Position numbers and translations under genes: made by a program
Source: Acidobacterium sp.
GTDB lineage: Bacteria > Acidobacteriota > Vicinamibacteria > Vicinamibacterales > UBA2999
Assembly (NCBI GenBank): GCA_002737365.1
Contig: NSIL01000010.1
Span: 38,835 to 102,834, forward strand
DNA length: 64,000 nt
Reading direction: 5' to 3'
The notes under the pieces: model-generated
Told to the model about the DNA's origin: nothing
The model's input: the letters and a program-made list of their open reading frames with translations, nothing else
Databases searched by the model: none
Shown: one piece after another, positions 1-64,000 of the stretch
Layout of the letters: the number at the start of each line of letters is the position of its first letter
How positions within the stretch are numbered: the first letter of the stretch is position 1

Positions 1-1224
1 ATGACCCGTGGCGACAATCCTTTAGGTTTGTCAACCGCAGCCCAGCACTTCGAGGAATCGGCCATTCGTCGCGCCGGCATTCTCGGCGCCGCTGTGCCCG
101 GATTGATCTCGCTGGCGGCAGGGTATCCCTCGCCGGAGGTGTTTCCGTGGGACGACCTCGCGTCGATCACCGCCGATCTGCTGGCCAGGCGGGACGGCAA
201 CACGCTGCAGTACGGTGCGACGCGCGGCTATCGGCCGCTGCTCGAGCAACTGATCGCGAAGACGCTGCACGACCGGAGCATCACGGCCGCGTTCGAGGAC
301 ATGATCATCACTACCGGCTCGCAGCAGGGCCTCGACCTGGTGGGCCGCGTGCTGATCGATCCGGGCGACGTGATCCTGGTCGAGTTGCCGACTTACAGCG
401 GCGCGATCGCCGCGTTCCACAACTTGCAGGGACAGTTCGCCGGAGTGCCGCAAGACAGCGAAGGCATTGATCTCGTGGCGCTCGAGACCGCCATCGCTCG
501 CCTCAAGACCGACGGCAAGACGGCCAAATTCATTTACGTCACGCCGAACTTCCAGAACCCGGCCGGCCTGCTCATGAGCCGAGCGAGGCGACTCGCGTTG
601 CTGGAGTTCGCACGACGGCATGAGCTGTTGATCCTCGAGGACGACCCGTACGGCTCGATCTACTTCGAGGACGTCACCACGGCCGCCGACACGCGACCGA
701 TCAAGGCTGATGACACTGACGGCCGCGTGATCTACCTTGGAAGTTTCTCCAAGGTGCTCGTGCCAGGCCTCCGTGTGGCGTGGCTCGTGGCGCCACGCGA
801 GATCGCGCAGAGGGTCGAGCTGGCCAAGCAAGCCACCGATATCTGCAGCAGCGTCTTCGATCAGCGCATCGTCCACGGCGCCATGGACCGCGGCGTGGTC
901 GATCGCATTGCGCCGGGACTGCGGGCGCACTACCAGGCGAAGCGCAGCGTGATGGAGCAGGCGTTGCAGTCGACGCTGGCCGGCCGCGTCACGTGGACGT
1001 CACCTCGCGGTGGCTTCTTCTTGTGGATCGCGCTGCCCGCGGGTCTGGATGATCGGGCGTTGTTCGATCGGGCGCTGGCCGCAAAGGTCAGCTTCGTGCT
1101 GGGCAGCGCGTTCTTCGTTGACGGGCAGGGCCACGGATTTGCGCGGCTGTCGTTCGCGGGCACCAGCCACGAACAGATCACCGAGGGCATTGCCCGGCTC
1201 GCGGCCGCCATCAACAGCCACTGA
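1..1224 (+). CDS. PLP-dependent aminotransferase, MocR/2-aminoadipate-transaminase-like (fold type I)
   Basis: 407 aa ORF; PLP lysine context 'YLGSFSKVLVPGLRVAWLVAP', 'YVTPNFQNPAG', 'LEDDPYGSIYF'. Confidence 0.85.
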   Translation: MTRGDNPLGLSTAAQHFEESAIRRAGILGAAVPGLISLAAGYPSPEVFPWDDLASITADLLARRDGNTLQYGATRGYRPLLEQLIAKTLHDRSITAAFEDMIITTGSQQGLDLVGRVLIDPGDVILVELPTYSGAIAAFHNLQGQFAGVPQDSEGIDLVALETAIARLKTDGKTAKFIYVTPNFQNPAGLLMSRARRLALLEFARRHELLILEDDPYGSIYFEDVTTAADTRPIKADDTDGRVIYLGSFSKVLVPGLRVAWLVAPREIAQRVELAKQATDICSSVFDQRIVHGAMDRGVVDRIAPGLRAHYQAKRSVMEQALQSTLAGRVTWTSPRGGFFLWIALPAGLDDRALFDRALAAKVSFVLGSAFFVDGQGHGFARLSFAGTSHEQITEGIARLAAAINSH

Positions 1225-1292
1225 GCAAATACCGCCGCCGATGAGACGCCGATTGTGCACCGATCTGGTTGGGGTCAGACTGGACTATCGAG

Positions 1293-1310
1293 ATAGGCCG
1301 ATCGGTCTAT
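1293..1310. repeat. 18-bp near-perfect palindrome ATAGgCCGATCGGtCTAT
   Basis: Read directly; one mismatched pair; intergenic. Confidence 0.4.
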
Positions 1311-1498
1311 TCCTTCAGACGGAGGCCATGGTTAAGCTTGAAGTATCTGTGTTCAAGAGGCCGACCGCGCGTTTGACGCGAACCCGCGCCGGCACTAGAC
1401 TCCGCTCGAGTGCTGAAGGTGGACTAGGTTGTTCTGCCGACTACTTGTTAGACCGGTATCTTGGTTTGGCCCGTCGGTTCTGTTAGCGTTGCAGAGTG

Positions 1499-1732
1499 AT
1501 GACGACCGCTTACTTCGAGGCGATGCGCGCGCGCCCGGATCGAGCCGTCATCAGGCTCGAATGGCTTGACCGAGCCGTCAAGTCCCCGATTCGCGAAGTG
1601 ATCCAGCAAGACGGGCGTATTCGCCGGTGGGCAGTCATCCCCGAGGCTGAAGGGAAGCACCTTCGCGTGGTGCTGCTTCCGGATGGTGAGACCGTGCACC
1701 ACGCGTTTTTCGACCGTGGGTTTAAATCATGA
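1499..1732 (+). CDS. Small protein, DUF4258-like (putative toxin-like partner of DUF2283)
   Basis: ORF ending in an ATGA overlap with the next gene; fold guess from 'AVIRLEWLDRAV...VVLLPDGETVHHAFFDRGF'. Confidence 0.45.
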   Translation: MTTAYFEAMRARPDRAVIRLEWLDRAVKSPIREVIQQDGRIRRWAVIPEAEGKHLRVVLLPDGETVHHAFFDRGFKS

Positions 1733-1926
1733 GAATTCGCTACTTCACCGACACCGATACCTTGCTGATTGAGTTCAAAGATCGCCCAGTGGCGGAAACG
1801 CGCGACCTCGATGAGAATACGATTCTCGACGTCGACGTAGATGGCAACATCTGCTCGATCACGATTGAGCACGCTTCTCAGCGGACCGATATTCCGCAGT
1901 TCTCGTACGAGCAGGTCACGGCCTAA
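1729..1926 (+). CDS. DUF2283 domain protein
   Basis: 'RYFTDTDTLLIEFKDRPVAETRDLDENTILDVDVDGNICSITIEHAS' is typical DUF2283. Confidence 0.75.
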   Translation: MRIRYFTDTDTLLIEFKDRPVAETRDLDENTILDVDVDGNICSITIEHASQRTDIPQFSYEQVTA

Positions 1927-1963
1927 CAGCCGCTGCAGACGACAGAACCACATCGAGGTCGGC

Positions 1964-3307
1964 ATGTCCAGGACACCGTGCACGGCTTGTAGCGTCAGGC
2001 GGCACCAAGGCCGCAGGCTCTGTACATCGCTCGTTGCGTTCGCCGTATGCGCTGTCGTAGTCTCCTGCGCCTCGCCGTCTCGCGACGAGCAGGCGAAGCC
2101 CGGCGAGCCGTCGCCATACCTGCTGGTGTCTGCCGGAGATGCCGACGACGCCGACAGCGACTTTCTCGCCGTCATCGACCTGCGGGCCGGCAGTTCCGAC
2201 ATCGGCACGGCAATTTCGACACTGCCGACCGGCATGAAAGCGTCGATGCCGCATCACATGGAATATGTGATGCCGCCGGTCGGCGAGCTGCTCTTCATGA
2301 ACGCCCACCACCACGAGATGAGCATGCTGGTGGATGTTTCGAACCCTCGCGTGCTTCGTTTGGCGAAGACGTTCATGCCTCCCGCGCCGCTGCGGTACCC
2401 GCACGACTACACGCGCACGCCCAAGGGCACGCGCCTGGTCGGCTTCTTGCGCAGCGAGGGCCAGAGCATCGATCCCGCTGAAACCGTCACGCCTGGCAAC
2501 CACGGCGGCATCGCGGAGTACAGCGCCGACGCGGAGCTGCTGCGCACGGCGGTGGCCGGCGATGCGAGCGGCAAGCCCGTCCGCCCCTACGCGTTCGCGC
2601 TGCTCCCGGAGCTCGACCGGCTCGTGGTGACCAGTGCCCCCATGATGGAGAACGCGTCGGCCGACGTGCTGCAGGTTTATCGCTACTCGGACTTCACGCT
2701 CCTCAAGACGATCGACCTGCCGGCTGGCAGGCTTACTGACGGACAGGAGGTGGCTGGCTCTCAGCGCGCAGGTTTCGGTCCGCGCGTGCTCCAGGATGGG
2801 TCGGTCTTTCTCAACAGCTATGGCTGCACGTTCTACCGGCTGAGCGAGATCGGCAGCGACCAGCCACGGCTAGATACCTATTTTGCGTTGGATACACCAC
2901 CGCCGACGAGGCTCGGCTCGATCCGCGGCGCATGCGGCATTCCAGTGGTCTTCGGGCACTACTGGATCAATCCCGCGGGGAAGCTGCACAGCGTCGTCGT
3001 GCTCGACATCGCCAACCCTGCGAGCCCACGCGAAGTGTTCCGCCTCAAGACACCGGACACCTTCAACCCGCACTGGCTGGCGCGCGACCCGCAGTCCAAC
3101 CGGCTGGTGCTCGGCGCCGAGCTTGGCGGCGAAGAAGGCTTCTTCATCCTGCGCTTCGATGACCAGACCGGACAGTTGACCTTCGATCCCGCATTGAGCG
3201 GCGAGGGGCAGGCCGGCTATGTCAGTCTCAAGAAGCCGACCTGGCCGCACGGATCCTCGGGCGCAGCATGGGGGCACGCCGCGTTGTTCTTGCGGGAATC
3301 TCGCTAG
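1964..3307 (+). CDS. Secreted beta-propeller lipoprotein (selenium-binding-protein/YncE-like)
   Basis: Lipobox-like 'VVVSCASPS' after an internal ATG at 1964; repeated propeller-like blades. Confidence 0.5.
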   Translation: MSRTPCTACSVRRHQGRRLCTSLVAFAVCAVVVSCASPSRDEQAKPGEPSPYLLVSAGDADDADSDFLAVIDLRAGSSDIGTAISTLPTGMKASMPHHMEYVMPPVGELLFMNAHHHEMSMLVDVSNPRVLRLAKTFMPPAPLRYPHDYTRTPKGTRLVGFLRSEGQSIDPAETVTPGNHGGIAEYSADAELLRTAVAGDASGKPVRPYAFALLPELDRLVVTSAPMMENASADVLQVYRYSDFTLLKTIDLPAGRLTDGQEVAGSQRAGFGPRVLQDGSVFLNSYGCTFYRLSEIGSDQPRLDTYFALDTPPPTRLGSIRGACGIPVVFGHYWINPAGKLHSVVVLDIANPASPREVFRLKTPDTFNPHWLARDPQSNRLVLGAELGGEEGFFILRFDDQTGQLTFDPALSGEGQAGYVSLKKPTWPHGSSGAAWGHAALFLRESR

Positions 3308-3370
3308 GGCAGGAGGCTCGTCTGGCGCTCAAGGAGTTCCTTCAGAAGTACGTCTTGAATCGAATGGCTG

Positions 3371-3386
3371 GCTAACTTCAGTTAGC
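3371..3386. repeat. Perfect palindrome GCTAACTTCAGTTAGC downstream of the lipoprotein gene
   Basis: Read directly: GCTAACT-TC-AGTTAGC. Confidence 0.4.
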
Positions 3387-3576
3387 AGCCGGCGTTCGAC
3401 AGCCGGGTGCTCACCGAGGCCTGGATTCGCCGCGGCTCAGGCCGAGTACGTTAAGCCGGTTGGGGTTTCGGGTAGCGGGGGAGGGGAGTCTGGGTAGAGT
3501 GAGCCCCCGAGGGAGAGATAGTCTGAGCTCCCGTGAGTGGATTGAATCGGTGTCCAATCTGCGCCTAATCGGTGGC

Positions 3577-4659
3577 CTAGGGCACGGCCGGGTGGCCCGG
3601 CAGTTCACCAAGCACCGCCGGCACCGGCTCGAATCGCTGGGCGAATCCCTGCAACTGGCCGTCGCGGCTGACCGTCACCAGCCTCACGGCCGTGGGCCGC
3701 GCCTCGCGCCGGAAGAACGGCTGCAGGCCCAGTTCACCGGCAGACTGGACAGTGACCGTGGCCTTGCCCAGCTCAAGGTCAAAACCGGCGATCGCCGAAC
3801 CGACGAGCGGCATCAGCACCATGTTCGGCAGCGGCAGGGGACTGCCTGACGGCCGCGACGGCAGCGAGACACTCCACCGCAGGTTGCCGCTCTTGCGGTC
3901 GACGGCGCGCAGCACGTTGTCGCGCGCCGCGAAGTAGATGCGCTTTGAATCGGCGGCCGGCAGCCCCGACACATCGCCGCCGACGCGCCACCTCCAACGG
4001 TCGCGGCCAGTGGTCAGGCTCACGCTCACGACATCGCGACCGGCCGTGCCGAACACCAGTTGATCATCGAGCGCGAGCAAACCCGTGATGCGAGACGCCA
4101 GCGTTCGCGTCCAGGTAGTCTCACCGGAGGCCAGCAGGACTGACACGAGCCGATTGTCGGCCAGCGGCAAGTACAAGCGGTCCAGGGCTGGCGCCGGCGC
4201 GGTGGCGAGTGGCGCGCCAAGCGGTTGCCGCCAGACCAGCGTGCCGTCCGAGGCGCGGAACGCGGCCAGATCACCATTGGGAGTCGAGGCGAGTAGCCAG
4301 CCGGTGTCCCAATAGAGCGGCACCGCCGCGCCACCCGGGAGCGGCGTGCGCCAACGCGTCGCGCCAGTCAGCGCATCGCGGGCTTCAATGGACGATTCCG
4401 TGGTGGTAAAGACCAGGCCTTCGCCAGTGGCCGGCGTGAACGCGGTCGCAAGGTCCAGGCGCCACCGCACGGTCCCAGAATCAAGATCCACAGCCACGAG
4501 TTGGCCGCCCTTGAGGGGAACGTAGGCCGTCGTCGCGTCAAACCCCGCCGCGGCCACGGGTGGCGTGTCGAAGGGAATCGACCAGCGCGGGTCGAGCGGC
4601 GCCACCGTGGTGACGGGAGCCTGAAAAATCGCGACCAGCGCCGCGAACAAAAGAGCCAT
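3577..4659 (-). CDS. PQQ-binding-like beta-propeller (BamB-like) protein
   Basis: Repeated 'G.LVAVDLDSGTVRWR', 'DALTGATRWRTPL', 'VDRKSGNLRWSV' blades. Confidence 0.75.
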   Translation of the reverse strand: MALLFAALVAIFQAPVTTVAPLDPRWSIPFDTPPVAAAGFDATTAYVPLKGGQLVAVDLDSGTVRWRLDLATAFTPATGEGLVFTTTESSIEARDALTGATRWRTPLPGGAAVPLYWDTGWLLASTPNGDLAAFRASDGTLVWRQPLGAPLATAPAPALDRLYLPLADNRLVSVLLASGETTWTRTLASRITGLLALDDQLVFGTAGRDVVSVSLTTGRDRWRWRVGGDVSGLPAADSKRIYFAARDNVLRAVDRKSGNLRWSVSLPSRPSGSPLPLPNMVLMPLVGSAIAGFDLELGKATVTVQSAGELGLQPFFRREARPTAVRLVTVSRDGQLQGFAQRFEPVPAVLGELPGHPAVP

Positions 4660-4700
4660 CAGCCCATATAATAGCGGCTTACCCTCTCATTCGAGATTTC

Positions 4701-6242
4701 GTGGCCCACCAAACCATCATCGTTCTGGATTTCGGCTCGCAGTTTACCCAGCTGATCGCTCGCCGTTTGCGCGAGTTGTCGGTGTACTGCGAAGTACTCC
4801 CGTTCAACACGTCACTCGACGCCATCAAGGCCAAGGCGCCCATTGGCGTCATCCTGTCCGGTGGACCGAGTAGCGTTGATGAAGAGGGGGCACCACGCTG
4901 CGATCGTGCAGTGCTCGATCTTGGCGTCCCCGCGCTGGGCATCTGCTACGGCATGCAGTTGATGACCGACATGCTGGGCGGCACGCTGGGCCGCTCCGCG
5001 CATCGCGAATTCGGCCATGCGCTCGTCCGACGCCAGCCGGCGACGGCCTCGCGTTTGCTGAAGGGAATCCCGGACGAGCTGAAGGTGTGGGCCAGCCACG
5101 GCGACTTCGTCGCCACGGCGCCGCCCGGCTTTACCGTCGCCGCCACCAGTGACAACGCGCCCGTGGCCGTCATGGAAGCGCCGGAACACGGCTACTACGC
5201 CATGCTGTTCCACCCCGAGGTCGCTCACACCGATCGCGGCACCGAGCTGCTCCGTAATTTTGCGTTCGACGTCTGCGGCGGCACTGGCGACTGGACCACC
5301 GCTTCGTTCATTGATGAGGCCACGGCGCGCATCAAGGCCCAGGTGGGCCGCGGGCGAGTGGTGTGCGGATTGTCAGGCGGGGTCGACTCTACGGTCGCGG
5401 CAACGATCATCCATCGCGCCATCGGCGATCACCTGCAGTGCATCTTCGTGGACAACGGCCTCTTGCGGCTGAACGAGGCGCAGCAGGTGGTGGAGCGCTA
5501 CAAGAAACTGGCGCTGCCGGTGCACCACGTGGATGCGACCGACATCTTCCTCACGCGGCTCGCCGGCGTGACTGACCCCGAGAAGAAGCGCAAGATCATC
5601 GGCGCCGCCTTTATCGACGTGTTCAACGACAAGGCTCAAGCGCTCGGCAACTTCGACTTCCTCGCGCAGGGCACGCTCTATCCGGATGTGATCGAATCGG
5701 TCTCGGTGCGTGGTCCGTCGGCCACCATCAAGAGCCATCACAACGTCGGTGGCCTGCCGGAAGGCATGAAGTTCAAGCTGGTCGAACCGCTGCGCGAGCT
5801 GTTCAAGGACGAAGTGCGGCGGGTCGGCCGCGACCTCGGCATCGAGAAAGAATTCCTGATCCGCCAACCCTTCCCTGGGCCGGGCCTCGCGGTCCGCATT
5901 CTCGGCGACATCACGCGCGACAAGATTGCGCTGCTGCAGAAGGCCGATGCGATCGTCGCGGATGAAGTCCGCAAGGCCGGCTGGTACGAGCGCATCTGGC
6001 AAAGCTTCGCCGTGTTGCTGCCGGTGCAGAGCGTCGGTGTGATGGGCGATGCCCGCACTTACGAATTCACGGTGGCCGTGCGCGCGGTGGAAAGCCTCGA
6101 CGGCATGACCGCCGACTGGGCGCGCCTGCCGCACGACCTGCTCGCCTCGATCTCGTCGCGCATCGTCAACGAAGTGCGCGGCATCAACCGCGTCGTCTAC
6201 GACATCAGCTCCAAGCCGCCGTCAACCATTGAATGGGAATGA
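4701..6242 (+). CDS. guaA: GMP synthase (glutamine-hydrolysing); GTG start
   Basis: 'IIVLDFGSQFTQLIARRLRE', 'GLSGGVDSTVAA', 'RQPFPGPGLAVRI', C-term 'DISSKPPSTIEWE'. Confidence 0.98.
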   Translation: MAHQTIIVLDFGSQFTQLIARRLRELSVYCEVLPFNTSLDAIKAKAPIGVILSGGPSSVDEEGAPRCDRAVLDLGVPALGICYGMQLMTDMLGGTLGRSAHREFGHALVRRQPATASRLLKGIPDELKVWASHGDFVATAPPGFTVAATSDNAPVAVMEAPEHGYYAMLFHPEVAHTDRGTELLRNFAFDVCGGTGDWTTASFIDEATARIKAQVGRGRVVCGLSGGVDSTVAATIIHRAIGDHLQCIFVDNGLLRLNEAQQVVERYKKLALPVHHVDATDIFLTRLAGVTDPEKKRKIIGAAFIDVFNDKAQALGNFDFLAQGTLYPDVIESVSVRGPSATIKSHHNVGGLPEGMKFKLVEPLRELFKDEVRRVGRDLGIEKEFLIRQPFPGPGLAVRILGDITRDKIALLQKADAIVADEVRKAGWYERIWQSFAVLLPVQSVGVMGDARTYEFTVAVRAVESLDGMTADWARLPHDLLASISSRIVNEVRGINRVVYDISSKPPSTIEWE

Positions 6243-6303
6243 TCAGGGGGCGCCCCTCGGGCGTGGGCGGCGCCTGGCGCCGTAGGCCGATGGTGGGTCG
6301 GTC

Positions 6304-9300
6304 ATGACAGACTTCGTCCACCTTCACCTGCACACCGAGTTCTCGCTACTCGACGGCGCCTGCCGCATCGACGAGTTGCTGGACGAAGCCGCACGACTGA
6401 AGATGCCGGCGCTGGCCGTGACCGAACACGGCAACATGTTTTCGTCGGTGATGTTCCACGATGCCGCGCGCAAGCGTGGCATCAACCCCATTCTCGGCTG
6501 CGAGGTCTACGTCGCGCCGGGCGATCGCCGCGATAAGAGCGGCACGCCCGGCGAGACCGCCAACCACCTGGTGTTGCTGGCCGAAAACGAGCAGGGGTTC
6601 AAGAACTTGATCAAGCTGGTCTCTTCTGGCTACACCGAGGGCTTCTACTACAAACCGCGCATCGACAAGCAACTCCTCGCGCGGCACGCCGAAGGACTGA
6701 TTGGCCTGAGCAGTTGCCTCAAGGGTGAAGTGGCGTGCGGGATTCGCGCCGAGCAGATGCCCAAGGCCCTCGCCGCTGCCGCGCAGTATCGCGACATTCT
6801 GGGTAAGGGCAACTTTTTCCTCGAAATGCAGTTCCAGGGCATTGAGGAGCAGCGCATCGTCAACAACGGCTTACTCCCGATCGCGCGCGACTTGGAGATG
6901 CCGCTGGTCGTCACCAACGACGTGCACTACCTGCGGCACGGCGACCACAAGCCGCACGACATCCTGCTGTGCATTGGCACCGGCAAGTCGGTCAACGACG
7001 AGAATCGCCTGAAGTATCACGGCGACCAGTTCTTCCTGAAGACCGCTGCGCAGATGGCCGAGGTGTTCGGGGACTATCCCGAGGCGATGAAGAACACGCT
7101 GTTGATCGCCGAGCGCTGCGACGTGACCATTCCGTCGGGCCAGAACCACCTGCCGAAGTTCGCTGTCCCCGAGGGCTACACGCTCGACGAGTACTTCGAG
7201 CACGTCACCCGCGAAGGCTTTAAGCTGCGGCTGGAGCGCCTGCGCCAGGTCGACGACAAGGGCGAGCTTCGCCACACCCTGGCGGAGTACGACGAACGTC
7301 TCGCCTACGAAATCGCCATGATCAAGAAGATGGAATACCCCGGGTACTTCATGATCGTGTGGGATTTCATCCGCTATGCGCGCGAGCACGGCATCCCGGT
7401 CGGACCCGGCCGCGGGTCGGCCGCCGGCAGCCTGGTGGCCTGGGCCCTGCGCATTACCGACGTCGATCCGCTGCACTACGACCTGATTTTCGAGCGCTTC
7501 CTGAATCCCGAGCGCGTGTCGCTGCCTGATATCGACGTCGACTTCTGCGAGCGGCGGCGTGGGGAAGTGATCGCCTACGTGACCGAGAAGTACGGTCGCG
7601 AGAACGTCTCGCAGATCATCACCTTCGGCACGATGAAGGCCAAGGCGGTCATTCGCGATGTCGGCCGCGTCATGGACATGCCGTACGCGGACGTCGACAA
7701 GATCGCCAAGCAGATTCCGCCGGCGCTCGACATGACCCTCGAGAAGGCGCTGGCCGAGAATCCCATCCTGCGCGATATGGCCCGCGCTGACAGCCGCGTC
7801 AACGACGTGCTGGAAATGGGCAAGCGGCTCGAGGGGGTGTCGAGAAACGCCGGCGTCCACGCGGCCGGCGTCGTGATCGCGCCAGGACCGATCACCGACT
7901 ACGCCCCGCTCTACAAGAGCAACCGCGACGAAATCACGACCCAGTGGGCCATGAAAGAGGTCGAGCGCGTCGGCCTGCTGAAGATGGACTTTCTCGGCCT
8001 GAGCACGCTCACGCTGATCAACGACGCGCTCGCTGAGATCAAGCGCACCGAGAATATCGTCCTCGACATTGACAACGTGCCGCTCGATGATGCGAAGACG
8101 TATCAGTTGTTTATCGAGGGCCAGACCTACGGAATTTTCCAGTTTGAGAGCTCGGGCATGCGCGAGATTCTGCGACGCGCCAAGCCGCAACGGCTCGAAG
8201 ACCTGATCGCCATGAACGCCCTGTATCGTCCCGGTCCGCTCAAGGGCGGCATGGTCGACGATTACATCAACCGCAAGGCGGGACGCAGCGTGGTGAAATA
8301 CGACCTGCCGATCCTGGAGCCGGTGCTGGCCGACACCTACGGCGTCATTGCCTACCAGGAACAGGTCATGCGCATGGCGTCGGTGGTGGCCGGCTTCACC
8401 ATGGGCCAGTCCGACGTACTCCGCAAGGCCATGGGTAAAAAAGATCCCAAGGTCATGGCGACGCAGCGCGAAGCTTTTATGAAGGGCGCGCTGGAGAAGC
8501 AGGTCAACGAAAAGAAGGCCAGCAAGATTTTCGAGTTGATGGAGTACTTCGCCGGCTATGGCTTCAACAAGTCGCACTCCACGGCCTACGCGTTCCTGGC
8601 CTACCAGACGGCATATCTCAAGGCGAATTTCCCCAGGCATTTTGCCGCCGCACTGTTGACCATCGAAGCCGCCAACACCGAGAAGTTGGCGGTCTACATC
8701 GGCGAATCGCGCGAGCGCGGCATCGCGGTACTGCCGCCCGACATCAACGTCAGCCAGTTGCACTTCACGGTGGTCCCGGAAGGGGTGCGGTTCGGGCTCA
8801 CCGCCATCAAGGGTCTGGGCGAAGGCGCCATCCGCAGCCTGATCGAGGTGCGCGAGCGGGCGGGGCGGATCACCTCCGTTCATCAGCTCTGCGAAGAACT
8901 AGACCTGCGGCTGGTGAACAAGAAGGTGCTCGAAGCACTGGTGCGCTCAGGCGCGTGTGACAGCCTGGTGCCCAAGGACATCCCGCTGACGGCCGGTCGC
9001 GCCAAGTTGTTTGGCGCCGTCGACAGCGCCATTGAACACGGCAACCGCACGCAGCGCGATCGCGATCAAGGTCAGGCCGACTTGTTTGGCGGCGGGGAAG
9101 AGGGCGGACTCTCGATCATCCGTCTTCCCGATGCTCCGCCCTGGACCGAGATGGAGTTGCTGTCGCACGAGAAGGAGGCGCTCGGTCTCTATCTCAGTGG
9201 CCACCCGATCAATCGCCACGCGGAGAGCCTGCGCGCGTTCGGCGCGAAGACCGTGGGCGACCTGACGCTCAGCGAAATCCCGGAGGGTGTCGACGGCGCC

Positions 9301-9825
9301 ACAGGCCGGTTGGTCCTGGACGATGTCTATGTCGGCGGTATTGTCGGCGGCATTCGCAGCCTGAAGACCAAGAAGGGCGATCCGATGTGCGTGTTCACGC
9401 TCGAGGATCACCAGAGCTCGGTCGAAGTGGTAGTGTTCCCGGAAATGTACGGCAAGCACCGGACGGTGATCGAGAATGGTGCGCTGCTGCTGGTTCGCGG
9501 CAAGTTCGAGCGCGATGAAGAGAATTCGCGGTTCCAGTGCACCGACATGATGCCGCTGGCGCTGCTCAAGGAGCGGCTGTCGCGCGGGGTCAGGATCCGG
9601 TTGAAGGCGACCTGCCCGCGTGAGACGATTGAGGCGCTATGGGAGCTGCTGCCCAAGCACCGTGGCGACCGGCCGGTGGCTCTCGAGGTCGAGTTGAACG
9701 GCGGCGCTCACCACGTCATCGTTCGCGCCGACGTCACCGCCTCGATCCGCGTCCGGACATCGGAACAGTTTGTGGCCGATGTGGAGCGCATTTGCGGCCC
9801 GGGCTCCGTGACCGTACATTCCTGA
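6304..9825 (+). CDS. dnaE: DNA polymerase III alpha subunit
   Basis: PHP 'VHLHLHTEFSLLDG', 'GPGRGSAAGSLVAW', 'PDIDVDFCERRR', OB-fold C-terminus. Confidence 0.98.
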   Translation: MTDFVHLHLHTEFSLLDGACRIDELLDEAARLKMPALAVTEHGNMFSSVMFHDAARKRGINPILGCEVYVAPGDRRDKSGTPGETANHLVLLAENEQGFKNLIKLVSSGYTEGFYYKPRIDKQLLARHAEGLIGLSSCLKGEVACGIRAEQMPKALAAAAQYRDILGKGNFFLEMQFQGIEEQRIVNNGLLPIARDLEMPLVVTNDVHYLRHGDHKPHDILLCIGTGKSVNDENRLKYHGDQFFLKTAAQMAEVFGDYPEAMKNTLLIAERCDVTIPSGQNHLPKFAVPEGYTLDEYFEHVTREGFKLRLERLRQVDDKGELRHTLAEYDERLAYEIAMIKKMEYPGYFMIVWDFIRYAREHGIPVGPGRGSAAGSLVAWALRITDVDPLHYDLIFERFLNPERVSLPDIDVDFCERRRGEVIAYVTEKYGRENVSQIITFGTMKAKAVIRDVGRVMDMPYADVDKIAKQIPPALDMTLEKALAENPILRDMARADSRVNDVLEMGKRLEGVSRNAGVHAAGVVIAPGPITDYAPLYKSNRDEITTQWAMKEVERVGLLKMDFLGLSTLTLINDALAEIKRTENIVLDIDNVPLDDAKTYQLFIEGQTYGIFQFESSGMREILRRAKPQRLEDLIAMNALYRPGPLKGGMVDDYINRKAGRSVVKYDLPILEPVLADTYGVIAYQEQVMRMASVVAGFTMGQSDVLRKAMGKKDPKVMATQREAFMKGALEKQVNEKKASKIFELMEYFAGYGFNKSHSTAYAFLAYQTAYLKANFPRHFAAALLTIEAANTEKLAVYIGESRERGIAVLPPDINVSQLHFTVVPEGVRFGLTAIKGLGEGAIRSLIEVRERAGRITSVHQLCEELDLRLVNKKVLEALVRSGACDSLVPKDIPLTAGRAKLFGAVDSAIEHGNRTQRDRDQGQADLFGGGEEGGLSIIRLPDAPPWTEMELLSHEKEALGLYLSGHPINRHAESLRAFGAKTVGDLTLSEIPEGVDGATGRLVLDDVYVGGIVGGIRSLKTKKGDPMCVFTLEDHQSSVEVVVFPEMYGKHRTVIENGALLLVRGKFERDEENSRFQCTDMMPLALLKERLSRGVRIRLKATCPRETIEALWELLPKHRGDRPVALEVELNGGAHHVIVRADVTASIRVRTSEQFVADVERICGPGSVTVHS

Positions 9826-9854
9826 TGCCCAAGCCTCAAGGCCCAAGCCCCGTT

Positions 9855-10811
9855 ATGCCTGACTTACTTGACTTCGAAGAACCGATCGCCATCCTGCTAA
9901 AGGAAATCGAGGCGCTGCTGACGCTCGCGGTCAGCGACGACCGCGACCGTGAGATCGCCCGGCGCGAGAAGCGCGTCTCGGCCATTCGCGGCGAGCTCTA
10001 CAAGAACCTGACGCCCTGGCAGCGGGTGCAGGTGGCACGGCACCCGGGCCGGCCGACAACGCTCGATTATGTCGAGTGGCTGTTCACCGACTTCGTCGAG
10101 CTGCATGGCGATCGCCGCTTTGCCGATGACCATGCGATTGTCACCGGCACGGCGTTCTACAAGGGCGCGCCCGTCATGGTGGTCGGTCACCAGAAGGGCA
10201 GTGACACCAAGCAGAAGATCTACCGGAACTTTGGCTACGCGCGGCCCGACGGCTATCGCAAGGCCCTGCGCACCATGCAGATGGCGCAGAAGTTCGGACG
10301 GCCGATCATCTCGTTCGTTGACACCCCGGCGGCGTTTCCCGGCATCGAGTCCGAGGAGCGCGGCGTGGCCGAGGCGATCGCGCTCAACCTGCGCGAGATG
10401 GCGATGCTCGAAGTGCCCGTGATCGTGGTCGTACACGGTGAAGGCGGCAGTGGCGGGGCGCTCGGCCTCGCGGTCGGCGACCGCATCCTGATGCATGAGT
10501 TTGCGATCTATAGCGTGATTCCGCCTGAAGGCTGTGCCGCCATCCTGTGGCGCGATGCGGCCAAGAAAGTGGAGGCCGCCGAGGCGTTGAAGATCACCGC
10601 CCCCGACCTGCTGAAGCTCGAGGTCATTGACGAGATCGTGCTCGAGCCGGTCGGCGGCGCGCATACCAATCCCAGCCAGGCCGCCGCGCTGCTTGATGTC
10701 GCCCTGCAACGTTCGCTCGCCGAGGTCTCGGCGCTCGGCGTCGAGGAGCGGTTGGACCAGCGCTACGCCAAGTTCCGCAAGATGGGCTCCGTCGGGATCA
10801 TCGAAGCCTAG
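9855..10811 (+). CDS. accA: Acetyl-CoA carboxylase carboxyltransferase alpha subunit
   Basis: 'LDFEEPIAILLKEIEAL', 'RTMQMAQKFGRPIISFVDTPAAFPGIESEERG', 'GEGGSGGALGLAVGDRI'; upstream ATG at 9825 overlaps the dnaE stop. Confidence 0.95.
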   Translation: MPDLLDFEEPIAILLKEIEALLTLAVSDDRDREIARREKRVSAIRGELYKNLTPWQRVQVARHPGRPTTLDYVEWLFTDFVELHGDRRFADDHAIVTGTAFYKGAPVMVVGHQKGSDTKQKIYRNFGYARPDGYRKALRTMQMAQKFGRPIISFVDTPAAFPGIESEERGVAEAIALNLREMAMLEVPVIVVVHGEGGSGGALGLAVGDRILMHEFAIYSVIPPEGCAAILWRDAAKKVEAAEALKITAPDLLKLEVIDEIVLEPVGGAHTNPSQAAALLDVALQRSLAEVSALGVEERLDQRYAKFRKMGSVGIIEA

Positions 10812-10812
10812 C

Positions 10813-12546
10813 GTGGTGGTTCCTCCAATCTGGAATACCCGCCCTCACGACGAGGCGCAGGCGACGGTGCTCGCGACGACGCTCGGGCTGTCACCAGTCA
10901 CCGCGCGCCTGCTGGCGATTCGTGGCTTGATCGATCCGGACGAGGCGGCGCGCTTTCTCAAGCCGTCGCTCGACCAGCTGTTGGATCCCTTCCTGCTGAC
11001 CGATGTCGGCAAGGCCGCTGACCGGCTCCTGGCGGCGATTGCCGCGAAGCAACGCATCGCGGTGCATGGCGACTACGACGTCGACGGCATCACCTCCACG
11101 GTGATCCTGCGCCGGGCGCTCGAGTTGCTCGGCGCCGACGTCGGTCACTTCATTCCCGAACGGCTGACCGACGGCTACGGCCTGCAGCCCAACACCATCG
11201 ACCGGTTGCATGCGGAGGGCGTGATGTTGATCGTCTCGGTTGACTGCGGCATTCGTGGCGCCGAGGCCGCCCGTCGCGCCCGTGACCTGGGCGTCGACCT
11301 GATCATCACCGACCATCACGAGCCGGACACGGCCTTGCCCGACTGCTTTGCGGTGGTCAACCCGAAGCGTCACGACTGTCGCTATCCCGATAAGAACCTG
11401 GCCGGGGTCGGCGTGGCGCTCAAGCTGGTGCAAGCCTTGTGTCACCGCACCGGGAAGTCGTCGTGGCTGCCGGGGTTTGTGAAAATCGCTGCGATCGGCA
11501 CGCTCGCCGATGTGGTGCCGCTGATTGGCGAGAACCGCGTGATCGCCAAGCTGGGCCTGCAGATGCTGACCAAGGGGCCACACAAGGTCGGCTTGCGCGC
11601 GCTGCTCGAGGTCGCCGGCCTCACCGGCAAGACGATCGATGCGTACCACATCGGTTTCATGGTCGCGCCACGCCTCAACGCCGCCGGCCGTATGAGCACG
11701 CCTGACATTGCCACCCGGCTGCTGCTGGCCTCGGACGACTCGATGGAGGAGGAGGCGCGGGCCCTGGCCGGGCAACTCGAAGCCGAGAATACGAGACGAC
11801 GGACGGAAGATCAGGACATTCTAGCCAAGGCCAAAAAGATTGTCGCATCCGATCCCGAGGTCGGGGCGCGCAGCGTGCTGGTCGTCGCTGGCGAAGGCTG
11901 GCATCGCGGCGTGATCGGCATCGTCGCGTCGAAGCTGGTCGACGCGTTCTATCGGCCTGCCATCGTGTTGTCGATCGAGGATGGTATGGCGCACGGGTCC
12001 TGCCGCAGCATTCCCGGCTTCGACATGCTGGCGTGCCTGGAGTCGTGCGCACCGATGCTGAGCCGCTTTGGCGGTCATAAACAGGCGGCCGGCCTGCAGC
12101 TTGAAGCGGCACGCATCAGGGATTTTCGGCAGGCGGCCAACGCGCACGCTGACAACCGCCTGGGCCCCGACGATCTTCGCCCGCGCCTGTGGCTGGACGG
12201 TCCGCTGAAACTGAGCGAACTGACGGACCGTGTGATCGGCGAGTTTGCCGCGCTGGCGCCGTTCGGGCCGAGCAACCCGAAGCCCCGGTTCCACACCGGG
12301 CCGGTGGCGATCGTGGATGGCCCGCGCCTCCTCAAGGAACGCCACCTCAAGATGAGTCTGAAGCAGGACGGACGGGTGTTGCGCGCCATCCAGTGGAATG
12401 CCGCCGAGCGCGAATCGAAGCTCACGGCCCAGAAGGACGGCGTCGAGATCGCCTATACGGTCGAAGAGAACGAGTTCCGCGGCGAGAAACACGTGGAGCT
12501 GCGACTGGACGACTTCAGAGCCACAGAGAAGACAGCCGCCGGTTAG
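10813..12546 (+). CDS. recJ: Single-stranded-DNA-specific exonuclease RecJ (GTG start)
   Basis: 'IAVHGDYDVDGITSTVIL', 'DLIITDHHEPD', 'HRGVIGIVASKL', 'GGHKQAAGLQ'. Confidence 0.95.
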   Translation: MVVPPIWNTRPHDEAQATVLATTLGLSPVTARLLAIRGLIDPDEAARFLKPSLDQLLDPFLLTDVGKAADRLLAAIAAKQRIAVHGDYDVDGITSTVILRRALELLGADVGHFIPERLTDGYGLQPNTIDRLHAEGVMLIVSVDCGIRGAEAARRARDLGVDLIITDHHEPDTALPDCFAVVNPKRHDCRYPDKNLAGVGVALKLVQALCHRTGKSSWLPGFVKIAAIGTLADVVPLIGENRVIAKLGLQMLTKGPHKVGLRALLEVAGLTGKTIDAYHIGFMVAPRLNAAGRMSTPDIATRLLLASDDSMEEEARALAGQLEAENTRRRTEDQDILAKAKKIVASDPEVGARSVLVVAGEGWHRGVIGIVASKLVDAFYRPAIVLSIEDGMAHGSCRSIPGFDMLACLESCAPMLSRFGGHKQAAGLQLEAARIRDFRQAANAHADNRLGPDDLRPRLWLDGPLKLSELTDRVIGEFAALAPFGPSNPKPRFHTGPVAIVDGPRLLKERHLKMSLKQDGRVLRAIQWNAAERESKLTAQKDGVEIAYTVEENEFRGEKHVELRLDDFRATEKTAAG

Positions 12547-12658
12547 ACGCCGATTGTTCAGTCATCGGGTTCCGTCGGCTGGGTCGTCCACCTGACTCCC
12601 GGGTCGAGCCCAGTCTGCGGCTGTACTTATTGAATCTGCGGCTGGTACAATCGAGGGC

Positions 12659-14758
12659 GTGACTTCCTGGCAGACACGCGCGCAGGCGGCGCTGGCGCTG
12701 GTCGCGTTCGGCGTGGTCGGCGCGGTCGGCTACACGCTGCGCCCGCGCGAAGCGCGCCTCGCGCCAGCCGTCCTCGAGCGGCTTGATCCCAAGGCCACGA
12801 TCGAGACGCGCGGCGGCGATGTCATCCAGTTAAAAGGCTCGCGGCAAGACGCGCGCATCGAGTTCGAAAGTCAGGTCACCTACGACACCGGCGAGACCAA
12901 GCTGATCGGCGTCAAGGTCTCGGTCGACAACCGCGCCGGCCGCAGCTACACCATCACCGGCAAGGAAGCCCGCGTCGGCGAGGACCAGACGAGCTACGAC
13001 CTCCAGGGCGACGTCAAGCTCGAGACCAATGACGGATTGACGGCGTTCTCTGAACAGGCCACCTATGCCGACGCCGAGAACATTGTGAAGGCGCCCGGTC
13101 CGGTCCGCTTTACTCGTGGTCGCATGTCCGGCACCGGCATCGGCTTCACCTACGACGAGCAACGTGACACCCTGTGGCTGCTAGATCAGGCAGTGATTCA
13201 CGTCGCGCCTGAGGGCACGAGCGGCCCCATGGACGTCATGGCCGGCGCTTTTGGTTTTGCCCGTACCGACCGCTACATGCGCTTCGAGCGCACCATGCAC
13301 ATGGACCGCGAGGGCCAGACCATTGATGCCAACGAGGCGGTCGTGCACCTCTTCACGGATCGCGATGAGCCGGATCTAATCGAACTGCGCGGCGACTCGC
13401 GTGTCTCGGGCGGCACGGGCATGGGCGCGCTCCAGTCGATGTCGGCGCGCGACATGAATCTGGACTATCGCGATGACGGCCGCTCGCTGCAGCAGGCGAC
13501 GTTGGCTGGGCAGAGCGCCATCCAGTTGGCGGGGAAGGGCGGTGCATCGGGCCAGGCGCTGGAGGGCGAATTTCTCGAAATCTCTCTGGCGCCTGATGGC
13601 AGTGTCAGCAGCTTGTCGTCGCGGCAGAACGTGACCGTGACGCTGCCGGCCACGCGCGATACGGCCGCCAGAACTATTCGTTCGAATGTCTTGACGGCCA
13701 CCGGCGGCGCGCAGGGGCTGTCGGCCATGAACTTCACCGAGGGCGTGAATTACACCGAGGCCGCGACGCGGACACAGGGCGCCCGTGTGGCTCGCGCGCA
13801 GAGCCTGGTGGCGGCGCTCGATCCGGCCGCCGGCACGCTGCAAGAGGCCACGTTCACCGGCACGTTCCAGTTCGCCGATGGCCCGTTGACCGCCACCAGC
13901 AACCTAGCGAAGTATCGCATCGGTGCCGGAACGCTGGCCCTGAGCGGCAAGCAGGGCACCGCCGATCCGCAGATCAAGGACGAGGCGCTCACCATCGAGG
14001 CCACCACCATCGACGTGACGCTGAACCCCAGGAGGATGGTGGCCACGGGCAAGGTTCGCAGCGCCTTGCTGCCGCCAGGGAAGTCCGCCGGAGCCGCCGG
14101 TCCCGGCAAGCGCCCGGGTCTGCTGAGCGACCAGGATCCAGTGCAGATCATTGCCGAGTCACTGACCTACGACGAAGTGCAGCGCCGTGGTGAATACCAG
14201 GGACAGGCGGTGTTGCTGCAGGGCCAGACGCAGATCAACGCCGACAGCCTGACGATTGACGAAAGCAAGGGCGACCTGATTGCGGTGGGCAAGGTCATCA
14301 CGTCGCTCGCCATCCTCCGCAAGAACGCCACGGCCGGCACGCCGTCGCCAGCCACGATCGGCCGCAGCGGCTCATTCACCTACACCGACCAGGGCCGCCG
14401 TGCGACCTACCTGACGGCCGCGACCCTTGATGGTGAAACCGGTAACCTGCGCGCCGAGAAGATCGAGATCGTGCTGGCGCCGGAAGAGAACAGCCTGTCC
14501 CGCCTCGAGGCCATCGACAAGGTCACCGCCCTGGTCGACAAGCGCACCGTCACCGGCGCGCGGTTGTCGTACGTGCCGGCCGATGAGAAGTACGTCGTCA
14601 ATGGCGCTCCTGTCACGATGGTCGATGCTGACTGCCAGGAGCTGAGCGGCAAGACGTTGACCTTCTTCAAGGCGTCCGATAGAGTCCAAGTTGACGGCAA
14701 CGACGAAATCCGCACGCAGACCAAGGGCGGCGGCAAATGTGCCCCAACGCCCAAATAA
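12659..14758 (+). CDS. Large LPS-transport periplasmic protein, LptC-like N-terminus followed by LptA/OstA-like repeats
   Basis: 699 aa; N-terminal TM; repeated OstA-like beta segments; TAATG overlap with the lptB start. Confidence 0.75.
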
Positions 14759-15486
14759 TGTCTTCGACCCTCAGCACACACGAACTGACCAAGACCTACG
14801 GCGGACGCACCGTGGTGCGGGGCGTGAGCCTGGACGTGAATTCCGGCGAGGTGGTGGGATTGCTCGGCCCCAACGGTGCCGGCAAGACCACGACGTTCTA
14901 CATGACGGTCGGGCTGACCGCGCCCGACTCGGGGCGCGTGACGCTCGACGGCAAGGACGTCACGGGCGATGCGATGTACGTGCGCGCGCGCAAAGGCATC
15001 GGCTACCTGCCGCAGGAGGCTTCGATCTTCCGCGGCCTGACGGTGGAGCAGAACATTCTCGCCATTCTGGAGACGCTGGACCTGGATGCCGCGGCGCGCC
15101 GCCGCCGTCTGCGCGAGTTGCTCGCTGAGCTTGGGCTGACGCCGCTGGCCAACTCCCCGGCCTACACCTTGTCTGGCGGCGAGCGGCGGCGCGCTGAGAT
15201 CACCCGGGCGCTGGTGATGAACCCGCGTTTCATCCTCCTGGACGAGCCGTTCGCCGGCATCGATCCCATCGCCGTCACCGAGATTCAGAAAATCATCTTC
15301 CACCTGCGCGACCGCGGCATCGGCATCCTGATCACCGACCACAACGTTCTGCAGACCCTGAAGATCACCGACCGCGCCTACATCGTGACCGACGGGGCCA
15401 TTTTCCGCAGCGGCACGCCGGCGGTGCTCGCCGCCGACGAAGAAGTCCGGCGGATTTACCTCGGGACCGATTTCCGGCTGGACTAA
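14758..15486 (+). CDS. lptB: LPS export ABC transporter ATP-binding protein
   Basis: Walker A '[19 protein letters not shown]', '[15 protein letters not shown]', 'FAGIDPIAV'. Confidence 0.95.
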
Positions 15487-15503
15487 GATTGCACGAGCCG
15501 GAT

Positions 15504-16931
15504 ATGGGCATTCAGCAGAAGTTACAAACCAGGCTCGCGCAGAAGCTGATCCTGACACCGTCACTGCAACAGGCGATCAAGCTACTGCCGATGTCGACCT
15601 TGGAGCTGGCCGACCTCCTGAACCAGGAAGTCGTCGAGAACCCGCTGCTCGAAGAAGTGCCGACCGAAGACCTGCAGCCTGTGGATGCGCCGCCGGCGGC
15701 TGAGAAGGATGCGGAAGCCAAGGCCCAGGCCGACAAGACCGATTCCTGGGACGACGCCGACTACGAGTACTTCTTCGGCGACTACCTGGACGACAGCTAT
15801 CGTCCGCGCGCGCCGCAAGAGGTCAAGGAACTCCCGCCGATCGAGAACACCCTCTCCACTAGTTCATCGCTCACCGATCACCTCGAGTGGCAGTTGTCGC
15901 TGCAGACCGAGGCCGAAGCCATTCGCGAGATCGGCGAAGCCATCATCGGCAACCTCGACGACCATGGCTACCTGGTGGCGTCGGTGGACGAAATCGCGTC
16001 GATGGGACCGTGGCCCGCTGATGATGTCGAGGCCGCGCTGCGCCTGATCCAGAGCTTCGATCCGATCGGGGTGGCAGCGCGAGACCTGCAGGAGTGCCTC
16101 ACGCTGCAGATCAGGCACTTGCAGCTCGAGGGCACACCGACCGAGAAGATCGTCTCCGAACACTTGCGCCTGCTGCATAACCACCAGATGCCGGAGCTGG
16201 CGCGCAAGCTCGGGCTGACCATCGAAGAGCTCAAGGGCCACGTCGAGATCATCCAACACCTCGACCCCAAGCCCGGCAGCCGCTTCAACCCACAGCCATC
16301 GCAGTACGTCATTCCCGACGTCTATATCGTCAAGGTCGAGGATCAGTACGTCGCGGTCCTGAATGACGACGGCTTGCCGCAGCTCAGGATCAGCCCCTCC
16401 TACCGGCGTCTCTTGAGCAAGGAGAACGCCGACCCCGAGACAAACGCCTACGTCAAAGAGCGGCTCAATTCGGCGAAATGGTTGCTCAAGTCGGTGGAGC
16501 AGCGCCAGAGCACCGTGCGCAAGGTCGCCACCAGTCTGTGCACCTTCCAGCGCGACTTCCTCGATCACGGCATCGAGCACCTGCGCCCGCTGGTGCTGCG
16601 CGACGTCGCCAACGACATCGGGATGCATGAGTCAACCGTCAGCCGCGTCGTCACCAACAAGTACATGCATACGCCCCAGGGCGTGTTCGAGATGAAGTAC
16701 TTTTTCCACAGCGGCATCAGCAGTTCATACGGCGACGCCGTGTCATCGGTGACGATCAAGAACCGGATCAAGAAAATCATTGACAGCGAAGATCACAAGA
16801 AGCCACTCAGCGACTCGAAGATCGTCAACATCCTGCAGCGTGAGGGGCTGATGCTGGCCCGACGAACCATTGCGAAGTACCGGGAAGAGCTGAAGATTCC
16901 CACCTCGAACCAGCGCAAGGTCATGTTCTAG
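15504..16931 (+). CDS. rpoN: RNA polymerase sigma-54 factor
   Basis: 'LTPSLQQAIKLLPMSTLEL', RpoN box 'ARRTIAKYREELKIPTSNQRK'. Confidence 0.98.
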   Translation: MGIQQKLQTRLAQKLILTPSLQQAIKLLPMSTLELADLLNQEVVENPLLEEVPTEDLQPVDAPPAAEKDAEAKAQADKTDSWDDADYEYFFGDYLDDSYRPRAPQEVKELPPIENTLSTSSSLTDHLEWQLSLQTEAEAIREIGEAIIGNLDDHGYLVASVDEIASMGPWPADDVEAALRLIQSFDPIGVAARDLQECLTLQIRHLQLEGTPTEKIVSEHLRLLHNHQMPELARKLGLTIEELKGHVEIIQHLDPKPGSRFNPQPSQYVIPDVYIVKVEDQYVAVLNDDGLPQLRISPSYRRLLSKENADPETNAYVKERLNSAKWLLKSVEQRQSTVRKVATSLCTFQRDFLDHGIEHLRPLVLRDVANDIGMHESTVSRVVTNKYMHTPQGVFEMKYFFHSGISSSYGDAVSSVTIKNRIKKIIDSEDHKKPLSDSKIVNILQREGLMLARRTIAKYREELKIPTSNQRKVMF

Positions 16932-16978
16932 CAGTCAACGAGGCGGGCCAGTCGCCCGCCGGGACTTTGCCCGAGACG

Positions 16979-17986
16979 ATGACGATCACCCCGGCCATCA
17001 CCGTTCGCGGTCTGCTCGATGCGCAGCCCGAGTCGGTCGGCCTGACCATTGACTTGCTGGCCGGCGCCAACGGACTTGGGCGCTGCATCACCAGCCCCTA
17101 CATCCAGAAGACCGGCCTCGCGCTGGCCGGCTTTCACCAGTACCTGCAGGCCGGCCGCATCCTGTTATTCGGTGACAGCGAAGTGCGGTTCCTGGAGAGC
17201 CTGGCTCCAGCCGCGCGCGCCCTGGCGCTGGCCAAGTGCTTCAACGAGGCGTTGCCCTGCCTGCTCGTCACCGGTGGCGCCGAGTTGCCGCCTGAAGTGG
17301 TGCAGGAAGGCGAGCGCGCTGACCTGCCGATCCTGCGGACGCCGGTGCCAACCGCGACGGCGATCGGCAAGCTCACGGCCATTCTCGAAGACCGGCTGGC
17401 CGTACGCGAGATCATTCATGGCGTGCTGCTCGACATTCTCGGGTTGGGGGTACTAATCGTTGGCGACAGTGGCATCGGCAAGAGCGAATGTGCCCTTGAC
17501 CTGGTCGTTCGCGGCCATCGTCTTGTCGCCGACGACACGGTTGAGGTGCGGCGCCGCGGTGATTCGATCGTCATCGGCACCTGTCCAGAGATGACCCGAC
17601 ACCACATGGAAGTACGCGGTCTTGGGTTGATCAACATTCGCGACCTGTTCGGCGTGGCGTCGACCCGGACTTCGAAGCGGGTCGAACTGGTGGTGCAACT
17701 GGATCGCTGGGGCCCTGACCGTGAGTACGATCGCCTCGGTCTCGATGATGCCTCCTACAACCTGATCGGCCTCCGAATACCGGTGATCCGCATGCCAGTC
17801 GCGCCGGGCCGCAACCTCGCGATCCTGGTGGAAGTGGCCGCCCGCAACCAGCTGCTGCGGATGCGCGGCATCAACGCCGCGCGCGAACTGGTCAACAAGC
17901 TTGATGCCAGCTTGCTCAGCGCCACGGCCCTTGAGCACCCCTTCACTTCAACACCGAAGCATTTGGAAGAAGACGAGGAGTTGTGA
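16979..17986 (+). CDS. hprK: HPr kinase/phosphorylase
   Basis: 'VGDSGIGKSECALDLVVRGHRLVADDTV', 'MEVRGLGLINIRDLFG'. Confidence 0.96.
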   Translation: MTITPAITVRGLLDAQPESVGLTIDLLAGANGLGRCITSPYIQKTGLALAGFHQYLQAGRILLFGDSEVRFLESLAPAARALALAKCFNEALPCLLVTGGAELPPEVVQEGERADLPILRTPVPTATAIGKLTAILEDRLAVREIIHGVLLDILGLGVLIVGDSGIGKSECALDLVVRGHRLVADDTVEVRRRGDSIVIGTCPEMTRHHMEVRGLGLINIRDLFGVASTRTSKRVELVVQLDRWGPDREYDRLGLDDASYNLIGLRIPVIRMPVAPGRNLAILVEVAARNQLLRMRGINAARELVNKLDASLLSATALEHPFTSTPKHLEEDEEL

Positions 17987-18882
17987 ACAAAGCGCGCACC
18001 ACGCCCATGACCTGGGCTCGTTTCATCGTCTTGACCGGGCTGTCTGGTTCGGGGAAATCGCAGGCCATCCGGGCGCTCGAAGACCTCGGCTACTACTGCG
18101 TCGACAACCTGCCGGTGTCGCTGCTGCCGGTACTGGCGGAGCTCAGCGAGCGCCAGACCGAACACCACCGTGTCGCCGTGGTGATGGATGTCCGCGAGTC
18201 ACGATTCGTCAGCGACTTCCCGCGCGTGTATCGCCAACTGAAGACCAACAAGCACCTGCGGACCAAGCTGATCTTCCTGGAGGCCGGTCACGCCGAGCTG
18301 GTGCGCCGCTTCAGCGAGACCCGCCGGCCACATCCGCTGGCGCCCGACCGGCCCATCACCGAGGGGCTCTCGGAAGAGCGCGCGTCACTGCGTATTATTC
18401 GGACCATGGCCGACAAGGTCGTCGACACCTCGAAGCTGAACGTTCACGAACTGCGACAGCAGTTGCGCGAACTGGTGTCGGGGCAGAAGCAGGCTTCGCA
18501 GCTGGTGCTGACCGTTCTCAGCTTTGGGTTCCAGAACGGACCCCCGGCGGAGGCGGACGTGATGTTCGACGTGCGCTTCCTCAAGAACCCGCACTGGGTG
18601 CCGGCGCTGCGGCCGCAGTCCGGTCGCGATCCGGCGGTCGCGGCCTACATTCGGCGGCAGCCGACCGCGCGCGCGCTGATCAAGCGGCTCAACTCGCTGC
18701 TGCGCTGGATGGTGCCGTTCTACGTGCAGGAAGGCAAGTCGTACCTGACGGTGGCGATCGGCTGCACCGGCGGGCGTCACCGCTCGGTCTACGTGGCCGA
18801 GGCGCTAAAGCGTGAACTGTCGGATCTTAAGGGCGTCTCAGCGCGTGTGGCGCACCGCGACCTGGCGAAAGGGACCCGATGA
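17983..18882 (+). CDS. rapZ: RNase adapter protein RapZ
   Basis: 'FIVLTGLSGSGKSQAIRALEDLGYYCVDNLP', 'GCTGGRHRSVYVAE'. Confidence 0.96.
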   Translation: MNKARTTPMTWARFIVLTGLSGSGKSQAIRALEDLGYYCVDNLPVSLLPVLAELSERQTEHHRVAVVMDVRESRFVSDFPRVYRQLKTNKHLRTKLIFLEAGHAELVRRFSETRRPHPLAPDRPITEGLSEERASLRIIRTMADKVVDTSKLNVHELRQQLRELVSGQKQASQLVLTVLSFGFQNGPPAEADVMFDVRFLKNPHWVPALRPQSGRDPAVAAYIRRQPTARALIKRLNSLLRWMVPFYVQEGKSYLTVAIGCTGGRHRSVYVAEALKRELSDLKGVSARVAHRDLAKGTR

Positions 18883-19328
18883 TTGCAGTAGTCGTAATTA
18901 CGCACGGGCAGTTGGCGACCGAACTGGTCAACGCCGCCGAGACGATCGTTGGCGATCTCCCGCACTTCGCGGCGGTCTCCATCGGCTGGCACGAAGACGT
19001 GCAGGATGCCCGCGACGCGATCGCTGCGGCGATTGAACGGGTCCAACAGCCCGGCGGGGTGCTTTTGGCCACCGACATGTTCGGCGGTACGCCGTCGAAC
19101 CTCGGCCTGACGTTTCTCAAGGAAGACGCCGTCGAGATCGTCACCGGCGTGAACCTGCCGATGTTGATCAAGGCCGCCAACCTGCCCGATGGTCCGCGCC
19201 TGACCGACGTCGCGCGAATGCTGCGCGAGCACGGGCGCAACGCCATCTGGGTAGCGTCTGACTTGCTGACTGGTGCCTCGGGTGCATCAGGTGCCGAGGC
19301 GACCAGTGACCGCGGTGCCACTGAATGA
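18879..19328 (+). CDS. PTS EIIA component, mannose family
   Basis: 'VVVITHGQLATELVNAAETIVG', 'LLATDMFGGTPSNLGL'. Confidence 0.9.
   Translation: MIAVVVITHGQLATELVNAAETIVGDLPHFAAVSIGWHEDVQDARDAIAAAIERVQQPGGVLLATDMFGGTPSNLGLTFLKEDAVEIVTGVNLPMLIKAANLPDGPRLTDVARMLREHGRNAIWVASDLLTGASGASGAEATSDRGATE
19273..19299 (+). repeat. GTGCCNNGG nonamer tandem repeat, 3 units, in the EIIA C-terminal tail
   Basis: gtgcctcgg|gtgcatcag|gtgccgagg, period 9. Confidence 0.65.
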
Positions 19329-19603
19329 CGACTCGCGAATGCGTGATTCGCAATCGGCTGGGTCTACATGCTCGGGCGGCCGCGAAGTTCGTGCACCTCG
19401 CGGCCCGGTTCTCGTCGCACATTCGCGTCTCGCGTGATGGCAAGACCATGGACGGCAAGAGCATCATGGGCATTTTGCTGCTGGCCGCCGGAGCGGGGAT
19501 GAGCATCGTGATCACGGCCGAGGGCAGCGACGAAACCGACGCCGTCGACGCGCTCGGCCGGCTGGTCGAAAGCGGATTTGGAGAAGAGCCGTGGAGCGCC
19601 TGA
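19325..19603 (+). CDS. ptsH: Phosphocarrier protein HPr
   Basis: His15 motif 'NRLGLHARAAAKFV' and Ser46 motif 'MDGKSIMGILLLAAGAG'. Confidence 0.92.
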   Translation: MTTRECVIRNRLGLHARAAAKFVHLAARFSSHIRVSRDGKTMDGKSIMGILLLAAGAGMSIVITAEGSDETDAVDALGRLVESGFGEEPWSA

Positions 19604-21336
19604 CCGGTATCGGCGTTTCGCCGGGGGTGGTGCTCGGCCGCGCCGTCGTCCTGACCCAGCGCACCGAAGTGATGCGCTTTCCGATTCCACCCGAGCGGGT
19701 GGAGCAGGAGGTCGCCGCACTGCTTCGTTCACAGGCGGCGTCGCGGCAGCAGCTCCAGGACATCAAGGCACGCGTCGAACACGGGCCGGGCAGTGAACTG
19801 GCGGCGCTCTTCGACGCCCAGTTGCTGATGCTCGACGACCCGATGCTGGTCGGCCGCGCCGAGAGCATTGTCCGCGCCGAGCGAGTCAACGCCGCGTGGG
19901 CCGTGCATCGCGCCTACGAAGAGCTGTATCACGTGTTCCGGTCGATGGAGGACCCGTACCTGCGTGAACGCGAGACCGACGTAGCCGATGTGGCCGGCCG
20001 GCTCAGGCTCAACCTGCGGCATGGCGCCAAGGGCCCGAAGGAGCTGCTGAGCGAGGTGGACGGACCGTCCGTGTTGATCGCCGACGAGTTAACGGCCTCG
20101 GTCGCCGCACAGCTCGACTGGTCGCGGGTGCAGGCGTTTGCCACCGATGCCGGCAGCCGCACGTATCACACCGCTATTCTCGCACGCTCACTCAAGGTGC
20201 CGGCCATCGTCGGATTGCACGACGCGTCGCTGCGTATCGCGGCCGGTACCCCGGTGGTCCTCGATGGCACGACCGGCGAGTTGACCGTCGCGCCGACGCC
20301 CGCGCAGATCGACGAAGCGCATCGGCGAGCGACGCCGCCGCGCCGGCGGCGGGCCGCGACGACCGCGGCAGGCCCGGTCTCGACCACCGATGGCATGCGC
20401 ATCCGCCTGGAGGCCAACATCGAGCTGCTCGAAGACCTGCCGTTTCTAAATGAGCATGGCGCCGAGGGGGTCGGCCTCTACCGATCGGAGTTCATGCTGT
20501 CGGGACGCCCGATTGAAAGCGTCACCGAAGATGACCAGTACGCGCTGTATCGCAGCCTGATTGAACAGGTGGCACCGCGGCCGGTCACTATTCGGACCTT
20601 CGACGTCGACGAGCGACACTTCGCCGGTCCCGGTCGCGGTCCGGAACGGCGCCGCACTCGACCGGGCTTGCGCGGTCTGCGCCTGGGACTCGCCAATCCG
20701 GCGGTGCTGAGGACCCAGTTGCGCGCCCTGGTCCGCGCCTCGGCACACGGTCCATTGCGCATCATGTTCCCGTTCGTGACCGCGGTGGAGGAAGTGCGCG
20801 ACGCCCGCAAGATGCTGGCGGAGGTTGTTTCCGGCTTCAGTGGAATTGATCCGACGCAGCTCAAGGTTGGCGCAATGATCGAGGTGCCGTCGGCGGCACT
20901 CGCCGCTGATTTGCTGGCACCTGAAGTGGACTTCTTCACCATCGGCACCAACGACCTGATCCAGTTTTGCCTCGCCGTCGATCGCACCGACGATCGCGTC
21001 TCTGATCTCTACGAACCCCTGCATCCGGCCGTGCTGCGATTGATTCGCATCGTCCGCCGCGCCGCCACGCGCCATCACATTCCAGTGTCGTTATGCGGCG
21101 AGATGGCATCGGACCCGGCGCTGGTGGGACTGCTGGTGGGACTCGGCCTGACGGAGTTCAGCATGACCCCCGGCGCCATTCCGATCATCCGGCACGTCGT
21201 TGAGGAATTGAGTGCCACCGAGGCGCGACGGCTGGCCAGCCACGCGCTGCGGCTGGCCACGGCTGCCGAAATCGAGCAATATCTGTTCGACGCGCTGGCC
21301 GCGTCGCCCTTTCAAAGGAGTCCGTTTCGTGAGTGA
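19591..21336 (+). CDS. ptsI: Phosphoenolpyruvate-protein phosphotransferase (PTS enzyme I); GTG start
   Basis: 'GSRTYHTAILARSLKVPAIVG', 'DFFTIGTNDLIQFCLAVDR', 'VSLCGEMASDP'. Confidence 0.92.
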   Translation: MERLTGIGVSPGVVLGRAVVLTQRTEVMRFPIPPERVEQEVAALLRSQAASRQQLQDIKARVEHGPGSELAALFDAQLLMLDDPMLVGRAESIVRAERVNAAWAVHRAYEELYHVFRSMEDPYLRERETDVADVAGRLRLNLRHGAKGPKELLSEVDGPSVLIADELTASVAAQLDWSRVQAFATDAGSRTYHTAILARSLKVPAIVGLHDASLRIAAGTPVVLDGTTGELTVAPTPAQIDEAHRRATPPRRRRAATTAAGPVSTTDGMRIRLEANIELLEDLPFLNEHGAEGVGLYRSEFMLSGRPIESVTEDDQYALYRSLIEQVAPRPVTIRTFDVDERHFAGPGRGPERRRTRPGLRGLRLGLANPAVLRTQLRALVRASAHGPLRIMFPFVTAVEEVRDARKMLAEVVSGFSGIDPTQLKVGAMIEVPSAALAADLLAPEVDFFTIGTNDLIQFCLAVDRTDDRVSDLYEPLHPAVLRLIRIVRRAATRHHIPVSLCGEMASDPALVGLLVGLGLTEFSMTPGAIPIIRHVVEELSATEARRLASHALRLATAAEIEQYLFDALAASPFQRSPFRE

Positions 21337-21685
21337 ACCGTTGCATCGCGTCGAAAAGCCGTGGGGATACGAGTTGTGGTGGGCCCGCACCGATCGCTAC
21401 GTCGGCAAGCAGATCCACATCAACAAGGGCCACGCCCTCAGCCTGCAGTACCACAACAAAAAGGACGAAACGATCTTCGTGTGGTCGGGCCGGATCCTGT
21501 TCGAGCGGGAAGTGGACGGCCAGCTCGTCGGCACCGAGATGGGCCCGGGCGAGGCCGTGCACGTGACGCCACCGACCGTGCATCGCATGACGGCCATCGA
21601 AGACTCAGATGTGCTCGAAGTCTCGACCCCCGAGACGGACGATGTCGTCCGGCTCGAGGATCGGTATGGACGGAAGGGAACGTGA
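21329..21685 (+). CDS. Cupin, mannose-6-phosphate isomerase C-terminal-like; GTG start
   Basis: 'VEKPWGYELWWA', 'GHALSLQYHNKKDETIFVWSG', 'PTVHRM'. Confidence 0.85.
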   Translation: MSEPLHRVEKPWGYELWWARTDRYVGKQIHINKGHALSLQYHNKKDETIFVWSGRILFEREVDGQLVGTEMGPGEAVHVTPPTVHRMTAIEDSDVLEVSTPETDDVVRLEDRYGRKGT

Positions 21686-21712
21686 CCCAGGTCACGCAGT
21701 TCGGCGTGACCT
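21681..21712. terminator. Overlapping hairpins between convergent cupin and ssb genes
   Basis: CGTGACC-CA-GGTCACG and AGGTCACGC-N6-GCGTGACCT share the middle arm. Confidence 0.5.
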
Positions 21713-22154
21713 AGAAGGGGATGTCGTCGTCGGTGACGGGAGCGGGATCGCGCATCGGGTCCTGGTAGCCGCCGTCGCCGCCCCGTTCCACCTGGCGATC
21801 GCCGCCGCGGCTGCCGCCGCCGGCACCGCCGCCGCCGAGCAGCACGATTTTGTCGGCCTTCACCTCGGTGGTGTAGTGCTTCTGGCCTTCTTTCTCCCAC
21901 TGTCGCGTCTGGAGGCGGCCTTCAAGATAAATTTGCTTGCCCTTGACCAGGTACGGCTGCAGCGAATCGGCCGTCTTGCCCCACAGCACGATGCGATGCC
22001 ACTCGGTCTGTTCCTTCTTCTCGCCTTCCTTCGACGTCCAGTTTTCCGTGGTGGCAATGCTGAAGCTCGCCACCGTCTGGCCGCCAGGTGTCACGCGCAC
22101 TTCGGCATCCTTGCCGAGGTTGCCCACCAGAATCACTTTATTCACGCTGCCCAT
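21711..22154 (-). CDS. ssb: Single-stranded DNA-binding protein
   Basis: 'NKVILVGNLGKDAEVR', Gly-rich linker, acidic tip 'DDDIPF'. Confidence 0.97.
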   Translation of the reverse strand: MGSVNKVILVGNLGKDAEVRVTPGGQTVASFSIATTENWTSKEGEKKEQTEWHRIVLWGKTADSLQPYLVKGKQIYLEGRLQTRQWEKEGQKHYTTEVKADKIVLLGGGGAGGGSRGGDRQVERGGDGGYQDPMRDPAPVTDDDIPF

Positions 22155-22227
22155 GTCTAGTCGCCTTTCTACCGTGCTATCGCTCTTCGATCGCTGTCGT
22201 TGTGTTGCGGTGTTGTGGTGCTCAGAG

Positions 22228-23091
22228 TCAGTCCGCCGGTGGCTTCGCCCGCGCCATCGAGTCGAGCCGCTGCCTGGCCAGTCGTGACAGGTCCGAGTCC
22301 GGGAACAATTTGATCAACGTCTCGTACGCTTCGCGGGCGCGGTCAGGCTGCTTGGTCGCCGCCAGCGCCAGGCCCATCTTGTAGTAGGCATCCGGCACGC
22401 GGTCGCCCTTCGGGTAGCTGGTGACCACGCGATTATAAGCGTCGATCGCCTCAGTGAATTTGCCATCCGAGTAATAACAATCACCGATGTACCACTGCGC
22501 GTCGTCGGCATTATCGGTGCGGGCAAAGCTCTTGAGATAGGTGTTGAACCCATCGATGCACAGCGTCCACTGGCCGGCGGTGAAATCGGCCAGCGCGGTG
22601 CTGAACAATCGCTGGGGCGACATCCCCGGTGACATCGTCACGGGCGGCGCCGGTGTCAGGGCAGCCTGCACGTCGCTCGGTGACGCATTCGGATCCACCG
22701 GCACCGCTGGGGCTGCGGACATCTCGGGAATCGCGAGGCGCAACGCCTCGACTTCCTGCGACAGACTGGTGATGCGCACGTTGCTCTCGTCGATGCGTTC
22801 ACGGACGATCCGCAGATCTGAGCCAAACTGATCGACGGCCAGCTTCTGATCGGCAAACGACTTGCGGGTGGCGCCGGCCTGGTCGTCGACGCGAGTTGAA
22901 ATTGCCTTCAGCTGCGCGCTAATGGCGTCGAGCGCGGCTTGCAGTTGCTGCTGCATCTGCTGGGTCTGTTCCTGCAGCATGCGGATGTCGGCCATCATTT
23001 GCATTTCGCGGCGTGACTGCGCCGCCGCCGGGGCGGCCAACAGCACCGCCGCCGTCAGCACCAGAAGAGTCGCCGGCAGCCGTCGAGTCAT
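22228..23091 (-). CDS. Tol-Pal system protein YbgF/CpoB-like
   Basis: Signal peptide, coiled coil, TPR 'DAQWYIGDCYYSDGKFTEAIDAYNRVVTSYPKG'. Confidence 0.9.
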   Translation of the reverse strand: MTRRLPATLLVLTAAVLLAAPAAAQSRREMQMMADIRMLQEQTQQMQQQLQAALDAISAQLKAISTRVDDQAGATRKSFADQKLAVDQFGSDLRIVRERIDESNVRITSLSQEVEALRLAIPEMSAAPAVPVDPNASPSDVQAALTPAPPVTMSPGMSPQRLFSTALADFTAGQWTLCIDGFNTYLKSFARTDNADDAQWYIGDCYYSDGKFTEAIDAYNRVVTSYPKGDRVPDAYYKMGLALAATKQPDRAREAYETLIKLFPDSDLSRLARQRLDSMARAKPPAD

Positions 23092-23101
23092 GCGACCTAT
23101 C

Positions 23102-23680
23102 TTACTTTGCTGTGATCACGAAATGCGCCCGCCGGTTCTTATCCCAGGCGGCATTGTCGTGGCCGGCAGCGAACGGAAATTCCTTGCCGTAGCTGACGAT
23201 CTTGACCTTGTCGGCCGGGATGCCAAGCGAGACCATATAGGTCCGCGCGGCCAGCGCGCGGCGTTCGCCCAAGGCCAGGTTGTACTCGGCCGTGCCGCGC
23301 TCGTCGCAGTGGCCTTCAATCGTGACCTGCCACGCGGAGTACTTCTTCATCACGGCCGCGTTGGCCTGCAGCACGACCTGGCCGGCGACGCTGACCTCGG
23401 AGCTGTCGAGCTCGAAGAACAGCGGCTGCAACGGCGAGTCGCGGTTCAGATCGTCCAGCGACTTCGAGCCAATGGTGTCTTCGACCGGCATCGGCGGCAT
23501 CGGCACCGGGACGGGTTCGGACACCGGCGTCGGCGGCGGGGGAGGCGCCGGAGGTGCGGTCATCGCCGCCGGGGGCGGCGGCATGGGCCGCGCGACTGGC
23601 GGCGCCTTCTTCGAACACGCGCCCACCACCACTGAAAGCAGAACCACCATCACCATCAACGCATGTGCTCGTCTGTTCAT
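23102..23680 (-). CDS. pal: Peptidoglycan-associated lipoprotein Pal
   Basis: Lipobox, OmpA-like 'VTIEGHCDERGTAEYNLALGERRA'. Confidence 0.95.
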   Translation of the reverse strand: MNRRAHALMVMVVLLSVVVGACSKKAPPVARPMPPPPAAMTAPPAPPPPPTPVSEPVPVPMPPMPVEDTIGSKSLDDLNRDSPLQPLFFELDSSEVSVAGQVVLQANAAVMKKYSAWQVTIEGHCDERGTAEYNLALGERRALAARTYMVSLGIPADKVKIVSYGKEFPFAAGHDNAAWDKNRRAHFVITAK

Positions 23681-23722
23681 ATCTGACCTCAACTCAATCC
23701 CTGTCGCACTTGTGCGGGTCGT

Positions 23723-23739
23723 GGCACCGTAGGCACCCT
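23723..23739 (-). repeat. Two-unit relic of the GTGCCNNGG-type repeat in the pal-tolB spacer
   Basis: minus strand: (a)gggtgcctacggtgcc; GTGCC spaced 9 bp. Confidence 0.3.
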
Positions 23740-23746
23740 AATCTTT

Positions 23747-25141
23747 CTACTGTGACCAATTCGGCGTCGTGTTGTTGCCATCCTTGGTGAGCTGTCGCAA
23801 GTTACGGCCGTCTCGGTCGACGGTGAAGATCTGGCTGCGGCCGGCGCGCGTCGACATGAAGGCCAGGTGGCGACCGTTGGGCGCCCACGCCGGGCTCTCG
23901 TTGCTGCCTTCGCCAAACGTGATCTGCCGGGTCTCGCCAGAGGCAATCCCCAGGATCTTGATGTCGAATCCGGGGCCCGTGCGCGCGGTGAAGGCGATTT
24001 CGTTGTACGGCGCCGGCGACCAGGTGGCGCGATCGGCATACGACTCGAACGAAATCTGCCGCAGACCGGTGCCATCGACATTGATCACGAAAATCTGCGG
24101 CTGGCCGCGCCGTTCCGACGTGAACGCGATCTGCGTGCCGGTCGGCGACCAGGTCGGCGTCGAATCGATCGCCGGGCTGTTGGTGAGCCGGACCAGGTTC
24201 GAGCCGTCGCGATTAATCACATAAATCTCAGAGTTGCCATCCCGGCTCGAGGTGAAGGCGAGCCGCGAGCCGTCAGGCGAGAACGCCGGCAGCCAGTTCT
24301 GGCCCACGCCCCTGGTCGGCGACTCCATCGTCCCGGCGAAGATGTTCGAGATTAGCAGGTCGGGCGCACCCGATCGGTACGACGTGTAGGCGATCGACCG
24401 GCCATCGGGTGACCAACTGGGCGTCAGGTTCATGGTGCGGTTGATCGTGATCCGGCGCGGATTGGCGCCGTCATAGTCGGCGATGAACACTTCCTTGACG
24501 TCGCGCTTCTCAACCGTCGCCAGCACCGCTTCGCGATTGCGGTCGGAAATAAACGTCAGCTTGGTCTTGGCAACGCCGCGCAGCTGCCGCTGCGAGTCGT
24601 GCAGTTCGTCGGACATGGTGTGCGCGTAGACGCGGGGATTGGCGCCCGAGCCCGTGTACTCGCGGCCGTACGCCGACTGCCGCGCGCGGACGTTATACAG
24701 GCGCATCTCGACCCGCACACCAGTCGGCGTCTTTTGCACCGTGCCAATCAGCACCCCGTCGGCGCCCAGTTCGCGCCAGCGATCGAACGGTACGGCATCG
24801 ATCGAGCCGGCCACTGGAATCGACTTGTAGGTGTCCCGCGGGATCAATGCGAACTCCCGCTCGAAGTCGAGGTCGGCATAGAGCACCTCGCTGATGACGC
24901 GGGCCGCGTCCTGCGTTTCGCGATCGGGCGACAGCGCCAACAAATCGGGAACCGCCAGGCGCGGCGGCGAGCCGGGTTCGCCAGTCAGGCGCAGTTCAAC
25001 GCTGGTCGGCTGCGATGGCGTTGCGGCTTGCTGCTTGCCCGCCGTAGCCGTTGCGGAGGTGGGCTGGGCCGTCAGCACCGCGGAGGCTGCCAGCACCGCC
25101 ACACCCAGGAGCTTTGTCGCAATGGATTTCGTCATACTCAC
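23747..25141 (-). CDS. tolB: TolB beta-propeller protein
   Basis: Repeated 'PAFSPDGSRLAFTSSRDGNSEIYVINRDGSN' blades. Confidence 0.96.
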   Translation of the reverse strand: MSMTKSIATKLLGVAVLAASAVLTAQPTSATATAGKQQAATPSQPTSVELRLTGEPGSPPRLAVPDLLALSPDRETQDAARVISEVLYADLDFEREFALIPRDTYKSIPVAGSIDAVPFDRWRELGADGVLIGTVQKTPTGVRVEMRLYNVRARQSAYGREYTGSGANPRVYAHTMSDELHDSQRQLRGVAKTKLTFISDRNREAVLATVEKRDVKEVFIADYDGANPRRITINRTMNLTPSWSPDGRSIAYTSYRSGAPDLLISNIFAGTMESPTRGVGQNWLPAFSPDGSRLAFTSSRDGNSEIYVINRDGSNLVRLTNSPAIDSTPTWSPTGTQIAFTSERRGQPQIFVINVDGTGLRQISFESYADRATWSPAPYNEIAFTARTGPGFDIKILGIASGETRQITFGEGSNESPAWAPNGRHLAFMSTRAGRSQIFTVDRDGRNLRQLTKDGNNTTPNWSQ

Positions 25142-25153
25142 GTTCTCTGCTCT

Positions 25154-25921
25154 TTACCGAACGTACTCAAACCACAAATAGACGGGAAGCGCTCGTTCAG
25201 TGAACTCGGCCGGCAGCGGGGGCAGCTTGGCCAGCTGCAGGGCCCGCGAGGCCAGATAATCCAGGTCGGCCCGGCCGCTCGACTTGGCCACCGAGATATC
25301 GACGATGCGTCCGTCGCGCTGGACCACGAATCGCATTTGGGTTTCGGCAACCGTACCTTGCTTCGAGCTCCAGTTCATCGTGACCTGGTCCTTCAGCGTC
25401 GCGAGATAGCCGGGGCAGCAGAAGTTGACCACATCGACGTAGCCGCCCTTGCCGCCGGCACCAGACGACAGGCCAAAGCCCTGTCCCTTCGCGCCGGTTT
25501 CGGCGATCGCGGTACCTTTCTGGATCTCGGCACCCTTCGTCGGCGTGGCGCCGCGCGGATCCTTGACGTTGGCCTTGGCCGGCGTCGTCTTGCGCGGCGG
25601 TGCCTTGGTCGGTTCGATCATCGCCGGCGTCTGCGCGGCGGGCGGGCGGACTTGCTCGACGGCCTTCTTGGTCTCGACCACTTGCTGGATGGTCCGCCCG
25701 CCAAGGGTGGCGAGGCCGCCGTCGGCCGGCCCGATGGGCCCGCCGAGGCTGATCTGCATGACCACCTCGGGTTCCTGTTCGAGCGCGCCGAACCAGGCGC
25801 CCGGCACAAAGGCCACGGTTGCCACCAGCACCAGGTGAGCCATCGCCGACCATGCCACCATCGACGTCAGGCCGTCCGACTTGGCCGACCGTCCGATGAG
25901 GACCTCCGAGACGGCGTCCAT
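25154..25921 (-). CDS. TonB/TolA-type energy transducer in the tol-pal operon
   Basis: N-terminal TM, Pro/Ala/Lys linker, TonB-C 'RFVVQRDGRIVDISVAKSSG'. Confidence 0.85.
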   Translation of the reverse strand: MDAVSEVLIGRSAKSDGLTSMVAWSAMAHLVLVATVAFVPGAWFGALEQEPEVVMQISLGGPIGPADGGLATLGGRTIQQVVETKKAVEQVRPPAAQTPAMIEPTKAPPRKTTPAKANVKDPRGATPTKGAEIQKGTAIAETGAKGQGFGLSSGAGGKGGYVDVVNFCCPGYLATLKDQVTMNWSSKQGTVAETQMRFVVQRDGRIVDISVAKSSGRADLDYLASRALQLAKLPPLPAEFTERALPVYLWFEYVR

Positions 25922-25923
25922 GC

Positions 25924-26382
25924 CTAGCGGGCCGCCCTGGGCTGGGCGGTCACGCCGACGTTCTGCACGCCGCCCGCCTTGAGGTGGTCGATCACCTCGT
26001 AGAGTTCCTGCAAGGTCACCCCGGCATCGCCACGCAGGAAGACGTCCTTGTCGGTTCGCATTTCCATCATCTGGCGCATTCGTTCCGCGAGCACCTCGGC
26101 CCTGATTGGCTCATCATCGATCCACACTCGGCGGTCAGTGCGATAGGACATCGGCACGCTGATATAAGGACGCACCGACGTCAGCTTGTCGGCCCGCCGC
26201 GACACGGGCAGCTTCACCTCGATGCCCTTCTGCATCATCGGTGCCGCCACCATGAAGATGATCAGCAACACCAGCATGACGTCCACCAGCGGGACGACGT
26301 TGATCTCCGACAGCGACGAGGTCACGCGGCGGCCGCGGCGGCGGCCGGTGTTGGCGTCGGGTGGGGCCGAAATCTTAGGCAC
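25924..26382 (-). CDS. tolR: ExbD/TolR family protein (GTG start)
   Basis: 'EINVVPLVDVMLVLLIIFMVAAPMM'; start overlaps the tolQ stop. Confidence 0.92.
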   Translation of the reverse strand: MPKISAPPDANTGRRRGRRVTSSLSEINVVPLVDVMLVLLIIFMVAAPMMQKGIEVKLPVSRRADKLTSVRPYISVPMSYRTDRRVWIDDEPIRAEVLAERMRQMMEMRTDKDVFLRGDAGVTLQELYEVIDHLKAGGVQNVGVTAQPRAAR

Positions 26383-27137
26383 TAGGTGAAGTTCCTTTCC
26401 GAGATGTTCAGGAACTCCAGTGCGAAGTCGTCCATTTCCGACGCGTAGTTCTTCACCTTCGAGGTGAAGTGGTTGTAGAAGTAGACGGCGGGAATGGCGG
26501 CGAACAAGCCCAGCGCCGTGGCGATCAGCGCCTCGGCAATGGGACCACTGACCACGGCGAGATCGGTGGAGCCTTGCGCGCCGATGTTCATGAACGCCGT
26601 CATGATTCCCCACACGGTTCCGAACAGGCCGATGAACGGCGTGATACTCGCGGTGGTGGCCAGAAACGTCATCCGCTTCTCGAGCTTGGCCACTTCAATC
26701 GACGAAGCCCGCAACAGCGCGCGATCGACCGCCGTGATGCTCTTCAAGATTGGCCGCACCGCAGGCGGCCCGGGACTGGCCGTCCCTTGCGATTGCCGCA
26801 ACTGAGCGGTCAGTTCGGCATACCCGGCCTGGAACATCCCGACGAGCGGACTCAGCGTGAGCGAAGGGCAGACCGCCTGCACCTCGGAGAACTTGGCGCT
26901 CTTGCGGAAGACCTCGAGGAACGTGGCGGACTGCTTCTCAAGGCCACGGAACGCCCAGAACTTGTGGAGGACGATGCCAAGGGAAATGATGGAAAAAATG
27001 AGCAGGGTTGCCATCACCACCAGGACGATAGGGCTGGCAGCGAAGATTAAGTCGGCGAAATCCCCGGCAGCCGCTCGAGCGGGCGGAAGACCGCCCTCGA
27101 GTTGCAATGCCAGGACGAACGATCCAGGCGTCGGCAA
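26382..27137 (-). CDS. tolQ: MotA/TolQ/ExbB proton channel; probable TTG start
   Basis: TolQ motifs 'TTASITPFIGLFGTVWGIMTAF'; GGAGG at 27143-27147 with 5-nt spacing to TTG; the longer ORF start (27284) lies upstream of the predicted promoter. Confidence 0.85.
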   Translation of the reverse strand: MPTPGSFVLALQLEGGLPPARAAAGDFADLIFAASPIVLVVMATLLIFSIISLGIVLHKFWAFRGLEKQSATFLEVFRKSAKFSEVQAVCPSLTLSPLVGMFQAGYAELTAQLRQSQGTASPGPPAVRPILKSITAVDRALLRASSIEVAKLEKRMTFLATTASITPFIGLFGTVWGIMTAFMNIGAQGSTDLAVVSGPIAEALIATALGLFAAIPAVYFYNHFTSKVKNYASEMDDFALEFLNISERNFT

Positions 27138-27196
27138 CAAAGCCTCCGAATCAGGTCGATTGGGAAAATGCGCGCTGGGAAGCGCCGTACCGTGCA

Positions 27197-27226
27197 ACCG
27201 TAGCACGGCATGCGAAATTCTGTCAA
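27197..27226 (-). promoter_or_regulatory. Sigma70-like promoter for the tol-pal operon: TTGACA-N18-TACGGT
   Basis: Exact -35 consensus, 18-bp spacer, 4/6 -10 match, divergent recN/tolQ region. Confidence 0.55.
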
Positions 27227-27288
27227 ACCCATGATACGATGGCAGTTCCGCTCGCCAAAAGGATTCCCGCACACGAGGCGCCACCCGT

Positions 27289-28983
27289 ATGATCCGCTAC
27301 CTCGCCATCCGCAATCTAGCGGTCATCGAGTCAGTCGAGGTCGACTTTGAACACTCGTTCAATATCCTGACTGGTGAGACCGGCGCCGGTAAATCCATTC
27401 TCGTTGAGGCGGTCGGCCTGCTTCTGGGTGGCCGAGCGGCCCAAGACCTCATTCGCACCGGTGAAGACCTGGCCAGCGTTGAGGCGTTGTTCGAGACCGC
27501 CGACGGCGAAGAGTTGATCGTGCGTCGCGAGATCACGTCACAGGGTCGCAGCCGTGCCTTCATCAACGGCACACTCGCCACGGCCACGGCTCTCAAGGAC
27601 CTCTCGAACCGTCTCGTCGAGTTGCACGGCCAGCACGAGCATCAGCAGTTGCTGGACCCGTCGCAACACCTCGCCCTGCTCGACACCTGGGGCGGACTCG
27701 AGGCCCCCCGGACCCGCGTCGCCGCGGCGTTCGCCACGGTCCGCGGTTACCGGGAACAGCTCGACCGCCTGCGGATGGACGACCGGGAACGGGCCGCCAG
27801 GCTTGAGCTCGTCGAGTTTCAGTTGGGCGAATTGCAGAAGGCCAGTTTACAGGCCGGCGAGGACGAAACGCTCGCGGCCGATCGGCAACTGCTGCGCAGT
27901 GCCGACACGATCCAGCGACTCTGCAACGAGGGCTATGCCGAGCTGTACGACACGGAGGCAGCGGCCCTCGGCGCGCTCGGCCGGGTCTGGAAGCGGGTCG
28001 GGGAGTTGGCCGCCATCGACCCCAGATTCGCGCCCTATCTGGACGCCCGCGACGGCATCAAGGCTCAGCTCGAAGACCTCGCCTTCACGCTCCGCGACTT
28101 TGCCGACGGCATTGACGCGTCGCCCGGCCGTTTGCAGCAAGTCGAGGATCGGCTGGCGCTGATTGAGCGTCTGAAACGGAAGCACGGCGGAACTCTTGAA
28201 GAGGCGATTGCCCGTCGCGATCGGTTGGCGACGGAGCACCAGGCCCTGACCGGCGGACAGTCCACACTGGCCGACATCGAGCAGCGGCTGGCCGCGGCTG
28301 GCCGTCTGTTTCTGGCTGAGGCGGGCGCCTTGTCCACCGCTCGGCGTTCGGCCGCGACGCGGTTCGCCAAGAGTATCGAATCTGAGCTAGCCGACCTGGC
28401 CATGGCCAAGACCCGATTCGAGGTCCGCCTGCAGAGCGCCCGGTCGGAAGACCAGTGGACCGAGGCCGGCATTGATGCCGGTGAGTTCTTTCTGTCCCCG
28501 AACGTCGGCGAGGAACTGCGGCCGCTGGCCCGCATTGTCTCGGGCGGCGAGTTGTCGCGGGTGATGCTGGCGCTCAAGACCCTGGGCGCCAAGGACGGCA
28601 TGCCGGGCAAGACCCTGATCTTCGACGAGGTCGATGCCGGCATCGGTGGGCGAGTGGCCAGTGTGGTCGGCGACAAGCTGTCGGCCCTCGGCCAGCGGTT
28701 CCAGGTGCTGTGCATCACCCATCTGCCGCAGATCGCGGCGTGCGGTGGCACCCACTTCCTGATCGAGAAGCGGGTGCAAGGAAGTCGCACGGTGACCAGC
28801 GTGACTCGACTGGAAGATGAGGACCGGGTGACCGAAGTGGCGCGCATGATGGGTGGCGCAGCGGTGGGCGAGAAAGCGCTCGACAGCGCTCGCGAGCTGC
28901 TGGAAACCCTGAGGGCGAAAGGTGAAGCCGCGGCGAAAGCGAAAGGCGAAAGCCCGCGACGGGCGAAAGCAAAGCTGACATGA
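27289..28983 (+). CDS. recN: DNA repair protein RecN
   Basis: 'LAIRNLAVIESVEVDFEHSFNILTGETGAGKSIL', 'LIFDEVDAGIGGRVASVVG'. Confidence 0.97.
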   Translation: MIRYLAIRNLAVIESVEVDFEHSFNILTGETGAGKSILVEAVGLLLGGRAAQDLIRTGEDLASVEALFETADGEELIVRREITSQGRSRAFINGTLATATALKDLSNRLVELHGQHEHQQLLDPSQHLALLDTWGGLEAPRTRVAAAFATVRGYREQLDRLRMDDRERAARLELVEFQLGELQKASLQAGEDETLAADRQLLRSADTIQRLCNEGYAELYDTEAAALGALGRVWKRVGELAAIDPRFAPYLDARDGIKAQLEDLAFTLRDFADGIDASPGRLQQVEDRLALIERLKRKHGGTLEEAIARRDRLATEHQALTGGQSTLADIEQRLAAAGRLFLAEAGALSTARRSAATRFAKSIESELADLAMAKTRFEVRLQSARSEDQWTEAGIDAGEFFLSPNVGEELRPLARIVSGGELSRVMLALKTLGAKDGMPGKTLIFDEVDAGIGGRVASVVGDKLSALGQRFQVLCITHLPQIAACGGTHFLIEKRVQGSRTVTSVTRLEDEDRVTEVARMMGGAAVGEKALDSARELLETLRAKGEAAAKAKGESPRRAKAKLT

Positions 28984-30350
28984 AGTACTTCATCGAGACC
29001 TACGGCTGCCAGATGAACGTGCATGACACGGAGCGAATGGCTGGCCTGCTCGAGCAATCGGGATACGATCCCGCGGAGTCTGACCGCGACGCCGACATCG
29101 TGATCGTCAACACCTGCAGCGTCCGCGAGCGCGCCGAGGAAAAGCTCTACACGCGGCTCGGTGAGATCAAGGAAATGAGCCGCGAGATTGGCCGTACCCC
29201 GCTGGTCGTGGTGGCCGGTTGTGTCGCGCAGCAGGAAGGCGACCGGCTGATCAAGCGCTCGAAGGGTGTGGTAGACCTGGTCGTCGGTACGCAGCAGGTC
29301 AAGATGCTACCGATGCTGGTCAAGGAAACAGCTGCGTCGCGGAGCGAGCTGTTCATGATCGACGGCCGGCCCTGGCGTCCCGAGGGGCGCATCGCGATCG
29401 AGAACCCCTACGAAGATCCGTCGTTCCCATTGGGTATCGTCCGACGCGGCGACCCGGTCCGCGCCTACGTGACCATTATCGAGGGCTGCAACGATTTTTG
29501 CAGTTTTTGTGTCGTGCCGTATACCCGCGGGCACGAGCGAATGCGGTCCAAAGCCGAGATTTTGGCTGAGGTGCGTGAGGCGGCCGACAGCGGCCGGCGC
29601 GAGGTGCAGCTGCTCGGACAAATTGTGAACCATTACCAGGCCCCAGACGACCCGTCATGCGACTTCCCGGCGCTGCTCGAAGCGGTGCACGAGGTGCCGG
29701 GCATCGACCGCATCCGCTTTGCGAGTCCGCATCCGCGGCACACAAGCGACCGCGTGATTGCGGCCGTGCGCGATCTGCCCAAGGTCTGCAAGCATCTCCA
29801 CCTGCCGGTGCAGTCGGGGTCGTCGCGGGTGCTGGCGATGATGCGGCGGCGGCACACACGCGGGGAGTACCTGGACCTGGTTGCACGCATTCGCGCGGCT
29901 ATCCCGAACCTGCAGCTATCGACCGATATCATTGTTGGCTTCCCCGGTGAGACGGAAGCGGACTTCGACGAGACGCTGAGCCTGACCGATGGCGTCGGTT
30001 ACCACAGCATCTATTCGTTCAAGTACTCGGAGCGTCCCAACACGCTGGCGTCGAAGCGGATGCCTGATGACGTAACGGACGAAGAGAAGACACGGCGGAT
30101 CGTGGCGTTGCAAACGTTGCAGCGGTCGGTCCAATCGAACCTCTTCCAGCGGTCGATTGGCACGACCCACCAGGTGTTGGTGGACGCGACGAGCCGGCGC
30201 CACGAGTGGGAACTGACGGGACGAACGAGCGGCAACACAGTGGTCAATTTTCCAGGACCACCGGAGTGGCTGGGCAAGATGGTTGACGTGACGATAGAAC
30301 GAACCGGACCAAACTCGGTCTGGGGACAGGCGGTAGGGGACCCACGCTAA
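28980..30350 (+). CDS. miaB: tRNA-2-methylthio-N6-dimethylallyladenosine synthase
   Basis: 'ETYGCQMNVHDTERM', radical SAM 'GCNDFCSFCVVPYTRGHERMR', TRAM C-terminus. Confidence 0.97.
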   Translation: MKYFIETYGCQMNVHDTERMAGLLEQSGYDPAESDRDADIVIVNTCSVRERAEEKLYTRLGEIKEMSREIGRTPLVVVAGCVAQQEGDRLIKRSKGVVDLVVGTQQVKMLPMLVKETAASRSELFMIDGRPWRPEGRIAIENPYEDPSFPLGIVRRGDPVRAYVTIIEGCNDFCSFCVVPYTRGHERMRSKAEILAEVREAADSGRREVQLLGQIVNHYQAPDDPSCDFPALLEAVHEVPGIDRIRFASPHPRHTSDRVIAAVRDLPKVCKHLHLPVQSGSSRVLAMMRRRHTRGEYLDLVARIRAAIPNLQLSTDIIVGFPGETEADFDETLSLTDGVGYHSIYSFKYSERPNTLASKRMPDDVTDEEKTRRIVALQTLQRSVQSNLFQRSIGTTHQVLVDATSRRHEWELTGRTSGNTVVNFPGPPEWLGKMVDVTIERTGPNSVWGQAVGDPR

Positions 30351-30832
30351 TGATCGAGATGAATATCAAGGGGCTGATGGTCGATCCCATCACCAACATG
30401 CCCATCATCATCCTGCGCGACTCGGACGGGCAGAAAGTGCTGCCGATCTGGGTGGGCGTGTTCGAGGCCAACGCCATCGCGTTGCAGATCGAGAACATCC
30501 AGACGCCGCGGCCGATGACGCACGACCTGCTGCGCAACATCATCCAGGACCTGCAGGCCACCGTCGACAAAATCGTGGTGTGCGACCTGAAGGAGAACAC
30601 GTTCTACGCGATGATCCACCTCAAGACGCCGCTCGGTCCGGTCGCGATCGACGCGCGCCCGAGTGACGCGATCGCACTGGCACTACGCACGCGGGCGCCG
30701 ATTCTGGTCGATGAGAAAGTTATCGACCACGCCAAGACGGTCGACCTGTCGAACGAGAAGCAGGACAGCGATCGCCTGCAGCAGTGGCTTGAGCAACTGG
30801 ATCCGGACGATATGGGCAAGTATAAGATGTAA
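30350..30832 (+). CDS. Bifunctional nuclease family (DUF151) protein
   Basis: 'LPIWVGVFEANAIALQIENI', 'DARPSDAIALALRTRAPI'. Confidence 0.93.
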   Translation: MIEMNIKGLMVDPITNMPIIILRDSDGQKVLPIWVGVFEANAIALQIENIQTPRPMTHDLLRNIIQDLQATVDKIVVCDLKENTFYAMIHLKTPLGPVAIDARPSDAIALALRTRAPILVDEKVIDHAKTVDLSNEKQDSDRLQQWLEQLDPDDMGKYKM

Positions 30833-30887
30833 GCACGCTGGCATTGAGCGAGGGCCAGGCGGCCGGAAACGACCGGCTGGCCCGAGT

Positions 30888-30914
30888 CGAAATGTCGGCA
30901 CGCCGACAATTTCG
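30888..30914. repeat. 12-bp stem inverted repeat (CGAAATGTCGGC-AC-GCCGAC-A-ATTTCG) downstream of the nuclease gene
   Basis: Read directly; one bulged A; no T-tract. Confidence 0.5.
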
Positions 30915-30996
30915 CTAAACCACACATTCGCATGGCTTTACCTCCGGCAATTCCACGTAATCACCACCTCGCTCGATCGCCAGGTCACCAAATTCG

Positions 30997-31032
30997 CATT
31001 CGTGCGCTAGAATGCAGGCACTCGCACGAATG
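30997..31032. promoter_or_regulatory. Perfect 10-bp inverted repeat CATTCGTGCG-N16-CGCACGAATG overlapping the parA start
   Basis: Right arm ends with the in-frame ATG at 31030-31032. Confidence 0.55.
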
Positions 31033-31785
31033 ATCCTAAGTATCGCCAATCAGAAAGGCGGGGTGGGGAAGACCACCACCGCCATCAACCTCGCGGCAGC
31101 TCTCGCCATGCGAGGCAAGCCGACGCTGCTGATCGATCTCGATCCACAAGGCAACAGCAGCATGTCGTTCATCGACATCCGCACCGCCACGAAAAGCATG
31201 TACGACGTGTTCGTGGACGACACCGTCCACCTTGCCGATGTGATCGTGCCGGCGTCGTTGCCGAACCTGTCGATTGCGCCGGCCCGAATCGCCCTCGCCA
31301 AGCTCGAGTCGCGGCTGGTCGGTGAACTGGATGCGCCGTTTCGATTGAAGGACGAGATCGCCGCGCTGAAAGGGCAGTTCGCCAACGTCGTGATTGACTG
31401 TCCACCGGCACTGGGCCTCTTGACCATCAACGCGCTGGTGGCTTCAACCCACCTGCTGATCCCGATTCAGTCCTCGTACTTCGCGCTCGAGGGCACGGAC
31501 GACTTGCTCGAAACCATCGAGAAGGTTCGCCAGCGGCCCAATCCCGAACTGCAAATCCTCGGCGTGGTCATCACCATGCACGACAAGCGCACGGCACTCG
31601 CGCGCGACATCCAGGAACAGATTCGCAAGGTCTTTGGCGACAAGGTCTTCCGCACCGTGATCAGCAAGAGCGTGCGGCTCGAAGAAAGCCCGGCCTACCG
31701 GGAATCGATTTTTACGTTCGCGCCGGAATCATCCGGTGCCACCGAGTATTACCGTTTGTGTGAGGAGGTGATCGACCGTGCCTAA
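31030..31785 (+). CDS. parA: Chromosome partitioning ATPase ParA/Soj (alternative ATG at 31012)
   Basis: 'ILSIANQKGGVGKTTTAINLAAAL', 'LLIDLDPQGNSS', 'VIDCPPALGLLTINAL'. Confidence 0.95.
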   Translation: MILSIANQKGGVGKTTTAINLAAALAMRGKPTLLIDLDPQGNSSMSFIDIRTATKSMYDVFVDDTVHLADVIVPASLPNLSIAPARIALAKLESRLVGELDAPFRLKDEIAALKGQFANVVIDCPPALGLLTINALVASTHLLIPIQSSYFALEGTDDLLETIEKVRQRPNPELQILGVVITMHDKRTALARDIQEQIRKVFGDKVFRTVISKSVRLEESPAYRESIFTFAPESSGATEYYRLCEEVIDRA

Positions 31786-32599
31786 GCCTCGCGGATTACC
31801 CGACAACCTGCGGATGCGCCACGATGCGCATTACGTCGAGACCCTGGCGGCCTCGGCCGGCGCCCCGGTCGGGCGCATGGTGCCAATCGACCAGATCGAC
31901 CCCAACCCGGACCAACCGCGCCAGGCCATGGGCGACCTGGCCGAGTTGATTTCGTCGGTCACCGAAAAGGGGATTATCGAGCCCCTCGTGGTGCGCCAAC
32001 GCGGCCCGCGCTACCAGATCATCGCCGGCGAACGGCGGTATCACGCCTCGGTCCAGGCCGGCTTGACCGAACTGCCGGTCGTCATCCGCGACGTCGACGA
32101 CCGTGAAATGCTGGAACTGGCTCTGGTCGAGAACATCCAGCGCAAGGATCTGACGCCCTTCGAAGAATCTGAAGCCATGCAGGCCTTGGCGCAACGCTGC
32201 GGCTACACGCATGAAGACCTGGCCAAGCGGCTGGGCAAGTCGCGGACGTCGATTACCGAAGTCCTGTCGATCAACGGGATTCCGCCAGAGGTCCGCAAGG
32301 TCTGCCGCCTGGCCGGGATTACCAGCCGGTCGTTGTTGCTGCAGGTCGTCCGCCAGGGCGACCCGCAAAAGATGCTGGCCCTGGTGGAGAAGATTGCCAC
32401 CCAGGGGGCGACCCGCGAGCAGCTCCGCAAGGATACGCAGAAGGTGAAACCGGGGCGCCCGAAGGCGTTCGTGTTTGCGTTCCGCCCGCCCAGCAAAGCG
32501 TTTAACTTGCGCCTGAGCTTCAACAAGAAGAACGCGAGCAAGGACGAAGTAATTGCCGCGCTTGAGAACATTCTTCAGGAACTGAAGCACGCCAGGTAG
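31778..32599 (+). CDS. parB: Chromosome partitioning protein ParB
   Basis: 'NPDQPRQAM', 'YQIIAGERRYHAS', 'ALVENIQRKDLTPFEESEA'. Confidence 0.95.
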   Translation: MPKPRGLPDNLRMRHDAHYVETLAASAGAPVGRMVPIDQIDPNPDQPRQAMGDLAELISSVTEKGIIEPLVVRQRGPRYQIIAGERRYHASVQAGLTELPVVIRDVDDREMLELALVENIQRKDLTPFEESEAMQALAQRCGYTHEDLAKRLGKSRTSITEVLSINGIPPEVRKVCRLAGITSRSLLLQVVRQGDPQKMLALVEKIATQGATREQLRKDTQKVKPGRPKAFVFAFRPPSKAFNLRLSFNKKNASKDEVIAALENILQELKHAR

Positions 32600-32624
32600 G
32601 CTTACGTCGTTGGTTTTTGGCGAG

Positions 32625-32700
32625 TCAGGCTATCAAGTTAACATAACATGTATTATCAGACTTAATGTAAATCAATAGATAGCAAGGCCTGTGGATGGTT
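32625..32700. other. AT-rich intergenic block between convergent parB and GH57 genes
   Basis: caagttaacataacatgtattatcagacttaatgtaaatcaatagatagcaag in an otherwise GC-rich window. Confidence 0.5.
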
Positions 32701-32735
32701 TGTTGTGGCTGCGCGTGTGTTTCTGGGCGACTGCC

Positions 32736-34820
32736 CTAGACTTGCCAACCAGGGGCCGTCGGACCTGCCGCCAGTGTCCACGAACCAGCGTGCGGCAAGG
32801 TCTCAAGGACGATGCCCGAGCCGTCGCGAACCTGGATCTGAAACGCGAATGTCCGATCGGAAACCGGGCCAAAAGCGGCGGCCGGAACAACCACCTCAAC
32901 CACCTCGTCGACCGCCAACCAACTTGCGCGGACCGGGAGGCTCAGAACTTCTGGCGCCGTCACCAGGACAACCACGGTCACCGATCCTGCAGCGATCAAG
33001 TCGACGATGGCCGGGCCTGACAATCGAAGGCAGAGACCACCGGCGGTGTCGACGGCGACCAGGAGTTCGGTGACGCGGGAAGCCAGGGTCACCTCATGCA
33101 TGGCGCCAGCCGGTCGACCCAGGTGGGCCCGGGCCGCACCCACCCATTCCAGGAAGCTGGTGTCGCGGCCGTCACGGATGACCGACACGAGGCCGGCGGG
33201 CTCGAGCCGATCGGGCGCTGGACCGGTCGAGATGTTCGAGGCATGCAGCTCGTCCGGCATCGGCTCACCAAGGGCCACGTACGCGTTGCGGACGTGTCGC
33301 CGAAACAGCTCATCAAAGTCGCGATCGTGGTCGGACGAGTGGTCATCGCCGTACCACCAGAACCAATCGCTGCCTTCCGCGATCAGCAGTTCCTCGAACG
33401 CGCGCTCCCGCTGGCCGGCCGACACCTGATCGGCGCGGCGGTCGAACATCGCGCGGGCCTCGGCCAATTGCGACCAGGCCCTGCGGTCGTCGCGGTGGCC
33501 AATCCAGATGTCGAAGTCAGCGTTGATCCAAGACCCGGCATGGACCGAGGCCAGCGGAACCGCCGGCGCCGTCGCCGCCTCGGCCATGGTCACGGTGCGG
33601 ATGTCGGTCGCCTCGCCGAGTGCCCGATACAGGGCGCGCAGGAATGGGCGGCCCCCGCCGGGGTAATGCTCCCAGGCGTTCTCGCCGTCGAGGATCACGC
33701 TGACGGTGCCGACTTCCCCGCCGGTGGCCGCGCCGAATCGGCGGCCGGCTTCGCGGACTCGCTCGACGAAATCCGCGGCCGCCGCGCCGGCGTCCCACGA
33801 TTGATAATGGAAGCCGATGCGGTCCGACAGCGCGTGATCCCGAAACAATGCGACCGGGCCACCAGGCCCGAGGCGATACGGACGGTATAGCAGGTCCGGC
33901 CGAACCGAGTGCCCGTACTCATCACGCGGCAGGGCCGCGCCGAGTGACCGCGACAGAATGTCCTCGTCGGTGGCGATCCAGGCCACGCCGGCTGCCGCCA
34001 TCAAGGCGACCGCCTCGTCTGAGACCGACCCTTCCGATGGCCACATGCCGGCAGGCCGGCGGCCGAACGTCTGCTCGTGAAACGACAGGGCCCGCGAGAC
34101 CTGCTCCCGCGCGTCGCCGGGGCGGGAAAACCGGGTGCGCGGACGCTCTGACTGAGGAAAGCTCCGCAGCACGGTATCGGTGTCGTAGAGCAACGGCAAA
34201 ATCGGATGATAGAAGGGCGAGCACGAGAGCTCGACGTTCCCGCGGTCGCCGGCGGCGCGGTAGGCCGGCACGACCAGGCGGAGCAACTCGAGCTCGATGC
34301 CACGCAGCATGGATTTGTCCGCTTCGGTGTAGCCGCGGTCCGTGGCGAGCAGTGCTTGCAGTCTCGGGTCCCGCGCCAGCCAGTCCGGATCGATCCACGC
34401 CAGCTTGTGCCACACCTGCAGGTCGCGCAGGTCGCCCGCTGAGAAATCCCGGCCGGCCATGCGGGCAGCATGGAGTTCCGCGTAGCGCGGGTACGGCCCG
34501 ATCATCCGTTCATACGGCGCGTGAAAGCCATTCGCCATCAACCACTGCGCCTCGTCCTCAGTCAGCTCATCCGCCGCCTTGAGGCCCACCGCCAGGTGCC
34601 GGTCGCGAGCCCGGTCCTCGGCGAAGGCCTGGACCTGCACAATCAGCGACGGGACGAGGTTGAAGGTGAGCCGGACGCCGGGGAATTCCTCCAGCAGGGC
34701 GACCATGCCCCAGTAGTCCTTGATGGCGTGGAGCCGGACCCACGGCAGGATGTGCTCGCCGGTCGCCAAATCTTCGTAATAGGGCTGGTGCATGTGCCAT
34801 AGCAGGGCCAGGTTCACCAT
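32736..34820 (-). CDS. Glycoside hydrolase family 57 protein
   Basis: 'LALLWHMHQPYYEDLATGEHILPWVRLHAIKDY', 'GMWPSEGSVSDEAV'. Confidence 0.92.
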   Translation of the reverse strand: MVNLALLWHMHQPYYEDLATGEHILPWVRLHAIKDYWGMVALLEEFPGVRLTFNLVPSLIVQVQAFAEDRARDRHLAVGLKAADELTEDEAQWLMANGFHAPYERMIGPYPRYAELHAARMAGRDFSAGDLRDLQVWHKLAWIDPDWLARDPRLQALLATDRGYTEADKSMLRGIELELLRLVVPAYRAAGDRGNVELSCSPFYHPILPLLYDTDTVLRSFPQSERPRTRFSRPGDAREQVSRALSFHEQTFGRRPAGMWPSEGSVSDEAVALMAAAGVAWIATDEDILSRSLGAALPRDEYGHSVRPDLLYRPYRLGPGGPVALFRDHALSDRIGFHYQSWDAGAAAADFVERVREAGRRFGAATGGEVGTVSVILDGENAWEHYPGGGRPFLRALYRALGEATDIRTVTMAEAATAPAVPLASVHAGSWINADFDIWIGHRDDRRAWSQLAEARAMFDRRADQVSAGQRERAFEELLIAEGSDWFWWYGDDHSSDHDRDFDELFRRHVRNAYVALGEPMPDELHASNISTGPAPDRLEPAGLVSVIRDGRDTSFLEWVGAARAHLGRPAGAMHEVTLASRVTELLVAVDTAGGLCLRLSGPAIVDLIAAGSVTVVVLVTAPEVLSLPVRASWLAVDEVVEVVVPAAAFGPVSDRTFAFQIQVRDGSGIVLETLPHAGSWTLAAGPTAPGWQV

Positions 34821-34847
34821 GGACAATAATGGGGGGAGACCAGCCAC

Positions 34848-37208
34848 ATGCGAATGCGCATCCTCGACCGGTACGTGATTCGGGAAATCCTCCCGCCGTT
34901 CTTGATCGCCTTGCTGGTGTTCACGTTCATCCTGATTATCCCCTTCATCATCGAGTTAGCCGAACAGATGATCGCGAAGGGCGTGCCGTGGACCACCCTG
35001 CTGCAACTGATGGCCACCCTCGTACCGGGCGTCGCCGCACTGACCATCCCGATGGCGCTGCTGATCGGCATCCTGGTCGCCATGGGCCGGCTCTCGGCCG
35101 ATCGCGAGGTCGTGGTCCTGATGGCGTGCGGCGTCAGCCCGTACCGGCTGCTGCAGCCGGTCTTGTTCCTCGGCGTGATCTGCTGGGGCGTGGCGTCGTG
35201 GGTCATGCTCGAGGCGATGCCCAACGCGAACCAGACCTTTCGCGAGATCTCCAACAAGATCGTGATGGATCGGGCCGAGGGCGAAGTGCGGCCGCGGATC
35301 TTCTTCGAGGATTTCCCCAACCTCGTGCTGTACGTCAACGAAGTGCCCATGGGCGGCACCGGCTGGAACGACGTGCTCGCGGCGGATTCGCGGGATCCGG
35401 CGCAGCAGGTGATCTACCTGGCCAAGCATGGCCGGATGGTCATTGACCGCACCGCCCGGACGATCCAGATGGTGCTCGAAGACGGCACGCGGCACCGGAC
35501 CGATCTCAACAATCCCACCAACTACGAAGTGGCGCGCTTCCAAAGCACGATCCTGGCCCTCGATCCGGAAAGCGTGTTTCCCCGCCAGGGACCGGCGCGT
35601 GGCGACCGCGAGTTGCCGATCGAACAGCTGGCCGCCAGGGCCGAGGGAATGCGCGCGCAGGGCCTGTCGCCGCATAACCAGGTCATGGAGATCCACAAGA
35701 AGTTCTCCATTCCGGTGGCGTGCTTCGTGTTCGCGTTGCTCGGCCTCGCGCTTGGCGCCAGCAGCCGCAAGGACGGCAAGCTGGCTGCGTTTGTCCTCGG
35801 CATCGGCGTCATCTTCGCCTACTACGTCGTCATGTATGGCGGCGAGGCGCTCGCCAAGGGCCACTGGATGCCGGCGTGGCTGGCCATGTGGCTGCCGAAC
35901 TTCCTGCTGGGTTTCGCCGGCCTCGTGTTGCTGGCGTTGCGCTCGCGCTCGGCTGGCTCCCCGATCAGAATCTCGCTGCCCGGCTGGCTGAGCCGACGCG
36001 CACCGGCCACCGACGCCGCGATCACCCGGACCGGTGCCGGCGTAAGCACACGCATCGACCGCGTGGTGATCGTGGTCAAAGTGCCTCAGTTCTCGCTGCC
36101 GGGTCCACGCCTGCTTGACGTCTACCTGGCCAAGCAGTACTTCCGCATTCTCGGGATGACCACGGTTGGCATGCTCGGCCTGTTCTATATTTCGACGTTT
36201 GTCGATTTGTCGGACAAGTGGTTCAAGGGCCAGACCTCCCTTGGCATGCTCGCCCAGTTTCTGCTCTGGTCGACGCCCGAGTGGCTCACCTACATCCTGG
36301 CGCTGGCGGTGTTGCTGTCGTCGCTTGTGACCATTGGCCTGCTCACCAAGAACAGCGAGCTCATCGTGATGCGCGCGTGCGGCATCAGCCTGTATCGCAC
36401 AGCGCTGCCACTGGTGCTGTTCGCCTGTGCGGCCAGCGCGGTCCTGTTCGCGATGGAAGAGCGCCTGCTGGCTACGGCCAATCGCAACGCCGACCGGTTG
36501 AAACACATCATCCGCACCGGGTCGCCGCAGACCTTTGGCGTCATGAACCGCAAGTGGATGGTCGGGCGTAACGGCGAGGTTTACCACTACCAGTTTTACG
36601 ATCCGCGCCAGCGCGAGCTGAGCAGCCTGTCGGTGTTTAACTTCGATGAGGCCGCGCACACCATCAGGTCGCGGGTGTTCGCCGCCAAGGCGGTCTATGC
36701 GCCGGCGGCCGGGCCGACCGGCCAGGTTCCGCAGTGGCGACTGGAACAGGGGTGGTCGCGAGAGTTCGGGCCGCGCAGCCAGGTCAAGGAGTTCTCGCAA
36801 TTCACCGACCGCCTGGCGCTGCTCGAGGCCGCCGACTACTTTGTCACCGAGACGCGCGAGCCCGACCTGATGAACTTCGGCCAACTGCGGACTTACATCG
36901 AAGAGTTGCGCGCCAGCGGCTACAACGTGCTTGAACATGAGGTCGGTTTGAACCGCAAGGTCGCGTTCCCCTTCGTCACGGTCGTGATGACCTTGCTCGC
37001 CATCCCGTTCGCCGTCTCCACCGGCAAGCGCGGGGCGATGTACGGCATCGGCATCGGCATCGTCCTCGCGCTGGTCTACTGGGTGATGATCAGCATTTTT
37101 GCGGCCTTTGGCATCGGCGGTTTGCTCGACCCGGTGCTGGCGGCCTGGGCGCCCAACCTGATCTTCGGCGCGGCCGCGGCGTTCCTGTTACTGACCGTAC
37201 GGACATGA
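34848..37208 (+). CDS. Fused LptF-LptG LPS export permease (two YjgP/YjgQ modules)
   Basis: 786 aa; module 1 'LDRYVIREILPPFLIALLVFTFI...VVVLMACGVSPYRLL'; module 2 'LDVYLAKQYFRILGMTTVGMLGLFYIS...ELIVMRACGISLYRTALP'. Confidence 0.93.
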   Translation: MRMRILDRYVIREILPPFLIALLVFTFILIIPFIIELAEQMIAKGVPWTTLLQLMATLVPGVAALTIPMALLIGILVAMGRLSADREVVVLMACGVSPYRLLQPVLFLGVICWGVASWVMLEAMPNANQTFREISNKIVMDRAEGEVRPRIFFEDFPNLVLYVNEVPMGGTGWNDVLAADSRDPAQQVIYLAKHGRMVIDRTARTIQMVLEDGTRHRTDLNNPTNYEVARFQSTILALDPESVFPRQGPARGDRELPIEQLAARAEGMRAQGLSPHNQVMEIHKKFSIPVACFVFALLGLALGASSRKDGKLAAFVLGIGVIFAYYVVMYGGEALAKGHWMPAWLAMWLPNFLLGFAGLVLLALRSRSAGSPIRISLPGWLSRRAPATDAAITRTGAGVSTRIDRVVIVVKVPQFSLPGPRLLDVYLAKQYFRILGMTTVGMLGLFYISTFVDLSDKWFKGQTSLGMLAQFLLWSTPEWLTYILALAVLLSSLVTIGLLTKNSELIVMRACGISLYRTALPLVLFACAASAVLFAMEERLLATANRNADRLKHIIRTGSPQTFGVMNRKWMVGRNGEVYHYQFYDPRQRELSSLSVFNFDEAAHTIRSRVFAAKAVYAPAAGPTGQVPQWRLEQGWSREFGPRSQVKEFSQFTDRLALLEAADYFVTETREPDLMNFGQLRTYIEELRASGYNVLEHEVGLNRKVAFPFVTVVMTLLAIPFAVSTGKRGAMYGIGIGIVLALVYWVMISIFAAFGIGGLLDPVLAAWAPNLIFGAAAAFLLLTVRT

Positions 37209-37450
37209 GCAACGTTCCACAGCAACCGTCGGCGACTCGCTATGTCACGGCTGGCGTCTGCCTGATCGGTGCCATGGTGTGCCTGCCAGCCGGGTTCATC
37301 CAGATGGTGCTGGTGCTGCAGCGCGGCGGCTACGGCAGCGACAGCCTGGGCTACGCCATTGCCTGGCTCGGACTGGGCGGCGGCCTGCTCGGCCTCGGCA
37401 TGGCGGTGCTGATCTGGGAGCTCAGCGTCCGCCACGGAATCAGACATTAA
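37205..37450 (+). CDS. Small membrane protein, unknown function
   Basis: 81 aa, two hydrophobic segments, ATGA overlap with the upstream gene. Confidence 0.5.
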   Translation: MSNVPQQPSATRYVTAGVCLIGAMVCLPAGFIQMVLVLQRGGYGSDSLGYAIAWLGLGGGLLGLGMAVLIWELSVRHGIRH

Positions 37451-37502
37451 TCCGGCTCAAGCCGGATGCTACGCCGACTGGTGTGGCGTCCGTCTTTAGG
37501 CA
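37451..37502. repeat. Palindromic intergenic repeat, copy 1 (TCCGGCT-CA-AGCCGGA plus a second hairpin)
   Basis: tccggctcaagccggatgctacgcc...gtccgtctttaggcagacc; spurious 'IRLKPDAT' reading. Confidence 0.6.
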
Positions 37503-37505
37503 GAC

Positions 37506-39218
37506 CTAACGCACGAACGCGAGCTCTGAGATCGTCATCGCGCCCGACGCGCCGGGGCGACTGTTCAGCGTATCGATCACCAACAGCAACGAGTCGATTC
37601 GATCGAGCGGAGCTGTCGCACTCGAGGTCGTGCCGATCGGCCTGAAACTCGTGAGAGCCAGGTCGACGAGGCGGGACTCGCGGTCGGCGTAGAACGTTCG
37701 GCCCCACCGCTCCGTCGCGGTTCCGGCGCGCACCTGCACCCAGGCGCGTACCGGTGCTGCCGCCGTGACGCGGAATCGCACTCGCTCAAAGGCCGCGAGC
37801 CCGCCAGCGACCGGCAACCGGACGGCGGCAAATTGTCCCGCCGCGACGCCCGATGACAGGGCAAATCGCCATCTGATCGGCGGCTCACCAGCCAACCGGC
37901 GCTCGCGCGTATCGGCCAGGTTCGCGTCGACCAGCTCGCTGACGTCCGCACTGCCCTGCTCCACGGCCGCCTCTTCGGATCGCGCAGGAATCCGGGCGAC
38001 GAGCGTCGCAATGCTCGGCGCCGTCATCCGGTCGCGGGGCAAGCCGAGATAGATCGGATTCGAGACGAGCCACGGGACCGGCGGCGTCCCCGGGCCTCCC
38101 GGCGTGTAGGCCTCGACTCGATACACACCGGCGTCCCGGACGCCCGCCAGGGTCAGTTCAGCCTCGGTCGTTGCCCGCACTGGGGATCCGTTTCGCAACA
38201 CCACCAATCGTGTTCCCGCGGGGCCATTAGTGCGCGCTTGCAACGTGACCTCAATACCGGCGGGAACGGCATCGCCCATTGGGATGGTTCGCCCGGCGGC
38301 CTTCGCCGTGAACGTCAACCCGCCAGGTGTAGCGAGCGCATCAATCACCGAGAGCACGCGGCCGCGGGTGATGGCTGTCACTACCGCTGCCGCATCGTCT
38401 GCGGCGTTCCCCGTCAGTGGCAGTTCGAGTAACACCTGATTCGAGAACGTCCGAAACACCGATTCGTATCCTGGCAGCGGTACCTGCCAGGATGAGGGCG
38501 CAGGATCGTCGGCGCCGACGCGCGCGTGCGCATCCGCAGCGGCCAGGGCCGGTAGCGAGCGCGTCACGCCCAACCGATCCCAAGTCGCCATCACGTCATC
38601 GGGTCGGTCCAGCAGCGATGCCAACGCACCGGGAGCCCGCAGGCCGTAGCCCAGGATCGCGTGCGCCAGCGACGCCCTCGACTCATCGCGCCAACCACTG
38701 TCGGCGTTGATCCATTCGAGACCATCGATGGGAGCGTCCCAGGCGGTCCACCGCAAGGCGGGCCGCGGTGAATCGGGGTGCGCCGCAATGCCGAATCCTC
38801 CCAGGCGGTGCACGTCTTCGATTACGTCGGCAGCCTCACCGGCGAATGGATACGGTGTCGCCGGCAGGCCGAGTGCCACCAGGTGTCCACCGGTGGTGTT
38901 GAGCTCGACAGCGTCGATGACGAGAACCCCGGATCGGTAGTGCGGCGGATCAGGCGGTCGCGTGCCGTCGCCATGGTCGGTAACGATGATGAAATGCAGC
39001 CCGGCGCGCACCGCCGCCGCGGCGATCTCGCCGACGGTGCCGCTGCCATCGGAGCGGTCCGAGTGGATGTGGTACGCGCCGCGTGCTGTCGGGCCGAGAC
39101 CGGGCAATGCCGGCGTCATGACCGGCGCGGAGGGCAGCAGCGCCAGCAACGCGAGCGCGGTCGCGCCGGCGCCGATCACCAGCGCGCGCGCTCCCCTGTA
39201 GCCGAATCTCCGCATCAT
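37506..39218 (-). CDS. PHP-domain (CehA/McbA-like) metal-dependent phosphoesterase
   Basis: 'GAYHIHSDRSDGSGTVGEIAAAAVRAGLHFIIVTDHGDGT'. Confidence 0.8.
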   Translation of the reverse strand: MMRRFGYRGARALVIGAGATALALLALLPSAPVMTPALPGLGPTARGAYHIHSDRSDGSGTVGEIAAAAVRAGLHFIIVTDHGDGTRPPDPPHYRSGVLVIDAVELNTTGGHLVALGLPATPYPFAGEAADVIEDVHRLGGFGIAAHPDSPRPALRWTAWDAPIDGLEWINADSGWRDESRASLAHAILGYGLRAPGALASLLDRPDDVMATWDRLGVTRSLPALAAADAHARVGADDPAPSSWQVPLPGYESVFRTFSNQVLLELPLTGNAADDAAAVVTAITRGRVLSVIDALATPGGLTFTAKAAGRTIPMGDAVPAGIEVTLQARTNGPAGTRLVVLRNGSPVRATTEAELTLAGVRDAGVYRVEAYTPGGPGTPPVPWLVSNPIYLGLPRDRMTAPSIATLVARIPARSEEAAVEQGSADVSELVDANLADTRERRLAGEPPIRWRFALSSGVAAGQFAAVRLPVAGGLAAFERVRFRVTAAAPVRAWVQVRAGTATERWGRTFYADRESRLVDLALTSFRPIGTTSSATAPLDRIDSLLLVIDTLNSRPGASGAMTISELAFVR

Positions 39219-39222
39219 CTCG

Positions 39223-40110
39223 TTAAGACCGCGGGTGAAACTTGTCGTACACCGTCCGCAGCCGTGCTTCAAGGATATGCGTATAGATCTGTGTCGTCGA
39301 CAGATCACTGTGCCCCAGCATCATCTGGATCGCGCGCAGGTCAGCGCCACGCTCGAGCAGATGGGTCGCGAACGAGTGCCGCAGCACGTGAGGACTGAGT
39401 GACGTCGCCAACCCGCCCTGCCGACCGTACGCCTTCAGGATCTTCCAGAAGCCGACGCGTGTCAGGCTCGTGCCGCCCCGCGCGTTGACGAACAGCCGGG
39501 TGGCCGAGCGCTTCTTGAGCAAGGCCGGCCGTGATTCCTGGAGGTAACGAATCACCCACGAGGCCGCCTCATCGCCAAGCGGCACCAGTCGCTGCTTGCG
39601 TCCCTTGCCGGTCGTGGTCAGGTAGCCACTCTCGAGGTTCACGTCGGGCGCCTTCAAGTTGATGAGTTCAGAGACGCGCAGGCCCGTGGCATAGAGCACT
39701 TCGATCAGCGCGCGGTCGCGCAGCCCGCGCGGCGTCGTGATGTCAGGGGCGGCCAGCAGTGTCTCGACCTCTTCACTCGACAGAAACTTCGGTAGCGTCT
39801 TCCAGGCGCGAGGCGCTTGCAGGTCGTCGGCCGGATTGACGGTACGATGCCCGGCGACCACGAGAAAGCGATAGAACCCGCGGAAGCAGGCCACCGCGCG
39901 CGCCACCGAGGCAGGCGAGCGCCCCTCCCCCATCAGTTGCCGGACGAGGGCTTCGAGACTGCGGCGATCGAGGTCTGCCACCGGCCGCTCCAGACCGGCG
40001 GCAAACTGCGCGAGCTGGACCAGGTCACGGCCGTAGCTTTCGACCGTATTGGGCGACAGCCGGCGCTCTACCGCCAGATGGGTCAGATAGGTATCGACCA
40101 ACGCGCTCAC
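39223..40110 (-). CDS. xerD: Tyrosine recombinase XerC/XerD; GTG start
   Basis: 'YATGLRVSELINL', 'SPHVLRHSFATHLLERGADLRAIQMMLGHSDLSTTQIYTHI'. Confidence 0.92.
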   Translation of the reverse strand: MSALVDTYLTHLAVERRLSPNTVESYGRDLVQLAQFAAGLERPVADLDRRSLEALVRQLMGEGRSPASVARAVACFRGFYRFLVVAGHRTVNPADDLQAPRAWKTLPKFLSSEEVETLLAAPDITTPRGLRDRALIEVLYATGLRVSELINLKAPDVNLESGYLTTTGKGRKQRLVPLGDEAASWVIRYLQESRPALLKKRSATRLFVNARGGTSLTRVGFWKILKAYGRQGGLATSLSPHVLRHSFATHLLERGADLRAIQMMLGHSDLSTTQIYTHILEARLRTVYDKFHPRS

Positions 40111-40122
40111 TGCACAAGGATA

Positions 40123-40150
40123 GTCCGGCTGAAGCCGGACGCCACATTCC
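40123..40150. repeat. Palindromic intergenic repeat, copy 2 (GTCCGGCT-GA-AGCCGGAC + GCCACATTCC)
   Basis: Perfect 8-bp arms; spurious 'VRLKPDATF' reading. Confidence 0.6.
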
Positions 40151-40228
40151 AAGAGCGATGCGTCATTGACAGCAGCGACACCGAGGACTAGCATCAGCAT
40201 TTCCCGTGATCGAAATAGAGGCTCGCTA

Positions 40229-41182
40229 GTGCCCGTCCCACGTTCGCGATGGCAGTCGCTCCCGACCGAAGCCATTAACCCCGCTTCGCTGAACATCGAC
40301 AAGCTCGACGCCGGTGGCATTGTCGACCTCATGCTGGCCGAAGACCGCCGCATGCTGGCTGCCGTGCACAAGGAGCGCGATCGCATTGCCCTCGGTGCGG
40401 ACATATGCTCGAAGGCCCTGCGCAAGGGCGGCCGGCTGGTCTTCGTCGGTGCCGGCACCAGCGGCCGCCTGGGCGTCGTCGAATCAGCCGAGATGCCACC
40501 GACCTTTGGCACCAACCCGCTGCTGGTGCAGGGCATCATGGCGGGCGGCAAGAACGCCATCATTCGCGCCAAGGAAGGCTCGGAAGACAATTACGAGGAA
40601 GGCGCACGCGCCATCACCCGGCTCGACCCGACCAAGAAGGACGTGGTCATCGGGGTCTCGGCCAGTGGCATGACGCCGTTCGTGCGCGGCGCGCTGACCA
40701 GCGCGCGCAAGGCTGGCTCACGCGTGGTCTTCGTCACCTGTGATCCGCGCACCGAACTCCAGGCCTTTGTCGACCTGACCATTGCGCCAGCAGTCGGGCC
40801 GGAGATCATCGCCGGTTCGACGCGCCTCAAGGCCGGCACCGCCACCAAGATCGTCCTCAACATGCTGACGACGTCGGCGATGATCCTGATCGGGAAGACC
40901 TACGGCAACTTGATGGTGGACGTCAACGCGCTCGGGTCAGAGAAGCTCCGCGACCGCGCGCGCCGCATCGTGCACATCGTCACCGACCTCGACTACGACG
41001 AAGCCGAGAAGCTGCTGAAAAAGGCGAAGTGGAATGTCAAGGTCGCGATCGTGATGCAGAAGACCGGCCTCACCCACGCCAAGTCGATTGCCCGCCTGCG
41101 CAGGTCAAACGACCTGATCCGCGAGGCGATCGGCGAGGACATCGAGCCCCGCCTGAAAGCGCTGATCGCCGGCGCACTCTAA
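40229..41182 (+). CDS. murQ: N-acetylmuramic acid 6-phosphate etherase; GTG start
   Basis: 'VFVGAGTSGRLGVVESAEMPPTFG', 'GVSASGMTPFVRGAL'. Confidence 0.95.
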   Translation: MPVPRSRWQSLPTEAINPASLNIDKLDAGGIVDLMLAEDRRMLAAVHKERDRIALGADICSKALRKGGRLVFVGAGTSGRLGVVESAEMPPTFGTNPLLVQGIMAGGKNAIIRAKEGSEDNYEEGARAITRLDPTKKDVVIGVSASGMTPFVRGALTSARKAGSRVVFVTCDPRTELQAFVDLTIAPAVGPEIIAGSTRLKAGTATKIVLNMLTTSAMILIGKTYGNLMVDVNALGSEKLRDRARRIVHIVTDLDYDEAEKLLKKAKWNVKVAIVMQKTGLTHAKSIARLRRSNDLIREAIGEDIEPRLKALIAGAL

Positions 41183-41910
41183 GCCAGTCTTTGTGCAGCG
41201 CCGCGGTCGAGCATGGCCGTGACCCGCGGATGCAGTTGTAAGAACGACGCGGGGAGCCGCGGGGTCAGCTGCCCGTTCACCAGGCCGGCGACGGCATCCT
41301 GCTTCCCGGCTCCCGTCGCCATCAGCACGATCTCTCGGCCGCGAAGAATGGTGGCGATCCCCATCGACAACGCGTGGCTCGGCACCTGGGTGGTGTCCCC
41401 GCCGAACCATCCCGCGTTGGCCCGCCGCGTCTCGGCGCGCAGCTCGGCCACGTGCGTCTCGGCCTCCAGCGTGTCGCCCGGCTCGTTAAACCCGATGTGA
41501 CCGTTGGCGCCAATTCCCAGAATCTGAAGATCGATCCCACCGGCCTGGGCAATCGCGCGCTCGTAGCGTGCGCACTCGGCCACCAGGTTGGGAGCGCGGC
41601 CATCAAGCATGCCGATCTGTTCTGGTGTCATGCGCACGTGATCGAACAGCGCCGCCTGCATGTACGAGCGATAGCTGCCAGGGTCGCCGGCGCCAAGCCC
41701 GACGAACTCGTCGAGGTTGAACGTGCGCACGTGCGACCAATCGAGATGGCCGCGCTGGCTGTGCCATCGGAGCTCGCGATAGAGCGCCACCGGCGTCCGC
41801 CCGGTCGGCAGGCCGAGGACCAGGCGCGGGTTGAGGGAGATGGCGTCGATTAGGCGAGTGGCGAGCGTCGAGGCCAGGACCTCGTCGGTGTCGAATCGTT
41901 CAATTAGCAT
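41179..41910 (-). CDS. nagB: Glucosamine-6-phosphate deaminase
   Basis: 'LVLGLPTGRTPVALYREL', 'FNLDEFVGL', 'LGIGANGHIGFNEPG'. Confidence 0.93.
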   Translation of the reverse strand: MLIERFDTDEVLASTLATRLIDAISLNPRLVLGLPTGRTPVALYRELRWHSQRGHLDWSHVRTFNLDEFVGLGAGDPGSYRSYMQAALFDHVRMTPEQIGMLDGRAPNLVAECARYERAIAQAGGIDLQILGIGANGHIGFNEPGDTLEAETHVAELRAETRRANAGWFGGDTTQVPSHALSMGIATILRGREIVLMATGAGKQDAVAGLVNGQLTPRLPASFLQLHPRVTAMLDRGAAQRLA

Positions 41911-42865
41911 CAAGGTATGGAGGAATGCGGATGCCGCCCCGGGCCTCCGCCAGGGCCAGGCGCACCGCGCCAATGGCCGGTTCAACCTCGAGGGAGCCGA
42001 CCGCGCTACGCGGCGCCACTTCCGCCAACCGGTTGGTCACTGCGGTGGCCAGCCACTGCGCGCCGCGCATCATGCCGCCTGACAGCAGGATGGGAAACTG
42101 TTCGCCGCGCATCTCGAGTCGCGCGACCACCGACGCCGCCGCGAGCGTCAATTCGTCAGCGGCCTTCCGCATGATTTCAGTCGCCACGACATCTCCCTCG
42201 GCACGCGCCTGGTCGACGGTCTGCCCGAGTGAGGCGATGGCACGCTTGCCCTGGACGTGATCGTAGATCTCCGACACGAGCTGTTCGGGCCGCGACACAG
42301 AGAAATGCGCGAGCACCAGTGGCGTGAGACGCGTGCGCGGCCCGCGGCCGTCGGCATCTCGCGCCACCGCCTTCAGCGCCCGGCGGCCAATCCAGTAGCC
42401 GGAACCCTCATCGCCAAGCGAGCTGCCCCAGCCGCCGGCCCGGGCGGCCTGGCCGCGGCTGTTCACGCCATAGGCAATCGAGCCGGTGCCTGAAATCAAC
42501 ACGACCCCCTGGCCGACGGTGCCGTCGCCCTGGCCGAGCGGCACACCAGCCACGAGGGCGATCAGGGCGTCGTTGACGATCAGCGTGCGCTCGCGGAATC
42601 CCAGGCGCCGCATGATGCCGCGAATGACCTCGCCATCGCCGTCGCGGTCGACGCCCGCCAGGCCGAGACACACCGCCACGGGCGAGGCGCCGTACCCGTC
42701 AAGGGCCAGGTCGATGACGTGATGCAGGACTTTCTCGACCTCAAGTTCGCCGTGCGCCTGGAGGTTGGCGCCGCCGGCACGGCCTTCGCCCACGACCTGC
42801 CCATCCGCATCCGCGAGGAGCGCCACCGTCTTGGTGCCGCCAGCGTCGATGCCCAGCACATGCAT
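41900..42865 (-). CDS. N-acetylglucosamine kinase-like, BadF/BadG/BcrA/BcrD ATPase family
   Basis: 'LGIDAGGTKTVALLADADG', 'LISGTGSIAYGVNSRGQAARAGGWGSSLGDEGSGYWIG'. Confidence 0.9.
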   Translation of the reverse strand: MHVLGIDAGGTKTVALLADADGQVVGEGRAGGANLQAHGELEVEKVLHHVIDLALDGYGASPVAVCLGLAGVDRDGDGEVIRGIMRRLGFRERTLIVNDALIALVAGVPLGQGDGTVGQGVVLISGTGSIAYGVNSRGQAARAGGWGSSLGDEGSGYWIGRRALKAVARDADGRGPRTRLTPLVLAHFSVSRPEQLVSEIYDHVQGKRAIASLGQTVDQARAEGDVVATEIMRKAADELTLAAASVVARLEMRGEQFPILLSGGMMRGAQWLATAVTNRLAEVAPRSAVGSLEVEPAIGAVRLALAEARGGIRIPPYLDAN

Positions 42866-42924
42866 GCTGCTAGCTTACAACCCGGGCGCCGCGGCTGCCG
42901 GCATGCTAAGTTGATGTGTTGTCC

Positions 42925-44214
42925 ATGCTTCGTACCATTCCCCCCGTGGTCGTGCGCGCGGCCTATTGGCTGGTGCTCGCCAGTCTCTGCGTCACGACGA
43001 CGTTTCGCGCCAGGGCTGCCGCTCCGCCGTCCCCGGTGGCCCTGTCGACCGCAGCGCAACGCGCGCAGGTGGCCACGCGCGCCCTGTGGGTGACGCGCAC
43101 CACCATGGCGTCTCCCGAGAGCATTCGCCAATTGGTGAGCGCCGCCGCGGCCGGCGGCTTCAACACCCTGGTCGTGCAGGTTCGCGGACGCGGCGACTCC
43201 TATTACAACGGGACCGTTGAACCGCGCGCCTCGGAACTGGCGGCCAAGCCGGCGTTTGATCCGCTCGCCACCGTGCTGCAGGACGCCCATGCCGCAGGCC
43301 TCACGGTGCATGCCTGGGTCGCCGTCAACCTGGTCTCCAGCTCCGTCAGCCTGCCGGCGGCACGCCATCACGTGATCTACCGCGCACCCGAGTGGCTGAT
43401 GGTTCCGCTCGAGCTGGCCGCGGAAATGAAGAAGGTCGACGTGCGCAGTCCCGCCTATATTGGCCGGCTGGCCCGGTGGACGCGCGCCCACTCGGACGAG
43501 GTCGAGGGGCTGTATACCTCGCCCGTGCATCCCGGCGCGCAGGCGCACGCGGCGGCAGTCATCGGCGAACTGGTCCAGAACTACGCCGTCGACGGCGTCC
43601 ACCTGGACTACGTCCGGTTTCCAAACGAGCGGTTCGACTACAGCCCGGCGGCGATCGAACTGTTCAAGACCACAATTCTCCCCGACCTCACCAATCAGGA
43701 GCGGCACGCGGCCGCCGCCCGCGAACCGTTGGATCCGGCCGCCTATCCCAACCTGTTTCCCGAGCGTTGGAACGAGTTCCGCCGGTCGGGCCTGACCGAG
43801 CTCGTTGTCAAGGTGCGGGCGGCCGTCAAGGCGGCACGGCCGGGCACCATTATCAGCGCGGCGGTCGTCCCGGACGCTCGCCAAGCGACCGAATCGCGGT
43901 TGCAGGACTGGCGCGGCTGGCTGGACCAGTCGCTGCTCGACGCGCTGTGCCCCATGGCGTACACGACTGACCCGGCGGTATTTTCCCAGCAGATCGCGGC
44001 CGCACGTAACTACGCGGGCAACGTGCCGGTGTGGGCCGGCATTGGCGCCTACCGCCTCACGCCCGCACAGACGCTGCAGCACATGGCCGTCGCGCGCACG
44101 CTCGGCGTGAGCGGCGTGATCCTGTTTTCATACGACGCCCTGATTGCGGCTCCCAACAACGCCGGCTCCCTCAGCGAGCTGGGCCGGGCGGCATTCGGAG
44201 CCAGTTCGCACTAG
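42925..44214 (+). CDS. Family 10 glycosylhydrolase-like (GHL10/YngK-like) secreted protein
   Basis: 'ALWVTRTTMASPESIRQLVSAAAAGGFNTLVVQVRGRGDSYY', 'DGVHLDYVRFPNERFDY'; precise start uncertain. Confidence 0.8.
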   Translation: MLRTIPPVVVRAAYWLVLASLCVTTTFRARAAAPPSPVALSTAAQRAQVATRALWVTRTTMASPESIRQLVSAAAAGGFNTLVVQVRGRGDSYYNGTVEPRASELAAKPAFDPLATVLQDAHAAGLTVHAWVAVNLVSSSVSLPAARHHVIYRAPEWLMVPLELAAEMKKVDVRSPAYIGRLARWTRAHSDEVEGLYTSPVHPGAQAHAAAVIGELVQNYAVDGVHLDYVRFPNERFDYSPAAIELFKTTILPDLTNQERHAAAAREPLDPAAYPNLFPERWNEFRRSGLTELVVKVRAAVKAARPGTIISAAVVPDARQATESRLQDWRGWLDQSLLDALCPMAYTTDPAVFSQQIAAARNYAGNVPVWAGIGAYRLTPAQTLQHMAVARTLGVSGVILFSYDALIAAPNNAGSLSELGRAAFGASSH

Positions 44215-44227
44215 ACTGCGGGCTGCC

Positions 44228-45667
44228 ATGTCGCTGTCCGCAGCCGACTACGCCGTCATCGGCGCTTACCTGCTCGCCATCACCGCCTTTGGATCGTGGT
44301 TCGCGCGATACCAGAAGACCACCCGCGACTATTTCCTGACCGACCGCAGCGTGCCCTGGTGGGCGATCTGTTTCACGATTGTCGCCACCGAGACCAGCAC
44401 CTTGACGTTCATCGGTATTCCTGCGCAGGCGTATGGCGGGAACATGACGTTCCTGCAACTGGCCATCGGCTACATCATCGGCCGCGTCCTGGTCAGCATC
44501 ATCTTCATCCCCGCCTACTTTCGCGGCGAGCTGTTCACGTCGTACCAGCTGCTGCAGCGACGCTTCGGCACCAGGGTCAAGACACTGGCCGCCGTGATCT
44601 TTCTCATTACCCGATCGCTGGCGGATGGCATTCGCCTGTTCACCACGGCCCTGGTCATCTCGATCGTCACGCAGGTGCCGGTGACCGGCGTCGTCCTGGT
44701 CCTCGGCGCCGCCATGATCGTTTACACCATGCGCGGCGGCGTGTCGGCGGTGATCTGGACCGACGTGGTGCAGATGTTTGTCTACATCGCCGGTGCCGTC
44801 GCGGTGGCCTGGTCGCTGCTCGACCGCATCCCGGGTGGCTGGCCCGAGGTCGTTCGCGCCGGGCAAGAGACGGGCCGATTCGTCTTCTTTGATCCAGCCT
44901 TCGACCTGACGAGGGCGTACACGATCTGGGCCGGAGTACTCGGCGGTGTCGCGCTGACGCTGTCGACGCATGGCACCGATCAGTTCCTGGTGCAGCGGCT
45001 GCTGTCGGCCCGCAGCGCCAAGGAAGCCTCGCGCGGACTGATCCTGAGCGGCTTCATCGTGTTCGCGCAGTTCATCCTGTTCCTGCTGATCGGCGTCATG
45101 CTGTTCACCTACTACCAGCATGTCCCGCTGCCGCAGACACTGTCGCGCGCTGATCAGATCTTGCCAATCTTCGTCGTCAGTGAGCTGCACCACGGTCTGG
45201 CGGGCTTCATTGTTGCGGCGATCGTGGCGGCGGCCCTGTCCCCGTCACTGAATGCGATGGCGGCCACGACCGTGAGCGACTTTTACCTGCCGTACTTCAA
45301 CCCGGCTGCCGATCAGGCAACGCAGATGCGAGTCTCGAAGCTGGCGACCGTCGGCTGGGGCGTGGTGCAGTTGGCCGTAGCGATCGGCGCGCAGTGGATG
45401 GAGCGCTCGGTGCTCGATGCCGGTCTGGCGGTGTTGTCGTTCGCGTCAGGGCCGGTGCTGGGTGCGTTCCTTCTCGGCACGCTGGCGCCAGGTGTCCGCG
45501 AGCGCGACACCTTCTGGGGCATGGTTGCCGGACTCGTCGTCATGACGGGCGTGTGGTGGAGCACGCCGGTGGCCTTCACCTGGTACGTGCTGGTCGGCAC
45601 GGTCGCGACCTGCGGCGTTGCCGGGGCCTTGTCAATGATCTGGCCGCGCGCGGTCGTCTCGCGGTGA
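44228..45667 (+). CDS. Sodium:solute symporter (SSS family)
   Basis: 'DYFLTDRSVPWWAICFTIVATETSTLTFIGIPAQAYGGNMTFLQ'; multi-TM. Confidence 0.9.
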   Translation: MSLSAADYAVIGAYLLAITAFGSWFARYQKTTRDYFLTDRSVPWWAICFTIVATETSTLTFIGIPAQAYGGNMTFLQLAIGYIIGRVLVSIIFIPAYFRGELFTSYQLLQRRFGTRVKTLAAVIFLITRSLADGIRLFTTALVISIVTQVPVTGVVLVLGAAMIVYTMRGGVSAVIWTDVVQMFVYIAGAVAVAWSLLDRIPGGWPEVVRAGQETGRFVFFDPAFDLTRAYTIWAGVLGGVALTLSTHGTDQFLVQRLLSARSAKEASRGLILSGFIVFAQFILFLLIGVMLFTYYQHVPLPQTLSRADQILPIFVVSELHHGLAGFIVAAIVAAALSPSLNAMAATTVSDFYLPYFNPAADQATQMRVSKLATVGWGVVQLAVAIGAQWMERSVLDAGLAVLSFASGPVLGAFLLGTLAPGVRERDTFWGMVAGLVVMTGVWWSTPVAFTWYVLVGTVATCGVAGALSMIWPRAVVSR

Positions 45668-46707
45668 TGATCATGTCCGCGCCGTTCCCGACCGTTGCCA
45701 GCGTTCTCAATCGCGCCATCGAGCGCCGTGTGTTCCCGGGTGCGGTCGTCGAGGTCGGCCGCGCCGGTGGCGCCCTGGCGACGATCGTTCGAGGCGCCCA
45801 GACCTACGCATCGGACGCGTCGGCGGTCGCGCTCGACACGGTCTACGATCTCGCGTCACTCACCAAGGTGCTGGCGACCACCGCGCTGATGGTCGGAGAA
45901 GTGGACCGCGGACGCCTGCGGCTCAATGACCGCGTACGGCACTGGATCCCGTCGTGGACCGGTGACGAGCGCCAGCCCGTGACGATTCAGGATTTACTCG
46001 AGCACTGCTCCGGCCTGCCGGCGCATCGCCCATACTGGGAACAGCGGCGGGGCCGCGCGTCCTTTGAGCTGGCCATTTGCGAAGAGCCGCTCGCCTGCCA
46101 GCCGCGCACCCAAGCCATCTACAGCGACCCGGGCTTCATATTGCTGGGGTTTGCGATCGAGCACGCCGCTTCGCAAGCGCTCGACCAGCAGTTTGATGCG
46201 TGGCGTTCGCGTGAGCTGGGACCGTCGGTCGAGGTCGGGTTCCGTCCAGCCTCGGCGTGGCTCGAAAGAATCGCTCCCACCGAAGACACCCCTCACGGCG
46301 AAGAACGCCGCGGCGAGGTGCACGACGAGAATTGTGCGGCGCTTGATGGCGTTGCCGGTCACGCGGGGCTATTCGGGACCGCCGCCGCGGTCGGCGCATG
46401 CGCGCGCTGGTGGCTGGCCTCTCCCGCGCGTCCGCTCTTCGCCCGCAAGAGCAACACCCCTGGCAGTTCTCGCGCGCTTGGCTGGGACACGATGCTGCCG
46501 ACCTCGTCGTGTGGCACACGACTGTCACCGAGCGCGATCGGCCACACCGGGTTTACGGGCACGTCGTTGTGGATCGATCCTGAGCAGGATCTCTACGTGG
46601 TGTTTCTTTCGAATCGCGTCCACCCCACGCGAGCCGGGGAGGGCATTCAGGAAGCGCGTCGAGCGCTGCACGATGCCGTCGTGCACGACCTGGCGGTCGC
46701 CGGCTAG
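45667..46707 (+). CDS. Serine hydrolase, beta-lactamase/class C PBP-like
   Basis: SxxK 'YDLASLTKVLATTAL', 'HTGFTGTSLWIDP'; TGATGA overlap with the upstream symporter. Confidence 0.88.
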   Translation: MIMSAPFPTVASVLNRAIERRVFPGAVVEVGRAGGALATIVRGAQTYASDASAVALDTVYDLASLTKVLATTALMVGEVDRGRLRLNDRVRHWIPSWTGDERQPVTIQDLLEHCSGLPAHRPYWEQRRGRASFELAICEEPLACQPRTQAIYSDPGFILLGFAIEHAASQALDQQFDAWRSRELGPSVEVGFRPASAWLERIAPTEDTPHGEERRGEVHDENCAALDGVAGHAGLFGTAAAVGACARWWLASPARPLFARKSNTPGSSRALGWDTMLPTSSCGTRLSPSAIGHTGFTGTSLWIDPEQDLYVVFLSNRVHPTRAGEGIQEARRALHDAVVHDLAVAG

Positions 46708-46710
46708 TGG

Positions 46711-47376
46711 CTATTGTCCGAACGGTCGCTGGCCTGGTTGAGTCACTGGCGGCCGGCTGGGCTGCGAACCACCCGGCGAAAACGGATTCTGCCCAGGCCC
46801 CCCGCCGGCCCCTGGCTGAACACCTTGCCCCGGCCCCTGGAGTCGCTGCGTCGTCTGGACATAGACAAACGCCCATTCGTTGTACTTGCTGCGACCGTTG
46901 TAGATCCGGAGCGAGGCGTCCGTGCTCTTCGAAGTCACACCGATGATGCCGCCGGCTCCCGTGGCACCGGTGGTGCCAACGCCGGACTGCACGGCTTGGC
47001 GGGCTGGAGTACCCGAGGTTGCGCTGCCCTGCTCGCCCGGACGGGCGGCACCGGTGGGCGAGGTGACCGCCTGGGCGGCCTGATTGGCGTAAATCGGCTG
47101 GAATTCGCCGTCGGTCATCGGGTCTTTATATTTTTTGCGGAGGAAGCGTTGCTCGACCAGCACATCGATGGACGGCGGTGCCGTATTGGCGAATTTTCTC
47201 TGGAACAGGCCGATGGCGCGGGCGTATTGGTTACCGCGGAAAATGAGCTCCTGCTCCTTTTCGCGCTGGCCGAGCGTGTTCCAGTGCGGCATCAGGGCCC
47301 CCAGCAAGACGGCCATCACGCTCATGCCGACGAGCAAGGCCGCCATTGCATAGCCTCCTTGACCCGCTAACTTCAT
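46711..47376 (-). CDS. Prepilin-like minor pseudopilin with Gly/Pro/Gln-rich tail
   Basis: 'GQGGYAMAALLVGMSVMAVLLGALMP' then 'REKEQELIFRGNQYARAIGLFQRKF'. Confidence 0.75.
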   Translation of the reverse strand: MKLAGQGGYAMAALLVGMSVMAVLLGALMPHWNTLGQREKEQELIFRGNQYARAIGLFQRKFANTAPPSIDVLVEQRFLRKKYKDPMTDGEFQPIYANQAAQAVTSPTGAARPGEQGSATSGTPARQAVQSGVGTTGATGAGGIIGVTSKSTDASLRIYNGRSKYNEWAFVYVQTTQRLQGPGQGVQPGAGGGPGQNPFSPGGSQPSRPPVTQPGQRPFGQ

Positions 47377-47472
47377 GATTCTATTATCTTTAATAGGCCT
47401 TCCACTGTCACGTTCCAACCGCCTTCATCTTTGGCTCCATCGCTCGGTTCGCTCCCTTCGGGTAATGACGCC

Positions 47473-47752
47473 GTGCCTACCTCCACGGTTGCTTTTACCG
47501 TGGTCGCCGCCGTGGTCGCCGTGTCGTGCGACCGGGTGCCGCTGACTTCTCCGACCGGGTCGACCATTCTCCCCAGCGCCAGCACCAACATCGTGCCGAT
47601 CGATGGGTCGGCGGAAATCACCGCCACCGTAACCGAGCAGCGGCACGATTACGTTTGCAACGTCCGGCGTGTCGGCGAACTCGATCCTGACCGCGACCGT
47701 CACGGACTCTGCTGGCAGTGTCACAACCAGCCAACTGGTCGTTCAGGGCTGA
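47473..47752 (+). pseudogene. Remnant of Ig-like-domain lipoprotein gene (internal deletion/frameshift)
   Basis: Frame 1 'VPTSTVAFTVVAAVVAVSCDRVPLTSPTGSTILPSASTNIVPIDGSAEITATVTEQ' continues after ~47641 only in frame 2 as 'GTITFATSGVSANSILTATVTDSAGSVTTSQLVVQG*'. Confidence 0.65.
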
Positions 47753-47768
47753 CCTCGGCGCTCACACA

Positions 47769-47815
47769 AAACACAAAGGGCCAGAGTGCGATTCGCGCTC
47801 TGGCCCTTTGTGTTT
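47769..47815. terminator. Bidirectional intrinsic terminator, 22-bp stem with 3-nt loop
   Basis: AAACACAAAGGGCCAGAGTGCG-ATT-CGCGCTCTGGCCCTTTGTGTTT, one G:T wobble. Confidence 0.88.
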
Positions 47816-47825
47816 GCTTGGAGTG

Positions 47826-47881
47826 GTCCGGCTGACCACCGTCGCCGAGGCGACAGCGGTCAAGAAGCCGGACACCACATC
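47826..47881. repeat. Palindromic intergenic repeat, copy 3 (GTCCGGCT...hairpin...AGCCGGAC-ACCACATC)
   Basis: Inner hairpin gaccaccgtcgccgaggcgacagcggtc; spurious 'VRLTTVAEATAVKKPDTT' reading. Confidence 0.6.
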
Positions 47882-47902
47882 TGAAGGCTGACGCTACATT
47901 GA

Positions 47903-48316
47903 CTAATTCCAGTCGGCGTAGCGCGTGCCGTCCAGCGCCGTGCGGTCGGAGCCACTCTTCACATCGTAGATGCCGACTTGCGACGCCGGGTTGTTCGCAT
48001 CCGGCTCGGCCTGCGTAGTCGTCCACGTGTCCTTTAACTTGGTCATCGGATCAGTGGGTACCTCACGAATGTAGCTCTCCGACGACAGCTCCGCGAGGTC
48101 GGTCGGGTACTTGTTCTTGTCGGCGTAGAACTGGTCGATGGCGTCGCGCATGCGGAACAGGTTTTCCTTCAACACCGCCTCTTCCGCGCGGGTGACGCTG
48201 TTGCGGTACTGGGCCATGCCCACGGTGGCGAGGATCACGATCAGCGTGATGACTACCAGTAGTTCGATCATCGTGAACCCGTCCGCGCGTGCCGATGCAA
48301 GTCGTGATTGCTTCAT
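47903..48316 (-). CDS. Type II secretion/type IV pilin-like major pseudopilin (GspG-like)
   Basis: 'GFTMIELLVVITLIVILATVGMAQYRNSVTRAEEAVLKENLFRMRDAIDQFYADK'. Confidence 0.9.
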   Translation of the reverse strand: MKQSRLASARADGFTMIELLVVITLIVILATVGMAQYRNSVTRAEEAVLKENLFRMRDAIDQFYADKNKYPTDLAELSSESYIREVPTDPMTKLKDTWTTTQAEPDANNPASQVGIYDVKSGSDRTALDGTRYADWN

Positions 48317-48328
48317 GCCCGTCCTGCC

Positions 48329-48796
48329 TCAGTTCCAGTCGCGGTACTTCGTGCCGTCCAGCGCCGTGCCCTGGTTCTTCGAGTACACGTCGTAGACATT
48401 CTGCCCGCTCCAACTGGACGAGTCAGGCTTGTCCTGATACGCGCGCAGTCCCCACTCGTCATCGCCCATGGTCGGGTCAACCGGAACACTGCGCAGGAAC
48501 TTCAGTTTACGGCCGGTCGCGTCGTTGGCCACCGACACGCCATCCACCAACGTCTGCAAGTCGGGCGGATAGCCCTCGCTATTGGCCTTGAGCGCGGTGG
48601 TCGGAATCTGGCCGAGATCGGCCGCGTCCTTGAACTTGTCGATCGCGGTCCGCATGTCGCGTAACACCCGCCGCAGTTCGGCTTCACGGGTCCGCTGGAT
48701 CGTCACCCTGGCGAGCGGCTGAATCGCTGACGCAAGAATCAGCACGATGCTGGTTACGACCAGCAACTCGATGAAGGTGAAGCCCCGTTGCGCCAT
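48329..48796 (-). CDS. Second GspG-like pseudopilin
   Basis: 'GFTFIELLVVTSIVLILASAIQPLARVTIQRTREAELRRVLRDMRTAIDKFKDAA'. Confidence 0.9.
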   Translation of the reverse strand: MAQRGFTFIELLVVTSIVLILASAIQPLARVTIQRTREAELRRVLRDMRTAIDKFKDAADLGQIPTTALKANSEGYPPDLQTLVDGVSVANDATGRKLKFLRSVPVDPTMGDDEWGLRAYQDKPDSSSWSGQNVYDVYSKNQGTALDGTKYRDWN

Positions 48797-49095
48797 TACC
48801 GCACCGTGATGCCGGCCGGCAGGAACTGCGGCGGCTCGAGCAGCAACGCCGCCAGCAAGCCCTCACTCGACGCGCCGGTCTGGTCGCCGGGCCGCGTGAA
48901 GATACCTTGCTGCATGCTCCGGACCCGCACAAGAGCCGGATTGTAGGTCAACGAGATCGCGAGGGTCGAAAGGCGCGTGGCGCCGGCGGCCGGCGACGGT
49001 GCCACTGGCTGACCGCCGCCGAGCGTCATGTTGCTCTGCATCCCGATGTAAATCGGGCTCAGGTCCGACGCCTTCAGGCGGCGATCAGCGAACAT
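48796..49095 (-). pseudogene. Short cohesin-like fragment, possibly remnant of a GspD-type secretin/cohesin gene
   Basis: 'LSTLAISLTYNPALVRVRSMQQGIFTR' then 'DQTGASSEGLLAALLLEP...ITVR*'; no secretin domain present. Confidence 0.4.
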
Positions 49096-49687
49096 CGCTC
49101 CTCGCGCGGTAGTACGTCGATACCGCCAAGCTCAACGCCAACCCATCGTTGCCAGAACTGCCTTCCGATAACGCCAAGTTGTCGATCACGACAAACTCAG
49201 TCAGGGTCTCGATGGCGTGAATCAACTGCTGTACATCGTCCCATTGGCCGCTCAACGAGTAATTCACGACCAGCCGTTCAAGCGACGAGTCCCGCAACAC
49301 CTCCGGCGTGGTCGAACTCTGCTGGAACACGACATCATGCGACCGGGCCAGCAGGCTCAGTCGCGAGTGCGTGAGGCGCTGCGCCGCACTGATATTGGCC
49401 GGCAGCACCTCGCGGTAGAACCGTTCGAGGTCCCGGGTCGCCTGCGCCTGGCCAGCGTGGGCCGTTTCAGCCGCCGTCAATTCAGTGCGCGCGTCGCTCA
49501 AGGCCTGGCTCGACACGCCTGCCCGCACGCCGCCACGCTCCACCGAGACCCGAAGCGGCAGCACCAACAGCACCAGCACGGCGATGTTGACGGCGAGTAA
49601 CGCCGCCAGCGGCAGCAGGACACGCCGGTGCTCCGAGACCATTCGCGCCAGTGGCACGTCGCCGCCGACTGCCAACAGCAGGTTCAT
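49085..49687 (-). CDS. PilO-like assembly protein
   Basis: N-terminal TM, coiled coil, ferredoxin-like C-terminus, position after pilN. Confidence 0.75.
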   Translation of the reverse strand: MNLLLAVGGDVPLARMVSEHRRVLLPLAALLAVNIAVLVLLVLPLRVSVERGGVRAGVSSQALSDARTELTAAETAHAGQAQATRDLERFYREVLPANISAAQRLTHSRLSLLARSHDVVFQQSSTTPEVLRDSSLERLVVNYSLSGQWDDVQQLIHAIETLTEFVVIDNLALSEGSSGNDGLALSLAVSTYYRARSDVR

Positions 49688-50346
49688 GGCCGCTCTCCCG
49701 CCACCACGTTGGCTGCCGAGCGGTTCGCCGGGGTGTCCTTGCCTGGTTCAGACGCTGCTGGCGGAATGGCTGCCGGCGCCGTCGGCGCCGACGGCGGGGA
49801 TCCGTAGTAAGCCTGCAGTACCGACATCAGGGCGCCGTCCTCAACGCTTGAATCGGACCGTGACAGGACGTCGCGGAAGACTCCCGTCTTCTCGAGGGCC
49901 TCGATGAAGCTGTCCAGATCTTCCTGTTGCTTCGACAGCACGGTGATGGCGACCAGCAGGCGGCCGTCGCTGTCAACCTGAGGCTGCACCGACGACACCC
50001 GCACGGTTGGCGGCAACGTGGCTTGGAATTGGTTGAGCAGTTCCGTCCAGGAGAACGCACGACGATTGATGAGCTCGTTGGCTTCACGCGCCGCCGCCGC
50101 CACTTGCGACAGCGCGGTCTTATCGAGTGCCTGCTGCACGGTGCGCGCCTTCTGCCGTAATTCGCGCGCCGTATTTTCGTTCTCGGTCACGACCTGGCCG
50201 AGCTCACGAGTGGCGCGCTGCAACCGCCACAGTTCGAGCGAGTTGAACACCGTCAGCGCCGCGGCGATCACCGCGAACCCGATCAGCCCGGCCCGCACGG
50301 CGCGGGTGTTGTAAAACGGCTGCGTCGACAGGTTGGCGCGCAGCAT
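49684..50346 (-). CDS. PilN-like assembly protein
   Basis: 'LRANLSTQPFYNTRAVRAGLIGFAVIAAALTVFNSLELWRL', position after pilM. Confidence 0.78.
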   Translation of the reverse strand: MLRANLSTQPFYNTRAVRAGLIGFAVIAAALTVFNSLELWRLQRATRELGQVVTENENTARELRQKARTVQQALDKTALSQVAAAAREANELINRRAFSWTELLNQFQATLPPTVRVSSVQPQVDSDGRLLVAITVLSKQQEDLDSFIEALEKTGVFRDVLSRSDSSVEDGALMSVLQAYYGSPPSAPTAPAAIPPAASEPGKDTPANRSAANVVAGERP

Positions 50347-50348
50347 GG

Positions 50349-51302
50349 CTAGGCCACCCGTCTTTCGCGCACCAGCATGCCCGCGAGCGGCGCCAGCAGG
50401 TCCAGCAGTTCAGGGGTGGCGCCAATGCGGTCGACCAGCGTCGCCGCCGGCCGCGGATCGACCGACTCGACGCCGACGCGCAGCCGCTCTTCGAGCCCCC
50501 GGCGCACGCTCTCGGCGCCGCCGGGCAGGCGCGCGCCACCGGCAATCAGCACGCGCCCAAAGCCGCTGCCGTGCAGGCGATCTTCGTAGTACATGGCCGT
50601 CTGGTGGACCAAATCCGCGAGCGTCCCCTCGGCCTCTTCGCCGCGATGGCGGAAGAACAACAGCGCCTGCTCGCGCATCACCGCGAGTGTGAGGTAGGTG
50701 CCGGTGATGTGCACGAGCAGCCAGTCGCCAGTCGGACGCGCGGGCGCCGCGACAATGGCGTTGATGACACTGAACGACGCGATGTCGACCAGGCCGGCAT
50801 GAGCGCCGGCCATCCGGCAGGCTTGCTCGTACTGCTGAATCACGTCGGCGCGCGCCAACGATACCAGCAGCTCGTGGCTGCCGTCGACGGCCGCCGCGCC
50901 CGGCGAGATGCTCAGGACCGCCTGCTCGATCGGGAACGGCGCGGTCTTGCGCACCTGCCAGCGAACAATTTCCCGCAGGTCGGCCGCCTTGACCGGCACC
51001 TTCTCGAGCCGCAGCAATGACACCTTGGCGACGGTGTCGGGCACGACCAACGCGACGCGCGACGTCTTCTGGCCCAATTGCGCCAGCACGCGAGCCACCA
51101 CCGTCGCCACGGCAGGCACGTCGGTCAGGTTCAGCACCGACAACGACGGCACCACCAGCCCGGGTGGCAGCGCCTCGTGCGCATGCGCCGCGATCACGGC
51201 CTGGCCGCTGCGCCATTCCAGCCGGGCGGCGCCGACGTGCGCATGATCGATCTCGATGGCCACGTCGGGGGGCGGCGTTTGGAAGAAGGCGCGGACGGTC
51301 AT
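50349..51302 (-). CDS. PilM-like actin-fold assembly protein
   Basis: 'VALVVPDTVAKVSLLRLEKVPVKAADLREIVRWQVRKTAPF', 'VLIAGGARLPGG'. Confidence 0.82.
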   Translation of the reverse strand: MTVRAFFQTPPPDVAIEIDHAHVGAARLEWRSGQAVIAAHAHEALPPGLVVPSLSVLNLTDVPAVATVVARVLAQLGQKTSRVALVVPDTVAKVSLLRLEKVPVKAADLREIVRWQVRKTAPFPIEQAVLSISPGAAAVDGSHELLVSLARADVIQQYEQACRMAGAHAGLVDIASFSVINAIVAAPARPTGDWLLVHITGTYLTLAVMREQALLFFRHRGEEAEGTLADLVHQTAMYYEDRLHGSGFGRVLIAGGARLPGGAESVRRGLEERLRVGVESVDPRPAATLVDRIGATPELLDLLAPLAGMLVRERRVA

Positions 51303-52963
51303 TCGACGAACGTCACCTTGTTGATCTCGCGCAGCGTGGTCTCGCCGTTCAGCACCCGCTCGACGGCCGACTCGCGCAGCAGCCGCATGCCCTGCTCCCG
51401 GGCCGCCCGCTTCACTTCCGAGATCGGGCGCTTGTCGAGAATGATCTCGCGGATGTGGTCGGTCAGATCGAGCAACTCGCAGATGGCCATGCGGCCCTTG
51501 AAGCCAGTACCGCTGCAGTCGATGCAGCCGGCACCTTCGTAAAAGGTGTGCTTTGCGGCGACCCCCGCGTCGATGGCCGATTCGGCCAGCAACTCCGGGG
51601 CGATCAGCACCGGCTGCTTGCAAGCCGCGCAGATCTTGCGGACCAGGCGCTGCGCCATCACGCAGTTGAGCGCGGAGATGAACTGGTAGGGCTCGACGCC
51701 CATGTTCAGGAAGCGGCCGAGCACGTCAAAGACGTTGTTGGCGTGCACCGTGGTGAACACCAGGTGACCGGTCAGGGCCGACTGAATGGCAATCTGCGCA
51801 GTCTCCGGATCGCGGATTTCTCCGACCATCACCTTGTCGGGGTCGTGGCGCAAAATCGAGCGCAGCCCGCGCGCGAAAGTCAGTCCCTTCTTCTCGTTGA
51901 TGGGAATCTGCGTGATGCCCTTCAACTGATATTCGACCGGGTCTTCGATGGTGATGATCTTGTCTTCGCTGGTGCGAATCTCGGCCAGCGCCGCATAGAG
52001 CGTGGTGGTCTTGCCGCTGCCGGTGGGGCCGGTGACCAGCACCATGCCGTACGGCTCACGGATGTACTTGCGGAACCGCCTGAGCTCCTCCTCGGGAAAG
52101 CCGAGGATGTCGAGCCGGAGTTCGGTGAACTGCTCGCTCATCGACTGCTTGTCGAGAATACGGATCACGGCGTCCTCGCCGTGTACACTCGGCATCACCG
52201 AGACCCGGAAGTCGATGGTCTTGCCGGCCGCGCGCAAGCGGAAGCGGCCGTCCTGCGGCACACGCTTCTCGGCGATATCGAGCTCGGCCATCACCTTGAT
52301 GCGCGACAGGATCGAACTGTGAAACCGCTTGGCGATCGGTCGCATCGCCGACTGCAGCACACCGTCGATGCGGTACTTCACGTAGACCCCATCGTCCTGC
52401 GTCTCGATGTGAATGTCACTGGCGCGACGCTGGATGGCCGTGTAGATGGTGGAGTCAACCAGGCGAATAATTGGACTGCTGTCACTGGTCAGCCGTTCAA
52501 CGGTCAGGTTGTCATCACCGCGGTCATCGTCTTTGAGGACCTGGATCTGGAATTCCTCGGTCGCATCGTCGAGCACGCGCTGCGAGCTCTCGCTCTTCTT
52601 CAGCATGCCCTCGATCGCCGAACGGGCGCCGACCATCACCCGCACCGGGGTGCCCAGAATGACGCCGAGCTCGTCGATCATCGGCAGGTCGGTCGGATCC
52701 GACACGACAATCACCAGCGACCGGCCATCCCGGCGATACGGCACGAAGCCATACCGCAGCATCAGGTCCGCCGGAATCGAACGGAACAGTTTCTGATCGA
52801 TCCGGAAGTCATGCATGTTCAGAAAGTCGAGCCGGTAGCGCTCGGCCAGGCGACGGGCCGCGGCCTCCTCGGCGCTGCGCTCTGCGGCCGAGACCTCCGG
52901 CGCCGTGGCCGGCTCATCGATCAGCGCCGCCGGGTCGAGCGGCTGGTCCGGAGTTACATCCAT
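51299..52963 (-). CDS. gspE: GspE/PilB family assembly ATPase
   Basis: 'LVTGPTGSGKTTTLYAALAEI', 'EDPVEYQLKGITQIPINEKKGLTFARGLRSILRHDPDKVMVGEIRD', tetracysteine zinc motif. Confidence 0.96.
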   Translation of the reverse strand: MDVTPDQPLDPAALIDEPATAPEVSAAERSAEEAAARRLAERYRLDFLNMHDFRIDQKLFRSIPADLMLRYGFVPYRRDGRSLVIVVSDPTDLPMIDELGVILGTPVRVMVGARSAIEGMLKKSESSQRVLDDATEEFQIQVLKDDDRGDDNLTVERLTSDSSPIIRLVDSTIYTAIQRRASDIHIETQDDGVYVKYRIDGVLQSAMRPIAKRFHSSILSRIKVMAELDIAEKRVPQDGRFRLRAAGKTIDFRVSVMPSVHGEDAVIRILDKQSMSEQFTELRLDILGFPEEELRRFRKYIREPYGMVLVTGPTGSGKTTTLYAALAEIRTSEDKIITIEDPVEYQLKGITQIPINEKKGLTFARGLRSILRHDPDKVMVGEIRDPETAQIAIQSALTGHLVFTTVHANNVFDVLGRFLNMGVEPYQFISALNCVMAQRLVRKICAACKQPVLIAPELLAESAIDAGVAAKHTFYEGAGCIDCSGTGFKGRMAICELLDLTDHIREIILDKRPISEVKRAAREQGMRLLRESAVERVLNGETTLREINKVTFVE

Positions 52964-52982
52964 GGGACGCGGCCCTTCGTCA

Positions 52983-54191
52983 TCAGCGGTTGCCCATCAC
53001 CGAGGTGAGCTCGAACAACGGCATGTAGAGGGCCAGCACAATGCCCGCGATCACGACGCCCATGAACACCAGCATCGCCGGCTCAATCACCGTCACGAAC
53101 CGGGCGACGTCGGTCTCGATCTCGTCGTCGTAGAAGTCGGCCAGGCTGTTCAGCATCTCCGTCAGTGCGCCGGTCGACTCGCCCACCTCAATCATCTTGA
53201 TGGCCACGTCCGGCACGGTCTTGCGCTCGAGCATGGTGGCCGATAAACTTTGTCCCTCGCGCACCCTGGTGGCCGCAATCGCCAGTTCCTGTCCCAGGTG
53301 GCGGTTGCCGGTCGACCGGGCCGCAATCTCGAGCGCGTTGACCAGCGGAATGCCGCCGCCGAGCAACGTCGCCAGCGTGCGGGCCAGTTGCGTGGTCGCG
53401 AATTTGTGAAAGCTCGTCCCCACGAACGGCAGCTTCAACAGCAGCAAATCGAACTTCGGTCCATGCCCCGGCTGCCGCACCCAGCTCCAGAACGCGGCGC
53501 CGCCGACACCGAGTGCAATCACGATCGGCAGAAACTGCTGCCGGATGACGTCCGAGACCGCGACGATGACGCGCGTGGACAGCGGCAGATCGGAACCGAA
53601 GCTCAGGTAGAACTCCGAGAAAGTCGGCACCACCTTCACCATGATGATCGCGACCAGCACCACCGCGAGCCCGATCAGGATGGCCGGATAAATCATTGCG
53701 GAAATGGTCTTCGAGCGGACCGCATCGACCGTCTTCGAATACGACACGTAGCGCCGCAGCACCGCATCGAGATTACCGGCGCGCTCGCCCGCCATCAACG
53801 ACGCGGTGTAGACACTGGGAAACAACTCGCCGTGCCCGGCAAACGCATCCGACAACGCCGTGCCGCCCCGCACTTTCTCATAAACATCGTCGAGGACAGA
53901 CTTGAACAACGGGTTCGTCAGGCGGGTGCGCAGGATGTCGAGTGACTGCACCAGCGGCATGCCGGCCTTCAGCAGCGTCGCCAGTTCCTGGTTGAAGACC
54001 AGGAATTCGTGACGGGAAATCTTGCGACCGGTCGTGAACGAAACGTTGCCAAAGCCCAGCCGGGGGCGAAGTGCCAGAACGTGCAGCCCTTTGTCCTCGA
54101 GCTCACGCCTGAGGGCCGCTTCGTTCTGGGCAACGTAAACGCCCTCGATGATCTCACCAGATATGGTGCCGAGCCGGCAGCGGAATTCCAT
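52983..54191 (-). CDS. gspF: GspF/PilC family inner-membrane protein
   Basis: 'FNQELATLLKAGMPLVQSLDIL', 'GERAGNLDAVLRRY', 'PAMLVFMGVVIAGIVLALYMPLFEL'. Confidence 0.95.
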   Translation of the reverse strand: MEFRCRLGTISGEIIEGVYVAQNEAALRRELEDKGLHVLALRPRLGFGNVSFTTGRKISRHEFLVFNQELATLLKAGMPLVQSLDILRTRLTNPLFKSVLDDVYEKVRGGTALSDAFAGHGELFPSVYTASLMAGERAGNLDAVLRRYVSYSKTVDAVRSKTISAMIYPAILIGLAVVLVAIIMVKVVPTFSEFYLSFGSDLPLSTRVIVAVSDVIRQQFLPIVIALGVGGAAFWSWVRQPGHGPKFDLLLLKLPFVGTSFHKFATTQLARTLATLLGGGIPLVNALEIAARSTGNRHLGQELAIAATRVREGQSLSATMLERKTVPDVAIKMIEVGESTGALTEMLNSLADFYDDEIETDVARFVTVIEPAMLVFMGVVIAGIVLALYMPLFELTSVMGNR

Positions 54192-54285
54192 CCCTAACAG
54201 ATTGACCCACAGAGGATTATACGGAACTGGAACCTGTATTCCCACCCGTTTAGACGGTCGACCAGGCCGAATAGTCCTAAGCGGG

Positions 54286-54474
54286 TTACCGGGTAATCAT
54301 CGCTGCGGAAAACGACACTTCCCCGCCGGCCCTCAGCTGCGCCGTCGCCATGGCGCCGTCCACGCGGTACGACTGCACCGACATGGTGCGGCCGGTCTTG
54401 AAGACCAGAATTTACGCGCTCGCGACATTCGCGAACAGCAGCACCGCCGAGCACAGCGCGAAGACTCTGAGCAT
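54286..54474 (-). pseudogene. Truncated exported-protein gene with in-frame TAA, probable lytic-transglycosylase remnant
   Basis: Reads MLRVFALCSAVLLFANVASA*ILVFKTGRTMSVQSYRVDGAMATAQLRAGGEVSFSAAMITR* in one frame. Confidence 0.6.
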
Positions 54475-54476
54475 TA

Positions 54477-55355
54477 CTATTGGATAAACGCGTGGAAGAC
54501 GCGAACGCCAAGTTCGCGCGGATCGCCGCTCTTCATGGCGGGCTCGAGCGCCGGCACGAAGGTTTTATCGGCCGTGAACTTCATTTCGACCATATCACCC
54601 TGCCCCAGCTGCGCGGCGGTGATCGGGTAGGTGCGCACGGGCGCTTCGGTGGCGCTCAACGGCACGGTGGCCAACACCTGGTCGCCCACCGCAATGGTGA
54701 GCTGCTGCGCGGCGTTCGGGCCGGTGGCGGGATCGTCCACTTGTAGATACAGGACGACATCACGCTTCGGGTTGCGGAACGCGAGGGTCGCGTCTTTCTT
54801 GGTCCACTGCCACTCGGTACGGCCGGCGCCCTCGGCCACGACCTCGGCGGGGTGCCAGCCATCCTTGAAGATCACGAAGATGTTCTCGGTCTGCGGCAGC
54901 AACTCGAAATCGACGACCTTGTACGAGCGGTCGCCGCGGTCCTCGTTCGACAGCTTGAGGCGTTCGTTATTGCCAGGAGCGTAAAGACCGGCCACGACCT
55001 TGGCCGCGCCGACATAGGGGTAGCTCGGCACGAACATGGTGCGGGTGTACTCGACCGTCTGGCCGGCCTTCCACTCGATGGTCGGGGTCGGTGGCTCGTG
55101 GTCGTCGGCCCACATCAACTCATCGTCGGCGTCGAGGAAGTGGACGAACATGCGGCGCGGGCCCAGGTTCGAGGCGTTGGCGGCCGGCGTGAACTTGTAG
55201 GTCACCTCGACCGGGCTACCGAGCGCCACCTTGGCGCGCGACAGCGACACCTGCAGTGTCCCGACCGGCGGGGTGGTGTCTTCAGCCTTGCCGCAGGCCG
55301 CCAGGGTGACTGCCAGGGTGGTCAGGACCGTCAGGGTCCAAAATCTACTAACCAT
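54477..55355 (-). CDS. Exported lipoprotein, unknown function
   Basis: Lipobox '[17 protein letters not shown]'; beta-rich. Confidence 0.65.
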
Positions 55356-55391
55356 GTCTCTTCGTTGCATAGGGGTCGAAACGAGAATATC

Positions 55392-55688
<297 letters not shown>

Positions 55689-55691
55689 CGG

Positions 55692-57470
55692 TTGTCGGAC
55701 CAGGACCTCGCGTCGATCGCCGAGGCCCGGGCGCTCGCGCGCCGGGCGAAGCTGGCACAGGCCACGCTCGCCGAATTTTCCCAGGACCAGATCGACCGCA
55801 TTGTCGAGGCGATGGCGATGGCGGTCGTGCCGCATGCCGAGGCGCTCGCGCGCCTGGCCGTGGAAGAGACCACCTTCGGCGTCGTCAGCGACAAAATCCA
55901 GAAGAACCTGTTTGCCTCGCAACGGGTGTTCGAGTTCATCAAGCCCATGAAGACCGTCGGCGTGATCAACCGGATCGACGATCGCAAGATCATCGAGATC
56001 GCCGAACCGTTTGGTGTGGTGGCGGCCATTATTCCATCCACCAACCCGACCTCGACGGCGATCTACAAGATCCTGATTGCGATCAAGGCGCGCTGCGCGG
56101 TCGTGATGACGCCGCATCCGTCGGCCGCCCGCTGCATCACCCAGACGGCCGATCTCATGAACGAGGCCGGTCGCCGCGCCGGGCTGCCCGACGGCGCGAT
56201 TGGCTGGATGACGACCGTCACGCTCGAAGGCACGCAGGCACTGATGAAGGCGCGCGAGGTCGCGGTGATTCTCGCGACCGGCGGCATGGGCCTGGTGCGC
56301 GCGGCCTACAGCGCCGGCAAGCCCGCCTACGGTGTCGGCCCGGGCAACGCGCCGTGCTACATCGAGTCGAGCGCCGACGTGCGCAAGGCCGCCAACGACA
56401 TCCTGACTGGCAAGGCATTCGACCACGGCGTGCTGTGCTCATCGCCCAACTCGGTGGTGGTGGATCAAGCCGTCGAGGCGGAAGCGCGGCGTCAGTTCAA
56501 GGATCAGGGTGGCTACTTCCTGTCGTCGGCGGAAGCGGAAACGCTGGCGAGGCAGTTGGTGACACCGCAGCGATTGCCCAACCCCGCGTTTGTCGGCAAG
56601 TCGGCCGTCTACATCGCCGAGCAGTGCGGCATCGCCGTGCCGGCGGGCACGCGCGCGCTGATTGCGGAACTGACGGGCGTCGGCCGAGACTTTCCCCTGT
56701 CGATCGAAAAGCTGTGCCCGGTCCTGTCGTACTACGTCGTAGAGGATTGGCGCGACGCCTGCGAGCGCTGCAAGCAGATCCTGAAGTACGGCGGCATGGG
56801 TCACACCATGTCGATTCACTCGCAGAACGACGCGGTCATTCTCGCATTTGGACTGCACAAGCCGGCCTACCGCATTTGCGTGAACACGCCGACCACCCAT
56901 GGCTCAATCGGCCTGACCACCGGTCTGGACCCGGCGATGACGCTTGGCTGCGGCGGGTTCGGCGGCAACATCACGTCGGACAACATTTCACCGAAGCATC
57001 TCCTCAATATCAAACGGGTCGCTTACGAATTGCGGCCGGCCATGGCTTCGCCGCAGGTGCCAAGGGTGCCTAACGTGCCTGAGGTGCTTGGGGTGCTCAC
57101 ATCTGGTGCTCCTGCGCTTCCCAAAGCGCCCGCGAGACCGCAACCAGATGCAATTTCGGCGGACGCACTGACCAGCCGGATCGACCAGTTCCTGGCGACC
57201 CGGGGCTTGGCACCGGCATCCGCCGCCACTCGCCCGGAAGCAGGCGAGCTGCGGCGAGACCTCGCCGAAGCGGCCTCCAGCCGCGAAGGCAGGCTCCAGG
57301 CACCTGCTGTCGCCGAGAAGTTCGTTTGCGAGGATGACGTCCGACTAGCCATTAAACAGGGTCGAACGCTCCTGATCGGCGAGCGAACCATCGTCACTCC
57401 GGCTGCCCGGGATGCAGGTGAGGCGGCGAAGGTGTTCGTGCAGGTCGGCTGGCCTTCCGTAAACAGCTGA
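55692..57470 (+). CDS. Acylating aldehyde dehydrogenase (AdhE-N/EutE-like), BMC-associated; TTG start; ~115-aa C-terminal extension
   Basis: '[34 protein letters not shown]', '[16 protein letters not shown]', catalytic Cys '[17 protein letters not shown]'; 3 bp after the BMC stop. Confidence 0.92.
57057..57101 (+). repeat. GTGCCNNGG nonamer tandem repeat, 5 units, in the aldehyde dehydrogenase linker
   Basis: gtgccaagg|gtgcctaac|gtgcctgag|gtgcttggg|gtgctcaca, encodes [15 protein letters not shown]. Confidence 0.8.
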
Positions 57471-57539
57471 GCCACAACAGGTTGACCCCAAACTTTGGGG
57501 CGTGCTACCCTGCCGCGGGACAAGTCTTTCCCAAGTCAA

Positions 57540-59264
57540 ATGCTGCGTCCTTGCTCCTTCCCCATCGCGCTCTTGTGCTGCACCACGGTGCTGGCCGGAT
57601 GCGCCACAGGCTCGGGCGCCAAGGCCGCTAAGGTCATTCCACAACCGCCCACGGCCGTCCTGCCGCCGGCGCCGGCCGCGCCCGCCTTGCCCGATCCGGC
57701 GGTCGCCCTGATGGCGGAATCCGATCAGCACTTCACGACCGGCCAACAGGAGCTCACTCTCGGACACCTCGAGCGCGCCCGAAGTGAGTTCAACCGTTCG
57801 CTCGACCTCCTGCTCGAGTCGCCCGACGGCGCCCGCGCCGATGCCAGGCGGCGCGAGCATTTCGACCGCCTCGTCGACCGCATCAGCGTGCTCGAGCAAG
57901 GGGCACTCGCCAAGGGCGACGGCTTCACCGAAACCAGGACCGAGCCGGCCTCGATTGACGCGTTGCTGGCGATTGAAACTTTCGACACCGCCAAGCCCGC
58001 GCTGGCCACTGCCGAGCGGGTTGAAGCCGACCTCGAGACCACGACGCACGACATTCCGATTCCGACCAACGACCGCGTGCTTCGCTACGTGGAGTTGTTT
58101 CAGGGCCGGCTGCGAGAGTTTCTCACTGACGGCCTGTCGCGCGGCACGCAGTACCTGCCGATGATTCAGGAGACGTTCCGGGCTGAGGGCCTGCCGCTGG
58201 ACCTGGCCTACATTCCTCTCATCGAGAGCGCCTTCAAGCCGTCGGCGCTGTCGCGGGCGCAAGCCCGTGGCGTGTGGCAGTTCATGCGCGGCACGGCTCT
58301 CGAGAACGGCCTGAAGGCCGACTGGTATCTCGACGAACGGGCAGATGTCGAGAAGGCCACGCAGGCGGCGGCCAAGTACCTCAAGACCTTGCACCGGATG
58401 TTCGAAGACTGGCACCTCGCCATGGCGTCGTACAACGGCGGACCCGGTCGCGTGAAGCGCGCGCTCACCCGCAGCCAAAAGAACGATTTCTGGCAGTTGA
58501 GCGCGACCACGCGCTACCTGCCGCGCGAAACGCGCGACTACGTGCCGATGATCCTGGCCGCGGTCATCATCGCCAAGAACCCCGCCCAGTACGGCTTCGA
58601 CATTGCCCCGATGGTCTTGCCGGTGACCGAATCGGTGACGGCACCACCGGCGCTCGACCTGCGTCGCGTCGCCGAGTGGGCCGGCGTGCCCGTCGACGAG
58701 ATCCAGAAGCTCAACCCCGAATTCCGCCGCTGGACGACCCCGGTCAAGACGGGTGCCTATTCGATTCGCGTGCCGCAGGGCACAGCCGACCGCGTCCGCG
58801 AGGGCCTGGCCTCGGCCGCGCCTGGTCAGTTGAACGCCATGCAGTGGCACACGGTGAAGCAGGGCGAGACCATCGCCGCGATCGCTAAGAAGCTGCGCGT
58901 CAATCGCACCGATCTCGCCGAAGCCAACTACCTGAAGGTGAACTCGCGGATCAAGGTGGGCACCAGGCTGATCATCCCGCGCATGCCGTCATCGGCCCTG
59001 CTGGCCAGGGCTTCGTCAGCCGACCTCGAGAACGCCGCGGCCGCGACCGTAGCCGAGATTCTTGCTGAGACGACGGCGCTGCCGGAACCGGCGCCCGCCA
59101 GGATTTACCGAGTGCGCGCCGGCGATACGTTGTCAGCCATCTCGCGGAAGACGGGTGCGAGTGTGGCCCAGCTCAAGAGTTGGAACAAGATGCGCGGCAC
59201 CAGGCTGAACGTCGGCGACCGGCTGATCGTGCAGCCGCCCACCGCCAAGAACGCCAACCAGTAG
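57540..59264 (+). CDS. mltD: Membrane-bound lytic murein transglycosylase D-like lipoprotein with LysM repeats
   Basis: 'LPMIQETFRAEGLPLDLAYIPLIESAFKPSALSRAQARGVWQFM', two LysM domains. Confidence 0.93.
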   Translation: MLRPCSFPIALLCCTTVLAGCATGSGAKAAKVIPQPPTAVLPPAPAAPALPDPAVALMAESDQHFTTGQQELTLGHLERARSEFNRSLDLLLESPDGARADARRREHFDRLVDRISVLEQGALAKGDGFTETRTEPASIDALLAIETFDTAKPALATAERVEADLETTTHDIPIPTNDRVLRYVELFQGRLREFLTDGLSRGTQYLPMIQETFRAEGLPLDLAYIPLIESAFKPSALSRAQARGVWQFMRGTALENGLKADWYLDERADVEKATQAAAKYLKTLHRMFEDWHLAMASYNGGPGRVKRALTRSQKNDFWQLSATTRYLPRETRDYVPMILAAVIIAKNPAQYGFDIAPMVLPVTESVTAPPALDLRRVAEWAGVPVDEIQKLNPEFRRWTTPVKTGAYSIRVPQGTADRVREGLASAAPGQLNAMQWHTVKQGETIAAIAKKLRVNRTDLAEANYLKVNSRIKVGTRLIIPRMPSSALLARASSADLENAAAATVAEILAETTALPEPAPARIYRVRAGDTLSAISRKTGASVAQLKSWNKMRGTRLNVGDRLIVQPPTAKNANQ

Positions 59265-59277
59265 GATCAATCAACAG

Positions 59278-59722
59278 GAGTTCAAGAGATCAGGACTTCC
59301 TTCGAGCGCCGTCGCCTTCTGCGAGACGTGTTCGGCCAGGGCAGTGAGCGAGGTAAGCCGCTGTTTGGTGTTCTTGCTCAGTTCCTGCAGTTGCGCGAGC
59401 GGACCACGTCGACCGATCGCGCCACCTCGGCGGTCGAGACCTTCAGTTGCCCGCGCAGTTCCTCGAACCAGGCGCACTCCGTGCGGAGGGTTTCGATCGT
59501 GGCCTGGTTCTCGAGCGCCTGCGATGCCAGTTGGTTGACCGCCAGGCGATGTGTCTGCAGCTCGCCGTCCGGCGCGGTGATCTTCTCGGACACGCTCGAG
59601 GGTATCTCGCGCCGGAGGGTCGGGAGGACAGGCCGGTAGCCGCAGAAATTGCGGCATCCCTGGCCCGTCCGGGTGGCTGTTCCTGCAATATCCCGGAGAC
59701 GGGAACTACGCCCTCGGAACAA
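59278..59722 (-). pseudogene. Frameshifted remnant of coiled-coil protein gene
   Basis: 'LQTHRLAVNQLASQALENQATIETLRTECAWFEELRGQLKVSTAEVARSVDVVR' (one frame) continues as 'GPLAQLQELSKNTKQRLTSLTALAEHVSQKATALE' (other frame) near 59395. Confidence 0.55.
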
Positions 59723-59777
59723 TTGCGCCCGAATTCGTCACACCACCGGCGGCAGTCCGCTTGCACCTGGAGGGCGC

Positions 59778-61301
59778 ATGTTGGCCACCGTCGAAAGCGC
59801 GACCGTCATTGGCATCGACGCCTGCCGTGTGCACGTCGAGGTTGACGTCAGCTTCGGCCTGCCCCACTTTCAGCTGGTCGGGTTGCCAGACGCGAGCGTC
59901 CGCGAAAGCCGCGACCGCGTTCGCGCCGCGATTCGAAACTCGGGTTACGAGTTTCCCGCGCATCGAATCACCATCAACCTGGCGCCGGGGGACGTGCGCA
60001 AGGCGGGGCCGGCATTCGACCTCCCCATCGCCCTCGGGATGCTGGCCGCGACCGGCAAAGTACAACCGTCCAGCCTGGCGGGCATCCTGCACGTCGGCGA
60101 GCTGTCGCTCGACGGCGCCATCCAGCCGGCCCGTGGCGTGCTGGCCATTGCCGCCGAAGCCAGGCGCCACGGCGCGCGAGCCTTACTGCTGCCCTACGAC
60201 AACCTCGCCGAAGCCGCGGTCGTCTCGGGCCTCACGCTGCTGCCGGTCCGCACGCTCGTCGAGGCGGTGACGCGCCTGAACCAATCGCCAGCCGACTGGC
60301 CAATACCGGCACCGAGCACCCTTGGCACCCCTGGCACTCTTGGCACCCTCGACCTTGACCTGTCCGACCTTCACGGCCAGGCCTTCGCCCGACGCGCGCT
60401 GGAGGTGGCGGCGGCGGGCGGCCATAACCTCTTGATGGTTGGTCCACCAGGCGCGGGCAAAACCATGCTGGCGCGACGGCTGCCCGGTATTCTGCCGCCG
60501 CTGTCATTCGATGAAGCGATTGAGGCCACCACCATTCACTCGGTGGCTGGGCAACTGCGATCCGGCGTCGGCCTGCTGAGTGAACGGCCGTTTCGCGCGC
60601 CGCATCACACCATCTCCGACGTCGCGTTGGTCGGCGGCGGGTCCACGCCACGGCCTGGCGAAGTGAGCTTGGCGCATCACGGCGTGTTGTTCCTCGACGA
60701 GATGCCGGAGTTCGATCGTCGCGTGCTCGAGGCACTTCGACAGCCGATTGAGGAAGGCCGCATCACGGTGTCACGCGCCCTGCGATCGGTGGTGTTCCCG
60801 GCGCGCTTTGTGCTCGTGGCCGCGATGAACCCCTGCCCGTGTGGATACCTGGGCGATCCGAAACGCGTGTGCCGCTGCACGCCGCCACAGATCGCGCGTT
60901 ACCGCGGCCGGCTGTCCGGGCCGCTGCGCGATCGCCTGGATCTGATTGTGGAAGTCGAGGCGGTCCCGATCACCGCTTTGACTGAAGGCCCCGCCGGGGA
61001 ATCGTCGGCGGCGGTTCGCGAACGCGTGCTGGCGGCCAGGGCACGTCAACTCGCCCGTTGCGCCCGCGCGCGGGTGAACGCGCAGCTCAGCGGGACGGAG
61101 CTGAAGAAACACGCGCCACTGAACCTCGCCGGCCGGCGCCTGCTGGAGCGCTCGGCCGATAAGCTCCACCTGTCGGCCCGTGGCTTCCACCGCATCATCC
61201 GCGTCGCGCGGACGATTGCCGACCTGGCGGGCGCCGAGGCCATTGCCACCGAGCACCTGATGGAAGCACTGCAGTACCGGTTCGTTGAATCAACCTCGTA
61301 A
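59778..61301 (+). CDS. comM: YifB/ComM family Mg-chelatase-like AAA ATPase
   Basis: 'GIDACRVHVEVDVSFGLPHFQLVGLPDASVRESRDRVRAAI', 'LMVGPPGAGKTMLARRLPGILPPL', 'AAMNPCPCGYLGD'. Confidence 0.96.
   Translation: MLATVESATVIGIDACRVHVEVDVSFGLPHFQLVGLPDASVRESRDRVRAAIRNSGYEFPAHRITINLAPGDVRKAGPAFDLPIALGMLAATGKVQPSSLAGILHVGELSLDGAIQPARGVLAIAAEARRHGARALLLPYDNLAEAAVVSGLTLLPVRTLVEAVTRLNQSPADWPIPAPSTLGTPGTLGTLDLDLSDLHGQAFARRALEVAAAGGHNLLMVGPPGAGKTMLARRLPGILPPLSFDEAIEATTIHSVAGQLRSGVGLLSERPFRAPHHTISDVALVGGGSTPRPGEVSLAHHGVLFLDEMPEFDRRVLEALRQPIEEGRITVSRALRSVVFPARFVLVAAMNPCPCGYLGDPKRVCRCTPPQIARYRGRLSGPLRDRLDLIVEVEAVPITALTEGPAGESSAAVRERVLAARARQLARCARARVNAQLSGTELKKHAPLNLAGRRLLERSADKLHLSARGFHRIIRVARTIADLAGAEAIATEHLMEALQYRFVESTS
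60315..60350 (-). repeat. GTGCCNNGG nonamer tandem repeat, about 4 units, in the comM linker
   Basis: + strand agcacccttggcacccctggcactcttggcaccctc; GGCAC spaced exactly 9 bp; encodes STLGTPGTLGTL. Confidence 0.8.
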
Positions 61302-61348
61302 CGCCAGGAGAGTCACCAATGATGCCCGCGAACGTTGACGACACAGAA

Positions 61349-61377
61349 TTGACGTCAACCCATACAAATGATATGGT
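61349..61377 (+). promoter_or_regulatory. Promoter for vapBC: TTGACG-N17-TATGGT, with palindrome TTGACGTCAA over the -35
   Basis: Read directly; just upstream of ATG 61385. Confidence 0.5.
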
Positions 61378-61384
61378 TTTACAT

Positions 61385-61612
61385 ATGAAGACCACCCTCA
61401 ACATTGATGACGGTGTGATGCTGCGGCTGCGGCGAGAGGCCGCTCGCACGGGCCGCACCATGTCTGAGCTCGTCGAGACCGCACTGCGAGGCCTGCTGCA
61501 GGCCAAGCCGGCGGCGGTCGAACTGCGGCCGCTGCCCTCCTTCACGAGTGGCGGCGCCCTCGTCGACGTCGCCGACCGCGAGGCCCTGTATCGTGCGATG
61601 GAAGGGCGCTGA
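61385..61612 (+). CDS. vapB: VapB-like ribbon-helix-helix antitoxin
   Basis: 'MKTTLNIDDGVMLRLRREAARTGRTMSELVETALRGLL'. Confidence 0.85.
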   Translation: MKTTLNIDDGVMLRLRREAARTGRTMSELVETALRGLLQAKPAAVELRPLPSFTSGGALVDVADREALYRAMEGR

Positions 61613-62055
61613 TGTTCGTCGTCGACACCAACGTATTGGTGTACGCCGCCGACGAGAGCGCCGTCGAGCACGCGCGCTGCCGCGCCCTGATCGAGCAATG
61701 GCGCCGACGTCACAGCGCGTGGTTCCTGACCTGGGGCGTGGTCTATGAATTCCTGAGGGTGGTGACCCACCCCAGGGTGATGCGGCAGCCCTGGACGATG
61801 GAGGCCGGCGTCGCGTTCATCGCGGCGCTGCAGGAATCACCCGGTCTGGCGTTCCTGGTACCGACGAACCGCCACGCGGCCGTGCTGACAACGGTGGTTG
61901 CCGAGGTGCCGGGGCTGGCCGGCAACATCATCCACGACAGCCAAACCGCAACCTTGATGCGCGAGCACGGCATTCGCCGCATTTGCACCCGCGATACTGA
62001 CTTCCACCGCTTTCCGTTTCTGGAACCGATCGACCCGCTCACCACCGAGCCGTAA
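61612..62055 (+). CDS. vapC: VapC-like PIN-domain toxin
   Basis: 'MFVVDTNVLVYAADESAVEHARCRALIEQW', C-terminal 'ICTRDTDFHRFPFLEPIDPL'. Confidence 0.88.
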   Translation: MFVVDTNVLVYAADESAVEHARCRALIEQWRRRHSAWFLTWGVVYEFLRVVTHPRVMRQPWTMEAGVAFIAALQESPGLAFLVPTNRHAAVLTTVVAEVPGLAGNIIHDSQTATLMREHGIRRICTRDTDFHRFPFLEPIDPLTTEP

Positions 62056-62199
62056 CCATTCAGGCCCCCCCCATCAGGGGCGATCAACGGGCGAACCTTA
62101 CACACTCCGGCAATTTCAGCTTCGGGATCCCGGAGGGGCCATGTTAGGCTTGGGGATTAACGTCGACGAGGCGAGAAACCCAATTCAATCAGGTACTTG

Positions 62200-63120
62200 A
62201 TGTTCTCCAAGCGATACACCATCGTCTTCGCCGACCGCACGACCGGAGTCGTGCGTCGCTTCGCGATCAGCGTGAAGGCGGCGGCGACCGTGGTCGTGAT
62301 CGCGACGTGCGTACCGATGCTGGTCGGCGTTGGTGCGGCGTTCAAGGCCAAGTACGACGTGGCGCAGTTGTATGCCTCGCACGCCACGCTGGAACTCGAG
62401 AACGCCAACTACCGCGCCGCCACTGAAACGCTGGCCGGCCAGATCGTGGCGTTGCAGACAACCATGTCGGATCTTGGCGCCAAGGCCGCACTCGACCCTA
62501 GGCTACAGAACTCGATGGACAAGCTCCCCACCGTGGTGAAGAACCGCGCCATGGGCGGCCCGACCGCCAGCGCCGCACTGACCACTGTGATGCCAGGATT
62601 GGCGTCGCCCGAGACCACGTTCAGCGTGCTGAAAGACCTGCTGCAGAGTCTCGAGAGCCGCCTGCAGACGGTTCGCTCCAACGTCGATAAGCGCAACTCG
62701 CTCGCGGCTGCGACCCCATCGATCTGGCCGACCCATGGCTGGCTGTCGTCGAGCATGGGTAACCGCGCCGATCCACTCACTGGCGAGAGAGACTTCCACC
62801 CCGGTCTGGACATCTCCGCCGACAAGGGCGATCCGGTCTACGCCACGGCGGACGGCAAGGTGTCGAGTGCGGCCATGGCCGGCAATTACGGCAACCTCGT
62901 GATCATCGACCACGGCTACGGCATCGAGACGCGCTACGGCCACTTGTCAGCGTTCAAGGTCCGTGACGGCCAAGCGGTGAAGCGCGGCGACCTGCTCGGC
63001 CTGGTGGGCGCCACCGGACGAACCACCGGTTCACACCTGCACTACGAAGTGCGCGCCAACGGCCGCATCCTGAACCCCCTCCAGCTCCTGCTGACTCCCC
63101 GCCGCGCCACCGGCAACTAA
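62200..63120 (+). CDS. M23 family metallopeptidase (LytM domain)
   Basis: 'GNRADPLTGERDFHPGLDISADKGDPVYATADGKV', 'HGYGIETRYGHLS', 'GSHLHYEV'. Confidence 0.93.
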   Translation: MFSKRYTIVFADRTTGVVRRFAISVKAAATVVVIATCVPMLVGVGAAFKAKYDVAQLYASHATLELENANYRAATETLAGQIVALQTTMSDLGAKAALDPRLQNSMDKLPTVVKNRAMGGPTASAALTTVMPGLASPETTFSVLKDLLQSLESRLQTVRSNVDKRNSLAAATPSIWPTHGWLSSSMGNRADPLTGERDFHPGLDISADKGDPVYATADGKVSSAAMAGNYGNLVIIDHGYGIETRYGHLSAFKVRDGQAVKRGDLLGLVGATGRTTGSHLHYEVRANGRILNPLQLLLTPRRATGN

Positions 63121-63135
63121 ATTTAGCCGGGCTGG

Positions 63136-63162
63136 CCCCGCCGTAGCCTTGGCGAAGGCGGG
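63136..63162. repeat. Palindromic intergenic element CCCCGCCGTAGCCTTGGCGAAGGCGGG upstream of secA
   Basis: Read directly; antisense spurious reading 'RLRQGYGG'. Confidence 0.55.
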
Positions 63163-63199
63163 TATAATCACGGGATAGGCATCCTGCCTTCTTTCCATC

Positions 63200-64000
<801 letters not shown>

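Follow-up and report, generated by a model that had tools for sequence, protein, structure and literature searches.

Filamentous cyanobacteria carry STRR heptamers, which are dispersed, lineage-specific short tandem repeats; the repeats considered here resemble them by description, with a unit of nine instead of seven nucleotides. Heptamers of the sequence GGGAATC, found in Xanthomonas and Nostoc, are arranged in tandem, scattered over the genome, mostly intergenic and associated with unrelated host genes (PMC4692102). On the coding strand they lie 0-50 bp from stop codons or overlap them, on the non-coding strand they lie upstream of genes, they are fewer between divergent genes, inverted pairs have been noted, and transcript starts and stops at the heptamers are more frequent in the quadruplex-forming set (PMC4692102). 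TAACTGA direct repeats, known from Beggiatoaceae, Cyanobacteria and Bacteroidetes, have a fixed unit and are mostly located just upstream of start codons (PMC4679880). REP/BIME palindromes, associated with a RAYT transposase, form extragenic hairpins for which roles in termination and mRNA stabilization have been proposed (PMC3733652). The arrival of dispersed short tandem repeats at previously unoccupied sites and their closeness to stop codons have been standing questions ever since such repeats were first reported from cyanobacteria, Xanthomonas and Beggiatoaceae.

The arrays described here, built from the 9-bp unit GTGCC-N-R-R-R, are a counterpart of such dispersed long simple-sequence repeats (LSSR/STRR kind): the unit occurs head to tail at many unrelated loci above chance, varies in copy number by whole units and is restricted to one lineage. 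They are most like the GGGAATC heptamers, with which they share a location on the sense strand near or over stop codons (37:5, with stop codons in phase with the unit; see below). They differ from the heptamers in unit length (9 versus 7 bp) and sequence (GTGCCNRRR), in a unit that, judged by its sequence, would pair with itself rather than form quadruplexes, in their occupation of protein linkers in four reading frames, in genome-specific flavors of the unit and in their occurrence in Acidobacteriota. Unit-built convergent hairpins, four permitted linker frames and the use of the same sites by several repeat families are additions to what is known of the heptamers. With the TAACTGA repeats, the nonamers share the shortness of the unit, copy numbers from a few to tens, an occurrence at many loci and a patchy distribution (PMC4679880), but they lie past stop codons instead of upstream of start codons, and their unit varies between species. 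Like REP/BIME, they form hairpins outside genes; unlike REP/BIME, they have no fixed palindrome of 20-40 bp, their loops and the order of their arms vary by locus, and they show no linkage to RAYT.

Arrays in the window and enrichment against chance

The original prediction, made on a stretch of 64,000 nucleotides (the window), placed the repeat at four sites, all of which we found, in the claimed reading frames VPxVP, LGTxGT and GASGAS (Table 1). In the aldehyde dehydrogenase linker, units 4-5 have decayed from GTGCC to GTGCT. The "trace" that had been noted in the pal-tolB gap (pal and tolB being putative names taken over from the prediction) is genuine, as its orthologue in a congener, G004, is a three-unit array; it lies 10 bp past the stop codon of the gene at 23747-25141 and is sense to that gene. 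The real start of the comM-like gene is probably at about 59775. The window arrays are old, partly decayed members of the family, in a small host genome (G000) with few arrays.

Table 1. Nonamer arrays, their host genes and a heptamer-bearing gap in the window
Feature	Position	Strand	Units or domains	Frame or orientation
Aldehyde-dehydrogenase-family linker array	57057-57101	+	five units GTGCCAAGG GTGCCTAAC GTGCCTGAG GTGCTTGGG GTGCTCACA	VPxVP
comM (Mg-chelatase-like AAA) linker array	60311-60346	-	four units GTGCCAAGA GTGCCAGGG GTGCCAAGG GTGCTCGGT	antisense to gene, xGT
EIIA-man-like protein C-terminal tail array	19273-19299	+	three units GTGCCTCGG GTGCATCAG GTGCCGAGG	GAx
Putative pal-tolB gap remnant	23719-23736	-	two units GTGCCTACG GTGCCACGA	
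Host gene, aldehyde dehydrogenase family protein	55692-57470	+	Pfam Aldedh, PF00171	
Host gene, comM-like Mg-chelatase subunit ChlI family	59649-61301	+	PF13541, PF01078, PF13335	
Host gene, PTS EIIA-man family protein	18879-19328	+	PF03610	
28-bp gap with degenerate CCCAAGC heptamers	9826-9853	+		directly 3' of stop codon

Within the window alone, the arrays barely exceed chance. The two-unit pattern, with at most three mismatches, gave 25 matches against 21 expected, and low-scoring arrays were no commoner than control motifs. With a stricter score, the window had three coding arrays, whereas the codon-shuffled null that had been proposed with the prediction gave 1.2 on average and never more than two in 60 synonymous-codon shuffles. 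As this makes for a weak case, the case was made genome-wide. The genome-wide search, likewise part of the original proposal, returned 16 exact two-unit matches in the 3.05 Mb of G000 versus one for the reversed pattern. In a scan of all 5-mers at lags of 5 to 39 over sampled stretches of the genome, GTGCC was the strongest well-counted lag-9 repeat (24 observed versus 3.5 expected in 464 kb of G000), and in the corresponding scan of G004, lag-9 units of the GTGCC nonamer family led the entire list. Three-unit counts in relatives, allowing free four-base spacers and set against a reversed-pattern control, came to 318 versus 0 in G004, 601 versus 19 in G013, 71 versus 0 in G021 and 19 versus 1 in G020. 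The nonamer arrays are thus real and enriched.

Among 60 relatives, the two-unit pattern stood out in most members of the genus, in three further genomes of the family (G013, G021 and G020) and in G057, which belongs to another family of the same order; in the remainder, including G003 of the same genus, it was at background. When 396 genomes of the phylum were searched for three units, the genus and scattered single genomes came up. GTGCCYRRR in three copies was present in five of 395 phylum genomes, every one a known carrier, and its reversed control in one genome only, with two matches. Among the matches listed in a wider contig search, many came from Streptomyces and other high-GC bacteria, and Vicinamibacterales and Acidobacteria records were represented too. 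The nonamer family is restricted to one lineage, which, judging by record names and a table of kinship, would be the Vicinamibacterales of the Acidobacteriota.

Unit numbers at orthologous sites

The window is syntenic over long stretches with G004, G002 and G003 and over shorter ones with G005, G008 and G001. The comM linker holds three units in G005, four to five in G000, five to six in G006 and G008 and nine to ten in G004; G003 lacks a nonamer array there. A comparison of orthologues had been called for with the prediction that the repeat is self-expanding, and in comM it indeed revealed differences by whole 9-bp units, from three to about ten or none. Together with arrays of up to 33 units, the longest seen (in G013), this variation between species makes local growth by whole units well supported. 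In G001 and G002, the comM linker contains the palindrome GGCGGGTCT-NN-AGACCCGCC or its parts instead of the nonamer (L073 and L069). As a separate observation, this palindrome is itself dispersed, with 67, 48, 50 and 20 copies in G001, G002, G006 and G007, respectively, and none in controls.

In the aldehyde dehydrogenase linker, units 2-3 (GTGCCTAAC GTGCCTGAG) are common to G000 and G004 and in register, and the array therefore goes back to an ancestor of both. G002 possesses a version of its own, G005 and G001 have none, and G003 has a linker of sequence VPRVPERPNVP without exact units. The next linker of the protein bears an array of opposite orientation in G004 and G002. The EIIA tail array is absent from G002 and G003, and G004 has only a weak Gly/Ala-rich tail at this position. 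In the pal-tolB gap, two units in G000 correspond to three in G004 and to nothing in G003. At the orthologous position of G002 (L100), we noted a tandem repeat of about 13 bp, GGTTCCTCACGGA, in about six copies. Sites have thus been gained or lost between congeners. The gap at 9826-9853 displays the same site behavior with a different repeat family, its degenerate CCCAAGC heptamers in G000 being matched by five CCCTGAT heptamers in G004 (L097:211-250).

Placement relative to genes and reading frames

Arrays were classified in samples of five genomes, with genes called by a simple codon-score script. In the array-rich relatives, 20/38, 10/14, 8/16 and 37/41 arrays were intergenic; an unbiased sample of G004 had 10 of 18 arrays in the 7.2% of DNA that is intergenic (p = 9e-8). 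In G000, intergenic enrichment was absent (1/8). Among arrays no more than 20 bp from a stop codon, 37 were sense and five antisense to the gene (p = 4e-7), and wherever two arrays formed an inverted pair no more than 300 bp apart (28 cases), they were convergent (p = 7e-9); the G057 loci had been chosen partly because pairs had already been seen there, which affects the pair counts but not the orientation. The stop codon lay in the phase of the unit, at its TRR position, in 14 of 39 cases versus 4.3 expected (p = 4e-5), so that the stop codon is often part of the array and provided by it. Gaps between divergent genes held three of 39 arrays (outside G057), compared with about 30% of gap length as gauged in G000/G004 (p = 8e-4).

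Coding arrays occur on either strand. In G000, G004 and G021, they are read in the VPx, GAx, APx and xGT frames only, the few exceptions being in G013 and G057, and the Cys-Arg and Arg-His frames are almost unused. This confinement bears out the idea that the repeat settles at protein-tolerant sites. The linker niche that the original prediction assigned to it is occupied, yet it is an incomplete description, as intergenic arrays make up roughly half of the total or more in array-rich relatives, and tolerance of linkers is no explanation for the strand and stop-codon rules that these follow. The prediction caught a minor, decayed face of the nonamer family. Two long arrays near called gene starts in G013 (L380:3919-4125 and L381:1459-1620) would encode (GHP/GHL)n, in the His-rich frame avoided elsewhere; these gene starts are possibly wrong.

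Predicted RNA folding

Convergent pairs are present in G057, G004, G021, G002 and G000. In G057 and G004, they take the form (GTGCCNRRR)n, a short loop and (YYYNGGCAC)n, folding into long hairpins whose loops are often closed by GTGCG/CGCAC. For 120 of 122 arrays, the predicted RNA was more stable in the sense than in the antisense orientation; a single array forms the better fold when read as GTGCC, an orientation that allows G-U pairs, than when read in antisense. Relative to other 3' regions, the 100 nucleotides past stop codons were predicted to be more stable with arrays in G057 (p = 2e-5) and G013 (p = 0.01). In G004, arrays brought no such gain in stability to these 100 nucleotides (p = 0.66), and an RNA role is therefore weak for single arrays. 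No Rfam match covered the arrays in five loci.

Unit flavor and candidate movers

The flavor of the unit differs between genomes (chi-square p = 7e-28). At position 6, the majority base is T in G021, nearly always T in G057 and mostly T in G004, whereas G013 invariably has C and G000 either A or T. Multi-unit strings common to loci of one genome did not exceed those in within-array shuffles, so that whole-array copying between loci is unsupported. Three G004 loci (comM, L356 and L357) have a similar order, TAAG then TACG. Copying from arm to arm in hairpins was likewise rejected, as the similarity between arms was no higher within a locus than between loci. With a flavor that is genome-wide, yet neither shared strings nor arm copies, expansion looks local, and the common spelling within a genome looks like the product of seeding from a common source or of selection by a common reader.

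Several candidates for a mover were discarded. The presence of RAYT transposase genes does not track the arrays: G003 has five RAYT genes and no arrays, none was found in G057 (74% complete) despite its arrays, and none of 20 RAYT loci had an array nearby. Reverse transcriptases are absent from most array-rich genomes. As to phages, a four-unit pattern is matched by 20 IMG/VR contigs, yet their arrays all lie on the same strand and form no convergent pairs at distances of up to 300 bp. We found no mobilizing gene and no clean insertion scar; the gaps of congeners are too diverged for junctions to be read and for the target-site duplications and empty sites of a MITE to be recognized. The proposal that the repeat is mobile thus stays plausible with regard to site turnover and genome flavors, while the copied tract, scar or mobilizing gene that would attest to it did not turn up.

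Origin and persistence of the arrays

Based on these results, we consider it reasonably probable that the nonamers are a lineage-restricted family that grows by slippage, is seeded at new sites and persists as selection dictates at gene ends and in linkers. Arrays would gain and lose entire units, probably through replication slippage aided by the near-palindromic unit, in which GGTGCC may pair with itself via two G-U pairs and CCTAGG via Watson-Crick pairs. Seeds would arise at new sites by some route, and selection would set what persists. Gene-adjacent arrays would be kept when they start at or just past a stop codon on the sense strand, where one array could pair with itself in the RNA or two convergent arrays could join in a long hairpin; such putative 3'-end stem-loops might serve in termination or in protection of the mRNA end. 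Intragenic arrays would be kept in disordered linkers when the frame encodes residues that are small and flexible.

The convergent pairs in five genomes, patchy presence across families and turnover of sites among congeners would also be expected if such a pair were a small inverted-repeat element, non-autonomous and mobilized by a transposase, e.g. RAYT, and single arrays were its remains. With loop sequences that are different at every locus, many arrays that have no partner and RAYT genes untied to arrays, we regard this as unlikely. Slightly less likely still is that the arrays are binding sites for a sequence-specific RNA- or DNA-binding protein, their flavor reflecting each genome's version of this protein and their units being alike through selection instead of spread. 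A regulator has been proposed by MacGregor for the TAACTGA arrays (PMC4679880), and a genome-wide flavor without shared multi-unit tracts as well as the strand and stop-codon rule are consistent with one; arrays in coding linkers, on either strand and in four frames, would be needless for a regulator, the host genes are unrelated and no candidate protein emerged.

Ordinary low complexity of proteins, with Pro/Ala/Gly-rich linkers of a GC-rich genome mimicking nonamer arrays by codon bias, would explain the near-chance counts in the window, the survival of some coding arrays in synonymous shuffling and the G003 aldehyde dehydrogenase linker, which lacks exact units. It is contradicted by the intergenic arrays, as the identical unit recurs in untranslated gaps, in several frames and on both strands; moreover, reversed-pattern controls are near zero and almost all of the other Acidobacteriota in the sample lack the unit, so that we hold this explanation to be highly improbable. 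Beyond slippage, seeding and selection acting on the nonamers, nonamers, CCCTGAT/CCCAAGC heptamers, the ~13-mers and small palindromes replace each other at orthologous sites. Conceivably, although we are doubtful, one process keeps supplying gene ends and disordered linkers, as permissive places used time and again, with the short tandem repeat that is active in the species concerned, via a dedicated seeding activity that writes the genome-specific flavor and always leaves paired arrays convergent; GGGAGTC heptamers might, just as tentatively, belong to these interchanging repeats.

A single bacterial order thus offers carriers and a non-carrier in one genus, alignable sites with zero to about ten units, species flavors and different repeat families at a given spot, and with such material seeding, expansion and selection become separable by comparison. 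The arrays also carry a warning, in that Pro/Ala/Gly-rich linkers in genomes of this kind can be DNA-driven and not protein-driven.

G004 also contains heptamer arrays of the units GGGAGTC, GGGAACC and GGGATCA (L252:9615-9707, L355:9064-9139, L256:7237-7275 and 9294-9340, and L271:5183-5235), some of them as convergent inverted pairs; GGGAGTC is one base off the GGGAATC of Xanthomonas and Nostoc.
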